Source: Stieleria maiorica (GTDB lineage: Bacteria; Planctomycetota; Planctomycetia; Pirellulales; Pirellulaceae). From it: a DNA stretch of 64,000 bases. Shown piece by piece: positions 1-64,000 of the stretch (the first letter of the stretch is position 1; every line of letters starts with the position of its first letter). The notes below the pieces were generated by a model. That model saw nothing but the letters and a program-made list of their open reading frames with translations, did no database searches and was not told the DNA's origin. The position numbers and the translations under genes are program-made. The stretch lies in assembly GCF_008035925.1 (NCBI RefSeq), contig NZ_CP036264.1, positions 5,330,402 through 5,394,401 on the forward strand, read 5' to 3'.

Positions 1-1
1 G

Positions 2-172
2 CTGGAAAAATATGGGGCTTGGCGCGAGAAGAACATGTACGGCAAGAAATCGATGGGGATCCAGCGCAGCACGTATCTGATCGATGCCGACGGCAAGGTC
101 GCCAAGGTCTGGAAACGCGTGAAGGTCGACGGTCACGACCAGCAGGTGATCGACGCCCTAGCAGAACTGTAA
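2..172 (+). CDS. bcp: Peroxiredoxin, Bcp/PrxQ type (C-terminal fragment)
   Basis: Open frame entering from the left edge, 56 codons plus TAA. The visible C-terminus contains MYGKKSMGIQRSTYLID followed by a G-K-V-A-K-V-W stretch and V-K-V-D-G-H, the characteristic end of bacterioferritin-comigratory protein (thiol peroxidase of the AhpC/TSA superfamily), which reduces peroxides in the cytoplasm using thioredoxin. The catalytic Cys lies outside the window, so the subtype and completeness cannot be judged. Family assignment rests on this C-terminal block only. Confidence 0.8.
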   Translation: MEKYGAWREKNMYGKKSMGIQRSTYLIDADGKVAKVWKRVKVDGHDQQVIDALAEL

Positions 173-193
173 GGCGGCCAGGGACGCCCTCGA

Positions 194-304
194 GTTCGTC
201 GCCGCGACGGCCCGGAAGGGCCATCGTACAGTTCGTCGCCGCGACGGTCCGGAAGGGCCATCGTACAGTGCTTCGCCGCGACGGCTCGGAAGGGCCATCG
301 TACC
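194..304. repeat. 37-bp tandem repeat, three copies
   Basis: Three head-to-tail copies (194-230, 231-267, 268-304) of a unit reading GTTCGTCGCCGCGACGG followed by YCCGGAAGGGCCATCGTACA, about 90% identical to each other. The inner part CCGGAAGGGCC is palindromic. The reverse complement closely matches the 41-bp unit at 48448-48611, so both arrays belong to one dispersed family. It lies between the bcp stop and zwf. Confidence 0.85.
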
Positions 305-448
305 AAGCGATGGTTTGGAAAGGACGTCGTCCAAGTCCGGCCCGCGACGAACGCAGGCCCCTGGCAACGAATTACACCGCGGGCTACCCTTCGTGGGAAC
401 GCTCTGGCGTCGCGACCCCTTTCTCTCCGCGCTGCAATTGCCTTTGCC

Positions 449-1909
449 ATGGCTCACACGATCGTCATTTTTGGTGCCTCGGGCGACCTGACCAGTCGCA
501 AACTGATCCCCGCACTGTACAGCTTGTTCAAAAAGAACAAGTTGGACGACGTGGTTCGAATCGTCGGGGTCTCACGTTCGCGGTTCGAAAACCAACAGTT
601 TCGCGATTCACTCCGCGAGTCGGTCGCGAAGTTTGCCGGAAAACTTTTCGACGCCCAGACCTGGGACGAGTTCTCTCAGCACGTCTACTACCAGCCGGGC
701 GACATCAAGGACGCCGAGGATTTCAATGCCTTGGCTAGGTTCCTGGACGAAATCGAACAGGGAGAACCATCGGGACGGCTGTACTACCTGTCGACGATGC
801 CCCAGTTGTACGAAGAGGCGATTCGACAGCTCGGTGCCGCCGGGTTGGCCGACGATACCGACGGCTTCCGACGGGTGATCATCGAGAAACCGTTCGGCAC
901 CGATCTGGCGACCGCGCGTGCGCTGAACGATTCGATCCACAAGGTCTTCCGCGAAGACCAGATCTATCGGATCGACCACTACCTGGGCAAAGAAACGGTC
1001 CAAAACATTTTTGCGCTTCGCTTCGCCAACTCGATCTTCGAACCGATCTGGAACCGCAACTACGTCGATCACGTCCAGATCACGGTCGCCGAGGAGGTGA
1101 TCATCGGGCGACGGGCCGGCTACTACGACAACGCCGGCATCCTGCGTGATATGTTTCAAAACCATATCCTGCAATTGATGATGATCACGGCGATGGAACC
1201 GCCGGCGAAGTACGACGCCGCGTTGGTGCGTGACGAAAAAGTCAAGGTACTGCACAGCGTCCGCAAGATGACCGGTGCGGATTTCGCCTCCAACACCGTC
1301 CGTGGCCAATACGAAGGGTATTTGAAGGAAGAGGGCGTGCCGGCCGGCAGTCAAACGGAAACCTATGCGGCGCTGAAGCTGTATTGTGACAACTGGCGCT
1401 GGAAAGGCGTCCCGTTTTATCTGCGTAGCGGCAAAGGCATGTCATGCCGAACGACACAAATCGTGATCCAGTTCCGCCACGTGCCCCACATCCTGTTCGG
1501 GCAGAAAACCCGCAGCCCGGTCGGCAATCGATTGGTCGTGCAGATCCAGCCGGCCGAAGGGATTCAGCTGCACTTCGAGTCCAAAGTGCCTGAAAGCGAA
1601 ATGAAAACGCGAACCAGCACGCTGGACTTCGATTTCAACCAATCTTCCAAAGGCGACATGCCGGACGCCTATCAACGCTTGCTGCTCGATGCCGTCCTGG
1701 GCGACGCCAGCCTGTTCGCCCGCAGCGATGAAGTCGAATTGGCCTGGGGAATCATCGACCCCATCCTGGCCGCCTGGCGAAGCCCCGCCGCACCGGAGTT
1801 GTTCCAATACACGCCCGGATTGTGGGGACCCCCGGAAGCGAACGAGTGGATGGGCAATCAACACCACCGCGAGTGGTTCGACGTCTGCCCCGTGCTGACG
1901 CATCCATAG
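449..1909 (+). CDS. zwf: Glucose-6-phosphate 1-dehydrogenase
   Basis: Catalyses oxidation of glucose-6-phosphate to 6-phosphogluconolactone with NAD(P)+, entry step of the oxidative pentose phosphate pathway, in the cytoplasm. The 486-residue product has the N-terminal dinucleotide motif GASGDLTSRKLIPAL (about residues 9-23) and the substrate/catalytic motif RIDHYLGKE (about 174-182, catalytic His of the family). Length matches the usual 480-510. The ATG at 449 is the first start that keeps the nucleotide-binding strand intact; no strong Shine-Dalgarno is visible. It stands alone on the plus strand and converges with the secretin gene; two palindromic repeat elements lie between them. Confidence 0.97.
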   Translation: MAHTIVIFGASGDLTSRKLIPALYSLFKKNKLDDVVRIVGVSRSRFENQQFRDSLRESVAKFAGKLFDAQTWDEFSQHVYYQPGDIKDAEDFNALARFLDEIEQGEPSGRLYYLSTMPQLYEEAIRQLGAAGLADDTDGFRRVIIEKPFGTDLATARALNDSIHKVFREDQIYRIDHYLGKETVQNIFALRFANSIFEPIWNRNYVDHVQITVAEEVIIGRRAGYYDNAGILRDMFQNHILQLMMITAMEPPAKYDAALVRDEKVKVLHSVRKMTGADFASNTVRGQYEGYLKEEGVPAGSQTETYAALKLYCDNWRWKGVPFYLRSGKGMSCRTTQIVIQFRHVPHILFGQKTRSPVGNRLVVQIQPAEGIQLHFESKVPESEMKTRTSTLDFDFNQSSKGDMPDAYQRLLLDAVLGDASLFARSDEVELAWGIIDPILAAWRSPAAPELFQYTPGLWGPPEANEWMGNQHHREWFDVCPVLTHP

Positions 1910-1924
1910 TCCATTGTCCCAACA

Positions 1925-2001
1925 GTCGCCGTGTTCTCCGAACTCGGCGTCCGCGAAAAAGCAACGCTTTGCCCCACGCCGACCTCGGAGAGGACGGCGA
2001 C
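1925..2001. repeat. Family B palindromic element, copy 1
   Basis: A 77-bp imperfect inverted repeat: left arm GTCGCCGTGTTCTCCGAACT, right arm ending TCGGAGAGGACGGCGAC. It lies 15 bp after the zwf stop. A second copy in opposite orientation is at 40772-40848, including the central GCGAAAAAGC...GCTTTGCCCC. The stem could act as a 3'-end structure for zwf. Confidence 0.8.
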
Positions 2002-2044
2002 TGTTCAGCCCAGCCCAGCCGAAAACCAAGTGGCGGCAATCGAC

Positions 2045-2178
2045 TAGACTTTGTCCCTAAACCGGGCAAGGGTCGTATGTGGTAGCGGAATTTGCCAAGA
2101 ATTTCGGCTTTTCCCGTGTGGAATGCTGCGAGTCGAAAGCCTTGGCGGCTTCCGCTACGGGTTGAGGGACAAAGCCTA
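2045..2178. repeat. Family A inverted-repeat element, copy 1
   Basis: Nested inverted repeat. Outer arms TTTGTCCCTAAACC / GGTTGAGGGACAAAG. Inner arms GTAGCGGAATTTGCCAAG (2082-2099) and CTTGGCGGCTTCCGCTAC (2141-2158). It fills the gap between convergent zwf and the secretin gene, and its last bases CTA are the TAG stop of the secretin gene on the minus strand. The nearest relative is at 59520-59661, about 90% identical over the core. Confidence 0.85.
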
Positions 2179-4962
2179 CTGGTTCGAGTAGCGGATTTCG
2201 GGCGAATAGCGAAGCTGCGATGCGGCGTGTGGCGGCAAAGCTTTTTGCAGATCCAAGCACTCTTTTTCACGCACCGGGTTAGCGTCGTGCATGATGTGCG
2301 TGACCAACGCAACGACCAACTCGTTGCGGCGGCTCTCGGCGGCGCGTTTGTTGAACAGCCGCTTGATGACGGGGATTTGTCCGACGACCGGGACGACCGC
2401 ATCGCTTTGGGTGTCGGTTTCACGGATCAGGCCGCCGATGACCAGCCCGCTGCCATCGGGCATCAGCACCGTTGTCGAAACCTGGGTGGTGTCCTCCTCC
2501 GGAAAGCCGCTTTCGGTAATCTTTCCGCCGGAGACCTTTGGCAGCACCGTCATCAGGATCTGGTCGTCGTGTGTGATCACCGGAGTGACCTCCAGCACGA
2601 TCCCGACATCCAAAAACTGCACGTTTTGAATCGTCGCGGTCTGCGTGGTGGTGGCGACGGCGTAGGGCAAGCGTTGACCGATTTGCACCTTTGCCGTTTG
2701 CCGATTGACCACGCTGACTTTGGGAGACGCCAATGTGCGTGAATTGGTGTTGGTGTGAATCGCTTCGATCAAGTGCCCCATATCGGTTCCATTGATCCGG
2801 AACGCGAACGACGGCCCCTCGGGGTTTTCTTCGGCGAAATTCGATCCTTCCAAAATCACCTTGGCACCCGCGATCCGAGCCAATCCACGCAGATTGACGC
2901 CATAACGTTCCTCGTCATCCAAGTCGATTTGCAACACATGGGCTTCGACCAGGACCTGGCGTGGCGGTACGTCGATTTGGGCCAGATACTGTGCGACACG
3001 TTGGTGCCCTGCCTCGTTGTCTTCGACGATCAACAACTCGCGCGTCTTCAGCTGATCCACGGCATCGGATTCGCTGGTGTGCGCCTTTCCGACCGGCGAA
3101 AGCAATCCGGTGACGACCGGTTGCACGTCCGCGGCGGCAACGTAGTTGAGCGGATAGACCTGCAGCCGTCGCCCCTGGACCTTGGGGTCCAGCGACGCCG
3201 CGTCCGCCCCGGTGACGTACAACAAATTGCCCGATTGATGCCAATGAAATCCGGCGACACCCAAAATCGCATCCAGCACTTCGTCCAAACGTGCGCCACG
3301 AATGCTGACGGTGACCGGCCCGGTGACATCGGGGCCGATCACCAGATTCAACTTGTGGTGGTCGGCGATCATTCGCAACACGCTGCGAAGCTCGGCGTCG
3401 TTGGCAACCAGCGTGACCAGATCCTGGTGTTTTTCCAGCGTCGCTCGGTCGGTTCCCGGCGCGGACTTGAGCGGAATCGCAATTCCCTTCTGGTCGGTCG
3501 GCGGCGGAGCGAGCGCGACCGGTGCCTCTAATTCCTGTACGTCCTCCTCCTCGGACTCTGCGGCCACTTGCACCACGCGTTTGGACGGCAAGGGGAGCGC
3601 CCCGACAACTAAGTCGGCGATTGCATCTCCGTGTTGTTCATTCGCGGACACTTCCTCGCGGTGGACCACCGATTGGATCTCGGCGTTTGCCTGACGTTGC
3701 TGGGGCCTCGGTGATGGGGCGACGGTGATCGCGTTGATATTCCCGATGTCCGTCGGCTGAATCGGCAGGGATGGTTTGAAAGGCGCCTTCAGGGGCGACG
3801 GTTTGGTCGGGTGCGGCATCGACCCGACCGGCTCGGGAGCCGGGATCAACCGCGACGTTGCCACCGGGCGCAACCGGTCCGGCACGCGGGTGGGCTGCAG
3901 GACGTTTCTTGTCGTCGTCCTCTGCTGCGATGATCCGCCCGCCTGGGAAGCGGTGACATGGGGTGCGGCCGCGACGGGGATCTGCGTCGGCGTGCTTCCC
4001 GCGATGGGGATGACTTTGGACGTGTCGGTTGATCTTCGTTGGCGTCCGACGATGGGGGCAACGTTCGAAACGGCCGGGTCGCGATCAAGCGTACTCTCGA
4101 CGGGTCGACGCGGCTGGGTGGATGCGGAACGAAAATCCGACGATCGTGCGGAACGATCCAGTTCCAGATCCAACGTGTCGGGTTGCGGCAACATCGTCGC
4201 GCTGACGCCGGTGTTCCGATCCGACCGCTGCGACGATTCGATCGCCGACTGTTTCTTTGTCGTGGCGGTCGACAGATCATTCGCCGATCGGGACGACTTT
4301 GGCAATGGTTTCAAATCGGTCGGAAGCGATGGCGTCGACATCAGCGGTGAAAAACCTCGGCCGGACTGATTGACCGCGGGCCGGCGAGCGGTCCACTGAA
4401 CTTGCGCAATCGGCCCCATCGGCATTTCGGGCATCTTCCGCCGAGCTGCTGGCGATTGCTGCAGCGCCGCAGGCGCGGTCGAACCGCTGGGGGACTCGTC
4501 GATTGCGGCAACCAGCCGAATCGCCGAAGCGTCGATCTCTGCCGGCAGGGGAATCAGCGGAGGGGCCGCTTTCCGCGAGGCTGTCGCGTTCGGTTTCGGC
4601 GTGGTCGCGGCCCCCTCGACTTCGCTTCTCCCGCCCGCCGAAGGATCGCGTCGCAACTCGGTCGCCGGCGTGGTTTCGGCCTGCAAGACGGATTTGGATT
4701 TCCCGCGCAGGAGAACGATGGAGGAGTCGACGAGGACAGGCTGTTGCCGCGGCGCAGGGCGGCCCTTTTCCCTTGCGGTCGTTGTTTTCCCGTGGGATCG
4801 CTGCCGATTCGCGATTTCGGGTCGGGAATTGCGCGACGCGATCGCCCTCGGGGCAGACACAACCACGTCGCCGCCCCGCTTTTCTTTGGAATCCGCGGCA
4901 TGCGCGCACCACATCATCCCCACACAGAGGATCGCGATGATCGCCAGAGACAGAATCCGCAT
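2176..4962 (-). CDS. Secretin, GspD/PilQ family, with long disordered N-terminal region
   Basis: Outer-membrane ring protein through which a type II secretion pseudopilus or type IV pilus system passes its substrate. The start is set at ATG 4962 (AAGGAAG upstream), giving a signal peptide MRILSLAIIAILCVGMMW ending in A-H-A-A. A TTG start at 5016 is less likely. Roughly residues 30-480 are Pro/Ser/Arg-rich and low complexity. Next comes an N-domain (VSIRGARLDEVLDAILGVAG), then N1/N3-like repeats, then the secretin core with ASPKVSVVNRQTAKVQIGQ and VPVVGQIPVIKRLFN, typical of the family C-terminus. About 928 residues, longer than usual because of the disordered segment. Last gene of the pilus-like operon, behind pilM/N/O-like genes, which favours PilQ; GspE/F and the GspG-like pseudopilin equally allow GspD. 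Confidence 0.9.
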   Translation of the reverse strand: MRILSLAIIAILCVGMMWCAHAADSKEKRGGDVVVSAPRAIASRNSRPEIANRQRSHGKTTTAREKGRPAPRQQPVLVDSSIVLLRGKSKSVLQAETTPATELRRDPSAGGRSEVEGAATTPKPNATASRKAAPPLIPLPAEIDASAIRLVAAIDESPSGSTAPAALQQSPAARRKMPEMPMGPIAQVQWTARRPAVNQSGRGFSPLMSTPSLPTDLKPLPKSSRSANDLSTATTKKQSAIESSQRSDRNTGVSATMLPQPDTLDLELDRSARSSDFRSASTQPRRPVESTLDRDPAVSNVAPIVGRQRRSTDTSKVIPIAGSTPTQIPVAAAPHVTASQAGGSSQQRTTTRNVLQPTRVPDRLRPVATSRLIPAPEPVGSMPHPTKPSPLKAPFKPSLPIQPTDIGNINAITVAPSPRPQQRQANAEIQSVVHREEVSANEQHGDAIADLVVGALPLPSKRVVQVAAESEEEDVQELEAPVALAPPPTDQKGIAIPLKSAPGTDRATLEKHQDLVTLVANDAELRSVLRMIADHHKLNLVIGPDVTGPVTVSIRGARLDEVLDAILGVAGFHWHQSGNLLYVTGADAASLDPKVQGRRLQVYPLNYVAAADVQPVVTGLLSPVGKAHTSESDAVDQLKTRELLIVEDNEAGHQRVAQYLAQIDVPPRQVLVEAHVLQIDLDDEERYGVNLRGLARIAGAKVILEGSNFAEENPEGPSFAFRINGTDMGHLIEAIHTNTNSRTLASPKVSVVNRQTAKVQIGQRLPYAVATTTQTATIQNVQFLDVGIVLEVTPVITHDDQILMTVLPKVSGGKITESGFPEEDTTQVSTTVLMPDGSGLVIGGLIRETDTQSDAVVPVVGQIPVIKRLFNKRAAESRRNELVVALVTHIMHDANPVREKECLDLQKALPPHAASQLRYSPEIRYSNQ

Positions 4963-5110
4963 CCGGAGAGCTTCCTTGCGCCGTGGATGAAACGAGAACC
5001 CAAATAATCCGCACAATCGGTATAAACCAACTCTCTTGACCTATCGGCGTCTGAGGTGTGGCAGCGAAGGAAAACCCGGCAACTTGATCCGCTTTTGCCA
5101 GATTCGGGGT

Positions 5111-5746
5111 CTACGGCGTCACTTCCACCCCCTCTGGAGAGACGTGCAGAACGATGACGCCGGCGTCCAATTCTTCACCGGGCTGGACGATTTTCCCGTC
5201 GATCAACGCCTTGCGATCTCGACCGTCGTAGGCCCCGTAGACGGCTCCCAACGTGTATTCCGCCCTGGGTTTGGGCCTTTTCGGCTCAGCGAGCGAGTCA
5301 TTGACCGGCGATTCGTCGAGCGGTTCGTCAATTTCAACTGCCGCGCTGCGAAACAAATCCACCGCCGCAAGCTGTTCGTGTGTCAGCCTGGGGAGTTCGT
5401 CGACGGCAACAAAATCCTGCGTCAAATCGTTCGGCTTGTCACCCGAATCTTTCTGCGAGAGCGGTTTCAACGAAACAGGCGACGTCTTGACGGACGGCAC
5501 CGCGGTGCCACCGGCCGGGCTGCCCGATCCGCTCGGGTCACCACCCGAGGGAGAAAACACCAGTGCGACCAGCAGCACGACCAACAAAACGGCGACCAGC
5601 ACGAGTTGTTTCTTCTTTTTCGCATCTTGCGCTCCGCCCGTTCGGGGACGAAGTGCGCTGGATGGACGGGCGCTGGACGGATGGGTGCTGGACGGATGGG
5701 TGCTCGGGCCTTGAGTACCGGGACGTGCGAGGTCAGCTGTCATCAT
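5111..5746 (-). CDS. Single-pass membrane protein of the pilus/secretion cluster (PilP/GspC position)
   Basis: 211 residues. The N-terminal 40 are Pro/Ser/Thr-rich with a repeated T-H-P-S-S / A-R-P-S-S pattern, then KKKK and a single transmembrane helix (LVLVAVLLVVLLVALVF), then a periplasmic acidic segment and a C-terminal beta-rich tail (ELDAGVIVLHVSPEGVEVTP). No family is recognised from sequence. Gene order (M-N-O-this-secretin) and topology match PilP or GspC, which link the inner-membrane platform to the secretin; the C-terminal part resembles the short beta-domain of such proteins, but that is inference. The start ATG overlaps the end of the PilO-like gene by 14 bp, implying translational coupling. 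Confidence 0.7.
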   Translation of the reverse strand: MMTADLARPGTQGPSTHPSSTHPSSARPSSALRPRTGGAQDAKKKKQLVLVAVLLVVLLVALVFSPSGGDPSGSGSPAGGTAVPSVKTSPVSLKPLSQKDSGDKPNDLTQDFVAVDELPRLTHEQLAAVDLFRSAAVEIDEPLDESPVNDSLAEPKRPKPRAEYTLGAVYGAYDGRDRKALIDGKIVQPGEELDAGVIVLHVSPEGVEVTP

Positions 5747-6428
5747 CGCTCCTCCGTTGTAACAATTTTGCCGCCGTCGTCGCTTTCCCCGCGTAAGGGA
5801 CTCTCAGGGACAGCGTGGCGAGACAACGGACGGGCGGATGATTGCCGCGGGACGCTTCGGCAGGACGCTTGGCCCCCTCAGCCCGGACGACTTGAATCTC
5901 GTCGCACCAGATCGGCAACTCGGCGGCGACGATCCGGTGCAGAAACTCGCAAACGTTGCCGTAGGTGCCCTGGATTTCGCATTCGGTGTCCAACACCGCG
6001 ACGCGAATTCCGCCGTGGGTGGTCCCTCGATCCATGGTGACCAGCTGGACGTCACAGTCCGTTGCCAGGTCTTGCAAGACCGAGCGGACGTCTTCCCAAG
6101 ATCGGCTTTCCGGCAACCAGCCCGCAATACGATCGACGCGTGACTGGTTTTCCTCACGCTGCTGTTGGGCTTGCCGATATTGATTGCGAAATTGATTTCG
6201 ATTGGAGATCAATTCGATCGCTTGGGCGATTTCTTGTGGTTGGTGAGTGCGGTCGGCGGCCAGGAGTTCAGGACGCAACCACAACAGACAGCTCGACGCA
6301 ACCAGTGCGAAGGCGCTGATTCCACAAACCACATGACACCGCAGCGGCGTGTTCAACCAATGCACCATCAGCGGAGATCTTGAGCGCAGCTTGTATTTCC
6401 TGCGAAGCAGACGGTTGGTTTGTTTCAT
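5733..6428 (-). CDS. PilO/GspM-like inner-membrane assembly protein
   Basis: 231 residues: basic N-terminus, one transmembrane helix (about 32-52), a coiled-coil-like segment rich in Q/R/E (about 65-100), then a small alpha/beta domain. This is the PilO/GspM layout. PilO dimerises with PilN on the periplasmic side of the inner membrane and couples PilM to the secretin-side partner. ATG is part of the ATGA overlap with the upstream PilN-like stop. Sequence identity to PilO is too low to see by eye; the call rests on architecture and order. Confidence 0.75.
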   Translation of the reverse strand: MKQTNRLLRRKYKLRSRSPLMVHWLNTPLRCHVVCGISAFALVASSCLLWLRPELLAADRTHQPQEIAQAIELISNRNQFRNQYRQAQQQREENQSRVDRIAGWLPESRSWEDVRSVLQDLATDCDVQLVTMDRGTTHGGIRVAVLDTECEIQGTYGNVCEFLHRIVAAELPIWCDEIQVVRAEGAKRPAEASRGNHPPVRCLATLSLRVPYAGKATTAAKLLQRRSDDDS

Positions 6429-7294
6429 GGCACCAACCTTGATGAAAGTGGTTGTGCGGTGACACGAATCAGGGCTTCGCGCCAGGCGCCACCCGGGGTG
6501 GTCAGCGCGACATCTTTCAAACGACCACTTTTCTCCAATCGGTCATTCCAGGGCATCAAGACGTCCCGGCTGTTGGCCATCACCGTCAACGTGAATCGGG
6601 AGGCTGCCCAGTTCGGTGGCTCTTTCAACGACGCGTCATATTCAAGCGGCAATTTGATCTCGATCGATTGGACATCCAGATGTTGCTGCTGCGGTAAGGC
6701 GGGTCCGGGATGCGTGGCCAGCGTGACGGCCCCCATCACTTGAGCCACACTATCGTCTGGTTTGGCCGACTCAACCCAAGAGCACCATTTTTCCAGCACG
6801 GCGTTCTCGGCTTCTAACAGCTGTGTCTTTCGGCGCAGCTCGGCGATCGGAGCGGACTGGGTGACGAGATCGGCGTTCTTGGCGATCAATCGTCGCCCGC
6901 GCATCCACAACGCGATGGAGGACCCGACGGTGATCGACAGCAGCACCAACAACACCCCCGACCATTTGTGAAACGCCTGTTCGGCGTGACGACGCGAGCG
7001 ATAACTCGGAGGCAGCAGCTCAAAATCCTGCCATCCGCCGAACGAGTCAAGGACGATGGTCGATCTGCCGGACGAATCCGCTTCGGGCGACGTCTGACTG
7101 GGCGTGTGACCGGGCGTGTGACCGGACGTCTGGCTGGGCGTCTGACTGAGTGTCCGACTGGACGTCTGACTGGGGGAATCCGCGGGCGGCCACGGCATCT
7201 GGTCCGCGGCGCCGGACGGCTCGGGGACAAAATCGATGCCGACGCTGTTTTCGCGTGGGCAGGCGACCGCGTCGCGTTGCTGTTGCTGTCTCAT
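6425..7294 (-). CDS. PilN/GspL-C-like inner-membrane assembly protein
   Basis: Start chosen at ATG 7294, which overlaps the PilM-like stop as ATGA; an extended frame to 7444 would run through PilM. About 289 residues. The cytoplasmic N-terminus contains a tetrapeptide repeat (S-Q-T-P / G-H-T-P variants). One transmembrane helix (WSGVLLVLLSITVGSSIALW) follows, then a coiled coil and a C-terminal alpha/beta domain ending in a conserved-looking F-T-L-T-V-M strand. Known PilN proteins bind PilM through a cytoplasmic N-terminal peptide and PilO through the periplasmic part. The long repetitive N-terminus is unusual; typical PilN starts close to its membrane helix. Confidence 0.75.
   Translation of the reverse strand: MRQQQQRDAVACPRENSVGIDFVPEPSGAADQMPWPPADSPSQTSSRTLSQTPSQTSGHTPGHTPSQTSPEADSSGRSTIVLDSFGGWQDFELLPPSYRSRRHAEQAFHKWSGVLLVLLSITVGSSIALWMRGRRLIAKNADLVTQSAPIAELRRKTQLLEAENAVLEKWCSWVESAKPDDSVAQVMGAVTLATHPGPALPQQQHLDVQSIEIKLPLEYDASLKEPPNWAASRFTLTVMANSRDVLMPWNDRLEKSGRLKDVALTTPGGAWREALIRVTAQPLSSRLVP
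7089..7174 (-). repeat. 12-bp coding tandem repeat in the PilN-like gene
   Basis: About seven degenerate copies of a 12-bp unit (plus-strand form GGGCGTSTGACT) coding for four-residue repeats of the form [SG]-[QHR]-T-[PSL]. Copies such as the two adjacent G-H-T-P codon blocks are nearly identical in DNA, so the array may still change length by slippage. It lies in the cytoplasmic tail before the transmembrane helix. Confidence 0.75.
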
Positions 7295-8445
7295 CTGCCG
7301 TACCCTCGCCGAGACCCACGGGAAGCAGCCAAGGCCAGGGAGAGAGCTCCGGCGTAGGACGAATCGAGTCGGCGAACGAGTTCCGGATCTCGATGGCGGT
7401 GTTTTGCCAAAGTTGCCGGACGGCTGGTCCCTTGGTACGACCAAATGGCGACGGGTGTTTCCGTCAGGGTCGCGATGATTTCATCCACGCCGGGAATTTC
7501 AGCCAGCGGACCTGCGATCAGAATTGGCTTTTTCGATCCCGCAGCCATGTCCGCGCGGGCGGCATAACGCGCGGTCGCGCGGAATTCTCTGGCGACCTCC
7601 GACAGGTACGGACGCAAGGCGTGGGCATCCAACGGACGATCGGCCTGATCCAACCGGAGAATTTGATCGGGGACCGAAGGCAGCGTGCGGGTCAATCCGA
7701 CGCCGGTCTGGTGTCGCACGGCGATCAGCGCCGAGGCCTGACTGAGCCACAAGACACACTGGGCATCGATCCCGGTCAGCGATTCGGCGGCGTGGACCAG
7801 GGCGACTCCGTGCGGCAAGATGGACTGAACAATGTACCCGTTGTCGCTGACGATGTCGGTGATCTGACACGCGGTCTGTTCGGCCGTGGCTGCGATGACA
7901 TATTGGTCTTCGCCCCCCGGTTTTCCATGATGGGCCCCGACGACGGGCCAATGGCTAAGGTGTGCCGGGCTTTGGAACACCGAACGGGCGAACATTTCAC
8001 TGCAGCGCTGACGCATTTGCGGGATTTCGGTGCCGATGACGGTCTGATAATGGGTCCAAGCGATCGGCAGGGCGATGGCGGTCAGATTGGTGTCCCCGTC
8101 GATACAGCGCGGCAGCCGCCGGTCGATCGTTTCCAGAACGCCGTCCAACCACTCCGGCGTCATGTCTTGGTTTCGCTCGGTCGGCAAATCGAATTGATGC
8201 CGGCCGGCCCACTTAAAGTCATCCGGATTGCGACCGATCGGCCGCAGCGTTGCCACACGCACCACGTGTTCCCCGACGTCGATGCCGACATAGGCCTTGC
8301 CGGTCTGTGAAAACCACCGGCTTCGTCGCCCGGGGGTCGTCACCGGCGCAGCGTGATTGACGTCTGCCGATGGGATCGAGGATTGGGGCGGGGCCGATGT
8401 CATGGGGGGACGCGAGAAAGATGCAACCGAGCAAGCGAGTTTCAT
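7291..8445 (-). CDS. PilM-like actin-fold ATPase
   Basis: Cytoplasmic actin/FtsA-fold protein that organises the inner-membrane platform of type IV pili. The phosphate-1-type motif YVGIDVGEHVVRVATL, matching the PilM start, is preceded by about 50 Pro/Ser-rich residues. Later segments (WLSQASALIAVRHQTGV, GSKKPILIAGPLAEIPGVDE) fit the phosphate-2 and adenosine motifs. Start set at ATG 8445 (MKLACSV...); ATG 8403 or TTG 8514 are alternatives and no start has a strong Shine-Dalgarno. The stop TGA overlaps the PilN ATG. A 164-bp gap separates it from the GspF gene. Confidence 0.82.
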   Translation of the reverse strand: MKLACSVASFSRPPMTSAPPQSSIPSADVNHAAPVTTPGRRSRWFSQTGKAYVGIDVGEHVVRVATLRPIGRNPDDFKWAGRHQFDLPTERNQDMTPEWLDGVLETIDRRLPRCIDGDTNLTAIALPIAWTHYQTVIGTEIPQMRQRCSEMFARSVFQSPAHLSHWPVVGAHHGKPGGEDQYVIAATAEQTACQITDIVSDNGYIVQSILPHGVALVHAAESLTGIDAQCVLWLSQASALIAVRHQTGVGLTRTLPSVPDQILRLDQADRPLDAHALRPYLSEVAREFRATARYAARADMAAGSKKPILIAGPLAEIPGVDEIIATLTETPVAIWSYQGTSRPATLAKHRHRDPELVRRLDSSYAGALSLALAASRGSRRGYGR

Positions 8446-8609
8446 CCACGATGGTGAATCACCATGGATGTACGTCACAGAGACGCCACGTACAAACGAA
8501 TGCGGCCAGCGCAAGGCGGTACGGCAGCGCCTGACCTGCAGGGCGGACTAGCATTGTCGTCGCAATCGGAACATCCGAACCACCCGTCGACGGCATCACC
8601 AGCGAGCGA

Positions 8610-9869
8610 TCAACCTTGTTGAATGGTCGAGACGTCCAACAGCGGCAGCATGACCGACATGACGATTCCCGCGACCAAGACGCCCATCAGCAAAATGATC
8701 ATCGGTTCGAGCGCAACGACCAGTCGTTTGATTTTCCGCCCGCCCTCTTGTTCGTAAAACCGACCGATGTCTTCCAGCACTTCGGCCACGCGTCCGGTCC
8801 GCTCGCCGGTCGCCATCATCTGTGTTGCTTCGGTGGGCAAAAAGTCCGCCGTGGCGAGAGCGTCGCTGGCACTCAACCCGTCGATCAGATTGTCCTCGAC
8901 CCGACCGAGCAACTCGTGCCACGACTGGTCTTGGACGGTGTTTCGTGTCAATTGAACCGCTTGCAACATCGGCACCCCGCCCCGAACCATCGCCGCAATG
9001 GTGCGAAAGTAACGTCCGGCGATTAAGGGTCGGTAGGCGTCCTTGATCATCGGCGCGTACAACAACATCTTGCCAACGGGTCGCTGAATCAACGCATGCC
9101 GTCGAAGCATGAACGCCCCCGCCATGATCGCGATGCCGACGGGAAACAGAATCATCCAGTAATCTCGCCCGAACGTGCCGACATCCAACAAGAACTGAGT
9201 CGATGCGGGAACGGGCCGCCCCGTGGACTGGAACACACGTCCGAATTGGGGCAACACGCCCAGAATCAGCGCCGTCATCACCACCGACGCGGCGGCAATC
9301 AAGATCACCGGATAGATCATCGCACCAACGATCGACGCCCGCATCTCCAATTGTCCCCGCATGCGTTCGCACACGTTGGCCAACGTTTCTGGGACGTCGC
9401 CGGTTGCTTCGGCCGCTGCCAGCATGGCCGGCAACGAAGCGGGAAAGTACTCGCCATGCGTCGCCACGGCGTTGGAAAACGTCATCCCTCCGCTGAGCGA
9501 AAGGTGAATCGCGTCAAGCGATGCCGCCAATCGCGGATCCTGGCAATGACCGGCGACGTGTCCGACCGCCTCGGCGATCTCCACGCCATTTTGACTCATC
9601 ACGGCCAGTTGATTCAGACTCAACAATACCGTCGACGACGAGACGGGAAACAAATAGACGCCGCCTGGTGAAGTTTGCCGCTGGGGCGATCCCAATCCGC
9701 CGGCGGTCAAGTTGCCCCGAGTCCCCTGGCGTGGGGCGGGCGTCGTGCTGCCGGTCGACCGGTACGATTTTTCACCGACGTTGAACCGATCGAAAGACGG
9801 CGACGTGGAAAAATCCGACGCCGCATCACGATCGCCTGGCATCGGTGTCAGGGGGGAAAACGCTTTCAT
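8610..9869 (-). CDS. GspF/PilC-type inner-membrane platform protein
   Basis: 419 residues. Polytopic membrane protein that sits above the assembly ATPase and transmits its motion to the pseudopilin. Two T2SSF repeats are visible: LSLNQLAVMSQNGVEIAEAV (about 84-103) with membrane segments near 180-205 and 230-255, and a second domain starting at FRTIAAMVRGGVPMLQAVQ (about 285), ending in a last helix (IILLMGVLVAGIVMSVMLPL). The conserved A-A-A-E-A-T-G-D and M-M-A-T-G-E-R-T-G patterns are present. The ATG lies 4 nt after the GspE stop. The first about 70 residues are extra, polar and disordered-looking. Confidence 0.92.
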   Translation of the reverse strand: MKAFSPLTPMPGDRDAASDFSTSPSFDRFNVGEKSYRSTGSTTPAPRQGTRGNLTAGGLGSPQRQTSPGGVYLFPVSSSTVLLSLNQLAVMSQNGVEIAEAVGHVAGHCQDPRLAASLDAIHLSLSGGMTFSNAVATHGEYFPASLPAMLAAAEATGDVPETLANVCERMRGQLEMRASIVGAMIYPVILIAAASVVMTALILGVLPQFGRVFQSTGRPVPASTQFLLDVGTFGRDYWMILFPVGIAIMAGAFMLRRHALIQRPVGKMLLYAPMIKDAYRPLIAGRYFRTIAAMVRGGVPMLQAVQLTRNTVQDQSWHELLGRVEDNLIDGLSASDALATADFLPTEATQMMATGERTGRVAEVLEDIGRFYEQEGGRKIKRLVVALEPMIILLMGVLVAGIVMSVMLPLLDVSTIQQG

Positions 9870-9873
9870 GACT

Positions 9874-11709
9874 TTAATCGACCAGTGCGACCCGCCCGAC
9901 CTCCTCCAAACTGGTCACTTTGTCCTGGGCCAATTGAATCCCTTCGCTCAACAACGACGGCCCGTTGCGGGATTGTCGCAGCGTTTCCAAATCGGCGCCC
10001 TGATTGATCAGCGTGCGAATGTCCGGGGTGATTTCGAACAGCTCGTAGACCCCGGTACGCCCGCGATAGCCCGATTCGTAACATTCCCCGCATCCGCGAC
10101 TGCGCGCAAAGCTTTGCCGCGGGTCACCGGTGTAGTGCAGTTCGTCCAGCATTTTGGTCGACGCGTAATACGTCTCCTTGCAGTTCGGACACAAGTTCCG
10201 CATCAACCGCTGTGCGATCACGCCGACCAGGCTGGCGGCGATCTTGAAGCTTTCGATCCCCATGTCCATCAAACGTGTGATCGCCGCGGCGCTGTCGTTG
10301 GTGTGCAGGGTGCTCAGGACAAGGTGTCCGGTCAGGGCGGCCTGGATCGCCGTTTCAGCCGTTTCGCGGTCGCGGATTTCCCCGACCATGATCACATCGG
10401 GGTCCTGCCGCAGGATGCTCCGCAGGGCCTGTGCAAACGTCATCCCGGTTTCTTTGGCGACTTGAACCTGGTTGATCAGTTCCAACTGGTATTCGACCGG
10501 GTCTTCGACGGTGATCACGTTCCGCTCGATCCCCTTGATCAGTTCGATGGCCGAATAAAGCGTCGTCGTTTTTCCGCTTCCGGTCGGCCCGGTCACCAAC
10601 ACCAACCCGTGCGGCCGCGACAACATGCGACGGACGGAGGTCAACGACGCATTGGGCAGGCCCAGACTGTTGAGGTCGAAGGTGACGCTGTTGCGGTCGA
10701 GCACCCGCATCACCACCTTTTCGCCCAGCACGGTCGGCAAGGTGCTGACGCGCAGGTCGACGTCGCGACGGCTGATCCGCACATGCAACCGTCCGTCCTG
10801 TGGTTGGCGGTGTTCGGCGATGTCAAGCTTTGCCATGACCTTGATTCGCGACACGATCGCGGCGTGCATCTCCTTGCGGGGCTTCATGACCTCGCGGAGT
10901 GCACCGTCGATGCGAAACCGTACGGAGGTGAACTTCTTACCGGCTTCGATGTGGATGTCGCTGGCGCCCTGTCGGACGGCCTGGATGATCGCGTAATTGA
11001 CCAGGTTGATCACCGGGCTGCCTTCGGCCAGCTGCTGGGTGCCGTGCAGGTCCAGGTCGATCGCTTCGCTGTCCAATTCCAGCTGTTCGACGTCAAGGTC
11101 GGCGGTGACCGAATCGACGGCGAAGTCATCTTCATAGCATCGCGGCAACAGCCGCTCAATGCCGCTGGCCAGGGTCAACACCGGGCGGATCCGACAACCG
11201 CTGACATCGGCCAGGGTATCGATCGCGGCCAGATCCTGTGGATCCGCCATCGCGACGGTCAACTCATCCCGAACCCGCATCAGCGGCAAGACACGATACC
11301 GTTCGGCGTAGTCGCGAGGGATCAACGAAACAGCGACCGGATCGATCAATCCTTCCCGCAGTTTGACGCCTTCCACCCCCAGCTGTTCGCCGAGCATGGG
11401 CAGCAGATTGGCCTCGTCGACGAGCCCCAACTCGGCCACGACCTCGCCGAGACGCTTGAAGTGTTTTCGCTTGATTCGGCCGATCGTGTCGGTGCCCTCT
11501 TGGGCCGCCAACGCTTGCAACCGATCCTCTTCGCTGGCCTGGTGGGCCAATGCCGTTTCCAACTGGTCTTCGCGGATCAAGCCCGCTTCGATCAAGCGGC
11601 TGCCGAGCGGCTGGACCGAGCGTTCGGTGCCGGGGCGGCGCGACGGATGCACGATCCGGGCCGGGGCGATGCCGACGGAAGATTGGGAGGGACCCGAGCT
11701 GGTTTTCAT
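9874..11709 (-). CDS. GspE/PilB-type assembly ATPase
   Basis: 611-residue hexameric traffic ATPase that powers pseudopilus or pilus assembly from the cytoplasmic face. An MshEN-like N-terminal domain (about 25-190) is followed by the N2E and ATPase domains: Walker A GPTGSGKTTTLYS (about 371-383), Asp box and Walker B PDVIMVGEIRDRETAETA, His box STLHTNDSA. A zinc-binding tetracysteine (C-P-N-C near 507, C-G-E-C near 540) is present, as in GspE and PilB but not in PilT retraction ATPases; no PilT was seen. ATG with AGGA upstream. The whole gene is overlapped by a long antisense open frame that is only a shadow. Confidence 0.96.
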   Translation of the reverse strand: MKTSSGPSQSSVGIAPARIVHPSRRPGTERSVQPLGSRLIEAGLIREDQLETALAHQASEEDRLQALAAQEGTDTIGRIKRKHFKRLGEVVAELGLVDEANLLPMLGEQLGVEGVKLREGLIDPVAVSLIPRDYAERYRVLPLMRVRDELTVAMADPQDLAAIDTLADVSGCRIRPVLTLASGIERLLPRCYEDDFAVDSVTADLDVEQLELDSEAIDLDLHGTQQLAEGSPVINLVNYAIIQAVRQGASDIHIEAGKKFTSVRFRIDGALREVMKPRKEMHAAIVSRIKVMAKLDIAEHRQPQDGRLHVRISRRDVDLRVSTLPTVLGEKVVMRVLDRNSVTFDLNSLGLPNASLTSVRRMLSRPHGLVLVTGPTGSGKTTTLYSAIELIKGIERNVITVEDPVEYQLELINQVQVAKETGMTFAQALRSILRQDPDVIMVGEIRDRETAETAIQAALTGHLVLSTLHTNDSAAAITRLMDMGIESFKIAASLVGVIAQRLMRNLCPNCKETYYASTKMLDELHYTGDPRQSFARSRGCGECYESGYRGRTGVYELFEITPDIRTLINQGADLETLRQSRNGPSLLSEGIQLAQDKVTSLEEVGRVALVD

Positions 11710-11727
11710 CGTGATCAGATCCTCCGA

Positions 11728-12060
11728 TTAAGCGAAACTGCCGAGTGCGGTCGTCAGATCGGGGAAGGATTCGATGCTGGATCCGACGCCCGTGATTCGC
11801 AACAGGTCGTCACACAATTCGCCGACGCTGCACAGCCGCAAACATCCGCCACGACGACAACACTCATCGCTCAGATCCAACAACCACTCCAATCCGCGGC
11901 TATCGATCAGCGGGGTGTCGCTAAAGTCGACGATGACGGCCGGGACGCCGCCGGTCAGCTTGCTGCCGATCATCTCTCCGATCGGACCGATCGTTTCGGC
12001 CCGCAGCGGACCCTCGCTGCGGACGACGTAGACGCTGCCGTGTTTATCAAGACGGACCAT
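11728..12060 (-). CDS. STAS-domain protein (anti-sigma-factor antagonist type)
   Basis: 110 residues, a single STAS domain. The phosphorylatable serine is present in the motif LIDSRGLEWLL (about 51-61), as in SpoIIAA/RsbV, whose phosphorylation state controls binding to a partner kinase. Strong Shine-Dalgarno AAGGAGA 13 nt before ATG. It sits between the histidine kinase and GspE, 18 bp from each, so it is co-transcribed with the secretion genes. No RsbW-like kinase or sigma factor lies nearby; its partner is unknown and may be the neighbouring histidine kinase or the ATPase. Confidence 0.88.
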   Translation of the reverse strand: MVRLDKHGSVYVVRSEGPLRAETIGPIGEMIGSKLTGGVPAVIVDFSDTPLIDSRGLEWLLDLSDECCRRGGCLRLCSVGELCDDLLRITGVGSSIESFPDLTTALGSFA

Positions 12061-12078
12061 GGACGTACTCTGATCTCC

Positions 12079-13611
12079 TTAGATCCCGCTGCGTGAATGG
12101 CCGCCGATCGGCAAACGCATCGAGAACGTCGACCCCCGACCGACCTCGCTATCCAGGTCGACTTCGCCGCCATGCATTCGGGCGACTTCGCGGGTGAATG
12201 CCAGTCCTAATCCGTTGCCGCGCATTTCGCTGTTGGCCGCATGGCTGCCGCGGAAAAATTTGTCGAACACCTTGTCCTGTTCTTCCTCCTCGATTCCAGG
12301 GCCGTTGTCCTGGATGTCGATGCGGATCCAGTTGTCGACGACGCCGCAACGAACGATGATTTCGCCGGCGGTCGGGGTGTACTTGACGGCGTTGCCGACC
12401 AGATTGACCAGTGCGGCTTGCAGCTTGTCCCGGTCACCGAAGACCGTGGGAAGCTTGGCGGCAAAGTCCGTGACCAAACGTTGCCGTTTCTGATCGGCCT
12501 GGGCTTTCATTTGATCGGCGGCGTATTCGACCATCGGCAACAATTCCAACTCGTGCCGATTGGCGACCATCGATCCGGCTTCCATCTGCCCGACGGTCAG
12601 TAGTTGATCGACCAATCGGCCCAGACGATGGGCTTCGGAAACGATCACGTTACAGAACTCTTTCTGTTGATCGATTTCAAGGTTCTCTTCGGCCTGCAGC
12701 GCCTCGGCATAGGCTTGCAGGTTGTTCAGCGGGGTACGCAGCTCGTGGGTCGCGGTCAACAGAAACTGATCACGCGATTGGGTTGCCAATTCCTGTTGGG
12801 TCACATCAGTCAAGATCCACGCCATCCCTTCACCGTCGCCGCTGCGACCATCCAGTCTGGAGCGGGCGATCCGCAGGTGCACGCGCTCTCCGCCCATTGC
12901 GACCTGGTGGCGTTCTTGGATCATGCGAACATTGCTGAGAAACCGTTGGCGTTTGGCGATCACCGATTCGTCGCCGGCACGCAGCCCCAGCAGGTCCAAC
13001 AAGTCGCGTCCGATGTGATTGGCGTCTTCGGTCAGACCGAACAGACTGCACGCCGGTGGGCTGATAAACAACAGTCGGCCGTCCAAGTCCGTGATCACCC
13101 AAGCCGCCGGAAGCCCGCGCATGGCGCGGGCCAGCGTGATCGCTTCTTGATCCAACGATGCGGGCGTGCGATCGTCCCGGTTGCTCGATGCCGACTCGGC
13201 TTCGCGCAGCAATTCGTTCCACGCCTCGGTGATCCGCTCCTGGCCGATGATCGGGCGGACTGTTCGCCAGCGTTCCGGTTTGCCGCCGCTTTGTAGCAAT
13301 TCCGTTTCGATCGTGCGGAGCGTGCGGACCGAACGCATCGACATCACGCCGCTGAGCGAACAAACCGCGACGGTCGCCACCCACATCAGCGACTGAAACG
13401 ATTGCAGCTGCGGCAGCGAACTGGCCGCCACGCCGCATAACAGCGCGCACAGGGCGGTGACGCAGAACAGAACGCCGATCCGAGTGGTGACCAAGGCCTG
13501 ACCGGGAGCGGACGGATTCGTTTCGGACGCTCGATCGGCGCAGACGGTATCGACTTCCGCCGCCGTGCGTTCACCGCTGCCGAACGCGGCGGACGATGGG
13601 GAATTAGACAT
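12079..13611 (-). CDS. Membrane sensor histidine kinase with PAS domain
   Basis: 510 residues. N-terminal cytoplasmic stretch, two closely spaced membrane helices (about 48-66 and 76-94) with almost no periplasmic loop, PAS domain (about 170-265; AWVITDLDGRLLFISPPAC), then HisKA with H box HELRTPLNNLQAY (His about 288) and HATPase_c with N box LVNLVGNAVKYTP, G1 DNGPGI and G2 GNGLGLAFTREV. Class I kinase. The start ATG overlaps the end of the response regulator gene by 8 bp, so the two are a translationally coupled pair. The tiny loop suggests sensing inside the membrane or through PAS. Confidence 0.93.
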   Translation of the reverse strand: MSNSPSSAAFGSGERTAAEVDTVCADRASETNPSAPGQALVTTRIGVLFCVTALCALLCGVAASSLPQLQSFQSLMWVATVAVCSLSGVMSMRSVRTLRTIETELLQSGGKPERWRTVRPIIGQERITEAWNELLREAESASSNRDDRTPASLDQEAITLARAMRGLPAAWVITDLDGRLLFISPPACSLFGLTEDANHIGRDLLDLLGLRAGDESVIAKRQRFLSNVRMIQERHQVAMGGERVHLRIARSRLDGRSGDGEGMAWILTDVTQQELATQSRDQFLLTATHELRTPLNNLQAYAEALQAEENLEIDQQKEFCNVIVSEAHRLGRLVDQLLTVGQMEAGSMVANRHELELLPMVEYAADQMKAQADQKRQRLVTDFAAKLPTVFGDRDKLQAALVNLVGNAVKYTPTAGEIIVRCGVVDNWIRIDIQDNGPGIEEEEQDKVFDKFFRGSHAANSEMRGNGLGLAFTREVARMHGGEVDLDSEVGRGSTFSMRLPIGGHSRSGI

Positions 13612-14113
13612 CTCCGTGGCCCTGAGGCGGATCGGGAATTCCCTGCCCCGGCGGCAAACCGAGCGACAGATTCAACGGCGGCAAGGTGGGAAACTCTCGT
13701 TCGACACGCGGCGCGTCCGACGCGTTGAGTTGGCCATCCTGTTCCAGATGCCGGACAATCACTTCACTCAATTTGCGAGGACTGAACGGCTTGTGCATGA
13801 TGCACGCCAATCGGAAGTCCAGCCGCAGCTGTTCGCTATCCAGTTCCAAGCCCTTGGCGGTGCACAGGATTGCCGGCGGGCGTTTGTAGTCGGCCAGTGC
13901 ATCGAGCCGCTGTAGCAGTTCGACTCCGCCACAACGCGGCATTTGGAAATCGGTGACGATAAAATCGATGCCGCCCTGCTGCAGGCGTTCGTATCCGGCT
14001 TGACCGTCGTTGCACGTCTCGACGGCGAGTCCACTCTTGGCGACCGTAAAGCTAAGCACGCGGCGAAAGACGGGGTCGTCTTCGATAATCAGCACGGTCG
14101 GGGGAGTGGACAT
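13604..14113 (-). CDS. Single-domain response regulator with C-terminal extension
   Basis: 169 residues. Receiver domain with acidic pair IIEDD (about 9-13), phospho-acceptor Asp in IVTDFQMP (about 55) and conserved Lys in MHKPF (about 105). After the receiver comes a 40-residue Pro-rich tail without a DNA-binding domain, so output is by protein interaction. Candidates are the adjacent STAS protein or GspE. It precedes and overlaps the kinase gene. Confidence 0.93.
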   Translation of the reverse strand: MSTPPTVLIIEDDPVFRRVLSFTVAKSGLAVETCNDGQAGYERLQQGGIDFIVTDFQMPRCGGVELLQRLDALADYKRPPAILCTAKGLELDSEQLRLDFRLACIMHKPFSPRKLSEVIVRHLEQDGQLNASDAPRVEREFPTLPPLNLSLGLPPGQGIPDPPQGHGDV

Positions 14114-14194
14114 GAAAAGCGATCTCTGGGGGCAGGCTTCAGTCGTACGAAACTGGGGTAATCACACGGCAGCTACGATGAACGGCAGCGTGGT

Positions 14195-14623
14195 TCACCA
14201 ATCCTTGCCGATGTCGGTTCCGGCCGGATCCAGATTCAATTTCAAGCTGCCGTTGTGCGGCTTGTAGGCCCATCCACTCGTGCCGTCGGGTGCCGGGACC
14301 ACCGGGGCGGAGGTCGTCGTGGTGTCGTAATAGACTTCATCCAGGCCTCGAACGGGACCGAACGTCGGCACCGGAAACGGGCCGTTCAGCATGTCCGCCA
14401 TCGCGGTTTTCAAGTCGCCGCTGGGCGGGTACTCACCCTCTTTGGCGCGATACATTTCGATCGCGTTTCGCAGCACTGCCAGCTGTTGACGTGTGGTGTT
14501 GATCTCTGCCTGTTCGGCGGTATCAAACATCCGCGGAGCTGCGACTGCGGCGATGATGCCCAGGATCAAAATCACGATGACCATTTCGATCAATGAAAAA
14601 CCTTGACGCTTGTTGCGTGTCAT
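14195..14623 (-). CDS. Type II secretion major pseudopilin-like protein (GspG family)
   Basis: 142 residues from ATG 14623 (AAGGG upstream), a better start than an in-frame position at 14860. Short leader MTRNKRQG followed by FSLIEMVIVILILGIIAAVA: prepilin peptidase would cut between G8 and F9, and Glu5 of the mature protein is present. The C-terminal part (YPPSGDLKTAMADMLNGP ... GWAYKPHNGSL) matches the GspG beta-sheet/calcium-loop region more than type IV pilin. First gene of the secretion operon; no prepilin peptidase gene is in the window. Confidence 0.92.
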   Translation of the reverse strand: MTRNKRQGFSLIEMVIVILILGIIAAVAAPRMFDTAEQAEINTTRQQLAVLRNAIEMYRAKEGEYPPSGDLKTAMADMLNGPFPVPTFGPVRGLDEVYYDTTTTSAPVVPAPDGTSGWAYKPHNGSLKLNLDPAGTDIGKDW

Positions 14624-15170
14624 ATCCAGTTGCCCTTGTTGGTTGATTGCTGAAGCGCCAGCTGTCTTGTGGTGAACGGCGATCCCACACTCACCGTTGA
14701 CAACTGTCATTGGTTCGAGTGCCGGTCCGCCTTGTGACGCACTGAAAACTAGGACGGGTTTCCCTGATTGATGTCGTGCAAGGGCAAATTCCGTTCTTTT
14801 GGCCCACCCTGAAGAGTGCCTCGTCGCATTGCAATCGGCACGACCGTTGCGATTGATCAACGGTGGCGGGCCTGCGACACGCGTTGCCCCAGCGGAACGC
14901 CGTGTTGCAAGATGTCACCGCACGCCTCGCCGACGCAACCTTTTGCCGCCGGCCCCGGTTGTTCCGCACAACGGACCCGAAACGTTCCCTTTTTTTGCGG
15001 GCAAACGGCCGCCCAATGGGAATTCACACGTTCCTGCCCGGGATCGGGCGGTGCCTGCGGCGGATGACAGCGCGGCGAATCCCGCTCGATCGACTGAACT
15101 TGGCCCTCGATTTGCAAACCGCATCGGCACACCACGCCAGACTCCCCCCACCCCATCATCGAGACGTCCG
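14624..15170. other. Divergent intergenic region, no gene supported
   Basis: 547 bp between the divergent pseudopilin operon and the gene at 15171. Open frames here in several phases are short extensions of the neighbours and lack a plausible start. It should hold the promoters of both directions, but no convincing -35/-10 or -24/-12 pair was found by eye. Confidence 0.5.
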
Positions 15171-16004
15171 TTGAACGAGAACCAACGCCCCCTGTGGATC
15201 ATCATCTTTGCGATCCTATTGGCAAGCATCGCGATCCGATCCAACGGTCAAGAAACGAACGGCCAAGACACTCAATCGCACCGGAATGCGGAGACGCAGT
15301 CGAGCGACGACGCTTCGGCCTACACGGAAATGCAAATCGGCGAGCGCATCGTCATGGTCAAACGTGCGTCGGCCGAATCCGACACCGCGGCGGCTTCGAC
15401 TCCGGCAATTCCTTCCGGTCGCCAGACCGCGCGGTCGCAGCGTCCCAAGTCCGCCTTGGTGAGTGCCGAGATCGCCCAATTCGATTCCGATTCCGATCCC
15501 GATGGTTGGTTGGCCAAAGTGATGTTGATCGGCAACGACGACTGCGTGGTCACCGTGCGGCGGGCGACGGCACGGTTCGAATTGATGCCACGGCTACCGA
15601 CCCACGATTTTACCGGCTACGTCGATGCAAACCTCAAGCCGATCGTTTGGAATTCGCCGCTCCAGTTTGCCGCCGATGGAATCGCGACGGTTCGGTTGCC
15701 GCTTCGCAACCCGATCGCTCCGCTGACCGGTTGGCCAGCGACCTCCCATCCGGCCGTGGGCGATGCGGGTGGCTTTCATGCGTCGCGTCGGGGCATCATC
15801 CGCCACACCAGCCCGGCATTCGAAAGCCCCACGGCACTCACCGACCGGCACGACCGAGCATCCGCCAGGTCGGCCATCGGCATGGCGAGTTTCGGCCAAT
15901 TGCGGGTTCGTGTCTCGGTGCCCGGCGAAGGCGTGTTTGACGCGGTCACCCCGATCACCTTGCGTCCTGCGGTCTTGGTTGACACTCGATGGCCCTATCA
16001 GTAA
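15171..16004 (+). CDS. Secreted protein of unknown function
   Basis: 277 residues if started at TTG 15171: (M)NENQRPLWIIIFAILLAS is a convincing signal peptide, whereas the longer open frame from 14799 puts this helix far inside. The mature part has a low-complexity stretch (about 25-95), then a beta-rich region with V-T-V-R-R-A-T-A-R-F-E-L and a final strand pair V-R-V-S-V-P-G-E-G-V-F-D. No family recognised. It is 151 bp before nusA and on the same strand, but is unlikely to share its function. Confidence 0.65.
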   Translation: MNENQRPLWIIIFAILLASIAIRSNGQETNGQDTQSHRNAETQSSDDASAYTEMQIGERIVMVKRASAESDTAAASTPAIPSGRQTARSQRPKSALVSAEIAQFDSDSDPDGWLAKVMLIGNDDCVVTVRRATARFELMPRLPTHDFTGYVDANLKPIVWNSPLQFAADGIATVRLPLRNPIAPLTGWPATSHPAVGDAGGFHASRRGIIRHTSPAFESPTALTDRHDRASARSAIGMASFGQLRVRVSVPGEGVFDAVTPITLRPAVLVDTRWPYQ

Positions 16005-16155
16005 CTTGACACTTCATCAGCACTGGTACACGCAACTGCCCGGTCCTGCCCCAAGGCCCGGGTTTATTTTTTGCCGTCGATCAGTGCTGGATTGCTCGCC
16101 TAGGCCCTGAACCAAGCCCGATTCCGCCCAACCAGCGCATGCCGCGACGCTTGCT

Positions 16156-17604
16156 ATGAACCCACAAGACATTCTCCGATATGTCGATTCACTTCACCGC
16201 GAAAAAAATATTGACACCGAACTGGTGTTCTCGGCAATCGAGGCGGCTTTGCAGACCGCAGCAAAGCGACAATATGGCGAAGACGCCGATATCAAGGTTC
16301 AATTGAATCGCGAAAACGGACGCATCGCCGCTTCGCTCGATGGCGAACAACTCGGTGACGATCAGATCGGCCGAATCGGGGCCCAAACCGCCAAACAAGT
16401 CATCATCCAAAAGGTTCGAGAGGCCGAACGCGACTCGCTGATGGCGGAATACCGCGAGCAGATCGGAGACACCGTCGCAGGGATCATCGGTCGCGCCGAC
16501 GGTGGCGTGGCGACGGTCAATCTGGGCAATGTGGAAGCGATCTTGCCGCGCAGCGAACAGATCCCCGGCGAAACCCTGCATGCCGGCGAACGGGTGCGAG
16601 CGGTGGTGTTCGAAGTGAAAGCGACCGGCAACCGAGTCCGCGTCGTCCTCAGCCGAACCCGACCTCAGCTGGTCCAACGGTTGTTCGAACAAGAGATCCC
16701 CGAACTGAGCGAGGGGGTGATCGCGATCAATTCCATCAGCCGCGAACCCGGCTACCGCAGCAAGGTCGCCGTCAGCAGCGAAGACAGCCAGGTCGACCCG
16801 ATCGCTGTCTGTGTCGGCTATCGCGGCAGTCGTATCAAAGCCGTCCGCGAAGAATTGGCCGGGGAGCACATCGATGTCGTCCGCTACAGCGAAGACCCCG
16901 AGGTCCTGATCCCCAACGCCCTGCAGCCGGCCGAAGTTGAACAGGTGCTGCTGTGCGACATGATCGGCCGAGCGATCGTCTTGGTCCAAGAAGACCAACT
17001 GTCGCTCGCGATCGGTCGCCGGGGTCAAAACGTTCGACTGGCCAGCAAGCTCTGTGGCTGGGATATCGAAATCATGACCGGCGGCGAACTGGAAGAACAG
17101 ATCGAACGTGCGGTCGAAGCATTTAGCCAGCTCGAAGGGATGACCCCCGAGATCTCTCAGGTCCTCGTCGAGCAGGGATATTTGTCTTATGACGATTTAT
17201 CCGTCATCGAACCCGACGCTTTCATGGAAATGAGCGGGTTGACCGAGCAGCAGGTTGATTTGATTGTGAACACTGCCGAGGCAAAGGCAGAGGAAGCAGA
17301 AGAAGCGGCGGCACAAGAACGGCAGGCCCGCCGGGAACGTGAACGCCTGCACAAGGAAGCCGAAGCCGCCGGAGTGATGGAACCCCAACCCACACCGGAG
17401 GCAGAAGCCGAAGCTCCGACAGAGGCCGCCGGCGAAACCGAACCCGATGCCGCCCCTTCCGACGGAGGGAGCGAATCGGCCGCAATGGAGGAAGGGGAGC
17501 AAAACACGCCCGAAGAGCCGCCCGAGCCCCCCACTGCAGAGTCGGTTTCGGATGATTCCGAGCCCGCCGATGCATCGGAGGTTAAGTCGCCCCAGGAAGG
17601 CTAG
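16156..17604 (+). CDS. nusA: Transcription termination/antitermination protein NusA
   Basis: 482 residues. Binds RNA polymerase and nascent RNA, modulating pausing, termination and antitermination. N-terminal RNAP-binding domain 1-100 (start MNPQDILRYVDSLHREKNI), S1 domain about 103-167, KH1 with GYRGSRI (221-227), KH2 with AIGRRGQNVRLAS (285-297), helix-hairpin-helix-like segment about 325-370. The last about 110 residues are a Glu/Ala/Pro-rich tail, longer and more acidic than in E. coli. Upstream of infB and rbfA, the classic nusA-infB order. Confidence 0.96.
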   Translation: MNPQDILRYVDSLHREKNIDTELVFSAIEAALQTAAKRQYGEDADIKVQLNRENGRIAASLDGEQLGDDQIGRIGAQTAKQVIIQKVREAERDSLMAEYREQIGDTVAGIIGRADGGVATVNLGNVEAILPRSEQIPGETLHAGERVRAVVFEVKATGNRVRVVLSRTRPQLVQRLFEQEIPELSEGVIAINSISREPGYRSKVAVSSEDSQVDPIAVCVGYRGSRIKAVREELAGEHIDVVRYSEDPEVLIPNALQPAEVEQVLLCDMIGRAIVLVQEDQLSLAIGRRGQNVRLASKLCGWDIEIMTGGELEEQIERAVEAFSQLEGMTPEISQVLVEQGYLSYDDLSVIEPDAFMEMSGLTEQQVDLIVNTAEAKAEEAEEAAAQERQARRERERLHKEAEAAGVMEPQPTPEAEAEAPTEAAGETEPDAAPSDGGSESAAMEEGEQNTPEEPPEPPTAESVSDDSEPADASEVKSPQEG

Positions 17605-17991
17605 AGCGGTGCTGAGGGAAAAAGTCGAGTGAAATCTAGTCTTGCCCCCAGGTCGGACCTCTGCGAAGACGGTCTTTTTCGCTATCCTTTGCTTCCGCAG
17701 CGGGCAATTTCGATCTCCTCGACTTGGCCCGACCATTAACTGAAAGAAGAAAACCATCCCGGCCTACCCCGTTCCACGCTCTCGCGGTCTAACCTTTCAC
17801 CGCGTCAGATTGAGACTTGGTTCGGTCGTCCGTTGGACGCTCGGCGTGCAACGTGCGTGCTGAATCTCGGCCGATGGAGGAGCTTTTTATGTGACCTTTA
17901 GAAAAGATGATTTGGAACGCCGCCATGAGAAAAGCAGGCAATGCACGAGAGGCATGGCGGGTTCCGCCCAATTTGACAGGATTTGGACCCA
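17605..17991 (+). other. nusA-infB intergenic leader with Shine-Dalgarno-preceded mini-ORFs
   Basis: 387 bp without a normal gene; the ylxR and L7Ae-like genes often found between nusA and infB are absent. At 17874 an ATG opens a seven-codon frame (M-E-E-L-F-M-stop) whose own codons form GGAGGAG. That Shine-Dalgarno sits 5 nt before ATG-TGA at 17889 and 7 nt before a GTG at 17891, which opens a 70-codon frame ending at 18103 inside infB. These could be leader peptides or chance. Confidence 0.45.
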
Positions 17992-20976
17992 GTGGCACGC
18001 ATTTACGCGCTCGCAAAAGAACTTAATCTCGATAGTAAAGATCTGGTTGATCTCGTTAAGAAAGTTGGCATCACCGGAAAAGGCTCGGCACTTGCCAGCC
18101 TGACCGATGACGAAGCCCAACGGGTGCGCGATCATCTAAGCGGTGGTGCCGAAACGGCAAAGGCACCCGCTCCGGCTTCAACCGCGACGGCAGTCAAAGA
18201 GAGCAAGCCCGTCGCCGTTCGCGAGGCCGTACGGCCCGAACGAAAGCCCGTGAATCTTCAATCCGTTCCCAAAGGCGGAGGTGCAGCAGCCAAAGCGCCC
18301 GCCGAATCCAAGCCCGTCGCCAAGCCGGAACCGAAACTGCGGGCCCCCGCCCCGCTGCCCCCGGTTTCCGAGCCGCCGGCTGCCGCCACAGACGAAACGC
18401 CCGCACAGTCCCCCGATGTGCGACTGCCGGCCACCAGCCGACGGAGCAGCGGGCTGGCCGGACGAGTCGCGCGGGGCAAGGAGCCCGGATCGCCGTCCTC
18501 CCCCCAATCACTGCCCGCCGCGGAAACGCCGGCAGCCAAGTCACCGAGCAAGCCGGAAAAAGCTCCCGCGCCGCCGGCCCGCAAAGCGGAACCGGCGCCG
18601 CCCGCCAAACCGACTCCGCCGACACGCACCGCACCCCCGCAACGCTCCGCAGGCCCGTTGGCCGTTCGTGGCAACACCGGCGGTGCCGGGCGAGTGCGCT
18701 CCCTGGACAATCGCTCCAACGGCGGCGGTGAAGGAAAAAAGGGCGAAGGAAAGAGCAAGCGTCGCGAGCCACGGATCGCCGTCAACCTCGCATCGCTGCC
18801 CGACGCCCCGCCCGAAGTCCCCGCCAAGGCCAAGGGTGAACCGAAGGCGCAAAAGCCCGAAATCAAACTCAGCCCCGATTTGATCGCCGGCCACAAACAA
18901 GGCATGAAGGCGCCGTTGGAAAAACTGGCCGCTGAATCGGACGAGCAGAAACGTCCGTCCGGAAAACGTGGCGGACTGTCTGGGTTCACCGACAAAGGCA
19001 AACGCGGCATCGAAGACGACGAAAAGCCTCGCAAGAAGGGGCTCTCCGGGATGGCCGGGGTTCGTCAGGACCGCAGCGGAAAACGTCGTCGATCCGGTGA
19101 CCTGTCGCGGAGCTATGGCCGCGACGACAACCGCGGTCAACGCCGAACGCTGCAACACAAGGGGACCAACACCGCAGCACCGCGGAAGGAACCCGTCCAG
19201 ATCGAACTGCCGTGCACCGTGCGGAGCTTCTCCGAAGCCGCCAGTATCGGTGTGGCCCAAGTCCTCAAAGCGTTGATGGGCATGGGAATCATGGCCAACA
19301 TCAATGCCGAACTGGAATACGAAACGGCTGAATTGATCGCAGCCGAGCTCGACCTGGAACTGCAGCTGAAGGAATCCGAGTCTCTCGAAGACGAACTGAT
19401 TACGGAAATCGAAGAGCTTTCCGACGATCCCGACGCGTTGGTGACTCGCCCGCCGATCGTGACCTTCCTGGGGCACGTCGACCACGGGAAAACCAGTTTG
19501 CTGGACTACTTGATCGGGATCAACGTCGTCAGCGGCGAAGCCGGCGGGATCACCCAGCACATCCGTGCCTACGAAATCGAAAAAGACGGCCGCAGCGTCA
19601 CCTTTGTCGATACGCCGGGTCACGAAGCGTTCACCGAAATGCGTGCCCGTGGTGCCAACGTCACCGACATCGCCGTCCTGGTCGTGGCCGCCGATGACGG
19701 CATCATGCCGCAGACCGAAGAAGCGATCAGCCACGCCAAGGCGGCCGAGGTTCCGATCGTCGTCGCGCTCAACAAGATCGACTTGGAAGGCGTCGACTCC
19801 AACCGGGTCATGACGCAATTGACCGAACATCAATTGACGCCCAGCGCGTGGGGCGGCGACGTCGAAGTCGTTCCGACCAGTGCGATCACCGGTGCCGGCA
19901 TGGACGAATTGCTGGAAACGCTGCTGACGATCGCCGAGCTGAACGAATACACGGCCAACCCCGACCGCAACGCCTTGGGCGTGTGTCTGGAATCGGAGCA
20001 ACAGGGTGACCGCGGTGTCGTCGCCAAACTGGTCGTGCAAAACGGCACCCTCCGCGTCGGCGATATCCTGGTCTGCGGCCCCACCTACGGCCGGGTCCGC
20101 GCGATGACCAACACCTTGACCGGGGAAGCGATGACCGAAGCCGGTCCGAGCACACCGGTCAGTGTGATGGGTCTGGAAGACCCGCCGGGTGCGGGCGACC
20201 GATTCCACGTGTTGGAAGACATCACCGACGCCCGCGAAATCGCCGCGTCACGTGCCGACGCGTCCAGTCGACAAACGCTCTCGGGCAACACCACCGCCGT
20301 CTCGTTCGAGAATTTCCAAGAGATGCTGCAAGGCGGTCGCTTGGGACAGACCGAAGAAAAGGTCAAACTGAACGTCATCGTCCGTGCCGACGTCAAAGGG
20401 TCGTTGGAAGCGATCGACAAAGAACTGGGCAAGTTCGATCACCCGGAAGTCGAGATCAAGGTGCTGCAACGCAGCGTCGGCGGCATCACGCTGGCCGATG
20501 TGACGCTAGCCAGTGCGTCCAACGCCGTCATCTTGGGATTCAATGTGATCCCCGACGAACAGGCTCGGTCGCTGGCCGACGAACGCGACGTTCAGATTCG
20601 ACGCTACGACGTGATCTACAAGTTGACCGACGACATCCGGGCGATGATCGAGGGCCGACTGAAGCCGGAAGAACGCGTCGTCGAACTCGGACGGGCACTC
20701 GTCAAACAAGTCTTTTCGATCAGCCGCGTCGGTACGATCGCCGGTTGTTACGTCGCACAGGGTTCGATCCAACGCGGTTGTCGCATCCGTGTCAATCGCG
20801 ACGGTCGAACGATCGGCGATTACGCACTGGATTCGCTGCGACGTATCAAAGAAGACGTCAAAGAAGTGCCTCGTGGAATGGAGTGCGGGATTCGTTTACA
20901 AGGCTTCAATGACGTCAAACAGGATGACGTGTTGGAAGCGTACCGAATCGAAGAAGTGGCCCGAACGTTGGATTGA
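17992..20976 (+). CDS. infB: Translation initiation factor IF-2
   Basis: About 994 residues. GTPase that brings fMet-tRNA to the 30S subunit and promotes subunit joining. GTG 17992 is chosen because it gives (M)[18 protein letters not shown], the usual IF2 N-terminal domain start, with AGGA 11 nt upstream; TTG 17983 is too close to that site. Roughly 70-400 is a long Ala/Pro/Lys-rich disordered linker. A second IF2-N subdomain ([20 protein letters not shown]) precedes the G domain: G1 [10 protein letters not shown] (about 491-500), G3 DTPGHEAF, G4 NKID. Domains II, III and IV follow and are complete (C-terminus ...[18 protein letters not shown]). Confidence 0.96.
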
Positions 20977-21080
20977 TTCGTATCGCGTTGACCCCTGGGG
21001 CAATGCCGCATCGGCACGCCCCGGGTCAATCGACAAGTCCAACGACCGTTTCTCTCGTTTTTTCCCCGCTCAGGTTCATC

Positions 21081-21527
21081 GTGACCAGTCGTCGAATGTT
21101 GAAAGCCGCCGAAGCGATCCGCGAGGTCGTCGCGTCGGCTATCTTGACCGAAATTAGAGACCCCCGCGTCAAAGACGTGACCGTCATCGGTGTCGAAGTA
21201 ACGCCCGACATGCGCGAAGCCACCGTTTCCATCAGCGTGATGGGCGACGAAGCGCAGAAGCAACGCTCGCTCCGCGGGCTGCAGAACTCCGCCGGTTTTC
21301 TGCAGTCAAAGATCGCCAACCGTATCGACACGCGGTACACGCCCCGCCTGCAATTTGAACTCAACCGCGGCATGGAAAACGCCATGGTTGTGGGCGAATT
21401 GCTCGGCAAGATCCGCCGTGAAAAACAGGCCGAACAGTCCGCCGCGACGGAAGATTCCGACGTCGATCCGGCGCCGATCGATGGCGATCCCCCGACATCC
21501 GCGACCGGCGCCCCAGAATCTTCGTGA
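21081..21527 (+). CDS. rbfA: 30S ribosome-binding factor RbfA
   Basis: 148 residues from GTG 21081: (M)TSRRMLKAAEAIREVVAS, the typical RbfA start. An upstream in-frame start at 20973 would overlap infB and add 36 unrelated residues. KH-like fold with the hallmark EIRDPRVKDVTVIGVEVTPD and later LQSKIANRIDTRYTPRLQF. Assists maturation of the 16S rRNA 5' domain in 30S subunits. The last about 35 residues are an acidic, Pro/Ser-rich tail. AGG lies 7 nt before the GTG. Confidence 0.94.
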   Translation: MTSRRMLKAAEAIREVVASAILTEIRDPRVKDVTVIGVEVTPDMREATVSISVMGDEAQKQRSLRGLQNSAGFLQSKIANRIDTRYTPRLQFELNRGMENAMVVGELLGKIRREKQAEQSAATEDSDVDPAPIDGDPPTSATGAPESS

Positions 21528-21635
21528 TTCTCGCTGCCGACACCTACCAAGACGATCCACTCTGATAAGACTGCGACGCAGCGACTGGACGCACGACGCA
21601 ACTCCCGCAAACACAATTCCCGAACCACAAAAACG

Positions 21636-22745
21636 ATGGCCGCAAGCAACCGAGCCAAGCTGATCACGAAGCTGCACACCGAGCTGAAGAAGAAATACAC
21701 GCTTCCACCCTCGCAACCCTCCCGTCCGCTGCTCGAACACCTCTTGTACGCTTGCTTGCTTCAGGACGCTCCCTATGACCTGGCTGATGAAGGCTTGGCC
21801 AAGTGCGAGCAGGAGTTTTTCGACTGGAACGAAGTCCGCGTGACCACCGTCACCGAATTGACGCAAGTGTTGTCGGGAATGCCCGATCCGGCCAAGACCG
21901 CGCGACGGTTGAAAGAAATCCTGCAAGCCGTCTTTGAAGAGTTCTACGCGTTCGACCTGGACCATCTCAAGAAAGAGAACTTGGGCAAGGCCGTCGCCCG
22001 ATTCGAATCGATGCCGGTGATGACGCCGTTCGTACTCAGCTACACCATCCAACACGGCTTGGGTGGTCACTCGATTCCCGTCGACTACGCCGGGATGGTG
22101 ATCATGTTGTCCACCGGCATCGCATCGCAGAACGAAGCCGCCGACGGCAAGATCCCCGGCCTGGAGCGAGCGATCCCGAAGAACAAGGCGGTGGAGTTTT
22201 CGGCGCTGTTGCACCAAGCCGGCGTCGCGCTGTTGCTGGACCACAACGACAAAAAGGCGCGTGCCTTGATCGATGCGGTCGCCAAGGGTTCCTCCGAACG
22301 GTACGACGAGTGGGAAGCGAGCAAGAAGGCCGCGATCCGCCGCGTCAAGAAACGACGACGCGAAGAGAAAGCGGCCGCAGAATTGGAAGCCGAGGCGGAA
22401 GCCGAAGTCGCAAAGCAAGCGAAGGCGAAGAAAGCGTCTTCAAAGACGGACTCCGCCAAGTCCAAAGCCGGCGCGAGCACAACCAAGAAGTCAAAATCCG
22501 ACGGCAAATCCGCGGCTTCAGGCGCGAAAAAGTCGGCTGAAAAAAAAAGCGCCGTCAAACCAGCTGAAACAAAAGAACCCGCCAAGAAAAAGGTGACGGC
22601 GAAAAAGGCCGACGCCGAAGAGTCGTCCGGCACGGCGACCAAGAAAAGCTCCAAAAAGGCGTCGGGTTCATCCAAATCAGCGACCACCAAGGCCGCGACC
22701 AAAAAATCAACGAACCGCAAACTGTCCAAACGCAAACCACGTTAG
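21636..22745 (+). CDS. Endonuclease III-fold protein, catalytically degenerate, with Lys/Ala-rich tail
   Basis: 369 residues. Residues 25-160 look like the helical HhH-GPD core of endonuclease III/DNA glycosylases: PLLEHLLYACLLQDAPYD, then FDW-N-E-V-R, then the helix-hairpin-helix region ESMPVMTPFVLSYT (124-137) and the S-I-P-V-D block (146-150). In active enzymes the hairpin reads LPGVGxKTA. Here the lysine position is Phe132 and the glycines are gone, while the Asp equivalent (Asp150) is kept. No C-terminal Fe-S cysteines. Residues 225-369 are a Lys/Ala/Ser tail like histone H1 or the planctomycete/chlamydial Hc1 type. Probably binds DNA or RNA rather than cutting it; assignment is by eye and uncertain. 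It sits between rbfA and yebC. Confidence 0.7.
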   Translation: MAASNRAKLITKLHTELKKKYTLPPSQPSRPLLEHLLYACLLQDAPYDLADEGLAKCEQEFFDWNEVRVTTVTELTQVLSGMPDPAKTARRLKEILQAVFEEFYAFDLDHLKKENLGKAVARFESMPVMTPFVLSYTIQHGLGGHSIPVDYAGMVIMLSTGIASQNEAADGKIPGLERAIPKNKAVEFSALLHQAGVALLLDHNDKKARALIDAVAKGSSERYDEWEASKKAAIRRVKKRRREEKAAAELEAEAEAEVAKQAKAKKASSKTDSAKSKAGASTTKKSKSDGKSAASGAKKSAEKKSAVKPAETKEPAKKKVTAKKADAEESSGTATKKSSKKASGSSKSATTKAATKKSTNRKLSKRKPR

Positions 22746-22821
22746 GCTTTGCCGACGCGGAAGCGGCCCACTGGGCAGGTCCCCCTATCCCTCTCTTCCA
22801 TCTTCGATTCCGAGCACGGTC

Positions 22822-23568
22822 ATGGCAGGTCACTCGAAATGGGCGAACATTCAGCACCGCAAAGGTCGCGTGGATGCCGCCCGCGGTAAACTTTGGAGCA
22901 AGCTGAGCAAGGCGATCATCATGGCGGCCCAGTCCGGCGGTGGTGATCCGGCGGCCAACTTCAAATTGCGCAAAGCGATCGACGACGCCAAAGCCGTCAG
23001 TATGCCCAAAGACAACATCACCCGTGCGATCAAACGCGGCACCGGTGAACTGGGCGGTGATCGTGTGGAGGAAGTGCTGTACGAAGGGTACGGGCCCGGC
23101 GGCGTCGCGATCATGTGCGAAAGCTTGACCGACAACCGCAATCGCACCGCCCCCGAACTGCGATCGATCTTCTCCAAACTCGGCGGCGAACTCGGTAAAA
23201 CCGGGTGCGTCTCCTACCTGTTTGACCGCAAAGGTTTGTTCGTCTTTGATGCCCAGTCGGTCGACGAAGAAAGTGTCACGCTGATCGCGCTCGAACACGG
23301 CGGGGAAGACGTCGAAGAAACCGATGAAGGCAAATTGCAAGTGACGTGCTTGCCCGATCACTTCGACGCACTTTCAGACGCCTTCGAAGCGGCCGAACTG
23401 GAGACGGAAGTCAAACAGGTCACGCTGATCCCACAAACGACCGTCGACGTCGATGAAGCCACCGGTCAAAAGGCGATGCGGTTGCTGGAACAACTGGACG
23501 ACCACGATGACGTCCAGAACGTCAGCACCAATCTGAACATCACCGACGAGATGATGGCCGGCGAGTAG
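22822..23568 (+). CDS. yebC: YebC/PmpR family regulator (translation-associated)
   Basis: 248 residues, family length. Begins MAGHSKWANIQHRKGRVDAA, the invariant YebC start, and contains ALDDAKA-type helix (RKAIDDAKAVSMPKDNITRA), GGDRVEEVLYEGYGPGG and the NRNRTAPELRSIFSK motif. The family was described as DNA-binding regulators, and later as factors relieving ribosome stalling at proline stretches; the location after infB/rbfA fits the second role. Cytoplasmic. Last gene of the plus-strand block; palindromes follow. Confidence 0.95.
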   Translation: MAGHSKWANIQHRKGRVDAARGKLWSKLSKAIIMAAQSGGGDPAANFKLRKAIDDAKAVSMPKDNITRAIKRGTGELGGDRVEEVLYEGYGPGGVAIMCESLTDNRNRTAPELRSIFSKLGGELGKTGCVSYLFDRKGLFVFDAQSVDEESVTLIALEHGGEDVEETDEGKLQVTCLPDHFDALSDAFEAAELETEVKQVTLIPQTTVDVDEATGQKAMRLLEQLDDHDDVQNVSTNLNITDEMMAGE

Positions 23569-23616
23569 GCGTGGGACGCCCCTCCCAGCCAAGAGCGAAC
23601 AAACGCACAGGTTTAG

Positions 23617-23704
23617 AATTCACCCTCCCTGGCAGAGGTCGTGCGGTTTTTGGATATCAACGTGCTGGTGGCAGAAAGGGCGAGGGGAGGTCGAACGGTG
23701 AATT
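23617..23704. repeat. Imperfect inverted repeat after yebC
   Basis: GAATTCACCCTCCC at the left and GAGGGGAGG...GGTGAATT at the right, separated by about 45 bp. The stem brackets a sequence with no coding signal. Could be a degenerate palindromic repeat of its own type; no second copy was recognised in the window. Confidence 0.5.
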
Positions 23705-23811
23705 GCCGGGAAACTCTTGTCCTCCGGTCACATCGAATCGCGGATCAACCCTCGCCGCTCCAAGCGCAGACTCCTCCGCGACCCTCCCTCTACGCATCGG
23801 TGTTTACACAA

Positions 23812-23871
23812 CTTACGATGGCTCCCTTCTCCCCCGGCTTTGCGGGGGAGAAGGGCCGGGGATGAAGGGGC
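23812..23871. repeat. Family C hairpin element, copy 1
   Basis: Perfect hairpin CCCTTCTCCCCC (23824-23835), loop GGCTTTG, then CGGGGGAGAAGGG. Flanked on the left by ACTTACGATGGCT and on the right by CCGGGGATGAAGGGGC. The left flank and stem recur at 28064-28123, stem and right flank at 63744-63795. Confidence 0.8.
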
Positions 23872-23899
23872 TAGCGGCCTGAAAACTGCTCGGGTGCAT

Positions 23900-23999
23900 G
23901 GCCCCTCACCCCCTGCCCCTCTCCCCAAAACAGATCGCGGGCATCGTCGTTCCGCGATCGAAGTCGTTCGCGCGATCTGTTTTAGGGAGAGGGGAGCCC
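23900..23999. repeat. Family C hairpin element, copy 2 (long stem)
   Basis: CCCCTCTCCCCAAAACAGAT (23917-23936) pairs with ATCTGTTTTAGGGAGAGGGG (23975-23994), with a 38-bp loop that is itself partly self-complementary (CGATCG-rich). It is 28 bp from copy 1 and shares the CCCTCTCCCC/GGGGAGAGGG core and the outer GGCCCCTCACCCC. Located in the gap between convergent yebC and nrdJ. Confidence 0.75.
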
Positions 24000-24122
24000 T
24001 GCTCTAGACTGCGAGCCGACTTGTGTTGCCCCCATGCCGTCAGGGAGAGTTGATCTACATGAGCAATGAATGCTCGATTCGACTTGACGCGCATTCCCCT
24101 CGGGGCGCACGCCCCTGAAACC

Positions 24123-24154
24123 AAAAAAGGCCCACGCATTCGCGTGGGCCTTTT
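24123..24154 (-). terminator. Rho-independent terminator for nrdJ (possibly bidirectional)
   Basis: Nine-base-pair GC stem GGCCCACGC / GCGTGGGCC with a 4-nt ATTC loop. On the minus strand, the direction of nrdJ, it is followed by six T; on the plus strand by four T. It lies 28 bp beyond the nrdJ stop codon. Confidence 0.9.
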
Positions 24155-24181
24155 GTCGTTTGACTGGGGCGACCGAATTGA

Positions 24182-27175
24182 TCAGCTGCAACCCATGCTC
24201 GCGCCGCAATTGTGACACAGGTAGCAGTTGCCGTTGCGGACCGTGATGCTGCCACAGTTGTCGCAGCTCGGGGCATCGATCTGGAATCTGGCAAACTGGT
24301 CTTGCCGATTTCCGTCCTTGGCCGCATGACCATTTCCACCGGCCAGACTGGCCAGCAAACCGGCCCGTTCGGACGCCATGATGGACGCATCGGCGACGAC
24401 GACCTCGGGACCGTTGGCGCTGTTGATCGGATCGCTGGTCACCGTCGGCACCGGATCGGCCGAGACACTGGAATCCTTGCTCATGAAGGTCAGCCCCAAC
24501 CATCGCGCGATGTAGTCGACCACGCTCTTGGCGATCCGAATGTCCTTGTTGCTGGTGTGGCCCATCGGTTCGAACCGGGTGTGGCTGAACTTGTTGACCA
24601 GCACTTCCAACGGCACGCCGTATTGCAATGCGATGGAAAGCGCCGTTCCGAAGCTGTCCATGATGCCGCCGACGGTGGAACCTTCTTTGGCCATCGTGAT
24701 GAAGACTTCGCCCGGTCGTCCGTCGGGGTACTGCCCGACGCACAGGTAGCCTTCGTGACCGGCGATGGTGAACTTGTGCGTCACGCTGCTGCGGGTATCG
24801 GGCAACCGTTCCCGCCGCGGCTTGTATACGATCTTCTCGACCGTCTTGGTGACCACGTTCTGGCTGGCCGCCCCTTCGCCGTCTTCGGATTTCGTGTTCA
24901 GCGGTTGCGACTGCTTGCTGCCGTCGCGGTAGATCGCGATGGCCTTGAGCCCCAATTCCCAACCCCAGTAGTAGGCGTCGGCGATATCCGACGGAGTCAC
25001 ATCCTGCGGCATGTTGACGGTCTTGCTGATCGCTCCGGACAGGAACGGTTGTGCGGCGGCCATCATCGTGATGTGGGCCCGCCAAGAAATGCTTCGCACG
25101 CCGTTGGCCGGTGTGAAGGCACAATCAAACACCGGCAGGTGCTCCGTCTTCAATTCCGGTGCACCTTCGATCGTGTCGTTGACGTCGATGAAGGCCAGGA
25201 TCGCTTCGATCTGGTCGGTATTGTAACCGAGCTTCTTCAGTGCCTGGGCGACCGTCTGGTTGACGATCTTCAACATGCCCCCGCCGGCGAGCTGCTTGTA
25301 TTTGACCAGCGCGATATCCGGTTCGATCCCCGTCGTGTCACAATCCATCATGAAACTGATCGTGCCGGTGGGTGCCAACACCGTCGCTTGGGCGTTGCGG
25401 AAACCGTACCGCTCACCGATCTCCAAGACGTCATCCCACAGCTTCTGTGCGGCTTGCTTCAGTCCGGCCGGGCCTTCATCGTTGATCTGGTCGGCCGCTT
25501 CGCGGTGCATTCGCATCACGCCGAGCATCGGTTTTTCATTTTCGCTGTAGCCGTCGAACGGACCGACCACGCCGGCCAGTTCGGCACTGGTGCGGTTGGC
25601 TTCGCCGTGCATCAACGCGGTCAACGATCCGCACAACCCTCGTGCGGCGTCGGAATCGTATCCCATCCCGCGCGACATGATCAGCGATCCCAGGTTGCTG
25701 TAACCGAGTCCCAACGGGCGATACTTGTGGCTGTTGCGAGCGATCGGCTCGGTCGGATAGCTGGCGTGATCGACCAGGATCTCTTGGGCGATGAAGAACA
25801 GACGAGCCGCCGCGCGGAATCGATTGACGTCAAACGATCCGTCGCTGCCGGCGAACTTCATCAAGTTGATCGATGCCAGGTTGCACGCCGTGTTGTCCAG
25901 GAACATGTATTCCGAGCACGGGTTGGACGCATTGATCGCACCACTGTTGGGACAGGTGTGCCACCGGTTGATCGTCGTGTCGTATTGGACGCCGGGGTCG
26001 CCGCAGTGCCAGGCACACTCGGACATCTTATTGAGCAGTTCTTTGGCGTCATACGACGGCGCGTCGCCGGTCGCCTTGTCGGTCACCCAACGCGTCTGCC
26101 AACGCTGGCCGTCGCGGACCGCGTGCATGTAATCGTCCGTCAAGCGGACCGACAGGTTGGCGTTCTGGAAACAAACACTGCTGTAGGCTTCACCGTTGAA
26201 GTTCGAATCGTAGCCTTCGCGAATCAACGCATGGGCCTTCTTTTCCTCCGACCACTTGCTCTCGATGAACTCCAAAATATCCGGATGCCAGACCTTCAAC
26301 GACTGCATCTTGGCCGCACGGCGTGTCTTTCCGCCGCTTTTGACCACCCCGGCGATCGAGTCATACACCCGCATGAACGACAGCGGCCCCGAAGGCGTTC
26401 CACCACCGGACAGCTTTTCGCGCGAGGACCGGATCGTCGACAAATCCGTTCCCGTTCCCGAACCGAATTTGAACAGCATCGCCTCGGCACACGCCAGACG
26501 CATGATGTCTTCCATGTTGTCTTCGACGGCTTGGATAAAGCACGCACTACCCTGCGGAAATTCGTAGGGATTCTCCGGCTGGAACGTTTCGTTCTCCTCG
26601 CGGCTCCACGCCCAGTTGCACTTCGCTCCGGTCACACCGTATTGCTGGTGCAAACCGACGTTGAACCAGACCGGGCTGTTGAACGCACCGTGCTGGTGCA
26701 GACACAACCAGGTCAGATCGCGATAGAAATTCTCGCCGTCGGCCGGCGTGTCGAAGTAACCGTCGGCCAACCCCCAGTCCGCAATCGTCCGCGTCACCCG
26801 GTGCACCAGCTGACGGACCGAGCGCTCCCGCTCGTCCATCTTCTTGGGATCCCCGTAAAAGTACTTGCTGACCACCACGTTGGTCGCCAGCTGGCTCCAC
26901 TTGGCAGGGATTTCGCAGTTGTGCTGTTCGAACAGCGCATTGCCGTTTTCATCCTTGATCGCAGCCGAACGCAGTTCCCACTGCGTCGTCGCAAACGGGG
27001 TCTTGCCGTCGGCCGGGCAAAAAACGGGATCGATCTTCAGTCCGGATCGGTCGCCGCGAAGCGTCGTGCCAAACACGCGCGTCGCATACTCCAGCCCGTG
27101 TTGCTCGTTGACCTTTTCGAAGTCAGAGTCGCCACCGGCCGAAGACTGAGATTGAGTGGGGAGAACAGTTGCCAT
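24182..27175 (-). CDS. nrdJ: Adenosylcobalamin-dependent (class II) ribonucleotide reductase
   Basis: 997 residues. Reduces ribonucleotides to deoxyribonucleotides using a radical generated from vitamin B12 coenzyme, independent of oxygen. Visible class II hallmarks: GSGTGTDLSTIRSSREKLSG, the active-site NPCSEYMFLDNTACNL (Cys about 422) and APTGTISFMMDCDTTGIEPD. The C-terminal redox-active/zinc region is C-D-N-C-G ... CYLCHNCGASMGCS. Length and motifs match the long NrdJ form of planctomycetes and other phyla. ATG start; a possible small gene lies upstream. No cobalamin riboswitch was recognisable in the 5' region. Confidence 0.97.
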   Translation of the reverse strand: MATVLPTQSQSSAGGDSDFEKVNEQHGLEYATRVFGTTLRGDRSGLKIDPVFCPADGKTPFATTQWELRSAAIKDENGNALFEQHNCEIPAKWSQLATNVVVSKYFYGDPKKMDERERSVRQLVHRVTRTIADWGLADGYFDTPADGENFYRDLTWLCLHQHGAFNSPVWFNVGLHQQYGVTGAKCNWAWSREENETFQPENPYEFPQGSACFIQAVEDNMEDIMRLACAEAMLFKFGSGTGTDLSTIRSSREKLSGGGTPSGPLSFMRVYDSIAGVVKSGGKTRRAAKMQSLKVWHPDILEFIESKWSEEKKAHALIREGYDSNFNGEAYSSVCFQNANLSVRLTDDYMHAVRDGQRWQTRWVTDKATGDAPSYDAKELLNKMSECAWHCGDPGVQYDTTINRWHTCPNSGAINASNPCSEYMFLDNTACNLASINLMKFAGSDGSFDVNRFRAAARLFFIAQEILVDHASYPTEPIARNSHKYRPLGLGYSNLGSLIMSRGMGYDSDAARGLCGSLTALMHGEANRTSAELAGVVGPFDGYSENEKPMLGVMRMHREAADQINDEGPAGLKQAAQKLWDDVLEIGERYGFRNAQATVLAPTGTISFMMDCDTTGIEPDIALVKYKQLAGGGMLKIVNQTVAQALKKLGYNTDQIEAILAFIDVNDTIEGAPELKTEHLPVFDCAFTPANGVRSISWRAHITMMAAAQPFLSGAISKTVNMPQDVTPSDIADAYYWGWELGLKAIAIYRDGSKQSQPLNTKSEDGEGAASQNVVTKTVEKIVYKPRRERLPDTRSSVTHKFTIAGHEGYLCVGQYPDGRPGEVFITMAKEGSTVGGIMDSFGTALSIALQYGVPLEVLVNKFSHTRFEPMGHTSNKDIRIAKSVVDYIARWLGLTFMSKDSSVSADPVPTVTSDPINSANGPEVVVADASIMASERAGLLASLAGGNGHAAKDGNRQDQFARFQIDAPSCDNCGSITVRNGNCYLCHNCGASMGCS

Positions 27176-27229
27176 CGTTGAAACAAACTCCGTGAATCGT
27201 CCGTGGGACCAACTCCATTCGATTGTCCT

Positions 27230-27454
27230 TCAGTAGGTCGTCCGACGCGAACGTTTCTGCCCCGCATCGTGCGCCGCCTCTTTGGCTTGACCAGCCCCCC
27301 AAGTCACCTTCCCCGGGCCGCCTGATCGCACTGATTGAATGGTTTTGGTCGTCCGTGAAAAAAGGAAAAAGAACACACCAATCACGCCGACCCAAGTTGA
27401 GGATGCCGAGACAACGGCAAAGAAGTCCTCCAGGGATCCTTCCCAACCGTGCAA
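27230..27454 (-). CDS. Possible small membrane protein upstream of nrdJ
   Basis: 74 codons from TTG 27454 (GGAAGA just upstream); the codon before is an in-frame stop, so no longer version exists. One predicted transmembrane helix (TWVGVIGVFFFLFSRTT, about 20-36) followed by a basic Gly/Ala/Lys tail. Third-codon-position G/C bias looks like coding sequence, and the next stop is 54 bp before nrdJ on the same strand. No family recognised; it could be a chance open frame. Confidence 0.35.
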   Translation of the reverse strand: MHGWEGSLEDFFAVVSASSTWVGVIGVFFFLFSRTTKTIQSVRSGGPGKVTWGAGQAKEAAHDAGQKRSRRTTY

Positions 27455-28264
27455 GTCTTCCTATAGGGCCACCCGCGACAGATCCTGCAATACCAGTAAT
27501 GATGTCACTACCGGTAGTGGAATTTATTGCGTTCGGCACTAAATATGGGCGACGCGGAGAATCTTAGAGATTGCCTGTAGAGTGTCAATGAAATTCCCGG
27601 ACGTTTTGCAAGCCTTTATCTGGGAATGGGTTACGTCGACCGTCTCGCTAGCATCTGCGACCAACCCCACTCCCGTCCGTCGACGTAAACCGTGGTGAGA
27701 TGAAGGGTTAGTGAAGATTCCGTGGTCGATTGGGTGTTTGGTGGAAAACATGTGAGTGGCAAAAACTTTTCTACCGGAGCCCAAACCACCTGGAGGACTG
27801 GGTAAACGGGGAAGCGCGGGTCGACTTTAGCGGCCCAGCGTTTGTCCCCGCAGAAAGAATCGGCCATCGGCACAAGAACCAAGTGATCTCGGCGTCCGGA
27901 CGGTCGATGCACACCAATGCGTGCGAGCGTGACGATCCAATGCGAGCCGTCCGGCGTGCTTTCCAGGTGACGGCATCGACATCGAGTTAAGACAAAACCG
28001 AGAGTCGAGCGCATCGAGGGGCACAGGCGTTAACTTAAGACGAAACTTACGTTGGAAGCATTGATGTCAACACAATTTACAATGGCTCCCTTCTCCCCCG
28101 GCTTTGTGGGGGAGAAGAGCCATGCCATAAATTGCGGACCGATTTGTGTAGACACCAATGCACTGCGAGAGAGGGTGACGTCGCGAGTTCAATCGTTCCC
28201 CGCCTTAACTTGGCGATTTGTCAATTCCTGCACGAGCGTTTCCAGGGAGAATCTCCAAACGATC
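27455..28264. other. Gene-poor region between nrdJ and the DUF202 gene
   Basis: About 810 bp. Contains several short open frames on both strands (for example 27730-27990 plus and 27631-28014 minus) without recognisable start context, domains or consistent codon bias. The only clear structure is the family C hairpin at 28064-28123. Base composition here is lower in GC than in neighbouring genes, suggesting decayed or non-coding DNA. Confidence 0.5.
28064..28123. repeat. Family C hairpin element, copy 3
   Basis: ATGGCTCCCTTCTCCCCC / GGGGGAGAAGAGCCAT with loop GGCTTTGT, preceded by ACACAATTTACA. It matches the element at 23812 over about 45 bp including the left flank, so the repeat is longer than the hairpin. 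Confidence 0.8.
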
Positions 28265-28570
28265 ATGCCATCGAATCACGATCCGTCGAGTTCACAGGAA
28301 GCCCCACCTTCCCCCCAGCCGCCGCGAGCCGTGCCGGATTTGGCCCTTGTTCGGACCGACCTTGCCAACGAGCGAACCCTGCTGGCCTATGGTCGAACCG
28401 CGCTGATGTTGGTCGCTACGGGCGTCTCATTGGTTAAATTCTTGGACGTGTCGTTCGATTTCGTCGTGCTCGGATGGGGACTGATCGGCTGTGGCGCGAT
28501 CGTCGGAGCGATCGGCACGTATCGATTCGCGTCCTTGAAACAACGGCTCAACAAAGTCCGCGAGGGTTAA
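28265..28570 (+). CDS. DUF202 (YidH-like) small inner-membrane protein
   Basis: 101 residues. Short polar N-terminus, then ALVRTDLANERTLLAYGRTAL, the signature of DUF202 proteins (LA-x-ERT-LAW/Y-x-RT), and two transmembrane helices (TALMLVATGVSLVKF and VLGWGLIGCGAIVGAIGTY). Function unknown; the fold occurs in bacterial YidH and in the eukaryotic VTC transporter-chaperone complex. ATG 28265 is chosen because upstream in-frame sequence crosses the hairpin repeat; GGGAGAA lies about 14 nt upstream. It ends 27 bp before the GAF-HlyD gene and may belong to that operon. Confidence 0.85.
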   Translation: MPSNHDPSSSQEAPPSPQPPRAVPDLALVRTDLANERTLLAYGRTALMLVATGVSLVKFLDVSFDFVVLGWGLIGCGAIVGAIGTYRFASLKQRLNKVREG

Positions 28571-28597
28571 CCAACATGCCAGGTCGGTGGTCCAGTC

Positions 28598-30364
28598 ATG
28601 CCCGATGATCCGTGGGAACGGTGTGCCGACGCCCTCGCGCGGCTTGAGGACCGCCTGAAGTCACCGATCGACCGTACCCTCTTTCCCGAGACAGCCGACG
28701 ACCTCTTGCAGCGATTGAACGCTATTTCGGCCCTCGCGATCTATTTTCCTGCCGATCAACTGCTCTGTCGTCGCGGCCAATCACTCGCCGGGGATCCGGA
28801 TCTGCGATGTCAGCATCCGGTGACGGAATCTTCGTCGCTGGCGATTCATCTGTGGCTGCAATCCTCCCCGCCACCCGACGCGGCGACAAAGCAGGCGATC
28901 GAGGAAGCGTTGCCGGCGATCGGCAACCTTTTGGTCGCGGCGGTCGCCCGAATCGGTTTGGCTCAATCACAACACGAACTTGACGCGCTCACGGAGCTAA
29001 GCGATCAACTGTTTGCCGAGGGTGATGCCGACGTGCGATTGCACCACATCGCCGCCGCGTTGGCCAAGTCGTTGCGTGTCGATCGATTGAGCCTGCTACG
29101 ACGATCGGATGCACGCTATGTAATGATCGGTTGCTCGGTCCAAGCTCGATTCGACCGACGAGCCGACCAGGTGTGGCGGACGCAAAAAGTCGCTCAAGCA
29201 ATCGATCAAGAACTGGATGCCCGTACGAGTTCGGTCATCACGCTGGAACACGAAGACGGCGATGCGATTGAGTCGTTCCTGCGAGCGGGGAACGCCACGC
29301 AACTGCAGGCGACTCGGCTGGGGGCGGATCGAATTCTGGTGATCGGCGAGTGTTTCGAATCGATACCACTCGACGCGACGAAACGGGGCACCGGCGATCT
29401 TTCACCACTACGTCGCCAGTTGTTTGATGCCGCCCTAGCGGACGTCCTCCGCCGCCAAGGTGAAAAGACTTGGGGCCGGTGGCGATCGACTTGGCAGAAA
29501 CCGGCCGCCCGCTGGCGACTGGCCGCTGCGGTCGCGGTGTTGCTGGTTCTTTGCCTGTATCCGATGACCATTCGTGTCGCTGCCGACGGCCGCATCGTCC
29601 CGCAAACCCAAACCGTCGTCCACGCCCCCGTGGACGGACAAATCGCGCGTCTGGAATGCGAATCCGGGATGGAAGTGACCAGTGGTCAGGTACTCTGTGT
29701 ATTCTCCAGCCATGACTTGGAATTGGAAATCACACGACTAGGCGGCGAATTGATCACCGTCGAGGAACAGTTACAAATCGCGGCGACGCGGCGCGGCGAC
29801 GAGTCCGGCCAGGACATCGGGTCGGATCGTCGAGTCTTGGAAGCCCGCCGCGGTGGACTTCGGCGGCAGATCGCCTTGCTGGAAAAACGCCGCGACCAGT
29901 TGGTCGTGCACAGTCCGATTGCGGGGATCGTCACGTTGTTGATGCCGGACGAAGATTTAGGCGGCCTGCAGACACCTCGACCGGTTCAACGCGGCGACGC
30001 CGTGATTCGCGTGATCAATCCGGCCGACGGGTATCGGGTCGAATTGGACGTGCCCGATCGTGAAGTCGGCTACGTGTTGGCCGCCTTGGAACGACAAACA
30101 GATGATCCGGTCGAGTGTCGATTCCGGCTGCGGTCTCAACCCCAGCGGCAGCGCCGCGGAACGCTGCTGGGGTTGGATCCATCGGCCTCGCTGGATCGCT
30201 TCGGGCGCTTGATCGTTGCGGCTTCGGTCCAGCCACACGAACACGACATCACGTTCAACGCCGACTCCGGAGTGGTCGGCTGGATCGACTGCAATCCGGC
30301 AGCCGCCGGATTCGTCCTCTCTCGCAAGGTGATCGAGCAACTCAGACTATGGGGATGGCTATGA
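28598..30364 (+). CDS. GAF-like domain plus HlyD-type membrane fusion protein
   Basis: 588 residues. Residues 1-290 are a soluble region; 130-290 has the pattern of a GAF domain (DALTELSDQLFAEGDADVRL, then strands with VITLEHEDGD). One transmembrane helix follows (LAAAVAVLLVLCLYPMTIRV, about 307-326), then a periplasmic adaptor: first lipoyl half APVDGQIARLECESGMEV, a short coiled coil (about 378-435), second lipoyl half VHSPIAGIVTLLMPDED, and beta-barrel domain. HlyD proteins bridge inner-membrane transporters to outer-membrane channels. A cytoplasmic GAF-like sensor on an adaptor is unusual. The stop overlaps the next ATG (ATGA). Confidence 0.82.
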   Translation: MPDDPWERCADALARLEDRLKSPIDRTLFPETADDLLQRLNAISALAIYFPADQLLCRRGQSLAGDPDLRCQHPVTESSSLAIHLWLQSSPPPDAATKQAIEEALPAIGNLLVAAVARIGLAQSQHELDALTELSDQLFAEGDADVRLHHIAAALAKSLRVDRLSLLRRSDARYVMIGCSVQARFDRRADQVWRTQKVAQAIDQELDARTSSVITLEHEDGDAIESFLRAGNATQLQATRLGADRILVIGECFESIPLDATKRGTGDLSPLRRQLFDAALADVLRRQGEKTWGRWRSTWQKPAARWRLAAAVAVLLVLCLYPMTIRVAADGRIVPQTQTVVHAPVDGQIARLECESGMEVTSGQVLCVFSSHDLELEITRLGGELITVEEQLQIAATRRGDESGQDIGSDRRVLEARRGGLRRQIALLEKRRDQLVVHSPIAGIVTLLMPDEDLGGLQTPRPVQRGDAVIRVINPADGYRVELDVPDREVGYVLAALERQTDDPVECRFRLRSQPQRQRRGTLLGLDPSASLDRFGRLIVAASVQPHEHDITFNADSGVVGWIDCNPAAAGFVLSRKVIEQLRLWGWL

Positions 30365-31491
30365 ATGAAGATCGTTTTCCAATGGGTTGTTGCCGTTTCA
30401 CGCTCGCTGACAATCGCGGCCCGGTCGTCTGGTCCGGCAGCCTGACGCGATTGATCGCCATCGTGTTGGTTCTTTGCATCACACAGATCGGCGCGGCGGA
30501 GGATCCTCAGGCGGCCAAGCCCAAAGTCATCGGCCCGCTGGTGATCAAGCTGATCGACCAGGTCGAGGTGCCGGCACTGGAATCGGGGCCGATCGCCGGC
30601 CTGGAAGTCAGGCTGGGTGATCCGGTCAAAGCCGGACAAGTGATCGCGCGAATCGACGACCACATCAGCCAGGCCCGGCACGAGCTGGCAGCGACCGAGT
30701 TGGCCACCAGTCGACAGCGATCCAGCCAGTATCGCGACGACGTGATTGCCGATACGGAATCCCAAGAGAAGGAAGCACTGCTGGAGCAACAACGCCTGTT
30801 GGCGAAGATCGCATCGGAAAAATCGCTCAACCAGGTTCGCGTTTCGGCAGCGGAAAAGGCAGAAGCGGTCGCCAAGAACGAATGGTCGCGAGCCGTCGAG
30901 GCGCGCGAGACCTTTGCCGACAGCGTCTCCGAATCCGAGCTGGAAAACTTGCGATTGAAATACGACCGTTCTCAATTGGAACGCGTCCAGGCCCAGTTTG
31001 AACAGAGGATGGACTTGTTGTCAGCCCAAAGCGAAACCCAGGGCGTCAAGATCGCCGAGCTGGCCGCTAAACGCGCCCAATTGCGACGCTCGGTGGCCCA
31101 GTCCGACGCCGAACTGTTGCGGATCGACATTGAAACGAAACAGAAAACACTGCACATCGCCGAATTGAGCGTGGCCCGCCATCGGGTCGTCGCTCCGATC
31201 GATGGTGTCGTGGTGGAAATTTACAAACGGCGCGGCGAATGGGTTCGCCCGGGAGATTCGGTTGTGCGTGTGATCAATCTGGATCAATTGCATGCCGAAG
31301 GATTTTTCAGCGGTCGTGTCCGACCGAAGCCCGGGCAAAAGGTCCGGTTGACATCGGCGGATCGAGAAGTCGTCGGAACGGTTGATTTTGTCAGCCCGGA
31401 ACGCGATCGCGTCAGTGGTGAGTTTCGCTTTCTGGTTGGCCTGGCCGGCGGCGAGTTCTTCCCGGGGGATCGTGTGGAAATCCAATGGTGA
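30361..31491 (+). CDS. HlyD/RND-type periplasmic adaptor with signal peptide
   Basis: 376 residues from ATG 30361, coupled to the previous stop by ATGA. Signal/anchor helix LIAIVLVLCITQIGAAED. Lipoyl half 1 (ALESGPIAGLEVRLGDPVKA), a long alpha-helical hairpin (about 100-270, coiled coil rich in E/R/Q/A), lipoyl half 2 (VVAPIDGVVVEIYKRRGEWV), then beta-barrel ending GGEFFPGDRVEIQW. This is the classic adaptor layout for tripartite export. No ABC or RND pump and no TolC partner lie in the window. It overlaps the next gene by 7 bp. Confidence 0.87.
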   Translation: MNEDRFPMGCCRFTLADNRGPVVWSGSLTRLIAIVLVLCITQIGAAEDPQAAKPKVIGPLVIKLIDQVEVPALESGPIAGLEVRLGDPVKAGQVIARIDDHISQARHELAATELATSRQRSSQYRDDVIADTESQEKEALLEQQRLLAKIASEKSLNQVRVSAAEKAEAVAKNEWSRAVEARETFADSVSESELENLRLKYDRSQLERVQAQFEQRMDLLSAQSETQGVKIAELAAKRAQLRRSVAQSDAELLRIDIETKQKTLHIAELSVARHRVVAPIDGVVVEIYKRRGEWVRPGDSVVRVINLDQLHAEGFFSGRVRPKPGQKVRLTSADREVVGTVDFVSPERDRVSGEFRFLVGLAGGEFFPGDRVEIQW

Positions 31492-33812
31492 GCGGACCGA
31501 CGCCGGGCGGCATACAAACCCACGCCAACACGCGCGGCCGTGACCTCTGGCGACTGAGGATGGATCTGCACTTCTGTTGGGTCGACGGTATCGGCGACGC
31601 GGATGGCTACTGGGTCGTGAACGATCCGTTGGCCGGCGAGTGGTTTTGCCTCTCGCGAGTCGAAAAGCGATTGTTAGAACTCGCCGATGGCTGTCGTTCG
31701 ATAGGCGAGCTGTGTCAGCTGGCCGCCGCGACCATCCGACCGCTGGAATCCAGCCTCAGCGCGTTGCTGTCGTTTTACACGCAAGCCCGTCGCAAGGGAC
31801 TGTTGCTGTCGGTCGGCGGCAGCGGCCCGATCGAGCAAACGTTGCAATCACAAGCCGCAGCCTCCGGTGGGCGATCCGTGCGTGCCGGCGGGATCGCCCG
31901 CTGGGTCAGCCGATTAGTGGCGTTTCGATTGCCGGGAATCAATCCGAACCGATGGCTGGGGCCGGCGAATCCGCCAACGCAAAGCGTGGTTCCGACGGCG
32001 GCGTTGCTGGTACCGATCTGTCTGGCAGTGATTGCGATCGCGCTGCTGGTCGGCCGCTTCGACGTGTTCGCGGCGGAAGTCTCACTGGCGATCGCACGAC
32101 GCGACCCGGTTTGGCTGGTCTGTCTGCTGATCACGATCGCCGTGGTCAAATCGGTTCACGAATTGGCGCACGTGCTGGCGTGTCGGCGTGTCGGCGCGGA
32201 ATGTCGCGAACTGGGGGTGATGCTGTTGTTCGCAACGCCCTGTTTGTACTGTGACGTTTCCGACTTGTGGCGTGTGCCCCGACGCGGCGAACGGGTTCTG
32301 GTTTCGGCCGCCGGCATGCTGGCCGAATTGTGCTTGGCCGGTTTGGCGACGATCCTGTGGGCGGCCACCGGGCCGTCGGTCCTTCACGACCTGGCACTGG
32401 TCGTCATGGTCGTCGGCGGCGTTTCCACCGTGCTGATCAACGGCAATCCGTTGCTGCGCTACGACGGCTACTTCATGTTGGCCGATTGGATCGGCGTCCC
32501 CAATCTTGCCCAGCGTGCCAGCGGGGTGATGCGTCATGCAGCCAGACGGATTGTCTGGGGTGTTGCGGCTGGCGTCCGGCCGAATGAGCCACTCGGCCGC
32601 GCCGTTCCGCCCAGCACGCTGTTGCTGTACGCCGCCGCCAGCGCCCTCTATCGCGTGTTCGTCGTGGGGGTGATCACCTTGTTGATCTACCACGCCTCGA
32701 TTGACGTCGGCGTGGGATGGTTGGGCGCCGCGTTTGCCGGGACGCTGCTGGGATCGATGCTGATGCGGGCCATCGGTCCGGTATTGCAACCACCAGATTC
32801 GGACTCGGTCGCGGTGGAGTCCATGAATGCAGAATCGTCAGCGGTCAAATCGTCAGCAGCCGAGACGCCGCAACGATGGTGGCATCATTCTCGGGCGGTC
32901 GCGGTGGTTTCGTGCATCTTCTTGCTGTTGGTCGTCGGCATGGTGATTCCGTTTCCAAGGCAAGTGGTGGTGCCGATGTTAGTGGTCGCCGCCGATCAAC
33001 AGGAACTGCTTGCGTTGGAATCCGGGCGGATCATCGAACTCGCCGAATCGGGAAGCCAAGTGACGGCAGGTCAGGTGTTGGTGCGGCTGCAAAACGATGC
33101 TTTGGACGATCAGCTTGCCAGCGCCCGGGCTGAACTGGACCTTGCGACCGCGCTGGTCGCGGCCTGGGAATCGCGCAAGGGATCGACCGGTGCAAACCCG
33201 ACCGCGCTTGCGCTCGCGGTCAAACGCCGAGACGCGGCGGAGCGGCAGCATCGGGTCCTGGCCAGGCGTGTCGATCGTCTGACGCTTGTCGCGCGTTCGG
33301 CCGGTCGCTTCGTGCATTCGATCCCGCGGCCGGTCGACGCGCGCGACCGACGATTGCGGTGCGGACAATGGGTGCCACGCAGCACACTGTTGGGTTGGGT
33401 CGGACACCCCATCGATCGAAACGGAATGGCATTGATCGATCAAGATCAGGTGGATTTGGTTCGCGCCGAACAAGTGGTGCGGGTCCGTCACGCGTCGATT
33501 TGGCCGGGGCGCGGCCGGGCAACGGTGCGACGGGTTGCCCGGGCCGCCAGGGAATCGATCCCCCCGGAGCTGTCAGCGGGCGACATCGCCAGGATCGATG
33601 GTGCAACATCACAGGACACGCGGACGCGGAACACGCAGTCTCGGGACGCACAGTTTCCGGACACGTTGTATTGGGTCCGAATCACGCTGGACGAACCGTT
33701 GCCGCTGACATTGCCGCCGCGATCGGTGGTCAGCGCAGAAATCCACGTGGATTCGATCAGCGTATGGAACCGGCTGCGACGATTCACGGCCTCGCAATAT
33801 CGAGGACTTTGA
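31485..33812 (+). CDS. PqqD-like / M50 metallopeptidase / HlyD fusion protein
   Basis: 775 residues. Residues 25-110 form a small winged-helix-like domain (DPLAGEWFCLSRVEKRLLEL) resembling the PqqD peptide-binding fold. Then a polytopic M50 (site-2-protease-like) region: zinc motif HELAH at 225-229 inside a membrane helix, and the third-ligand motif NPLLRYDGYFMLAD at 321-334, both intact. After the last helix (VSCIFLLLVVGMVIPFP) comes a periplasmic lipoyl/barrel region (about 495-620) like HlyD. So one chain carries a possible peptide-recognition domain, intramembrane protease and adaptor. Known homologues in planctomycetes are uncharacterised. ATG 31485 overlaps the previous gene by 7 bp. 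Confidence 0.82.
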   Translation: MVSGPTPGGIQTHANTRGRDLWRLRMDLHFCWVDGIGDADGYWVVNDPLAGEWFCLSRVEKRLLELADGCRSIGELCQLAAATIRPLESSLSALLSFYTQARRKGLLLSVGGSGPIEQTLQSQAAASGGRSVRAGGIARWVSRLVAFRLPGINPNRWLGPANPPTQSVVPTAALLVPICLAVIAIALLVGRFDVFAAEVSLAIARRDPVWLVCLLITIAVVKSVHELAHVLACRRVGAECRELGVMLLFATPCLYCDVSDLWRVPRRGERVLVSAAGMLAELCLAGLATILWAATGPSVLHDLALVVMVVGGVSTVLINGNPLLRYDGYFMLADWIGVPNLAQRASGVMRHAARRIVWGVAAGVRPNEPLGRAVPPSTLLLYAAASALYRVFVVGVITLLIYHASIDVGVGWLGAAFAGTLLGSMLMRAIGPVLQPPDSDSVAVESMNAESSAVKSSAAETPQRWWHHSRAVAVVSCIFLLLVVGMVIPFPRQVVVPMLVVAADQQELLALESGRIIELAESGSQVTAGQVLVRLQNDALDDQLASARAELDLATALVAAWESRKGSTGANPTALALAVKRRDAAERQHRVLARRVDRLTLVARSAGRFVHSIPRPVDARDRRLRCGQWVPRSTLLGWVGHPIDRNGMALIDQDQVDLVRAEQVVRVRHASIWPGRGRATVRRVARAARESIPPELSAGDIARIDGATSQDTRTRNTQSRDAQFPDTLYWVRITLDEPLPLTLPPRSVVSAEIHVDSISVWNRLRRFTASQYRGL

Positions 33813-33943
33813 CACCGCGTGTTGGGGGAGTCGAGCGAAAGACCCTTGGCGGGTTATAATGCATCGAAGTCGGAACACACGGAATCCGAACGCACGTGTC
33901 GGACAGGTATCCGGCTTGTCCCTTCACATCATCGAGCAAATTA

Positions 33944-34219
33944 ATGACAAACGAGCGAAACGGCGATGCGATTGTCGCGGAATCGTTTTTGGATGTCCGC
34001 GCCAAACTGCTTGAAGTCGCCGCCACGTTGGATCGAATCGACCGCGCATGCCAGTCGGGGACGTTGCAGGAGCCGGCCCAATCGAAGCGGGACCTGTTGA
34101 ACGCGGCAACGAAGATTGTGTTGTCCGACGCTCCCAACCGTGCCGAGCAACTGCAGCAATTGTTTTCTCGCGAATACGACGCCGACTGGCGCCGGCAATT
34201 TGGAATCACCGCCAACTGA
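33944..34219 (+). CDS. Small conserved-looking hypothetical protein
   Basis: 91 residues from ATG 33944; a GTG at 33896 would add 16 residues. Predicted all-helical and soluble: ESFLDVRAKLLEVAATLDRI, then AATKIVLSDAPNRAEQLQQL. No family recognised. It ends 48 bp before the TatD-like gene on the same strand and has normal codon usage, so it is likely real and possibly co-transcribed. Confidence 0.65.
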   Translation: MTNERNGDAIVAESFLDVRAKLLEVAATLDRIDRACQSGTLQEPAQSKRDLLNAATKIVLSDAPNRAEQLQQLFSREYDADWRRQFGITAN

Positions 34220-34267
34220 CGTACCCTGGCTGTCGTCGCGCACCACCTTCACCTTGATTGATGACGT

Positions 34268-35080
34268 ATGGACTACATCGACCCGCACATCCACATGGTT
34301 TCCCGCACCACGGACGACTATGCGACGCTCGCGCGGATGGGCTGCGTGGCAATGAGCGAACCTGCCTTCTGGGCCGGCTATGATCGTGGCAGCGTGGACG
34401 GTTTTCGCGACTATTTCCGTCAACTGACCGAAACCGAACCGGCCCGCGCCGCACAGTTCGGCATCCAACATTTCACCTGGCTGTGCATCAACGCCAAGGA
34501 GGCGGAGAACGTCTCGCTGTCGCGCGAGGTGATCGCCATGATTCCGGAGTTCTTGGACAAACCCAACGTGCTCGGGATCGGTGAAATCGGACTGAACAAG
34601 AACACCAAGAACGAAGCGACGATCTTTTTGGAGCATCTGGATTTGGCGGCCGAGTACGGCCAGTCGATCCTGATCCATACGCCACACTTGGAAGACAAGT
34701 ACCAGGGGACACGGATGATCCTGGACATGCTGTGCGACGACCAGCGACTGGATCGGGACCGGATCTTGGTCGACCACGTCGAAGAGCACACGATCACCGA
34801 CGTGCTCGATCGCGGATTCTGGGGCGGGATGACGCTGTACCCGGTCACCAAGTGCACGCCCGAGCGGGCCGTCGATATGATCGAACAGACCGGCGGCGAA
34901 CGACTGCTGGCCAATTCGGCCGGTGATTGGGGGCCGAGTAAACCGACCGCGGTCCCGGATCTGATCTTCGAAATGCGACGACGCTCGCTGCCGGAATCGC
35001 TGATCCGCAAAGTCGTCTACGACAACCCGCTGGAATTCTTCTCCAAGAGCAAGCAATTTAATTTCACCCCACGGGGTTAG
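34268..35080 (+). CDS. TatD-family metal-dependent hydrolase, EboB-like
   Basis: 270 residues, TIM-barrel amidohydrolase. Metal ligands visible: DPHIHM (His7 and His9), VLGIGEIGLN (Glu about 106), LIHTPH (His about 138), LVDHVEEH (His about 174) and SAGDWGPS (Asp about 219). The opening D-P-H-I-H-M-x-S-R-T-T-D-D-Y and the E-P-A-F-W segment are closer to EboB of the cyanobacterial/bacterial ebo clusters (scytonemin and eustigmatophyte-type precursor export) than to DNase TatD. That subfamily call is from memory of the pattern. No other ebo gene (UbiA-like EboC, dehydroquinate-synthase-like EboD) is adjacent. Confidence 0.85.
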   Translation: MDYIDPHIHMVSRTTDDYATLARMGCVAMSEPAFWAGYDRGSVDGFRDYFRQLTETEPARAAQFGIQHFTWLCINAKEAENVSLSREVIAMIPEFLDKPNVLGIGEIGLNKNTKNEATIFLEHLDLAAEYGQSILIHTPHLEDKYQGTRMILDMLCDDQRLDRDRILVDHVEEHTITDVLDRGFWGGMTLYPVTKCTPERAVDMIEQTGGERLLANSAGDWGPSKPTAVPDLIFEMRRRSLPESLIRKVVYDNPLEFFSKSKQFNFTPRG

Positions 35081-35105
35081 GGCTTCCGTCAATTCTGGTG
35101 TTGGG

Positions 35106-35186
35106 GTAGCGGAACTCGCCAAGAGTTTCGCTGTCTGCGGCGAAGCCGCCCGGGAGAACGCCGAAAGCCTCCGCGGCTTTCGCTAC
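35106..35186. repeat. Family A inverted-repeat element, copy 2
   Basis: Left arm GTAGCGGAACTCGCCAAGAG, right arm ending CCGCGGCTTTCGCTAC, with an inner palindrome GGCGAAGCCGCC. Starts 26 bp after the TatD-like stop codon. The most diverged of the four copies. Confidence 0.75.
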
Positions 35187-35301
35187 CGCCCCCCACACCG
35201 CCGGATCCCGCAATCGACGCTTTGCCGTTAGAATCTTCCGGCGACCGGCCGGTCTTGCAGGAACCGGTCGCGCGTTTCAGCCATGCGACCCGGAGTCCGT
35301 T

Positions 35302-37485
35302 GTGAAGGGTGAAGAGAAAGGGAATTCGTTTTCGACCTTTGGTGGCGTCTTCACCCCGTGTGTGCTGACCATCCTGGGCGTGATCATGTTCTTGCGCTTC
35401 GGGTTCGTCGTCGGACAGGCCGGAGTGTTTGCGGCATTGGTCATTGTGCTGGCCAGCAACGCGATCACGACGCTGACCAGTTTGTCGCTTTCGGCGATCG
35501 CGACCAACACCCGTGTCGAAGGCGGCGGGGCGTATTTTTTGATCAGCCGCAGCCTGGGTCCGGAATTCGGCGGCGCGATCGGGTTGGTGTTTTTCGCCGC
35601 CCAAGCCCTCTCGGTGGCGATGTACGTGATCGGTTTCTCCGAGGCGTTTCTGGGCCTGCTGCCCGAGGGGACGTCGCCGATCTTGGTCGCTTCGGTGACC
35701 AATCTGCTGGTGACGGTGTGCGTCTGGGTCGGCGCCAGTTGGGCGATCAAAATTCAATTTGTGATCCTGGCCAGCGTTGCGATCTCGCTGCTGTCGTTTT
35801 TTGGCGGTGCGGCGGGCGGTTTCGACGCCGGACATCTGACCGCCAATTGGGGTACCGGCTTTCAGGATGGCGAATCATTCTGGACCGTCTTTGCGTTGTT
35901 TTTTCCGGCGGTGACCGGAATCATGGCCGGAGCGAATATGTCGGGCGACCTTCGCGATCCGGCGCGTTCGATCCCCGCCGGGACGCTTTCGGCCGTCGCG
36001 ACGACCATGCTGATCTACGCCGCGATGGCGGTCTGCTTGGGTGCGAGCGCCAGCCGTGACGACTTGATCGGAAACAACATGGTCGTCAGCAAGGTCGCGA
36101 TGTTTCCGATGCTGATCACCTTGGGCGTGTTTGCGGCAACGCTCTCGTCCGCCTTGGGCAGCATGATGGGCGCGCCGCGGATCCTGCAGTCGTTGGCCCG
36201 CGATCGGGTCTTTTTGCGACTGGTCCCCTTCGGCGTCAGCGGCAACGACGGAGAACCGCGGCGGGCGATTCTGGCCACCGCCCTGATCGCTCAAACCGGA
36301 ATCATGGCGGCAGACCTGAATTCGATCGCGCCCTTGATCACGATGGCGTTCCTGTTGACCTATGGCCTGCTGAACCTGGCGACGTTTTACGAATCGATCA
36401 CGAACAATCCCAGCTACCGACCACAGTTTCGTTACAGCAACTGGGTCACCGCGCTTGCCGGCGCGATCGGATGCGGCCTGGTGATGTTATTGATCGATTG
36501 GCGCTGGGCTATCGTCGCCAGCGGACTGGTCGCCGCCTTGCATAGCTACCTGACGCGCGCGGACGTGAACGCGGACTGGGGCGATTTGAGCAGCGGTTTG
36601 CTGTTCGAGCGCACCCGTCGCAATCTGTTGAAATTGGAAGACAGCTTTTATCACCCTAAGAACTGGCGGCCGTTCATTCTGGCGTTCAGCGGCAGCGGTT
36701 TTTCGCGTCCCCATCTGGTCGTCTTCGGCAGTTGGCTGTCACGTGAAACCGGCGTCTTGGCACTGGCACAGGTGATCCCCGGCGGGCTGGATGACCAGTC
36801 GGAGCGATTGGCCACCCAGGAATCGATCTTGCACGCGATGATCAAGGAACGCCATTTGGCGGCATTCCCCGCGGTCGTCGTCGCCAGCGATTACACCGCC
36901 GGCGTCCAAGCGCTCGTTCAATGCCAGGGCCTCGGGCGTCTGCGTCCCAACGTGGTCTTGATGGGATGCCCCCTGTCGGCTGATCGGATGCGCGTCTTTG
37001 GCGGCCTGCTCAGGAATCTGGAAGGACTCGATCGCAGCGTCGTGGTGCTGCGGCAAACCGACGATTCCGAAGGCGAAGACGTCGCACCGGCCGGAACGGT
37101 TGACGTCTGGTGGCGGGGGCGAGCCAACGGGGAACTGATGGTCTTGCTGGCCCACCTGATGCTCTCCCACCCGACCTGGCAGCGACGACAATTGCGATTG
37201 CTCCGCGTGGTGCAAAGCGATTCGGCGATCGATGAAGTAAACTCACACCTGGAAGGTTTGCTCCGCGAAGCCCGCATCGTCGGCCACACGGAAGTCGTGG
37301 TTTCGGACGATCCGGCCACCGCGATCCAAACGACCAGCCGAGACGCCGCGTTCGTCTTTCTGGGACTGGCGATTCCGGCCGAAGGGGATGACGTGGAGTT
37401 TCTGACACGACTGGAAGCACTTGTCGGCGAGCTGCCGCGAGTGGCACTGGTTCACAGCGGCGGCGGAATGAAGTTAGAGAGTTAG
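35302..37485 (+). CDS. Cation-chloride cotransporter-like amino acid permease superfamily protein
   Basis: 727 residues. The start FGGVFTPCVLTILGVIMFLR corresponds to the first helix of Na-K-Cl/K-Cl cotransporters (APC superfamily). GTG 35302 has CGGAG 8 nt upstream. About 12 transmembrane helices follow to residue 420, including GANMSGDLRDPARSIPAGTL and SALGSMMGAPRILQSLARDR, two hallmarks of the CCC family. The C-terminal 290 residues are a soluble alpha/beta domain, as in eukaryotic CCCs. Predicted to cotransport cations with chloride across the inner membrane; substrate not determinable. The stop lies 2 nt before the start of a Ser/Thr kinase gene. Confidence 0.9.
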   Translation: MKGEEKGNSFSTFGGVFTPCVLTILGVIMFLRFGFVVGQAGVFAALVIVLASNAITTLTSLSLSAIATNTRVEGGGAYFLISRSLGPEFGGAIGLVFFAAQALSVAMYVIGFSEAFLGLLPEGTSPILVASVTNLLVTVCVWVGASWAIKIQFVILASVAISLLSFFGGAAGGFDAGHLTANWGTGFQDGESFWTVFALFFPAVTGIMAGANMSGDLRDPARSIPAGTLSAVATTMLIYAAMAVCLGASASRDDLIGNNMVVSKVAMFPMLITLGVFAATLSSALGSMMGAPRILQSLARDRVFLRLVPFGVSGNDGEPRRAILATALIAQTGIMAADLNSIAPLITMAFLLTYGLLNLATFYESITNNPSYRPQFRYSNWVTALAGAIGCGLVMLLIDWRWAIVASGLVAALHSYLTRADVNADWGDLSSGLLFERTRRNLLKLEDSFYHPKNWRPFILAFSGSGFSRPHLVVFGSWLSRETGVLALAQVIPGGLDDQSERLATQESILHAMIKERHLAAFPAVVVASDYTAGVQALVQCQGLGRLRPNVVLMGCPLSADRMRVFGGLLRNLEGLDRSVVVLRQTDDSEGEDVAPAGTVDVWWRGRANGELMVLLAHLMLSHPTWQRRQLRLLRVVQSDSAIDEVNSHLEGLLREARIVGHTEVVVSDDPATAIQTTSRDAAFVFLGLAIPAEGDDVEFLTRLEALVGELPRVALVHSGGGMKLES

Positions 37486-37487
37486 AA

Positions 37488-38843
37488 ATGGGCAGTGTGT
37501 TCCAAGAGTCTGCCGTCCGTAGCGGCTTGGTTTCCAAGCGACAAATGGACAAGGTGCTGGAAAAGATCGGCCGCGAGGACGATGCGTTGATCGCCGCCAC
37601 GCTGGTCAAAAGCGGTTTGATCACCGAATACCAGGCACAACAGCTGCACGTCGGACGGACCAAGTTGACGCTGGGGCCGTACCTGATCACCGACTGGATC
37701 GGGCAAGGCGGCATGGGGCAGGTCTTTAAAGCGGTGCACAAGGTGATGGGCCGCGAGTGTGCCGTGAAGGTCCTGCCGCTGGAAAAGTCGACGGCGCTTT
37801 CACGCGATTCCTTTACACGAGAAATCCGACTGCAGGCGGGACTGGATTGCCCCTTCGTCGTCCGGGCCTACGATGCCGGTCGCGACGGCAACGTGCACTA
37901 CCTGGTCACCGAATATGTGCCGGGAACCGACCTGCGAAAACTGGTCCGTCGCGGCGGACCACTCAGCATGCAGCACGCCGCGTTGGTGATCTCCCAAGCC
38001 GCACGCGGGCTGCAATACGCCCACGACCTGGGACTGGTGCATCGCGATGTCAAACCGGGAAACATCCTGGTTACCCCCGAAGGCCACACCAAAGTCTCCG
38101 ACATCGGATTGGCGGCCTGGAGCATGGGGTTGGACGATGATCCGCGAGCCGGAAAGATCGTCGGCACCGCCGACTATTTGTCGCCCGAACAGATCCGCAA
38201 TCCACGCGCGATCGGCCCCGCGAGCGACCTCTATTCGCTCGGCTGCACGCTGTACTACACCGTGACCGGCAAAGTCCCCTTTCCCGGCGGCGATTCCAAA
38301 AGCAAGTGCAAACGCCATTGCGAACAGACGCCCTGGCATCCGCGGAAATTTGCCCCGGACCTGTCAGAAGACTTCGTCGACACGATCGCCGACATGATGG
38401 AGAAAGATCCGGCGCGGCGGATTGCGACCGCCACCGACGTAGCCGAACGGCTGGAAACGTGGTGCACCACGTCGTTCGAAGTGGACCGGCCGATCGAACG
38501 CCAGGCTTGGACCGCGCCGCCGATCGGAATCGACGACGCACCAGAGTTCTATCCCAACGCCAGCCCCGATGCACCGCCCCTGTTCGGTCCGGGCCAAAAC
38601 GGATCGGGACATTACAGTTCCGGCCAATACAGTTCCGGCCAGCAAGGGTCGGGCAACTTCGGCTCCAAGGTCGGGATGGTCCCCTCGGATTCCTCGATGC
38701 CGGTGCTGTTGGACCAGCCGATCGATCCGGCCATGGCCCGCGAGCGACGCAAGCCGTTCCCCGTCGGCTTTGTCGGTGGATTACTGCTCGGTATTTTACT
38801 CGGCGCCCTGACGGCGCTTTACTGCGTCCGCGAGTTTCTGTGA
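37488..38843 (+). CDS. Membrane-anchored Ser/Thr protein kinase
   Basis: 451 residues. N-terminal helical domain (1-62, AVRSGLVSKRQMDKVLEKI ... SGLITEYQAQQL) common in planctomycete kinases. Hanks-type kinase domain: Gly loop IGQGGMGQVF, Lys in CAVKVLP (about 92), catalytic HRDVKPGN (about 185-192), metal motif D-I-G in place of D-F-G (about 204), GTADYLSPEQ activation segment. Then a Gly/Ser/Gln linker (G-S-G-H-Y-S-S-G-Q-Y-S-S-G-Q repeats) and a C-terminal transmembrane helix (GFVGGLLLGILLGALTALY) ending the protein, so the kinase domain is cytoplasmic. Starts 2 nt after the cotransporter stop, which strongly suggests a shared transcript. Confidence 0.93.
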   Translation: MGSVFQESAVRSGLVSKRQMDKVLEKIGREDDALIAATLVKSGLITEYQAQQLHVGRTKLTLGPYLITDWIGQGGMGQVFKAVHKVMGRECAVKVLPLEKSTALSRDSFTREIRLQAGLDCPFVVRAYDAGRDGNVHYLVTEYVPGTDLRKLVRRGGPLSMQHAALVISQAARGLQYAHDLGLVHRDVKPGNILVTPEGHTKVSDIGLAAWSMGLDDDPRAGKIVGTADYLSPEQIRNPRAIGPASDLYSLGCTLYYTVTGKVPFPGGDSKSKCKRHCEQTPWHPRKFAPDLSEDFVDTIADMMEKDPARRIATATDVAERLETWCTTSFEVDRPIERQAWTAPPIGIDDAPEFYPNASPDAPPLFGPGQNGSGHYSSGQYSSGQQGSGNFGSKVGMVPSDSSMPVLLDQPIDPAMARERRKPFPVGFVGGLLLGILLGALTALYCVREFL

Positions 38844-38853
38844 TCTCGCACAG

Positions 38854-38917
38854 TGCCAGGCGCGACGCGTGAGCGAGGGGCCGCACATCGCCCCTCGCTC
38901 ACGCTTCGCTCCTGGCA
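38854..38917. repeat. Nested inverted repeat after the kinase gene
   Basis: GCGTGAGCGAGGGGC (38867-38881) and GCCCCTCGCTCACGC (38890-38904) form a perfect 15-bp stem with an 8-nt loop; outer TGCCAGG / CCTGGCA pair as well. It starts 10 bp after the kinase stop. No T run follows, so it may stabilise the mRNA 3' end or be a mobile palindrome rather than a standard terminator. Confidence 0.75.
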
Positions 38918-38999
38918 TCGAAAGATTGACGAGTGTCGCGACCTCAAAACAGGGCGTGAGCAAACACGACACTTCAAGGAACTCAACTCAATCGCACCA

Positions 39000-39440
39000 C
39001 TACCAACGGTCTTCGGGACGCTCCAGGATCTCGCGTAGCAAGAAGGCTTGTTGCAGCCCGCCGGGGCGGTGCAGCAGATCCAGCAACTGCTCAGCCGGTG
39101 TACCCCCGGCGGCGGAAATCACACCGGGTTCACCCTCTCGACGTTCATCGATCTCGGCTTTTTGCTGTGCCAATCGAGCTCGCGCCTCTTCGGCCTTCTT
39201 TTTCGCCTCGGCCAGTTTGCGTCGCCGCTCGGCCAACGGGTTGACGGGTTCTTCGACGACCTCCGCGACCGGAATCGGCTCCTCCACCGGCTGACGAACT
39301 TGTCGTTCACGCTTGGCTTCGGTGTACTCCGGGCGCGGCCGCGGCTTCGGCCTGGCCGCTCCGCCCCCGCCAGCTTGTTGCTGCTTTTGGGCACGGCGTT
39401 CGGCGGCACGTTTGAGAAAATCTTCCAGGTCGCCAGCCAT
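39000..39440 (-). CDS. Small charged hypothetical protein, last gene of the FloA operon
   Basis: 146 residues, very rich in Arg/Lys/Glu/Gln/Ala. MAGDLEDFLKRAAERRAQKQ, a Gly/Pro/Arg linker, a Pro-Val-Glu segment, then a long coiled coil (about 70-100) and a C-terminal helical part (QLLDLLHRPGGLQQAFLLREI). No transmembrane helix and no family recognised. It begins 17 bp after the floA stop, so it is probably co-expressed and may bind FloA at the membrane. Codon usage is normal. Confidence 0.7.
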   Translation of the reverse strand: MAGDLEDFLKRAAERRAQKQQQAGGGGAARPKPRPRPEYTEAKRERQVRQPVEEPIPVAEVVEEPVNPLAERRRKLAEAKKKAEEARARLAQQKAEIDERREGEPGVISAAGGTPAEQLLDLLHRPGGLQQAFLLREILERPEDRW

Positions 39441-39457
39441 GTTTCACTCGGGTGGGG

Positions 39458-40561
39458 TTAGGCGTTCTTGCGTTCCAGATTGCTGCGCGATTGGCCGGTC
39501 GTGGCGATCGACTTTCGCATCTCCGTGTCGGCGCTCACGTTTTGCAGTTTGTAGTAATCCAAAATGTGTAGTTTTCCGGTTCGGAACGCTTCACTCATCG
39601 CTTCGGGGACCGACGCTTGGGCCATCACCAATGCGGCACGACTCTCTTCGATCTTGGCTTCGTTCTCCTTCTCTTCGGCCGCCGCGGCCGCCCGTTTGCC
39701 TTCGGCGCGGGCCCGCGCGACTTGCGTGTCGGCTTCGGCCTGGTCGGCCATCAGCCGTGCACCGATGTTCGCGCCGACGTCGATGTCGGCGATGTCGATC
39801 GAGACGATTTCAAACGCCGTTTGGGAATCAAGCCGTTTCGCCAGCACCGCCTTGCTGATCACGTCCGGGTTTTCCAGTACCGCGGCGTGACTGTCCGCGC
39901 TGCCGATCGCGCTGACGATCCCTTCGCCAACACGGGCGATGATTGTTTCCTCGGTCGCACCGCCGATCAGCTGCTGCAAATTGGCTCGAACCGTCACCCG
40001 GGCACGAACCTTCAATTGAATCCCGTCTTTGGCCACCGCATCAAGCGACGGTTTGACCGAACCGCGTGGCGGACAATCGATCACTTTGGGATACACACTC
40101 GTCTTGACCGACTCCAACACGTCGCGGCCGGCCAGGTCAATCGCCGCGGCCTCTCGGAATGTCAACGAAATCGTCTTTGCTTTCTTGGCCGCGATCACCG
40201 CACGGACGACTTGTTGGACATTGCCGCCGGCCAGGTAGTGGGCTTCCAGCGCCTCGCTGGTCATCGCCGGATCATCCAATCCCGCTTGAACCGCCATGAT
40301 CTTGCTGCGGACGATCGATCGGGCATTGACCTTTCGAAATGTCATCCCGATCAAATCGCCAAAGCCAACGCCGGCACCGGTCAACCAGGACTGAACCCAG
40401 ATCCCAAAGTAACTGGCAAAAACAAACACGACGACCAGCACGACGCCGATCAAAATCAATGCGCCCACCAGCGCCGGGACCGTCAAATCACTCGCATCAA
40501 CGGCGAGCAAACCAAATGACGACATGTCCGGTGCAGAGAATAGTGACGACCCGAAAACCAT
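39458..40561 (-). CDS. floA: Flotillin-like protein FloA
   Basis: 367 residues. One N-terminal membrane helix ([20 protein letters not shown]), then a PHB/SPFH domain and a helical region rich in Ala/Glu ([20 protein letters not shown]). Matches the FloA/YqfA (UPF0365) family: [38 protein letters not shown] and SSIGS-type [13 protein letters not shown] segments. FloA scaffolds functional membrane microdomains and affects membrane fluidity. ATG 40561 has AGGATG about 8 nt upstream. It lies 380 bp downstream of the NfeD-short gene, as part of the well-known nfeD-floA pairing. Confidence 0.95.
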
Positions 40562-40941
40562 TGTGTTGCATCCTGTCCGTGCGAATCGAGTTCAGCCGAT
40601 CGGCTTGCTTGGCCGACCGCATCGAAGGCCGACGCAGTCGGTCGATCAAGACTTCCGTCAAATGTACAGGATCCGAACACCCGTCGCGACACCCTTCAAC
40701 ACGGCCGAGGACCAGAATCAAGGGACCGTTTTAGGAGTCTACCGCAGCTGCGTTTCCGGTTGGGCTGGACCGTCGCCGTACTCTCCGAGGTCGGCGCGGG
40801 GCAAAGCTTCGCTTTTTCGCGCACGCCGAGTTTGGTGAACACGGCGACCCTCCCATCGCATCTTCAATCCGAAGAATCAGCGGCGGTAGGCGGCTGGTTC
40901 CGCGTTCGATTCAACGTCAGCATGACCATGCCTATAAACAC
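40562..40941. other. Spacer between NfeD-short and floA carrying a family B repeat
   Basis: 380 bp without a supported gene. The right part is the family B palindrome (40772-40848). The rest has short frames only. It may contain a separate promoter for floA. Confidence 0.5.
40772..40848. repeat. Family B palindromic element, copy 2
   Basis: GTCGCCGTACTCTCCGAGGT at the left, AACTCGGCGT-type right arm in reverse orientation ending ACACGGCGAC. The reverse complement aligns with 1925-2001 over the whole 77 bp at roughly 85-90% identity, including CGCGAAAAAGC and GCTTTGCCCC in the loop. Lies inside the nfeD-floA transcription unit. Confidence 0.8.
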
Positions 40942-41529
40942 TCACTCGTCCATGTCCTCTAAATCCAACGACTCCAGCGTCGCTTCGATCGCGTCGGTTC
41001 GACGTTCCAAGGCCACCTGCTCCGGTTCCATATCGACACGCTCCGCTACGCGAACACGCAACTTTCCGGCCACCGCGCTGATCACGACGATCGGCGTTCC
41101 GGCATCAATCGGACTGCCATCAGACACCGCGTCCAACCGCTTGCCATCAATGACCACCAATCCGCTGGGCAAAAGATTTGTCTTGGCGACCCCCACATGC
41201 CCCACCAAATCCTTCCGCTTTTCACCGCTCCGAAGTCGACTCTCGGTCGGTTCGTCCACCTGACCGGGTCGCCGGTTCAAGATCCGTTTGCCGATCGGTG
41301 AATGCGGCCAGAATCGGATCATCAGATACAACACCACGGGCGTCGAAACCAACACCGTCGCCGTGACCACAAAACCGGCCGCCGCACTGTGGGTGAACGC
41401 GATCACGATCGACGTCGTCGCGGCAATCGCCGCGGCAACACCAACCATCCCCGCACTGGGAATAAAGAACTCGCCCACCAGCAGGACAAAGAACAAAGCT
41501 AGCAAAGCCAGGGAGTAGGTCAGGGGCAT
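40942..41529 (-). CDS. NfeD family protein, short form
   Basis: 195 residues. Three membrane helices (LALLALFFVLLVGEFFIPSA, VAAAIAATTSIVIAFTH, AAGFVVTATVLVSTPVVLYL) and a C-terminal OB-fold NfeD domain (VGHVGVAKTNLLPSGLVVI ... GKLRVRVAE), then an acidic helix. NfeD short proteins are partners of flotillins. Start 3 nt after the NfeD-long stop. Confidence 0.88.
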   Translation of the reverse strand: MPLTYSLALLALFFVLLVGEFFIPSAGMVGVAAAIAATTSIVIAFTHSAAAGFVVTATVLVSTPVVLYLMIRFWPHSPIGKRILNRRPGQVDEPTESRLRSGEKRKDLVGHVGVAKTNLLPSGLVVIDGKRLDAVSDGSPIDAGTPIVVISAVAGKLRVRVAERVDMEPEQVALERRTDAIEATLESLDLEDMDE

Positions 41530-41532
41530 CGG

Positions 41533-43656
41533 CTATTCTTCGACCACCACTTTGGCACCTTGCACGTCGACCACCGTCACCGAGACTCCTTTGTCGATCA
41601 TCGATCCATCGCTGACGACCTGGACGATTTGATCTCCGAACCTGGCCTTTCCACTCGGCCGCAGCGGCGTCGTGGTTTGCCCGGTCTGATGCAGCAGGGC
41701 GCTAAAATCCACCAGTTTCTCCGCTCGATCGATCGCCTCTGCATCCGGCGTCTCCATGATCAAATGGCGAAACAGGGGCAAATGGGGAAAGAATTGTCGC
41801 ATTAAAACAAATCCGCCAAACAATCCCATCAGCCCGCCCAGCGCCGCCCAGATCCCGCGCGTGATCACGGTCAGCTGATAGGAGTTTTGCGGCAGCACAA
41901 ATGTCTGGCTCATCAGGACGATCGATGCAATCGTCATGATCAGCCCCCCGATGCCGAACACCCCGAAACCCGGAATCACAAAAATCTCCAGCGCAATGCA
42001 CGCCAATCCCAGCATCAACAGCACCAGCTCGAGCCACTCCGCGGTACCGGCCAGATAGTTCATCCAGAAAAACAGCCCGAAACACACCATCGCCAGGAAA
42101 CCCGGAACGCCCATTCCGGGCGCATTCATTTCCGCCGACAAGGCGACGAATCCGACCATCAGCAAGATCATCATCAGCCCCTGGCTTCGACCGAGCCGTT
42201 CCACGAACCGAACCAAGCCGCGATCAGAAACCGGTTTGGGCACAGCCTCCATTCCACTGCGGCGGGCGACGTCATCGATCGAGTCGCTGCGACCGTCGGC
42301 CAACCCCAACTCAATGGCCCGATCTGCCGACAGCCCGTCCTTCATTTCGATCCGTTCGCCTTTCTCCCAGCGGTCGCGTTCCAAATCGGGGTCGTCGGCC
42401 TGGGCCACCAAATCGGCCGGGGTCGAATACTTGACTCGCCCGGTCTTCGTGTTGGTGTATCGATAGACCTCCAACTCGCTGCACAACAAACCGCGAATCA
42501 AGCCCGCCGGTCGTTTGGTCGCCCGGGCGATGGTGTCGATCAATTCGTCGTGGTTGTCCAAATCCGTCAGTGAAATCTCATCGGCACCGGTTCCCCCCAG
42601 CACCGACTCGGCGGTCATGTACAGTGGTTTGCAAGACAGAGCCAGCAGCGCGCTGTCGCTGCGGGCCTCGGTGCTGATGAAACCGACGACCGAACGCAGG
42701 GGCGGTTCGGGCATCGCAAACATGCTGGCCAAACTGGCGCTCTGATCCAGATCCCCGCCGTTGGAATCGAACGCGACCAGCCAGGTGTTAACCGAGCCTT
42801 CGGTCAGCGATCCGTTCAGATTGCTTTGCCAACGTCGAACGCGGCTTCGTGAAATCGAACCTGCGATTTCCAGCAACACGCCTTCGCTGGCGCCACCGAC
42901 CGCGGCCGAATCAACCGGCGTCAGTTGTGCCAGATCCAACACCTCGGCGGCTTCTTCCGACGTTTCCACAATCCCCGCGGCGATCCGCGCCGAGCGTAGT
43001 TGGTTGGCCGAAAGCGACGCCGGAACGCCCGCTGCACTCCAGACCTCTTCCCCGAGCACGTCGCCGGTTTCACGCAGTTTCACGAGATCGTCGCCTGCAG
43101 CGAACGATTTTCCGCCGCCGACCTTGCTGACCCACGCCAATTCGACGTCGGGATCGATCAGTGCGCTGACGACTGGTTTTGGAAACAGCCCGCGCCGCGC
43201 GGCAATACTTTGGTAGGTCAGCACGATGGTTTCGTCGTCGCCACTCTCGCCGACCGACGCGTCAATCAACTGTGCTTCGGCGGAAAGCAGAAGGGTGTCC
43301 GACGCCAGGATCGGCAGCAGCGAATGCCCCGTCACCGTCCCCTGGACGAAGGAGACGATTCTCAGGGACCGAAGGCGGTCGCCGGTGACTGCCCGAGCGA
43401 CTTTCAGCGCATCTTCAAACGAGGTCGCTTCCCCGCCCGAGGAATCCACGCCGTAGCGGAGCACCACGTCCAAACGCCCATCGGCGGGCGCGGATTTTGC
43501 CAGTCGTTCCAGCTGTCCGACCAGGGCCGTCGCCGATTGGCTGCCCAGCGGCACGGGAACGTCCACCACATAGCCGCTTTCGGCGTCCGCGGCGAATCCC
43601 GGCGGAATCCACAGCAGCGCCAAAAAGGCGAACGAAAACCAAGCTCGAAAGGTCAC
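41533..43656 (-). CDS. NfeD family protein, long form with ClpP-like serine protease domain
   Basis: 707 residues from GTG 43656, which has GGAG about 11 nt upstream and gives a signal peptide (FRAWFSFAFLALLWIPPGFA). ATG 43770 would bury it. Two ClpP/crotonase-like regions (about 25-200 and 255-440). The second has the FDSNGGDLDQSASLAS loop and a serine in SDSALLALSC where NfeD1b proteases have the nucleophile; the lysine partner could not be assigned. Then a K-x-G-L-x-A linker (MKDGLSADRAIELGLADG), four to five membrane helices and a C-terminal OB domain (GDQIVQVVSDGSMIDKGVSV). First gene of the nfeD-floA operon. Whether it is an active protease is open. Confidence 0.88.
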   Translation of the reverse strand: MTFRAWFSFAFLALLWIPPGFAADAESGYVVDVPVPLGSQSATALVGQLERLAKSAPADGRLDVVLRYGVDSSGGEATSFEDALKVARAVTGDRLRSLRIVSFVQGTVTGHSLLPILASDTLLLSAEAQLIDASVGESGDDETIVLTYQSIAARRGLFPKPVVSALIDPDVELAWVSKVGGGKSFAAGDDLVKLRETGDVLGEEVWSAAGVPASLSANQLRSARIAAGIVETSEEAAEVLDLAQLTPVDSAAVGGASEGVLLEIAGSISRSRVRRWQSNLNGSLTEGSVNTWLVAFDSNGGDLDQSASLASMFAMPEPPLRSVVGFISTEARSDSALLALSCKPLYMTAESVLGGTGADEISLTDLDNHDELIDTIARATKRPAGLIRGLLCSELEVYRYTNTKTGRVKYSTPADLVAQADDPDLERDRWEKGERIEMKDGLSADRAIELGLADGRSDSIDDVARRSGMEAVPKPVSDRGLVRFVERLGRSQGLMMILLMVGFVALSAEMNAPGMGVPGFLAMVCFGLFFWMNYLAGTAEWLELVLLMLGLACIALEIFVIPGFGVFGIGGLIMTIASIVLMSQTFVLPQNSYQLTVITRGIWAALGGLMGLFGGFVLMRQFFPHLPLFRHLIMETPDAEAIDRAEKLVDFSALLHQTGQTTTPLRPSGKARFGDQIVQVVSDGSMIDKGVSVTVVDVQGAKVVVEE

Positions 43657-44015
43657 GACACCCACTCCATAAACGACAAAAACGACGCACGTTTGATTAT
43701 AGGGCACGAAAGCCCCAGGACGAGGTCGCTGTCGCTTGTAGAAGTCGTTCCCGCTTAAAGCGGGCCACATCGCTCGATGCCAGGATGCTCAGCAAAGCGT
43801 GGAAAAGACGCCGAATCTCCCCTGGCAGGGTTCGCTGCACTTTATCGACAAATCGACGGGCGAAAGAGAGACTCGGGCTGGGCTCCGCAAAATCCAAGTT
43901 TTTCGGTGGTTCGGGATTCTAGCGAAATCATTCCGCGACGGGTGGTCGACTCACCGCAGCCATCTGGCGACGTAGCACGAGTGACATCAGCCGATTCGCG
44001 CAAGCGTTCGGGCCC

Positions 44016-44100
44016 CAGCGTTGATAGAGGACCAGCGTTGATAGAGCCCCAGCGTTGATAGAGCCCCAGCGTTGATAGAGCCCCAGCGTCGATGGATGCC
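44016..44100. repeat. 17-bp tandem repeat, five copies
   Basis: Unit CAGCGTTGATAGAGCCC. The first copy ends GAC instead of CCC, copies two to four are identical, and the last is diverged (CAGCGTCGATGGATGCC). Length is exactly five times 17. Confidence 0.9.
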
Positions 44101-44231
44101 CGTAGGCTGGCGCCACACGGCTGATCCCAAGAGAGTTCAGCGGAATCGAAAACGCCAATACCCTACGAACGAAAAATCGAACGATTTCGCGCAGCTCCGA
44201 CAGGGACTGAATCGGCTTTGGGAGAAAGATC

Positions 44232-44308
44232 AACCCGCGGATGGCGAAGTGTGCCCATCGATGTCATTCGGCCTGGAATCCATGGGCACGCCCTGCCAAC
44301 CGCGGGTT
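44232..44308 (-). repeat. Inverted repeat downstream of parB
   Basis: AACCCGCGGATGGC...GTGCCCAT and ATGGGCAC...CCGCGGGTT pair over 22 of 27 positions with a loop of about 23 nt. It lies about 110 bp beyond the parB stop and could be its transcript end structure; there is no T run. Confidence 0.6.
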
Positions 44309-44419
44309 TGACTCGTCGCGGCGTCCCGGCACCGGGTTTTAAACCAGGCCACCCTTATCAAATCGGTGCGTCCCACGTCGGCGACGCTGATACCTGGTCG
44401 ACCGCTGTCAAAGGTGGCC

Positions 44420-45391
44420 TCAGCCGGCCACTCGCAGCTTGGGCCGCGATTCGTCGGTCAGCATCGCTCGGATGCGTTCGAAATCCTCGCCGTCGCTGAA
44501 ATGGATGGTGATCTTTCCGCGGCCGCGGGCGCTGCTTTTGATTTCGACCTTGGTGCCGAACACCATCCGCAGTTCCTGCTGCATTGCTTCCAGGTGCGGC
44601 GAGGCTTGGCGACGTTTTTGGCGGGTCGCGTTGACGACCTTTCGTCCGGTCTCCTGATCTTCTTCCGCCTTCAACATTTCCGAAACCAACGTCTCGGTGG
44701 CACGGACGCTGATCCGGTCGTCCATGATCTTCTTGGCAGTCGTGATTTGGACCTGTTCGTCGCCGATCGGCAACAATGCCCGTGCATGTCCGGCGGTGAT
44801 TTTCCCATCTTGCAGCAGATCCAGAATGCTTTCGGGCAATTCCAACAACCGCATCAGGTTGGCGATCGTGCTGCGGTCAATGCTCAGCCGCCGCGCCAGG
44901 TCGTCTTGTTTGCATTTGTGCTCGTCGATGTAGCGTTTGAACGATAACGCCTTTTCGATCGGGTTCAGATCCTTGCGTTGCAGGTTTTCGATGATCGCCA
45001 GTTCTGCGACCAGTCGATCGTCTGCCTCGCGGACCTCTGCACGGATCGTGTCCATCCCGGCATGGATCGTCGCGCGAAGCCTGCGTTCGCCGCTGATCAA
45101 CTGGTAGCGACCGTCGACGATCCGGACCAGGATCGGCTGCAGCTGCTGGTGGCTCTTGATGCTCTCGGCCAGCGACGCGATCTCTTCGGCGTTGAACTCC
45201 CGCCGCGGCTGGAACGGGTTGTTCTCGATCTGGTCGACCGGTAACGACAGCGTCTGAATTCCCTTCGACTGGCCGCCAACGCTCGATTCGCTTTGCGTCG
45301 GATTCCCTTCCTCGTCCAGCGGGCTGCCGAGCAATGCGGCCAAACCTTTCCCCAAGCGACGATCTTTTGTCCCGGCAGATGAACTAGTCAC
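44420..45391 (-). CDS. parB: Chromosome-partitioning protein ParB
   Basis: 323 residues from GTG 45391, which has a GGAGGT Shine-Dalgarno 8 nt upstream; a longer frame to 45463 lies inside parA. N-terminal R-R-L-G-K-G-L-A-A-L-L-G (ParA-stimulating peptide type), ParB/Srx CTPase domain with PVDQIENNPFQPRREF and GERRLRA (about 101-107), then the HTH parS-binding domain (KQDDLARRLSIDRSTIANLM) and C-terminal dimerisation region. It loads on parS and forms sliding clamps for origin segregation. Overlaps parA by 8 bp. Confidence 0.95.
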   Translation of the reverse strand: MTSSSAGTKDRRLGKGLAALLGSPLDEEGNPTQSESSVGGQSKGIQTLSLPVDQIENNPFQPRREFNAEEIASLAESIKSHQQLQPILVRIVDGRYQLISGERRLRATIHAGMDTIRAEVREADDRLVAELAIIENLQRKDLNPIEKALSFKRYIDEHKCKQDDLARRLSIDRSTIANLMRLLELPESILDLLQDGKITAGHARALLPIGDEQVQITTAKKIMDDRISVRATETLVSEMLKAEEDQETGRKVVNATRQKRRQASPHLEAMQQELRMVFGTKVEIKSSARGRGKITIHFSDGEDFERIRAMLTDESRPKLRVAG

Positions 45392-46130
45392 GCTGTAGCA
45401 CCTCCATGCACAACTGCGTATAAGCGAACGCACCACGAGATCGCGGGGCGTATTGGAAAACACTTTTGCCGTGACTGGGGGCCTCGCTCAGCGAAACGTC
45501 CCGTGGCACGACGGATTCAAACACGATGTCACCGAAGAACTCGCGGACCTCCTGGTCGACTTCGCGAGTCAGTTCCAATCCGGGATCGTACATGGTCAGT
45601 AAGATCCCGCCAAAGGTCAGTCGGCCGTCGGTTGCGACGATGACCTTGCGAATGGTTTTGATCAACTGCGTCAGACCTTCCATCGCGAAATACTCGCACT
45701 GGATCGGCATCAGAACCTCGGTGCTGGCCGCCAACGCGGTCTGAGTCAGTTCGCCGACGCTGGGCGGACAGTCGATCAGCACGAAGTCGTACTCCTCCAG
45801 CACGCTGTCCAGGTGCTTGCGGACCCGCATCGATTGCTGGTCGTCCGAGGTGGCCAGCAAGTCGATGTCCTGGAACGTGCGGCTGCCCGGCAGCAAGGAC
45901 AATCCCGGCTGGCGGGTCTGGACGATCGATTCGGCGATCGACATGTCACTGACCAAGGCATGCCCGTTGGTCGGCTCCTGCCCCAGCGAACTGGTCGCGT
46001 TGCACTGCGGATCCATGTCCAGCAGCAAACAAGACTGCTCGGCGATCGAAAGCGCGGCCGCCAGATTCACCGCGGTCGTCGTCTTACCGACGCCGCCCTT
46101 CTGGTTCACCACGCAAAGGATTCGTCCCAC
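45384..46130 (-). CDS. parA: Chromosome-partitioning ATPase ParA/Soj
   Basis: 248 residues from GTG 46130: (M)[20 protein letters not shown], deviant Walker A with the signature lysine (KGGVGKTT). TTG 46145 is a possible alternative. Walker A' [16 protein letters not shown], Walker [12 protein letters not shown]. No N-terminal HTH, so the short chromosomal Soj type. It forms an ATP-dependent gradient on the nucleoid that moves ParB-parS complexes. First gene of the parAB operon; two parS-like palindromes lie 47-107 bp upstream. Confidence 0.95.
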
Positions 46131-46176
46131 GGCCTTCGTTCCCAAGAGAAACAGTTTCGAACCGAACAGCGGTTCT

Positions 46177-46192
46177 CGTTTCGCGGGAAACT
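46177..46192. promoter_or_regulatory. Candidate parS site 1
   Basis: CGTTTCGCGGGAAACT matches the parS consensus TGTTTCACGTGAAACA at 12 of 16 positions, with both GTTTC and GAAAC arms exact. It lies 47 bp upstream of parA, the usual neighbourhood of parS. Confidence 0.5.
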
Positions 46193-46221
46193 AGGCAATG
46201 CGACTCTGGTGAAACAAGGCC

Positions 46222-46237
46222 GGTTTCACAAGAAACT
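46222..46237. promoter_or_regulatory. Candidate parS site 2
   Basis: GGTTTCACAAGAAACT matches the parS consensus at 12 of 16 positions, again with exact GTTTC and GAAAC arms; a further GTGAAAC lies at 46209-46215. It is 45 bp from site 1, on the same face upstream of parA. Confidence 0.5.
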
Positions 46238-46274
46238 GGGGTTGACAGGGGCGAGCCTGTTGCAGGGGTTTTTG

Positions 46275-46337
46275 GGAGTGGGGAGTGGGGAGTGGGGAGC
46301 GGGGAGCGGGGAGCGGGGAGCGGGGAGCGGGGAGACG
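46275..46337. repeat. 7-bp tandem repeat, nine units (G-rich on plus strand)
   Basis: Three GGGAGTG units, five GGGAGCG units, one GGGAGAC. Exactly 63 bp. Reverse-complement-like partner of the array at 46548-46673. Confidence 0.95.
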
Positions 46338-46547
46338 ATTGGCAGAATGATGGTGTGCGCGTGGGGCAGAACTCGACAGGCCTTGCCGGACGCCGATTGG
46401 ATGGGGCAGCTTTTGGCATCCAAAGTAGATTCTCTCCCTCCGGGCGAGACGGCGTTTGCGCAGCAAGCAAACGCCAGAGAGGGCCGGCCTCACAAAAAGC
46501 CGCCGCCGAAAGCGCTGGTGGCCCAGAAAACTCCTGGCGGCCTCCAA
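46338..46547. other. Spacer between two opposed 7-bp arrays
   Basis: 210 bp of ordinary composition flanked by G-rich and C-rich arrays in opposite orientation. Short frames on both strands continue into the arrays and are judged non-coding. Together with the arrays it makes up most of the 662-bp parA-ahcY gap. Confidence 0.5.
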
Positions 46548-46673
46548 GACTCCCAACTCCCAACTCCCAACTCCCGACTCCCAACTCCCGACTCCCAACT
46601 CCCGACTCCCAACTCCCAACTCCCAACTCCCAACTCCCAACTCCCAACTCCCAACTCCCAACTCCCAACTCCC
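46548..46673. repeat. 7-bp tandem repeat, eighteen units (C-rich on plus strand)
   Basis: Eighteen units of AACTCCC or GACTCCC (four of the latter), exactly 126 bp. On the minus strand it reads GGGAGTT, the same motif as the array at 46275. Ends 22 bp before the ahcY terminator. Confidence 0.95.
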
Positions 46674-46694
46674 AACACGGCCCGATCGCCCCAC

Positions 46695-46731
46695 AAAAAA
46701 ACTCGCCGCAAGGCAACGCCCTGCAGCGAGT
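46695..46731 (-). terminator. Rho-independent terminator of ahcY
   Basis: On the minus strand: stem ACTCGCTGCAGGGC / GCCTTGCGGCGAGT (two mismatches) followed by seven T. Located 62 bp after the ahcY stop codon. Confidence 0.8.
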
Positions 46732-46792
46732 CAGTGAATCTTCAAACCTCAGGTCCCGAGCAACTTGAAACCTGGAACTTGAAACCCCGAAA

Positions 46793-48139
46793 TCAATACC
46801 GGTAGTGGTCCGGCTTGTACGGGCCGTCGACGTCGACGCCCATGTATTCGGCTTGTTCTTTGGACAGCCGGGTCAGTTTGGCACCGAGCTGACCGAGGTG
46901 CAGGCGGGCGACTTCCTCGTCCAGTTGCTTGGGCAGCATGTGGACGGCGGTGCTGTAGGACTTGCTTTCGCGGCTGCCCCACAGTTCGATCTGGGCCAGC
47001 ACCTGATTGGTGAACGAGGTGCTCATGACAAAACTGGGGTGGCCGGTGGCACAGCCCAAGTTCACCAGGCGGCCCTTGGCCAGGATGATCACGCTGCGGC
47101 CGGTATCCTTGAACGTGTAGCGGTCGACGGCGCCGATGTCGGCCGGCTTGATTTCGTCCTTGGTCGCCCGCCCCTGCTCGACTTCGTTCTCCAACCACGC
47201 CACATCGATTTCGGTATCGAAGTGGCCGATGTTGCAGCAGATCGCGTCCTCGGGCATTTGCTTCATGTGCTCGCCCAGGATGATGTCCTTGTTGCCGGTC
47301 GTGGTGACGTACAGCCGGCCTTCCTTACAGGCCTCTTCCATCGTGGTCACTTCGAACCCTTCCATCGCCGCCTGCAAGGCATTGATCGGATCGATCTCGG
47401 TCACCAAAACGCGACATCCGTAGCGTTGCAGGCTGTGGGCACATCCCTTTCCGACATCGCCGTAGCCGCAGACCACGGCGACCTTGCCGGCCAACATCAC
47501 GTCGGTCGCCCGCTTGACGCCGTCGGCCAACGATTCGCGACAGCCGTACAAGTTGTCGAACTTGCTCTTCGTCGCACTGTCGTTGACGTTGATCGCCGGC
47601 ACCTGCAATTTGCCGGACCGGTTCAGCACTTCCAGGCGGTGGATCCCGGCGGTCGTCTCTTCGCTGATCCCGTGAATGTCCTTCAACAACTCGGGGAAGC
47701 GATCGTGGACCATCGCGGTCAAGTCACCGCCGTCGTCCAGGATCATGTTCAACTTCTCGCCCGACGGGAACGTCAGCGTTTGCTCGATGCACCAATCGAA
47801 CTCTTCCTCGGTCATCCCCTTCCATGCGTAGACGGGGACACCGGCGGCGGCGATCGCGGCGGCGGCGTGATCCTGGGTGCTGAAGATGTTGCAGCTGCTC
47901 CAAGTCACCTCGGCGCCCAGCTCGATCAACGTCTCGATCAAGACCGCGGTCTGGATCGTCATGTGCAGGCAGCCGGCGATCCGCGCGCCTGCCAGCGGCT
48001 TGGACTTGCCGTACTTCTCACGCAGCGCCATCAGGCCCGGCATTTCGGTTTCGGCCAAATTGATTTCTTTACGGCCGTACTCGGCCAACGAGATGTCTTT
48101 GACCTTGTACGGCAATCGTTCGGTATCGACTTGCGACAC
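46793..48139 (-). CDS. ahcY: Adenosylhomocysteinase (S-adenosylhomocysteine hydrolase)
   Basis: 448 residues. Splits S-adenosylhomocysteine into adenosine and homocysteine in the methyl cycle, with bound NAD. Start set at GTG 48139 (AGGAG 7 nt upstream); the frame extends to 48178 but lacks a site. Visible motifs: [32 protein letters not shown], the NAD-binding [27 protein letters not shown], and the C-terminal KPDHYRY that closes the active site. Length and order of motifs are normal. Monocistronic with its own terminator. Confidence 0.97.
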
Positions 48140-48257
48140 GGGTAAACTCCTAAAGTGTGGTGAATCAAATTCACTCACGTATGAGGGGCTACGGACCTAC
48201 CACAGGGACTCCCGCTGGCACGCGCTCCCCGAACGCGTTTGCTGGCCGCCCTCCCAG

Positions 48258-48297
48258 TCGCACTGAGCTGTCGATCGCACTGAGCTGTCAATCGCAC
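48258..48297. repeat. 17-bp tandem repeat in the ahcY leader
   Basis: TCGCACTGAGCTGTCGA, TCGCACTGAGCTGTCAA and a partial TCGCAC: two and a third copies. About 120 bp upstream of the ahcY start. Confidence 0.8.
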
Positions 48298-48447
48298 AGG
48301 CGATCAGAAAAGCAACTGCACCGAGGACGGCCGAATCGAGCTCCGGCACCCGCCGGAAAATCCCACTCGATTGAACCGCGTAGTCTAGCGAGGGATCGTT
48401 TTCTGGTCACCGGGCCTAGCCAGAAAGTCTGGGCAGGGCCCCTGCCC

Positions 48448-48611
48448 CACGTACGACGGCCCTTCCGGGCGGTCGCTCCTCGCTTTCTCACGTACGACGG
48501 CCCTTCCGGGCGGTCGCTCCTCGCTGCCTCACGTACGACGGCCCTTCCGGGCGGTCGCTCCTCGCTGCCTCACGTACGACGGCCCTTCCGGGCGGTCGCT
48601 CCTCGCTGCGA
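48448..48611. repeat. 41-bp tandem repeat, four copies
   Basis: Unit CACGTACGACGGCCCTTCCG + GGCGGTCGCTCCTCGCTGCCT; copies start at 48448, 48489, 48530 and 48571 and are almost identical (variation only in the last four bases). The core GTACGAYGGCCCTTCCGGGC is the reverse complement of the 37-bp repeat at 194-304. Confidence 0.9.
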
Positions 48612-48716
48612 CGGGAAGTGAAGTGTATTGCTGACCAATATCCTTGCGAGCAAGACAATGTTGCCAGACCAAGCTTGGTAAACTCGTCTTTATTGCGAGA
48701 CGATATTGATGATTCT

Positions 48717-48797
48717 GGCTCCCCTCTTCCCCAGTAAACCTGGTGAGATTCAGCGAGTCAGGTTTACTGGGGGAGAGGGGCCGAGGGCGGCCTGATG
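48717..48797. repeat. Family C hairpin element, copy 4 (long stem)
   Basis: CCCCTCTTCCCCAGTAAACC pairs with GGTTTACTGGGGGAGAGGGG around a 20-bp centre. Same CCCTCTYCCC core and outer GGCT/GGCC as the copies at 23812 and 23900, but with a different inner stem. Confidence 0.75.
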
Positions 48798-48816
48798 AAA
48801 AGTACGTGGCGTCGAA

Positions 48817-48852
48817 ATCTGGTGAACCGGCAATATCTGGTGAACCGGCAAT
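48817..48852. repeat. 18-bp exact tandem duplication
   Basis: ATCTGGTGAACCGGCAAT twice in succession with no mismatch, followed directly by the AT-rich palindromic stretch. Confidence 0.9.
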
Positions 48853-48855
48853 GAT

Positions 48856-48953
48856 TGAAAATTGCAAAATGAACAGTGCAAATTGCGAAATGATTTGAGC
48901 GACGATTCTCGGCAAATTTGCATTTTGCAATGAACAGGTTGCAATTTGCAATC
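48856..48953. repeat. AT-rich imperfect palindrome
   Basis: GAAAATTGCAAAATGAACAG and GTTGCAATTTGCAATC arms with internal repeats of TTGCAA / TTGCATTTTGCAA. Composition is sharply lower in GC than the surroundings. Confidence 0.6.
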
Positions 48954-49312
48954 GAGGGATCCAGCTGGATCGCTGATCGTCCCCGAACCTACCCAACGTT
49001 TCAAGTTCCATTGAATTGCGCCAGGCCAGGCCGGGGGTGAGGGGGACTCCCTGGCGTGGTCCTAGCACTGGAGCGTGGTAGATCTGACGCAGAGATTCCA
49101 CGCCGAAGTGGAGAGAACCGGCAACAATTGCATCACAGGATCGCTGGAGACTTGGTGGGGCAATCGAGATGCAGCAGCAATAGATTTCAGGTTCCAAGCA
49201 GCGACGGGGGAGTCGCCTAAAGGCTAAACACCAACGCTGGGTACAAACGCCCCCCTCGCTACGGTACCCCGCGTCCTCTGCTGCCGATGCCCGACCTGTC
49301 GAGCCCTCCGCA

Positions 49313-49969
49313 TCAACCGCGTGCCGCGGCGATGAACGCCCGGATGCGGGCTTCGTTTTTGACGCCGCGCGGGCACTCCACTCCGCTGGCCGTGTCCACC
49401 GAGACGGCTCCGGTCGCATCGATTGCCTGCCGCACATTCTCCGGTTTCAAACCGCCGGCGAGCGTCCAGCCGATCGACGGATTGGCCTCCGCCCACGCCG
49501 CAACCGACGGCCAGTCCAGTGTCTTGCCGCTGCCGCCGTGCGCGGCACCGGCATCCACATCCAGCAACAGGTGACAACCGATCTCAATCCAGGGCGCCGC
49601 TCGCTCCCTCATCAACTCCCCGGCAAAGGGCCCCCGAGGCAGCTTGATCGCTCGCAACACGGGCCAGCCCGCCTGCCGTAGCGACGCGGCGGTTTGAAGG
49701 CGCTCGTCCCCGTGCAGCTGGATGGCATCGAGTCCGACCGATCCGGCGATCCGTTCCATTTCCACGGCAGATTCGTTGACGAAGACACCGACACGCAGCA
49801 GCCCGAGCCGGCCGGCCAACTCGGACAACGCTCCGGTCGCCGGGTCGCTGGGATCAACGTAGCGAACGCTCTGGGGGAAAAAATTCAAGCCGATCGCGTC
49901 GCCGCCCGATTTCTCGACCGCACGAACGTCTTCGGCCAGTCGTACTCCACAGATTTTTGTCCGAAACAC
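49313..49969 (-). CDS. trpF: Phosphoribosylanthranilate isomerase
   Basis: 218 residues from GTG 49969 (GGTGG 6 nt upstream); a longer frame to 50062 would add 31 residues not seen in the family. Amadori rearrangement in tryptophan biosynthesis. TIM barrel with catalytic Cys in FRTKICGV, GDAIGLNFFPQSVRYV, IQLHGDE, catalytic Asp in LLDVDAGAAHGGSGKTLDW, and LAGGLKPENV, DTASGVE phosphate-binding ends. No other trp gene in the window. Confidence 0.95.
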   Translation of the reverse strand: MFRTKICGVRLAEDVRAVEKSGGDAIGLNFFPQSVRYVDPSDPATGALSELAGRLGLLRVGVFVNESAVEMERIAGSVGLDAIQLHGDERLQTAASLRQAGWPVLRAIKLPRGPFAGELMRERAAPWIEIGCHLLLDVDAGAAHGGSGKTLDWPSVAAWAEANPSIGWTLAGGLKPENVRQAIDATGAVSVDTASGVECPRGVKNEARIRAFIAAARG

Positions 49970-50120
49970 AGTTGCCACCCGAGCGATCGATTCAAACCTA
50001 ACAAACTGCACCACTTCCGCTGGCCACTCGGCCGGGCGATGTCGATAACCCGAAAACGACACGCTCCATCGACGGAGCCCTCTTCACCTACGTGCACAGC
50101 CATTCGGAGCCATCCCAGCG

Positions 50121-50936
50121 ATGAGAGATCGATCCAACATCGTCGACCTGGTACTCGCCTTTGCCGCCACGTTCGTCATCACGTTGGCCCTTTGGCCGCG
50201 CGACGCACCACGACAAATCGTCCGATGCAACACAGCCGACCAGGGCTGGAAAACGTACAGCATCGCGATCAACGATCCTAGCCTGGATGACCTGAAACAA
50301 AAGCTGCGCCGGTGGGCCACTCCCGAATCGCACCCGGCTTACGTGACCGCAAAGTGGCAAAAGGAAGTGGCCGAATTCTACGAGAACAGCCAACCGGCGG
50401 CGGCCGAAGCGAAGCCGATCCCGCGACCGGTCAAACGTGCTTCTCGCTCCCCGATGACCGCCACCATCTCCGACACCGTGACGACGGCGTCCTACGAAAC
50501 GGAATTGGAAGTCCCGAAACAGGCCGTTCAAATGGCGGCCTATGTCCAGCCGGTCACGTCGCCGGTCGATGCACCCGCCGAACAGCCGACGGCCTCGGCG
50601 ACTGCGACGGCCACGAAACCCGCGGACGATTCGACCTACTGGTCGACTGTCAAAGCCTCGGCGGTGGCGTCGATGGAATTGGTCGAAGCACGGACCGCCA
50701 GCGCCCCGATCGTCTTCGACACGGTCACCCCGGCCAGCTGGCCTCAGTTGGCGTTCCACTTTGCCTTCCTGTTCGGAATCGCGGCGGCTTGCGGCTACAT
50801 GCACTGGCTCGCACTCGCCCCGCTCCTCAAAAACACCTCGTTCGACCAGCAACCGGGCGGAGTGCTGGCTCGCATCGGAACGTTCTCCGGCGTGATCGCA
50901 CTGGCGATGATCAGCGCCATCGCCGTCTGGATCTGA
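50121..50936 (+). CDS. Hypothetical three-helix membrane protein paired with an ExeA-type ATPase
   Basis: 271 residues. One N-terminal helix (LVLAFAATFVITLALW), a long extracytoplasmic Pro/Ala/Thr-rich region (about 30-195) with a possible small domain near the start (GWKTYSIAINDPSLDDLKQ), and two C-terminal helices (AFHFAFLFGIAAACGYMHWL and IGTFSGVIALAMISAIAVWI). No family recognised. It stands 124 bp before the ATPase gene on the same strand. A role as membrane partner of the ATPase, as GspB is for GspA, is inference from order only. Confidence 0.7.
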   Translation: MRDRSNIVDLVLAFAATFVITLALWPRDAPRQIVRCNTADQGWKTYSIAINDPSLDDLKQKLRRWATPESHPAYVTAKWQKEVAEFYENSQPAAAEAKPIPRPVKRASRSPMTATISDTVTTASYETELEVPKQAVQMAAYVQPVTSPVDAPAEQPTASATATATKPADDSTYWSTVKASAVASMELVEARTASAPIVFDTVTPASWPQLAFHFAFLFGIAAACGYMHWLALAPLLKNTSFDQQPGGVLARIGTFSGVIALAMISAIAVWI

Positions 50937-51060
50937 CGGCATCGGCGGGAATACGAAGATCGTGCTCACGTTCGCGTTAGATTCTGCCGATTATTCCGAT
51001 TGGAGGGATCGCTTTCGCCAAGTGCGTCCCCACAGCCACAACCCTCTCGGACACGATCGA

Positions 51061-52623
51061 ATGATGAAGAACTTCGAGCACGATTTCGTTTTGCCTCCCT
51101 TTCCAGGTTTTCCCTCCGCCAATCGTTTCGTCTCGGTCGGGCCGGTGTTGGAAACTTTCTCACGCGTTTCACGCAGCATCCTCGCTCGTGAAGCGATCTC
51201 GCTGGTGATCGGCCCACCCGGCACTGGCAAGTCGCTGGTGTGTGCCTTGTTGGCCAAAGAATTTGCCGCCACCCACGACGTCATCGCCCTCGGTGAAACA
51301 CCGATCCCCGATGAAACTTCGTTCTATCGCTTTCTGCTCCATCGTCTCGGCGTGCCCTTGCAAGCCGGAAAGCGTGACGATTTCGAATGGATGATCCATG
51401 AACGATTGTGCGGAAACGATGCCAAGCCCAACGGCGCGGTGCTGATCATCGACGAAGCCGCCTCGCTGTCGGCCGATGTCCTGGAAGCGATTCGACGCCT
51501 GACCAATTTGATGCGCGACGGCCAACCCATGGTCAGTGCCGTCGTCGCCGGTGGGGTCAAACTCGATGAAACCCTGACCGCGCCGTCGCTGGAGCCGTTC
51601 GTCCAACGCGTCACCGCGCGCTGCTACCTGCACCCGTTGACCGCCGACGAAGCGAGGCAATACATCCGACAGTCCATCGAAGTCTGCGGCGCACCGTCCG
51701 ATGAGACCATCGCCGACAAAGCCATCTCGGCGATCTACCACGCCACCCACGGCGTCCCCCGCTTGATCAACCAGTTGATGACCGAAGCCATTGACTGCGC
51801 GGCCGAACTTAACGAGACCTTGATCGGCGAACACACCGTCGATAAAGCGTGGGCCAGTCTGCAACAACTGCCCGGCCCGATGATCGACGAACCGCGGATC
51901 GAAATGGAAAGCTCGGTCGTCGAATTCGGCGAACTGAGCGATCCGATGCCGATCACCAAACCGGCACAAACCGCGAGCGAGGCGACCGACGCAATCGCCG
52001 ACTGCGACCAGGAACAGGAGTGTGATTCCGAAGCGGTCGCCGAAGACGCCAAGGTCACGACCGACCCCGCCACGCTGTTCGGTGAATTCGACGACGAAGA
52101 AAACATCGAGATCGGGGTCGCCCAGGTCAAACCCAGGCCGATTGAGCCCGTCGGGACCGACCTCGAAGCGATGCTGCACTCGCAAATCGTCGGCCTCAGC
52201 CAATTCGTGTCCGAAAACACCGCCTCACGCTACACCGAATTCGACTCGTTGGCCGTGTTCGAAGAGCCGGGCTTTGAATCCGCCGCCGACGGCGATGCCG
52301 CCCAGAGCGTCAACAGCGGTGAATCGGCAAACAGTGAATCGACGCCAGAGCCGGCTGATGAAATGGCCCCCGAGGCGAATGGCGACTTCCCAAGTGTTGT
52401 CTGGTACGACGAACCGGCCGAAAACGACGCCGACCATTCCGCGGCCGGACAAGATGACACCGACCTGCTGTGGATCACCGAAGACATCGACGTGGATCGC
52501 AAGGTCATCAAACCGGCCTCGGCGGTCGCCTCACGCCGCGTCGATCCGCCGTCCGATCACGACGCCCCCAAGCTGAGCGTGGACTACCGCGAAATGTTGG
52601 AAAAGATGCGAAACCAGGCCTAG
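51061..52623 (+). CDS. ExeA/GspA-type AAA ATPase
   Basis: 520 residues from ATG 51061. The AAA domain occupies 1-285: Walker A GPPGTGKSLV (about 51-60), Walker B VLIIDEAASL (about 129-138), sensor and lid ending HATHGVPRLINQLMTEAID (IPR-type ExeA/TniB-like signature G-x-P-R-x-I-N). Residues 300-520 are an acidic, low-complexity tail with short conserved-looking islands (DTDLLWITEDIDVD near 475, KLSVDYREMLEKMRNQ at the end). ExeA proteins help secretin assembly through peptidoglycan; no peptidoglycan-binding domain is seen here. A terminator follows. Confidence 0.85.
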   Translation: MMKNFEHDFVLPPFPGFPSANRFVSVGPVLETFSRVSRSILAREAISLVIGPPGTGKSLVCALLAKEFAATHDVIALGETPIPDETSFYRFLLHRLGVPLQAGKRDDFEWMIHERLCGNDAKPNGAVLIIDEAASLSADVLEAIRRLTNLMRDGQPMVSAVVAGGVKLDETLTAPSLEPFVQRVTARCYLHPLTADEARQYIRQSIEVCGAPSDETIADKAISAIYHATHGVPRLINQLMTEAIDCAAELNETLIGEHTVDKAWASLQQLPGPMIDEPRIEMESSVVEFGELSDPMPITKPAQTASEATDAIADCDQEQECDSEAVAEDAKVTTDPATLFGEFDDEENIEIGVAQVKPRPIEPVGTDLEAMLHSQIVGLSQFVSENTASRYTEFDSLAVFEEPGFESAADGDAAQSVNSGESANSESTPEPADEMAPEANGDFPSVVWYDEPAENDADHSAAGQDDTDLLWITEDIDVDRKVIKPASAVASRRVDPPSDHDAPKLSVDYREMLEKMRNQA

Positions 52624-52721
52624 ACGGCCGGTTTTCCACACCTCGCCACGGCCTGATTCGGTCGCCGCACAGTCAACCGGCCCAGCCAGCCCGCCGAGTC
52701 CGATCGCCAGACGACTTACTC

Positions 52722-52757
52722 AAAACGCGCCTTTTCCAAGGGCGCGTTTTCCTTTTT
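52722..52757 (+). terminator. Rho-independent terminator after the ExeA-type gene
   Basis: AAAACGCGCC (52722-52731) and GGCGCGTTTT (52741-52750) with a 9-nt loop, followed by CCTTTTT. 99 bp beyond the ATPase stop. Confidence 0.85.
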
Positions 52758-52856
52758 GCGCGATCGACGCGACACTCCGCCGGCTCCTCTCCCTTGCCAT
52801 GCAATCGCAGTGGTTTTAATCTTCAATGAAGTAAACCACGCCGCAACTCCTCCCCA

Positions 52857-53630
52857 TTGTCAATCGTCTTGGACGACTCCACCAACTCTCCATCGCTTTC
52901 CAACGACCTGCTGATCGCGGTTTGCACGTACCAGGAATCACAAAACATCCAGGCGATGCTGACCGGGTTGCGACGCGTCTTTCCCGACGCCAGCCTGCTG
53001 GTGGTCGATGACAACTCCCCCGACGGAACCGCCGATCTGGTTCGCGAAGCGCAGCAGACCGATCGCCGGATCGAATTGATCGTCCGCCGTGACAAGCGTG
53101 GATTGGGGTCCGCCATTGTCGATGCCATGAAATACGCCGTCGCCCAGGGCTATCGTTTCTTTGTCAATCTGGATGCCGACCAGAGCCACGACCCCGCACA
53201 GCTGCCCGATCTGGTCCGCGTCGCGCGAGCCGAACCGGAGGTCGCGGTGGTGATCGGTTCACGCTACGTTCCGGGCGGAAAGATCGTCGGCTGGCCGATC
53301 CGCCGCCGATTGATGAGCAAGCTGGTCAACCGATTTGCGACCGGCTTTCTGAAGTTGCCGGTCAAGGACTGTAGCGGGTCGATGCGGTGCTATCGAACCT
53401 CCGCCCTGGATGCCCTGGATCTGAATTCACTGCAGTGCACCGGCTATGCCGTGCTGGAAGAATTGCTGGTCAAGCTGCATCGCGACGGTCGGCGGATGGT
53501 CGAAGTCCCGATCACGTTCACCGAACGTGAACTGGGACACAGCAAATTGACCTTCAAGGAAGCCCTCCGCTCGGTCCGCTTCATGTTGCGGCTGGCGCTC
53601 ACCCTCCGCCGCAACCCCAACGTCCCGTAG
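52857..53630 (+). CDS. Family 2 glycosyltransferase, dolichyl-phosphate mannose synthase-like
   Basis: 257 residues. Transfers a sugar from a nucleotide sugar to polyprenyl phosphate at the membrane. GT-A fold: LLIAVCTYQESQNIQAML, VVDDNSPDGTADL, the D-x-D metal motif FVNLDADQSHDP (about 102-113), GSRYVPGG, then KDCSGSMRCY and the acceptor-side QCTGYAVLEELL. The C-terminal F-x-E-R-x-x-G-x-S-K segment matches DPM1. No C-terminal transmembrane helices, so the soluble type. TTG 52857 is used; a TTG five codons later is possible. The stop TAG is part of the family A repeat. Confidence 0.93.
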   Translation: MSIVLDDSTNSPSLSNDLLIAVCTYQESQNIQAMLTGLRRVFPDASLLVVDDNSPDGTADLVREAQQTDRRIELIVRRDKRGLGSAIVDAMKYAVAQGYRFFVNLDADQSHDPAQLPDLVRVARAEPEVAVVIGSRYVPGGKIVGWPIRRRLMSKLVNRFATGFLKLPVKDCSGSMRCYRTSALDALDLNSLQCTGYAVLEELLVKLHRDGRRMVEVPITFTERELGHSKLTFKEALRSVRFMLRLALTLRRNPNVP

Positions 53631-53813
53631 CGGAAGCCGCCAAGGCTTTCGGCCTCCCGTCACTGTCGGCGATCGTCCTCACCGTTCACAAGACAAAGAG
53701 ACTGACCGTCTCGCCCTCGACCTGACAAACCAAACGGCATCGGTGGATGAGGCGTGAAACCTGAGCGTCGGTTGTCGAGCAGGGCGAGCGAAAGCCTTGG
53801 CGGCTTCCGCTAC
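53627..53813. repeat. Family A inverted-repeat element, copy 3 (MITE-like)
   Basis: 25-bp perfectly complementary ends: GTAGCGGAAGCCGCCAAGGC at 53627 and its complement GCCTTGGCGGCTTCCGCTAC ending at 53813, separated by about 137 bp without coding capacity. The left end contains the TAG stop of the glycosyltransferase. It occupies nearly the whole gap between two convergent genes. Confidence 0.88.
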
Positions 53814-53846
53814 GAACGACCGGTCGACGCCTGAACGGCCGCTTAC

Positions 53847-55583
53847 TCAAGGGGTTCGCTGGCTGAGCAAATTGTTGCTCGCGGAGAGCTTTTGCACGGC
53901 TTGTTGAAGCACCAGATCTTCGTGGTCCAACGTCACCTGTCCCTGGTCGTTGGGACGTGCGGCGATGTAGGGCGAGTCCACTTTGACGTCCGGCATCACA
54001 CCGTTCTGGCTGATCGCGGTGCCTTTGGGCGAATAAAACTTGGCGGTCGTCAGGCACAGCCCGAACTTCGCCGTCTGCATCCGAAAAATCCCTTGAACAC
54101 TGCCCTTTCCGTAACTTCGCTGGCCGATCAAGATCCCGCGACGACTGTCTGAAATCGCCCCCGCAAAAATCTCGCTCGCGCTGGCACTGTCGCTGTCAAT
54201 CAACACTGCCAGCGGTACATCCCAGGTGTTGGGACGATGGGCGACGTAGTCAAAGTTCTCTCGCGAGTTGCGTCCCCGCGTCGTCACGATACGTCCGTTG
54301 CTCAAGAAACGGTCGGCCACCTCGACCGCGGCCGACAACAATCCGCCGGGGTTGCCGCGGACGTCCAACACCAGTGCACGCATGCCTTGGCGATGCAGAC
54401 TCCACAGGGCACGCTCGACGTCGCGGGTGGTCGTCTTTTGAAAATTGGTCAGACGCAGGTAACCGATACGAGCGACCGGATCGACCAGGTGAACGTTCTC
54501 CACACACGGCACCTCGACACGACGCCGTTGAACTCTCAAATCGCGGCGTTCGCCCTGGCGATCGACCAACGAAATCGAAACGTAGGTGTGCTCGGGACCG
54601 CGTAACAAGTCGGCAGCGACTTCGGGATCGGCGACATGCGTCTCGGCCTGCTCGACACGAACGATCCGCTCGCCCGGTTTCAACCCCGCTTCCTCGGCCG
54701 GGCCGCCGGGGATCACCGACAAGATCTTCAGCGAGTTCTCATCCGTTTCCAATTCGATCCCCAGTCCGACAAAGTTGCCTTCGATGTTGGAGAACATGTC
54801 GTCCAGCTGATCGCCGGAAAGCAAACGCGTGTAGGGGTCAAGTGTCGAGATCGCACCGCTGACGTATTCCAGCACCACGGTGGCCGGATTGAGTCCGATG
54901 TCCTGCCGCGCCACTTCGGCCACGTACGCCACGGTGGCTCGCAGGTCGAAGCGGTTCGTCGACGGTCGGTCAGCGATCCGGCGATGAATCGTCTGTTGAA
55001 AGTCGTGCAACACCGCGGGGTCTTTCCCCGGCAACGCGTCTTGAACAAACCGCTCTTCGGTCAACGCGATTTCCAGCGCCGCGGTCCCGTGCAACAGGAC
55101 CCGCGACCAATCGACCGTTTCGACGTAGTGCGTGTCCAGGTTTGCCAAGATCTCCGAGTACAAGTCCAACGCTTGGGACACGCTCATCGAATGGGCCGCG
55201 TCAACAAAACTCGTGTCGGCGTAGCGGCGGTTGACGTCATAGTGCAACCGACTGATCACCAAGCGTTGGTAGACGTGACGCGAATCGGGAAACTCACGCG
55301 ACGCCTGCTCGTAATGTCGGACGGCTTCGATCCAACGCCGCTCCCGTTCCAACAACGCCCCCTCGTCGATCGAGCGGGCCAGGCTGTCCTGTTGCAGCGG
55401 CTCAGCAGCGGGGTCGACGGACAACGGTTGCTGTGCGGTTGCGGTCACGCTGACGGAAATCATCAGTGCGATCAGGCATAGCAATGTCATCGATGACGTC
55501 AACGTGCCGGCTGTGAGTGGTTGTCGACAGACCGGTCGCGACTGAAAAACCCGTGCAGTGATTGGCATACCGATTCGGCCCAT
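53847..55583 (-). CDS. S41 family C-terminal processing peptidase
   Basis: 578 residues. Envelope protease that trims C-termini of proteins. Signal peptide/anchor TLLCLIALMISVSVTATAQQ (about 33-52, after a longer N-tail), a TPR-like helical region (about 60-150), PDZ domain (about 260-345; GLGIELETDENSLKILSVIPGGP) and the S41 catalytic core. The nucleophile region is IDSDSASASEIFAGAI (Ser about 466) and the general-base Lys is in SYGKGSVQG (about 491). ATG 55583 has GAAGG upstream. The motif set is complete, so it should be active. Confidence 0.95.
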   Translation of the reverse strand: MGRIGMPITARVFQSRPVCRQPLTAGTLTSSMTLLCLIALMISVSVTATAQQPLSVDPAAEPLQQDSLARSIDEGALLERERRWIEAVRHYEQASREFPDSRHVYQRLVISRLHYDVNRRYADTSFVDAAHSMSVSQALDLYSEILANLDTHYVETVDWSRVLLHGTAALEIALTEERFVQDALPGKDPAVLHDFQQTIHRRIADRPSTNRFDLRATVAYVAEVARQDIGLNPATVVLEYVSGAISTLDPYTRLLSGDQLDDMFSNIEGNFVGLGIELETDENSLKILSVIPGGPAEEAGLKPGERIVRVEQAETHVADPEVAADLLRGPEHTYVSISLVDRQGERRDLRVQRRRVEVPCVENVHLVDPVARIGYLRLTNFQKTTTRDVERALWSLHRQGMRALVLDVRGNPGGLLSAAVEVADRFLSNGRIVTTRGRNSRENFDYVAHRPNTWDVPLAVLIDSDSASASEIFAGAISDSRRGILIGQRSYGKGSVQGIFRMQTAKFGLCLTTAKFYSPKGTAISQNGVMPDVKVDSPYIAARPNDQGQVTLDHEDLVLQQAVQKLSASNNLLSQRTP

Positions 55584-56547
55584 GGGGTGCCTTCAGGAGG
55601 GGAGGGAAGGACGACGGACCGGCCGGGAAACGACAAGTCCGCCAAACGGCCGCGCAAGACACCCACAGCGGGCGGCCACGCGAATATAGGTCACAAAAGA
55701 TGCCCGGTCAAAAAACCGTTTGATGGGTAACCCAGCCAAACCTTGCGATCGCTACGCTTTGACACGAAGCGTTCGGATTGAGCCGGCTGGTTCAGTTGCG
55801 ACGAAAAGAAATCTTCCAATAGATCTCGATTTTCTCGCGGCCCACCATGCGTTCCCTACGCAGAAAGCAACTCAGTCGCTGCCATGGCCTCAGATTCCTT
55901 TGAGCCGCACTTCCGGCGGCAAACCAAAAATACGCACTGTCCAACCCGAAGTCAAAACCGCGGGTCGTCAGGTTTTGGTTTTGGTTTTGGTTTTGCATGT
56001 CCCCTCGGCATTTTCTTGTCACCCATTTTCTTGTCTCCCTCTTCCCCGCCATTTTTCTGCCCCCAATTTTTCTGTCCCCCGTCTTCCTGCCCTCCTGCCC
56101 TGCAACTCAAACATGGAGATTTCCGTACACCACGTCCCGCCGTCACAACCCGACGCGTTCACTTGAATCTCAAACTTTTACCAGCCACATCAGGGGCCCC
56201 AGAACGCAAAGCTTCCGATAGTGGTCTATGTCGCCAAGCGGCTATGCTTCCCCGTCGCTGACTCGGACGACACCTGCCTCGGCAGGCCTCATGAACACGG
56301 TTCGACCGCGAACCACTTCCCGCCCAACCACACCCCGTTTCATTCAGGAAAGGACTCCCAGTCATACGCGATCGCGATTCGGTCAGCATCCTTCGATCGA
56401 AGGATGACAAAGCATTAGGGATGGAACGTGTCTCTTCCAGACACGACTAGTGCTTGTGCCCCCACACCTGATCGCCACTCGCACGTCGCCAATGGAATTC
56501 CCAGATCCAGCACGGATGGAGTCCTTCTTAGGAAGGAGCAAGTCACG
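55584..56547. other. Intergenic region with low-complexity arrays
   Basis: 964 bp between divergent genes with no supported gene. The centre (55972-56100) is a low-complexity stretch described separately. The first and last 150 bp should contain promoters; an AGGAAGGAG site at the right end belongs to the next gene. Confidence 0.5.
55972..56100. repeat. Low-complexity pyrimidine-rich arrays
   Basis: About four GGTTTT hexamers (55975-55997), then degenerate 13-15-bp repeats of the form TTTTCTTGTC-ACCCA and TTTTTCTGCCCCC up to about 56100. Translations give N-Q-N-Q or K-K-M-G-D repeats, which are not proteins. Confidence 0.75.
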
Positions 56548-58554
56548 ATGACCATATCTCGATCGATTCGAAAACGGCTTCGCCGTTACGCCCTGCTATG
56601 TCTTCTCACGGCGACCAGCGCAGGGATCGCCGAAACCTCAACGTCCTTGATGGCCGAAGACACGCACGATAGCGGCGACCTGTGCGGCTGGGTCGAAGAC
56701 CTTTCACAAACCACATTCAGCAAAGCCGCTCTGGCGAATCGAAACGAGTCCGCTCAGCCGCCCGCCGCACCATTCCTCTCCGTCTCGGTCGACGACGAAC
56801 TGGCGATCGACACCTGCAACTACGACACCTATCTGGCAAACCTCCTGACGGCGTCGCAAAGCAATTCGCAAGTCGCCGATCCATCCCACGAGCAAGCCGT
56901 GCAACAACCCGACGTCCCGCACGAACCCGACGCCAAACAGGACACCGTCGCTGCCACCAAGCCCTCCGCATCGCGGACCTCCAGCCAGTTCAACGCGACG
57001 CTCGCCACGATTGCCGCTGCCGCCTCGGCCGGCAACCCGATCCCGCTGACCCAGTGGACCGAACCCTTCGCCATGGTCGGTCCTGACGGAAGTCATACCC
57101 CGAAAGAAATCAAAGCCTTCCAAGCTTGGTTCGACAACAGCAAAGCCTTCGTCGCCGGGCTCGGAAACGGGGCCTTCAGCGAGTTTGTTCCCGTCGTCGA
57201 CTTTGACGGCCAAGTGGCGGGAAAACCGGTTGATTCCGTTGCAGTTGGCGATCACGACGCAGACAGCCCCGCTCCCGTCGCCGATCCCTTGGTCGGCAGC
57301 TCCGCCGTCATCGCGACCATCGAAGAAGCGTATCAGCCCTACGACTTGGCCGCCGAGGACCTGCCCCCGTCCAACGAGCCCGCAGAGATCGACGCCGTCG
57401 CAGACGGGGACACCCCCGAGGGAAACAACCCCGAGCATCACGAACTCGTTTGGACGGACGGGCTATTCTCGCCTTCGCTGCAACCGTTCTGCATCCATTC
57501 GCTCGGATACATGCGAGAGCCCGGTTGGAGCCCGCTCGCCAAGAGTGCATGGCCGGCCGCCGAACGCGTCGCCGCCCTGCCGGCTGACAGCGTCAACATC
57601 CAGCCGCGCGAGGATTCAAACGCGGAAGAGAATACGGTTGCCAACTTGGGTGCCAGCGAGGAGCAAACCCAACCGCCCGTCCAGCCGAAGTCGATCCTCG
57701 TCAAAGACGCGCCCTTGGTCCCCCCGCCGATCGAGCCGATTGCAGCAGCGGAAGTGGCCGGCAAGGCGGAGCAATCACAGCCGTCAGCCGAGCCGGAGTT
57801 GATTGTCGCCCAGGAAGCCCCCGAGGTGACGCCCGCGGTCGAGCAGATCGCGGCAGAGGAAGTGGCCGACAAGGCGGAGCAACCACAGCCGTCAGCCGAG
57901 CCGGAGTTGATTGTCGCCCTGGAAGCCCCCGAGGTGACGCCCGCAGCCGAGCAGATCGCGGCAGAGGAAGTGGCCGACAAGGCGGAGCAACCACAGCCGC
58001 CGGCTGAGCCGGAGTTGGTCGTCGCCGAAGTCGCTCCCGTGGTGCCCCCGCCGGTCGAGCTGATGGTGGAAGATGAAGTGGAAGATGAAGTGATGGTTGA
58101 GGAAGCGTCCGGATTGGTCGGGTCTCCGGATTGCTTGTTGGAAGATTTGATCTGGCAGGTCAGCGTTGCGATGGAAGACGCAACCGTGACTGACCAATGG
58201 CTCCGACCAAACCGGGTCGGGAAACGGTTGGCATCGCTGGTGGTGGGCGGTGACCGAGTGGCATCGCGGGTCGCAAGCGAGCTGGCCCTGGTATGGCCGG
58301 TCAACGCCGGCCCCGCGAAACCGATCCCGGGGATTGGAGCTAAATTGTTGGCGCGAGCCGAGGCCGCAGAGCAGCTACCGGCGGAGGGTCAGGCGAAACC
58401 CTTCACGCCAGAGCAGCTCGCCCGGGCCGGCGCCACGTTGTGGCAGTGGGTCGACGTGGCCCAAGGTGTGTTTGATGATCTTTCCGATCGCCTGAACGAC
58501 GTGACTGAGGTTGCCCGTAATCGAGGAACTCAGAACGATTCGAAACGGCGGTAA
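56548..58554 (+). CDS. Exported hypothetical protein with three 36-residue repeats
   Basis: 668 residues from ATG 56548, which has a strong GGAAGGAG site; an upstream frame from 56428 has none. Basic N-terminus and helix (YALLCLLTATSAGIA) look like a signal peptide. The body is acidic and Pro/Ala/Glu-rich, with a more ordered N-terminal part (TPKEIKAFQAWFDNSKAFVA). Residues about 396-503 are three tandem repeats (A-E-E-V-A-D-K-A-E-Q-P-Q-P core). A C-terminal helical part (DCLLEDLIWQVSVAMEDATV ... LWQWVDVAQGVFDDLSDRL) follows. No family recognised. Stand-alone gene with its own terminator; probably periplasmic or surface located. Confidence 0.8.
   Translation: MTISRSIRKRLRRYALLCLLTATSAGIAETSTSLMAEDTHDSGDLCGWVEDLSQTTFSKAALANRNESAQPPAAPFLSVSVDDELAIDTCNYDTYLANLLTASQSNSQVADPSHEQAVQQPDVPHEPDAKQDTVAATKPSASRTSSQFNATLATIAAAASAGNPIPLTQWTEPFAMVGPDGSHTPKEIKAFQAWFDNSKAFVAGLGNGAFSEFVPVVDFDGQVAGKPVDSVAVGDHDADSPAPVADPLVGSSAVIATIEEAYQPYDLAAEDLPPSNEPAEIDAVADGDTPEGNNPEHHELVWTDGLFSPSLQPFCIHSLGYMREPGWSPLAKSAWPAAERVAALPADSVNIQPREDSNAEENTVANLGASEEQTQPPVQPKSILVKDAPLVPPPIEPIAAAEVAGKAEQSQPSAEPELIVAQEAPEVTPAVEQIAAEEVADKAEQPQPSAEPELIVALEAPEVTPAAEQIAAEEVADKAEQPQPPAEPELVVAEVAPVVPPPVELMVEDEVEDEVMVEEASGLVGSPDCLLEDLIWQVSVAMEDATVTDQWLRPNRVGKRLASLVVGGDRVASRVASELALVWPVNAGPAKPIPGIGAKLLARAEAAEQLPAEGQAKPFTPEQLARAGATLWQWVDVAQGVFDDLSDRLNDVTEVARNRGTQNDSKRR
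57733..58056 (+). repeat. 108-bp coding tandem repeat, three copies
   Basis: Units 57733-57840, 57841-57948 and 57949-58056. The first two are nearly identical in DNA (including silent positions), the third diverges in its second half. Codes for 36 residues each. Confidence 0.9.
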
Positions 58555-58650
58555 CTGACAGACTTCAGAGACGCTTTCGGTAAACACGACGAATCAAGCC
58601 GGTCTTATCCATCCTGCCGGCAGGCACTTTGATTCGGACTCCAACTGCCG

Positions 58651-58706
58651 GATCCGCTCATTCTCACAGGTATCCCTCCTCCTGGCGAGAATGAGCGGAT
58701 CTTTTT
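58651..58706 (+). terminator. Rho-independent terminator of the repeat-protein gene
   Basis: Perfect 15-bp stem GATCCGCTCATTCTC / GAGAATGAGCGGATC with a 21-nt loop and five T after it. 96 bp past the stop codon. Confidence 0.88.
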
Positions 58707-58821
58707 CCCTCCCCATCCTTCGCCCTTCACAGGAATTCGATCCAATGATCGCCGTCCTCCTCTCCTGCACTTTCAAGATGATCCTGGTCTATTCGAAATC
58801 GCGGATCCAATCCCGAAAGCA

Positions 58822-59517
58822 CTAGACACCGACAATCGCCGCGACGAATCCCAAGGCGAGCAAGACGACCAGGATCACCACAAAGATCGTCACGATCACC
58901 GACGTGCGGTACTTGATGTGCGGGGTCCGGTGTCTCACATCCTGGTACTCTTCGGAAAACACCACCTTCCCTTTCTGGCTTTGCAGCAAGTACAGAATGT
59001 AGCCGTTGATCAGCGTTCCAAACGGGAACGCCAGCAGCCCGATGACCCCAAAAAACGTCGCCAAGCGCCGCGCCCCAATTCTGAAGCGGCGCAGTCCCAA
59101 ACCGGTGTAAATCTGAATGAGGCCCAACCCGCCGTAGATCGAGGTCACCGCCACTCCCTCCATCACTCCCACCACGTTCCCGCCTTGGGCGAGGAGCTCG
59201 AAAACCACGAACCCCGCCATCATCAGGAACAGGCCGACCAACAACACGCCAGGAATCAGATACAACGTGCCGATCGATTGGATCGATGCTTCATGCGACA
59301 AAAAACGTCGCCGAAAGGCTTCGACGTCCGACTCCAGACCCTCGCTATCCGAAACGTGGGACGTCGGGGCATAAGGGTTCAGCGCAGCATCAGCGCCGGC
59401 GCTGGACACGACGGGCTGCCGCGCAAACGGATTCGGCTCGTCTTCCGGCACGGCAAACGGATCATTGGTCACAAGTGATACTCGGGGCAAGGCGTCATCG
59501 AAGGAGTCCTGCCCCAT
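58822..59517 (-). CDS. Hypothetical four-helix membrane protein
   Basis: 231 residues. Cytoplasmic N-terminal 75 residues, Pro/Asp-rich with NPFARQ and NPYAPT motifs, then about four transmembrane helices (GTLYLIPGVLLVGLFLMMAG, VAVTSIYGGLGLIQIYTGLG, ATFFGVIGLLAFPFGTLING, SVIVTIFVVILVVLLALGF). The layout resembles DUF4190/YIP-like planctomycete membrane proteins beginning with N-P-Y/F motifs, but no family can be named. ATG start follows the family A repeat directly. Confidence 0.7.
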   Translation of the reverse strand: MGQDSFDDALPRVSLVTNDPFAVPEDEPNPFARQPVVSSAGADAALNPYAPTSHVSDSEGLESDVEAFRRRFLSHEASIQSIGTLYLIPGVLLVGLFLMMAGFVVFELLAQGGNVVGVMEGVAVTSIYGGLGLIQIYTGLGLRRFRIGARRLATFFGVIGLLAFPFGTLINGYILYLLQSQKGKVVFSEEYQDVRHRTPHIKYRTSVIVTIFVVILVVLLALGFVAAIVGV

Positions 59518-59519
59518 TG

Positions 59520-59661
59520 TAGAACATTTGTCACCAAATGGTCGCTTGGCAAGGGTCGTACGTGGTAGCGGAATTCGCCAAGAATTTCGGCTGCTCCCGC
59601 GTGGACTGCTGCGAGTCGAAAGCCTTGGCGGCTTCCGCTACGCGTTTAGGGACAAAGCCTA
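59520..59661. repeat. Family A inverted-repeat element, copy 4
   Basis: Inner arms GTAGCGGAATTCGCCAAG (59565-59582) and CTTGGCGGCTTCCGCTAC (59624-59641). Outer right arm GTTTAGGGACAAAGCCTA ends at 59661, where CTA is the TAG stop of the upstream minus-strand gene. It fills the entire gap between two minus-strand genes; about 90% identical to copy 1 over the core. Confidence 0.85.
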
Positions 59662-59943
59662 GTACTGTCGTGGCGCAGTGGATGCGTCGTCAAAGAACGG
59701 TTGCTCCCAGGGCGGTGTCGGACGCGTCGCTTGCTGGGGAAACAGACCGTCCTCCTCGGCTAGCTGGTCCTGACCACTTTCCAACAACTCGCGTCCCTTG
59801 GCGATCGCTTTGGAGGTATCCGCGCGGATCTCCTCCCGGTTAAACCGGATCGTCGTCTCGTTTTCATCGCGTTGGATCGTAAACCACCCCGCCATGAAGG
59901 CGCACACCGCCAACACACCCAGAATCACAAGCGTCCGAAACAT
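59659..59943 (-). CDS. Small single-pass membrane protein
   Basis: 94 residues from ATG 59943, which has a consensus AGGAGG Shine-Dalgarno 7 nt upstream; the frame continues to 60039 without such a site. N-terminal membrane helix (TLVILGVLAVCAFMAGWFTI), then a charged helical segment (RDENETTIRFNREEIRADTS) and a Pro-rich C-terminus. No family recognised. The perfect ribosome site makes it a convincing gene. Confidence 0.8.
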   Translation of the reverse strand: MFRTLVILGVLAVCAFMAGWFTIQRDENETTIRFNREEIRADTSKAIAKGRELLESGQDQLAEEDGLFPQQATRPTPPWEQPFFDDASTAPRQY

Positions 59944-60417
59944 CTTCAATCCTCCTTGGTTCGTATCACCGTGGCACGTCTGTCCGTGAGAGCGGAATGT
60001 TACGAAGACCCAGCGGCAGGGGGAAAGAGCATTCCGCACCGACAGTTTGCCCCCCGTCTACAAGAATCATCGCAACTCGCCATACAACCGTAGCTACCTT
60101 CGCCAGAAGGTGGTTCCATGCCGGTTTCGACGCTACGCTGCGCGCAGCTGCGTCAAACTGCAGCTTACCGATAACCTGTTTCGTCGGAGCGGACGACTCG
60201 CGGGTGTCGACACGCACCTCCATCATTCTGCCCCGAATCATTCTGCCATCCGTCCCATCGCTCTTAGCGATGGGACAGAAATCGGCGGCAAAGTCGCGTA
60301 GGATGATAGGCCTGAAGCTAAGAGAAATGCCTCGCCCGATTGGACGAAGCATCTCATCATCTTCTTACTCCCGAAATCTTCTTACCCGCTTTCCGCAACG
60401 GGCAAAACGTCGGACAA
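59944..60417. other. Intergenic region downstream of the NtrC-type regulator
   Basis: 474 bp without a supported gene. Contains a short repeat of ATCATTCTGCC (60225-60250) and the hairpin at 60252-60276. Should include the promoter of the gene starting at 59943. Confidence 0.5.
60252..60276. repeat. Perfect hairpin GTCCCATCGCT / AGCGATGGGAC
   Basis: 11-bp stem with CTT loop, 142 bp downstream of the regulator gene. No T run on either strand. Confidence 0.7.
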
Positions 60418-61791
60418 CTACGCCGCTTTCTCTTCGGCGGCATTGAGTTTGTTGTACAGCGTTTTCACACTGACACCCAACTCCTCCGCCGCCGCCTTCT
60501 TGTCGCCGTTGTTGCGTTCGATCGCTCGCTCGATCGCGATCATTTCCATTTCACGGATCGTCATCGGCCCGGCGTCGCGGATTTCACTTCGCAATTGGCG
60601 GCGGCTGAAGTGCCGGGGCAGATGCTCGGCATCGATCGGCAACGCGTCACACAAAATCGCCGCGTGCTCGACGACGTTGGCCAATTCACGCACGTTTCCG
60701 GGCCACTTGTGGGCCAACAGTTCCGCGGTGGCCTGTGGCGTAAACAGCGCGTCATCGTCGCCGTCGTTGCGATGCCGACGCAGCAGATGAATCGCCAACG
60801 GCATGATGTCATCGCTCCGCTCCCGCAGCGGCGGCACATGGACTTCAAAAGTATTGATCCGGAACATCAGGTCTTCGCGAAACTGTTCTTCGCTGACCAT
60901 CTTTTCCAGATCGCGGTGCGTGGCGCAAACCACGCGCACATCAACACGCTTGGATTGATTGCTGCCCAACCGGCGGATGTCGCCGGTCTCCAGCACACGC
61001 AATAGCTTGGCCTGCATCGTCAGCGGCAACTCACCGATCTCGTCCAGAAAGATCGTGCCTCCGTCGGCGACTTCGAACAGTCCCACGCGCGCATTGTCGG
61101 CACCGGTGAATGCGCCTTTCACGTGTCCGAACAACTCACTTTCGATCAGGTTTTCCGGCAACGCACCACAGTTGATCGAGACCATCGGCTCATCGGCGCG
61201 CAAACTCGCGCGATGCACCGCGCGGGCGACCAACTCCTTGCCGCACCCGGTTTCGCCTCGAATCAACACCGTGCTATCGGTCGGACCGACTTTCTCGATC
61301 ACCTTGCGGACTTGCAGCATCGACTTGCCGTCGCCCACCAACTCCGAATCGCCTTCCGCTTGCCGGACACGATGCTCAAGCGCGGCCAGACGTCTGGACT
61401 GTGAAAGCCGATGATAGACTTCGCTCAACAGTGCTTTGATTTGTTTGAAACTGCACGGCTTGCTGATAAAGGCAAACACGTGGTTTTCGATCGCGGTCAA
61501 CGCCGAATTCAAATCGGGTTTTCCGGTGATCACCACCGCTTCGATCGCGGGGCGGATTTTGCGTGCCCGGGCGATCACTTCGGCACCCTTGATGCCCGGC
61601 ATGTCCAAGTCGACGATCAGGCAATCGAACGGCTCGCGTTCCAGTGCCGCCACCGCGGTTTCGCCGTCCGGGCAAACCACCACGCTGTGGCCGAGTTTTT
61701 CGAGCTGGGTCTTCATCAGCGTCTGCAGCGACGTTTCATCGTCGGCGTACAAGACGTGCATGGATTCACATTCAGGCGACTTTTTGGACAT
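60418..61791 (-). CDS. NtrC-type sigma-54-dependent response regulator
   Basis: 457 residues. Receiver domain (phospho-Asp61 in LIVDLDMPG, Lys111 in ISKPCS), AAA+ sigma-54 interaction domain with Walker A GETGCGKE (179-186), GAFTGA loop intact (226-231), Walker B GGTIFLDEIGELP, and a Fis-type HTH at the end (KKAAAEELGVSVKTLYNKL). It should activate sigma-54 promoters after phosphorylation by the neighbouring kinase. Start ATG 61791; ATG at codon 11 is possible. Overlaps the kinase gene by 20 bp. Confidence 0.95.
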   Translation of the reverse strand: MSKKSPECESMHVLYADDETSLQTLMKTQLEKLGHSVVVCPDGETAVAALEREPFDCLIVDLDMPGIKGAEVIARARKIRPAIEAVVITGKPDLNSALTAIENHVFAFISKPCSFKQIKALLSEVYHRLSQSRRLAALEHRVRQAEGDSELVGDGKSMLQVRKVIEKVGPTDSTVLIRGETGCGKELVARAVHRASLRADEPMVSINCGALPENLIESELFGHVKGAFTGADNARVGLFEVADGGTIFLDEIGELPLTMQAKLLRVLETGDIRRLGSNQSKRVDVRVVCATHRDLEKMVSEEQFREDLMFRINTFEVHVPPLRERSDDIMPLAIHLLRRHRNDGDDDALFTPQATAELLAHKWPGNVRELANVVEHAAILCDALPIDAEHLPRHFSRRQLRSEIRDAGPMTIREMEMIAIERAIERNNGDKKAAAEELGVSVKTLYNKLNAAEEKAA

Positions 61792-63529
61792 CGTTCCACT
61801 TGGTCGAGGAGTTCAATTCATCGTGTTGGCCCAAATCCCGAGACGTGAAGAATGCGGAATCGGAAGCCGTCTCTTTCTTGGCGGGCTCAGCCGGAAGTCG
61901 CAAGATCATTTTTGACCCACAGCCCTCGCCGTCACTTTGCGGCGTCAACGATCCGTGATGCAGGGAAACGATCCGATAGCTAATGCTTAATCCCAACCCG
62001 GTCCCGGTGTCGTCGCGGCGGCGAGTGAAAAACGGCTCAAACAGATGATCCATCACCTCCTGGTCCATCCCGCAGCCGTCGTCTTGCACTTCGACCACCG
62101 CTTCCTTGATCCCGCTGAACGGATCGGTTTCCCAGCGCACATAGACGTCGACTTTTCCATCGGTGTCCACCGACTCCAACGCGTTGGAAACCAGGTTCAA
62201 CACGACCTGCTGGATTTCCTGTGAATTGCAGTACGCCGTGACGCCCTCGTCGGCGTGCGTCTGAATCGTCTTGCAGCGGTACTCGCCGACCTTGCCCACC
62301 ATCGACACCACGCGTGAGACGAGTTCGCCGAGGTCTTCCTGGTCGCGACTGCGGTCACTCAGCCGGCTGAAATTCAGCAGCCGCTCGGTAATCCCCTTGC
62401 AGCGAAACGCCTCCGATTGAATCAAGCCCAGATTGGTCTGCAACTCTTGCAGGAAATCTTGGTCGAAACGTTCCTTTTCCTCTGCCGGCAATTCTTCCAA
62501 CGTCTCCTCGAGTGCCTCGGCGCCCCAGGCGATCGCGCCGAGAGGATTGTTGATTTCATGAGCCACACCGGCGGCCAGAAAGCCGACGCTGGCAAGCTGT
62601 TCGTTTTGAATCACTTCTCTCGTTCGATCGCGAACCTCTTGCTCGGCTCGCTGCTTCGCCGACATCTCATTGGCGACGGCCCGGTTGAAGCGGTCGGTGA
62701 TGTCGTTGACCGTGTCGGCCATCAACCCGATCTCGTCGTTCGTCCCCAACAGGATTTTGTGCTGGTGATGCCCGCTGGCAATCAACTGGGACCCGCGAAA
62801 CAGGGTCCGGAACGGCACGACGATCAAGGTCCAAAACTGCCACGCGATAAAGATGATCAGAAATGCCGACAGCGCGGTGTAGACCCGAAATCCGTTGCGA
62901 TTGGCCCGCTGCTCGGAGTGGACGCTATCGCGAAATTCTTTCATGTTGGTTTGGATTTCGCCGAAGTAGGAACTGGTCTGGGCGACCAGGCGGTCGATCC
63001 CCTCCCTGATTTCAGCGTGCTGAGATTCGCTCGAGGAAAACGATCCGTTGAGCAATTTTCGCGTGGACCATTTGTCGTTCACCTCGGTGAGTAACGCATC
63101 GATTTTTCGCAGACTGTCCCCCTGCCGGCCTCGATCCAGCAACAACCGCGATTCGGCATGGTCACCACCACGTGCCAAGACCGTCGACATGTAGGGGTCC
63201 AAGTGTCGACGAAAGGCCATCAAACGCGAATGGATGTTGCCTTCTTCCCAGCTGAGCGCCGACTCATCAATCCCCTCGAACCCGATCATCTGGTTAGATG
63301 CGATCCGGTCCTTCAGCTTGTCGAAATTCACATAGGACTGGCTCAACAACACCGCCAACTGATTGAGCTCGTGGGCATGCTCGATTTCATCGGCCAGCTG
63401 ACTGATCTCGGCCGCCAAATAGCGGTCACGCGTCAGTTGCGACCAGCTGTTAAAAACCAGCAGACCGATCACGAATGCCAGCCCCGATAGGCCGGCGACC
63501 ATCTTGGTACGGATTTTCCACTTTCGCAT
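61772..63529 (-). CDS. Membrane sensor histidine kinase (NtrB/ZraS-like)
   Basis: 585 residues from ATG 63529 (GAAGG upstream); GTG 63574 is an alternative. Two transmembrane helices (MVAGLSGLAFVIGLLVFNSW near the start and YTALSAFLIIFIAWQFWTLI near 225-245) enclose a helical periplasmic domain of about 190 residues. HAMP-like segment, then H box GVAHEINNPLGAI (His about 326), N box LNLVSNALESV, G1 DDGCGM and G2 GTGLGLSI. The H-E-I-N-N-P pattern is typical of kinases that partner NtrC-type regulators. First gene of the pair. Confidence 0.94.
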   Translation of the reverse strand: MRKWKIRTKMVAGLSGLAFVIGLLVFNSWSQLTRDRYLAAEISQLADEIEHAHELNQLAVLLSQSYVNFDKLKDRIASNQMIGFEGIDESALSWEEGNIHSRLMAFRRHLDPYMSTVLARGGDHAESRLLLDRGRQGDSLRKIDALLTEVNDKWSTRKLLNGSFSSSESQHAEIREGIDRLVAQTSSYFGEIQTNMKEFRDSVHSEQRANRNGFRVYTALSAFLIIFIAWQFWTLIVVPFRTLFRGSQLIASGHHQHKILLGTNDEIGLMADTVNDITDRFNRAVANEMSAKQRAEQEVRDRTREVIQNEQLASVGFLAAGVAHEINNPLGAIAWGAEALEETLEELPAEEKERFDQDFLQELQTNLGLIQSEAFRCKGITERLLNFSRLSDRSRDQEDLGELVSRVVSMVGKVGEYRCKTIQTHADEGVTAYCNSQEIQQVVLNLVSNALESVDTDGKVDVYVRWETDPFSGIKEAVVEVQDDGCGMDQEVMDHLFEPFFTRRRDDTGTGLGLSISYRIVSLHHGSLTPQSDGEGCGSKMILRLPAEPAKKETASDSAFFTSRDLGQHDELNSSTKWNDVQKVA

Positions 63530-63921
63530 CGCTGCCGGTGCCTTCCCTTGCACGAACCAGAGCCAACTGTCCACCGTGAAACTCGGCTGTCATCGACAAT
63601 ACGGCCGGCACCGCCAAGCGGCAAGACCAACCCAGAGTAATTCACCCCGATGGCAAGAACCGATCCACCGGGAAGGAGTATTCTGAAAGCCACACATGGG
63701 CTCCTCCGCCGGACGCAGTGATTCATTACCGATTCATTACCAGGGCTCCCTTCTCCCCGGCTTTGCGGGGGAGAAGGGCCGGGGATGAGGGGGCCGCAAC
63801 ACGATCGGCCCAAAAGTTGCGCCAAGAATAGCCTGCAAACCGAGGTAGCTTAAACCGACGTGTCCAGCATTCGCCCCAACTCCCGCCAACCATTTGCAAT
63901 CGGATCGGTTCCCGCCGACAC
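63530..63921. other. Intergenic region upstream of the kinase gene
   Basis: About 390 bp. Holds the family C hairpin at 63744-63795 and presumably the kinase promoter. No gene seen. Confidence 0.5.
63744..63795. repeat. Family C hairpin element, copy 5
   Basis: CCCTTCTCCCC, loop GGCTTTGC, GGGGGAGAAGGG, then CCGGGGATGAGGGGGC, which matches copy 1 (23812-23871) on the right flank. Confidence 0.8.
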
Positions 63922-64000
63922 TCAATCGAGACGCCTCGCCGTTCGCACGATCTCCGCTCGCCACTGCCCCAGCGAACCTTTTGGACGCTCCACGCGTCCT
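63922..64000 (-). CDS. Possible C-terminal fragment of a gene running off the right edge
   Basis: An open frame of 25 codons ending at TGA (63922-63924) reads in from the edge: V-E-R-P-K-G-S-L-G-Q-W-R-A-E-I-V-R-T-A-R ending R-L-D. It looks like an ordinary helical protein end and lies on the same strand as the kinase, but it is too short to identify. Confidence 0.3.
   Translation of the reverse strand, partial: GRVERPKGSLGQWRAEIVRTARRLD

Follow-up and report, generated by a model that had tools for sequence, protein, structure and literature searches.

The analysed window, a stretch of 64,000 nucleotides from the genome of Stieleria maiorica, contained four genes at positions 28265–33812, all on the plus strand, whose coordinates and frames were checked. 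The first gene (28265–28570) encodes a DUF202 small membrane protein (Pfam PF02656, E 8.4e-14). It was followed by a GAF-type HlyD adaptor (28598–30364; HlyD_3, E 1.1e-6), a second HlyD adaptor whose N-terminus is hydrophobic and signal-like (30361–31491; HlyD_3, E 2.8e-16) and a PqqD/RRE-M50-HlyD fusion of 775 aa (31485–33812) which was assigned by motifs and fold matches. Direct reading of the sequence showed that the ATG of the middle HlyD gene lies at 30361 within an ATGA overlap with the GAF-type gene (30361–30364) and that the middle HlyD gene and the fusion gene overlap by 7 bp (31485–31491). A 91-aa protein was encoded downstream of the fusion on the same strand (33944–34219) and was kept in all seven orthologous loci, with uncertain membership of the unit. 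Pfam and NCBIfam profiles recognised no ABC, RND or MFS pump in the cluster, and no TolC was recognised there. The sequence-only reading of this DNA had listed the same gene set with both overlaps and had stated that neither an ABC/RND pump nor TolC is encoded here, and on these points it was borne out.

The AlphaFold2 model divided the fusion into three predicted parts: an N-terminal block resembling leader-binding RRE/PqqD domains (residues 22–111; 31548–31817), an M50 intramembrane protease core resembling RseP (residues 204–407; 32094–32705) and a periplasmic HlyD-type adaptor part resembling MexA/AcrA (residues 490–761; 32952–33767). RRE is the term used for PqqD-like leader-binding domains. 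The modelled N-terminal block (pLDDT 60–86) aligned best with TbiB1 in complex with a leader peptide (5v1v; Z 10.8, rmsd 2.7, 86 of 88 residues aligned), followed by the RRE folds 8vpo (Z 10.6), 5v1u (10.5) and 6jx3 (10.3), which agrees with the PqqD-like fold that had been predicted earlier at residues 25–110. Pfam PqqD matched 23 of the 48 aligned members of the fusion family and gave no match on the window fusion alone; the PqqD-like assignment of the window protein rests on its relatives and on the predicted fold. The modelled M50 core matched RseP structures 9j82 (Z 10.2, residues 209–407) and 7w6x (Z 9.5, residues 204–402). Its motifs HELAH (residue 225) and NPLLRYDGY (residue 321) were intact, as claimed before, and their H, E, H and D residues were invariant in alignments of 15 and 48 sequences. 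Profile matches to this core were under the respective cut-offs both for Pfam M50 (E 9.5e-5) and for the daptide HExxH protease model NF041824 (E 3.5e-38, 131.7 bits against a cut-off of 300). The adaptor part of the model aligned with MexA, AcrA and MacA at Z 11–14. A phmmer search of the fusion against PDB sequences gave no match.

Overall, Pfam HlyD families matched two chains and the predicted MexA/MacA fold was found in two chains; the middle adaptor was assigned to HlyD by sequence only, and the adaptor part of the fusion by fold. The N-terminus of the middle adaptor reached a maximum mean hydropathy of 2.62. The GAF-type adaptor begins with a part that is called GAF on the strength of homology alone, followed by a hydrophobic helix and a periplasmic adaptor domain. 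The matches listed in its fold search cover residues ~300–579 of the model, with residues 298–579 aligning to MacA (Z 16.6). GAF_2 matched 34 of the 40 aligned members of this adaptor family, but Pfam GAF gave no match on the window protein and the region was of low confidence in the predicted model. The GAF-like domain proposed earlier has profile matches in the relatives and none in the window protein itself; the assignment is weaker than that of the PqqD-like fold.

Homologous genes elsewhere adjoin giant genes, often together with TolC and a short SecA-like ATPase. The loci surveyed were the best 80 of 568 confirmed loci, and since the scan was led by an alphaproteobacterial protein, the tallies lean to the alphaproteobacterial subtype. 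Four of the 80 were dropped (L044, L054, L064 and L083; fusion absent from our own gene calls), leaving 76 loci in which any unlabelled ORF of at least 1000 aa was tallied as a giant, some of these probably being spurious. Within this biased sample a SecA-like gene was present in 65 of the 76 loci and directly downstream in 58. TolC was found in 13 of the 76 with our own model, built from nine seeds of which one (L009) was judged by eye and not by Pfam. By a simple motif test, an ABC-like ORF stood no more than five genes from the fusion in 2/76 loci and anywhere in the locus in 5/76. An adjacency count of 38/46 (34/46 if the same strand and a gap of 0–8 kb were required) ignores contig identity and was given no weight. 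Annotated TolC was present in six of nine plasmid loci, and PLSDB gene tables, which are incomplete, showed no SecA gene near the plasmid loci of E. coli, Azospirillum, Burkholderia, Magnetospirillum and Thalassospira. Among genomes of the phylum of the window genome, a second, short SecA was present, by our own sorting, in 28/40 fusion-bearing and 1/40 fusion-free genomes (Fisher 8.7e-11, ignoring relatedness and genome size). SecA is not universal in the system, because the five plasmid loci had none nearby and 12/40 fusion-bearing genomes lacked the second short SecA. The five short SecA-like proteins scanned (638–780 aa) had SecA DEAD, preprotein-binding and P-loop domains, and no Pfam scaffold/wing domain was listed for them.

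Many of the giants beside the system begin with a conserved leader, a basic stretch followed by an LExRxLLSAD-like motif, which corresponds to NCBIfam LEPR-XLL (NF012209). In a presence/absence test on 199 genomes of the one phylum to which the window genome belongs, LEPR-XLL scored above the cut-off in 22/46 genomes with the fusion and in 2/153 without it (Fisher 1.6e-14, ignoring relatedness and genome size). Five candidates were scored per genome, and some of the genomes scored as fusion-free may in fact possess the fusion. Of the two fusion-free genomes with a match, G164 has it in an 88-aa frame; the other is G165. In the remaining 24 fusion-bearing genomes no match exceeded the cut-off; the model misses variant leaders such as that of copy L001 of S. 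maiorica. LEPR-XLL was also found above the cut-off in 42 of the 48 genomes that were reached via 50 of the 80 fusion loci (best 80 of 568). The leader motif was present in 21/47 large ORFs neighbouring the system, one of which (L090_6) is probably a chance match, compared with 6/425 other genes and 2/18 other genes of at least 700 aa. For the plasmid loci, a leader was found in eight of nine after one annotated start was shifted upstream; the Magnetospirillum neighbour (493 aa) had none, nor did the second of the large genes at the Azospirillum locus. The maximum mean hydropathy of 13 leaders from the S. maiorica genome was 0.38–1.38, against 2.01–2.62 in six signal peptides, with starts set at the earliest start codons and with the L157 stretch (no regex match) and the giant of copy L001 left out. 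A hydrophobic core of the Sec type is therefore missing from the leaders that were measured.

The sequence-only reading had suggested, as a possibility, a self-contained machine for peptide processing or export. We did not retain this as the leading explanation, since giants, often together with TolC and SecA-like genes, are present at homologous loci. Its outline, in which the PqqD part would recognise a leader, M50 would cut it and the adaptors would pass it outwards, fits the predicted RRE fold and the leader-bearing giants; its self-containment and a small-peptide cargo are not supported. A giant surface protein, which it had named as a search target, is the likelier cargo than a small peptide, and such a leader-bearing neighbour was found beside homologous loci but not at the window copy.

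We consider it probable, at about two chances in three, that the cluster encodes those parts of a machine exporting giant surface proteins that sit in the inner membrane and the periplasm. On the cytoplasmic side the RRE domain would bind the leader, which probably joins it as an extra beta strand, and the SecA-like ATPase would drive the chain across the inner membrane, either via SecYEG, the inner-membrane channel, or via the machine itself. The M50 site would cut the leader, perhaps behind its LLSA part, while the three adaptors would form a periplasmic tunnel to TolC and the GAF part may gate export by a cytoplasmic signal. The association of the fusion, the giants and the leader was strong, and leader binding, cleavage and transport are what we infer; the association could instead mean anchoring or release.

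The leading alternative is that the giants leave by ordinary Sec and the cluster acts later, the M50-HlyD fusion cutting or releasing membrane-held giants and the adaptors anchoring or spacing them at the surface. Membrane segments are the usual substrates of M50 proteases, 39/40 fusion-bearing genomes had one or more SecA matches, and the low count of TolC among the surveyed loci and the several loci without a SecA of their own are also consistent with such a late role. However, the lack of a Sec-like core in the measured leaders and the second, short SecA that accompanies the system argue against it, and the predicted fold of the N-terminal block of the fusion suggests leader recognition rather than a surface task. 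We regard this alternative as unlikely.

Six loci in the S. maiorica genome carry the fusion, the window cluster among them. A giant gene adjoins only two of the six copies, which counts against the export reading, and both giants bear the leader, which counts for it; Pfam OEP (TolC-type) was found beside two copies. Genome-wide there were 14 LEPR-XLL matches, seven of them above the cut-off, and two short SecA genes. Orthologues of the window cluster were present in 7/13 congeners. The GAF-HlyD, HlyD and PqqD-M50-HlyD genes occurred together in the window and in all seven orthologous loci, with gene order kept throughout; the scattered order that would have told against the earlier reading was not seen in these loci. 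DUF202 lay upstream of the adaptor genes in six of the seven, the contig of the seventh beginning inside the next gene. HExxH, NPLLRYDGY and the open frames were intact in 7/7 orthologous fusions, and dN/dS of the four cluster genes was 0.11–0.25. Judged by this conservation of order and motifs and by the dN/dS values, the cluster is more than a chance grouping. No giant gene and, by our own models, no TolC or SecA was found beside the window copy or in the 6–20 kb around its seven orthologues, and no LEPR-like leader was found in the window (narrow regex, ORFs of at least 150 codons) or in the orthologous loci. With no linked cargo, TolC or SecA, the window copy would therefore use unlinked ones.

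This bare neighbourhood in 7/7 orthologous loci would also suit a window copy that has departed from the giant role and become a peptide-processing or small-molecule efflux unit, in which a small peptide would be processed by PqqD-M50 and then exported by the adaptors together with an unlinked pump. The best NCBIfam match of the M50 part is a daptide protease, and DUF202 is tied to the window copy, none being found beside the other five. However, the only short genes kept beside the window copy were DUF202 and the 91-aa gene (genes of at least 60 codons), no pump was recognised in the cluster, homologous clusters have a giant-protein type of neighbourhood, and in the tree the window copy grouped with copies L001, L003 and L005 (support 0.859). 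Such a departure appears more doubtful still than a late role at the surface. Decay into a non-functional duplicate is very improbable: the cluster proteins change faster than most neighbours (81–92% against 88–99% identity to the nearest congener) and orthologues are confined to about half of the congeners, but the dN/dS values and the intact frames and motifs speak against it.

The export machine proposed here for giant proteins shares features with several known systems. HlyD adaptors and very large surface cargo are also found in type I secretion, and TolC accompanies many of the loci though not the window copy, but the unit includes no ABC transporter, an ABC-like ORF near the fusion being as rare as given above for the 76 loci, the proposed signal is N-terminal, and RRE, M50 and SecA-like parts are additional. 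Daptide and epipeptide maturation proteases remove leaders, and the M50 core is shared with both the daptide (NF041824) and the epipeptide YydH/LiaK (NF058609; E 8.2e-8) models; in contrast to these, the window fusion scored under both curated cut-offs, is fused to an adaptor and belongs to a family linked to giant proteins and not to small peptides. The predicted fold of the N-terminal block is that of lasso-peptide, TigE and cyanobactin RRE/PqqD domains, including the TbiB1-leader and lasso B1-leader complexes, but here the RRE shares one chain with an intramembrane protease and an adaptor. The short SecA-like proteins have the three domains of accessory SecA (SecA2-like) proteins and differ in their length (638–780 aa, n = 5), in the scaffold/wing domain not being listed by Pfam and in their linkage to adaptors. 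The LEPR-XLL giants carry the proposed cargo signal, which so far is known only as a named domain.

The window cluster has the look of a single representative of a bacterial machine that is widespread and seemingly undescribed. A search of literature titles and abstract openings, covering few subscription papers and with preprints outside its scope, found no published description of such a system and no paper linking LEPR-XLL to an export machine; the examined passages of PMC8277102 describe no such system, and a term count of that paper gave no PqqD. More tentatively, and at somewhat less than even odds, these loci may represent an unnamed secretion pathway of several phyla for proteins of up to ~14,000 residues, in which an RRE would recognise a non-Sec N-terminal LEPR-XLL leader much as happens for peptide natural products, M50 would cut this leader inside the membrane, and a short SecA specific to the pathway would push the protein on to TolC by way of three adaptor chains in a mixed ring, with GAF sensing a cytoplasmic signal. 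The proposal bears on how the largest bacterial proteins leave the cell when neither an ABC transporter nor a conventional signal peptide is involved. If true, the proposal would give the LEPR-XLL domain a function, would join peptide-leader recognition to giant-protein secretion and would name a machine spanning from a planctomycete-like genome to plasmids of Proteobacteria, and its prediction comes down to one leader motif, one binding domain and one protease site.

The make-up of the cluster at 28265-33812, with the arrangement and the partners of its parts, supports a machine that exports giant proteins bearing a leader. Direct inspection of the coordinates showed the four genes where the sequence-only reading had placed them, with an ATGA overlap at 30361-30364 and one of 7 bp at 31485-31491, both seen in the sequence itself. 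Pfam assigned DUF202 to the first protein and HlyD families to the second and third; the fourth, the 775-aa fusion, matched M50 but under Pfam's cut-off. The NCBIfam model nearest to the M50 part was that of the daptide protease, at E 3.5e-38 but with 131.7 bits where the cut-off is 300, followed by the epipeptide protease YydH/LiaK (E 8.2e-8). The HELAH and NPLLRYDGY motifs were intact in the window fusion as had been claimed, and their H, E, H and D were invariant in alignments of 15 and 48 sequences.

The fusion was modelled with AlphaFold2 from 48 aligned sequences (mean pLDDT 77.1, pTM 0.64) and compared by VIA-align with the best 1000 chains from Foldseek, which showed three separately matched parts: RRE/PqqD, RseP and MexA/AcrA/MacA. 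Residues 22-111 aligned with two TbiB1 structures that hold different leaders (5v1v, Z 10.8, rmsd 2.7, 86 residues; 5v1u, Z 10.5), with TigE (8vpo; Z 10.6) and with the lasso B1 protein with leader (6jx3; Z 10.3), and these alignments recovered the PqqD-like fold that had been proposed near the N-terminus. RseP was matched by residues 204-407 (Z 10.2 and 9.5), and MexA, AcrA and MacA by residues 490-761 (Z 11-14). Middling Z values are common with VIA-align, by the tool's own warning; in the model, several RREs matched over the near-whole domain at rmsd 1.9-2.7 stand out above this background, but a predicted fold in common with RREs is no proof of function. A fold search with the first adaptor showed a MacA-like adaptor in its C-terminal half (Z 16.6), and the model was weak over the N-terminal half. 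The GAF domain claimed for this adaptor was found in its family, with GAF_2 in 34 of 40 aligned members, but the window protein itself gave no GAF_2 match, and its N-terminal half is GAF-like by homology only.

At least 568 fusion loci were confirmed in a scan that took in about 85,000 species genomes; the best 80 were kept, a sample that leans to the query's subtype. Gene calls recovered the fusion in 76 of the 80, and the tallies rest on these 76. Many loci end at contig ends, and counts for the 41 loci flanked by 8 kb on each side are given in brackets. The GAF-HlyD gene was directly upstream of the fusion in 68 (39), a SecA-like gene was present in 65 (39) and directly downstream in 58 (33), and an additional adaptor was present in 51 (28). 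An unlabelled ORF of at least 1000 aa was found anywhere in the locus in 50 (37), TolC in 13 (6), and an ABC-like ORF within five genes of the fusion in 2 (2) and anywhere in 5 (5). Of 47 large ORFs that lay no more than two genes from the system and had a visible N-terminus, 21 carried a loose leader pattern, the match of L090_6 appearing to be chance and several of the 47 being probably spurious ORFs; the pattern occurred in 6 of 425 other genes and in 2 of the 18 of those with at least 700 aa.

A tblastn search matched 81 plasmid records, including 18 of Escherichia and 8 of Citrobacter. Nine plasmid loci were examined with their neighbouring genes, and in all nine the fusion was accompanied by one or two more adaptors and, close by, a gene for a giant or large repeat protein of between 493 and about 12,900 aa. 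TolC was annotated in six (Methylosinus, E. coli, Azospirillum, Thalassospira, Burkholderia and Magnetospirillum) and a SecA-like gene was present in four (Methylosinus, Pseudosulfitobacter, Mesorhizobium and Alisedimentitalea). Three of these SecA-like proteins (638-674 aa) showed SecA DEAD, preprotein-binding and P-loop domains and no match to the scaffold/wing domain, and so did two SecA-like proteins of 646 and 780 aa encoded in the window's genome. A large protein with a leader was found in eight of the nine loci: LEPR or IEPR with LL(S/N/A)AD in Methylosinus, Pseudosulfitobacter, Mesorhizobium, Thalassospira and Alisedimentitalea (in the last, upstream of the annotated start), and LExR with (F/Y)D in E. 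coli, Azospirillum and Burkholderia. No leader was present in the Magnetospirillum large protein or in the product of the second large gene in Azospirillum. The locus on the E. coli IncF plasmid (L013, NZ_CP081687.1) was of a subtype with no SecA nearby, in which three adaptor genes stood with TolC and a gene for a giant Ig-like protein. At three alphaproteobacterial plasmid loci the giant gene was followed by a gene for a DUF3467 protein of about 100 aa (L011:12699-13019, L020:9648-9944 and L015:11712-12017), and an unlabelled 100-130-aa gene held the same position in a number of genome loci. A SapC-family gene lay within the unit at L012:17215-18036, and genes of 259-288 aa were at the matching position in L027-L032 and L035.

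The window's genome (9.9 Mb, one contig) had six fusion loci including the window's, and an adaptor gene adjoined the fusion in the other five. One copy had a 4703-aa gene alongside and an OEP gene slightly farther off; another had a DUF4347/cadherin gene of about 3370 aa alongside and an OEP gene. Both giants showed an N-terminal basic stretch and an LExRxL-type motif, and no comparable adjoining giant was found in the stretches fetched around the remaining copies. The leader domain LEPR-XLL (NF012209) gave 14 matches at E up to 10, seven over the cut-off, in frames of 791-5014 residues; with E allowed this high, 7 of 14 control genomes also had matches, one of them over the cut-off. An N-terminal LExRxLL-type motif was present in 12 of 13 matches examined as small stretches, the fourteenth match being the giant beside copy L007. 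The top 15-residue hydropathy mean was 0.38-1.38 for 13 leaders and 2.01-2.62 for six signal peptides of the same genome; the leaders do not resemble ordinary Sec signals. Clustered LEPR-XLL giants of about 2250, 3180, 2630 and 3040 aa (L162 and L163, G000:C1:660000-698000) were remote from all six fusion loci, and three of them had a second common motif, RVFDFYxLE, continuous into the leader. The two short SecA genes lay within 2075000-2090000 (L159, 780 aa) and 488000-502000 (L160, 646 aa) of the same contig, the latter about 13 kb from one fusion locus.

Within the window's phylum, the fusion was called in 46 of 199 genomes (best E < 1e-60, five candidates scored per genome), 28 of 74 listed genomes being taken as adaptor-only matches from E-values and listed ranges. 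LEPR-XLL was over the cut-off in 22 of the 46 genomes with the fusion against 2 of the 153 without (24 against 7 at E up to 0.1), and a second, short-frame SecA was present in 28 of 40 with the fusion against 1 of 40 without, in tests that ignore relatedness and genome size. The SecA count leaves aside split genes, matches below the cut-off, one second SecA in a long frame, and fragments (55 and 281 codons). In 12 of the 40 fusion-bearing genomes, a SecA match lay no more than 400 bases from the fusion match on the same strand. LEPR-XLL was also over the cut-off in 42 of 48 genomes reached via 50 of the best 80 loci (two Phycisphaerae, the remainder mainly Proteobacteria), with open frames up to 14,414 residues among the matches.

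A midpoint-rooted FastTree of the fusion proteins placed the E. coli, Burkholderia, Azospirillum and Magnetospirillum copies, all without SecA annotated alongside, in one clade (support 0.999), and grouped the window copy with three of its paralogues (L001, L003 and L005) and with relatives belonging to the phylum (support 0.859). Orthologues of the window copy were found in 7 of 13 congeners (48-82% identity). The gene order expected to persist in relatives did so: in all seven loci the three adaptor genes were collinear with a 91-aa gene and a TatD-like one, two genes being truncated at the ends of one short contig. DUF202 was present in six, the seventh contig beginning too late to tell, and no giant, TolC or SecA was recognised within the 6-20 kb fetched around the orthologues. 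Beside the genome's other five copies no DUF202 was found (one chance-level match, E 3.8); within the genus, DUF202 (28265-28570) was tied to the window-type copy. In the comparison with the nearest congener, DUF202 had a dN/dS of 0.11 and the next three cluster genes had 0.21, 0.16 and 0.25; the value was 0.29 in the 91-aa gene and 0.03-0.05 in three housekeeping genes that flank the cluster. The window cluster is constrained, yet evolving faster than most of its surroundings.

In the proposed machine, the RRE domain would bind the leader, M50 would cut it and a short SecA would drive the giant protein, and the window copy may serve unlinked cargo. By definition such a machine is not type I secretion, as no ABC transporter was found to be part of it. 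The likeness to type I secretion lies at the adaptor and TolC end, where the machine would probably work similarly, and its kind was rated as adaptor-TolC export.
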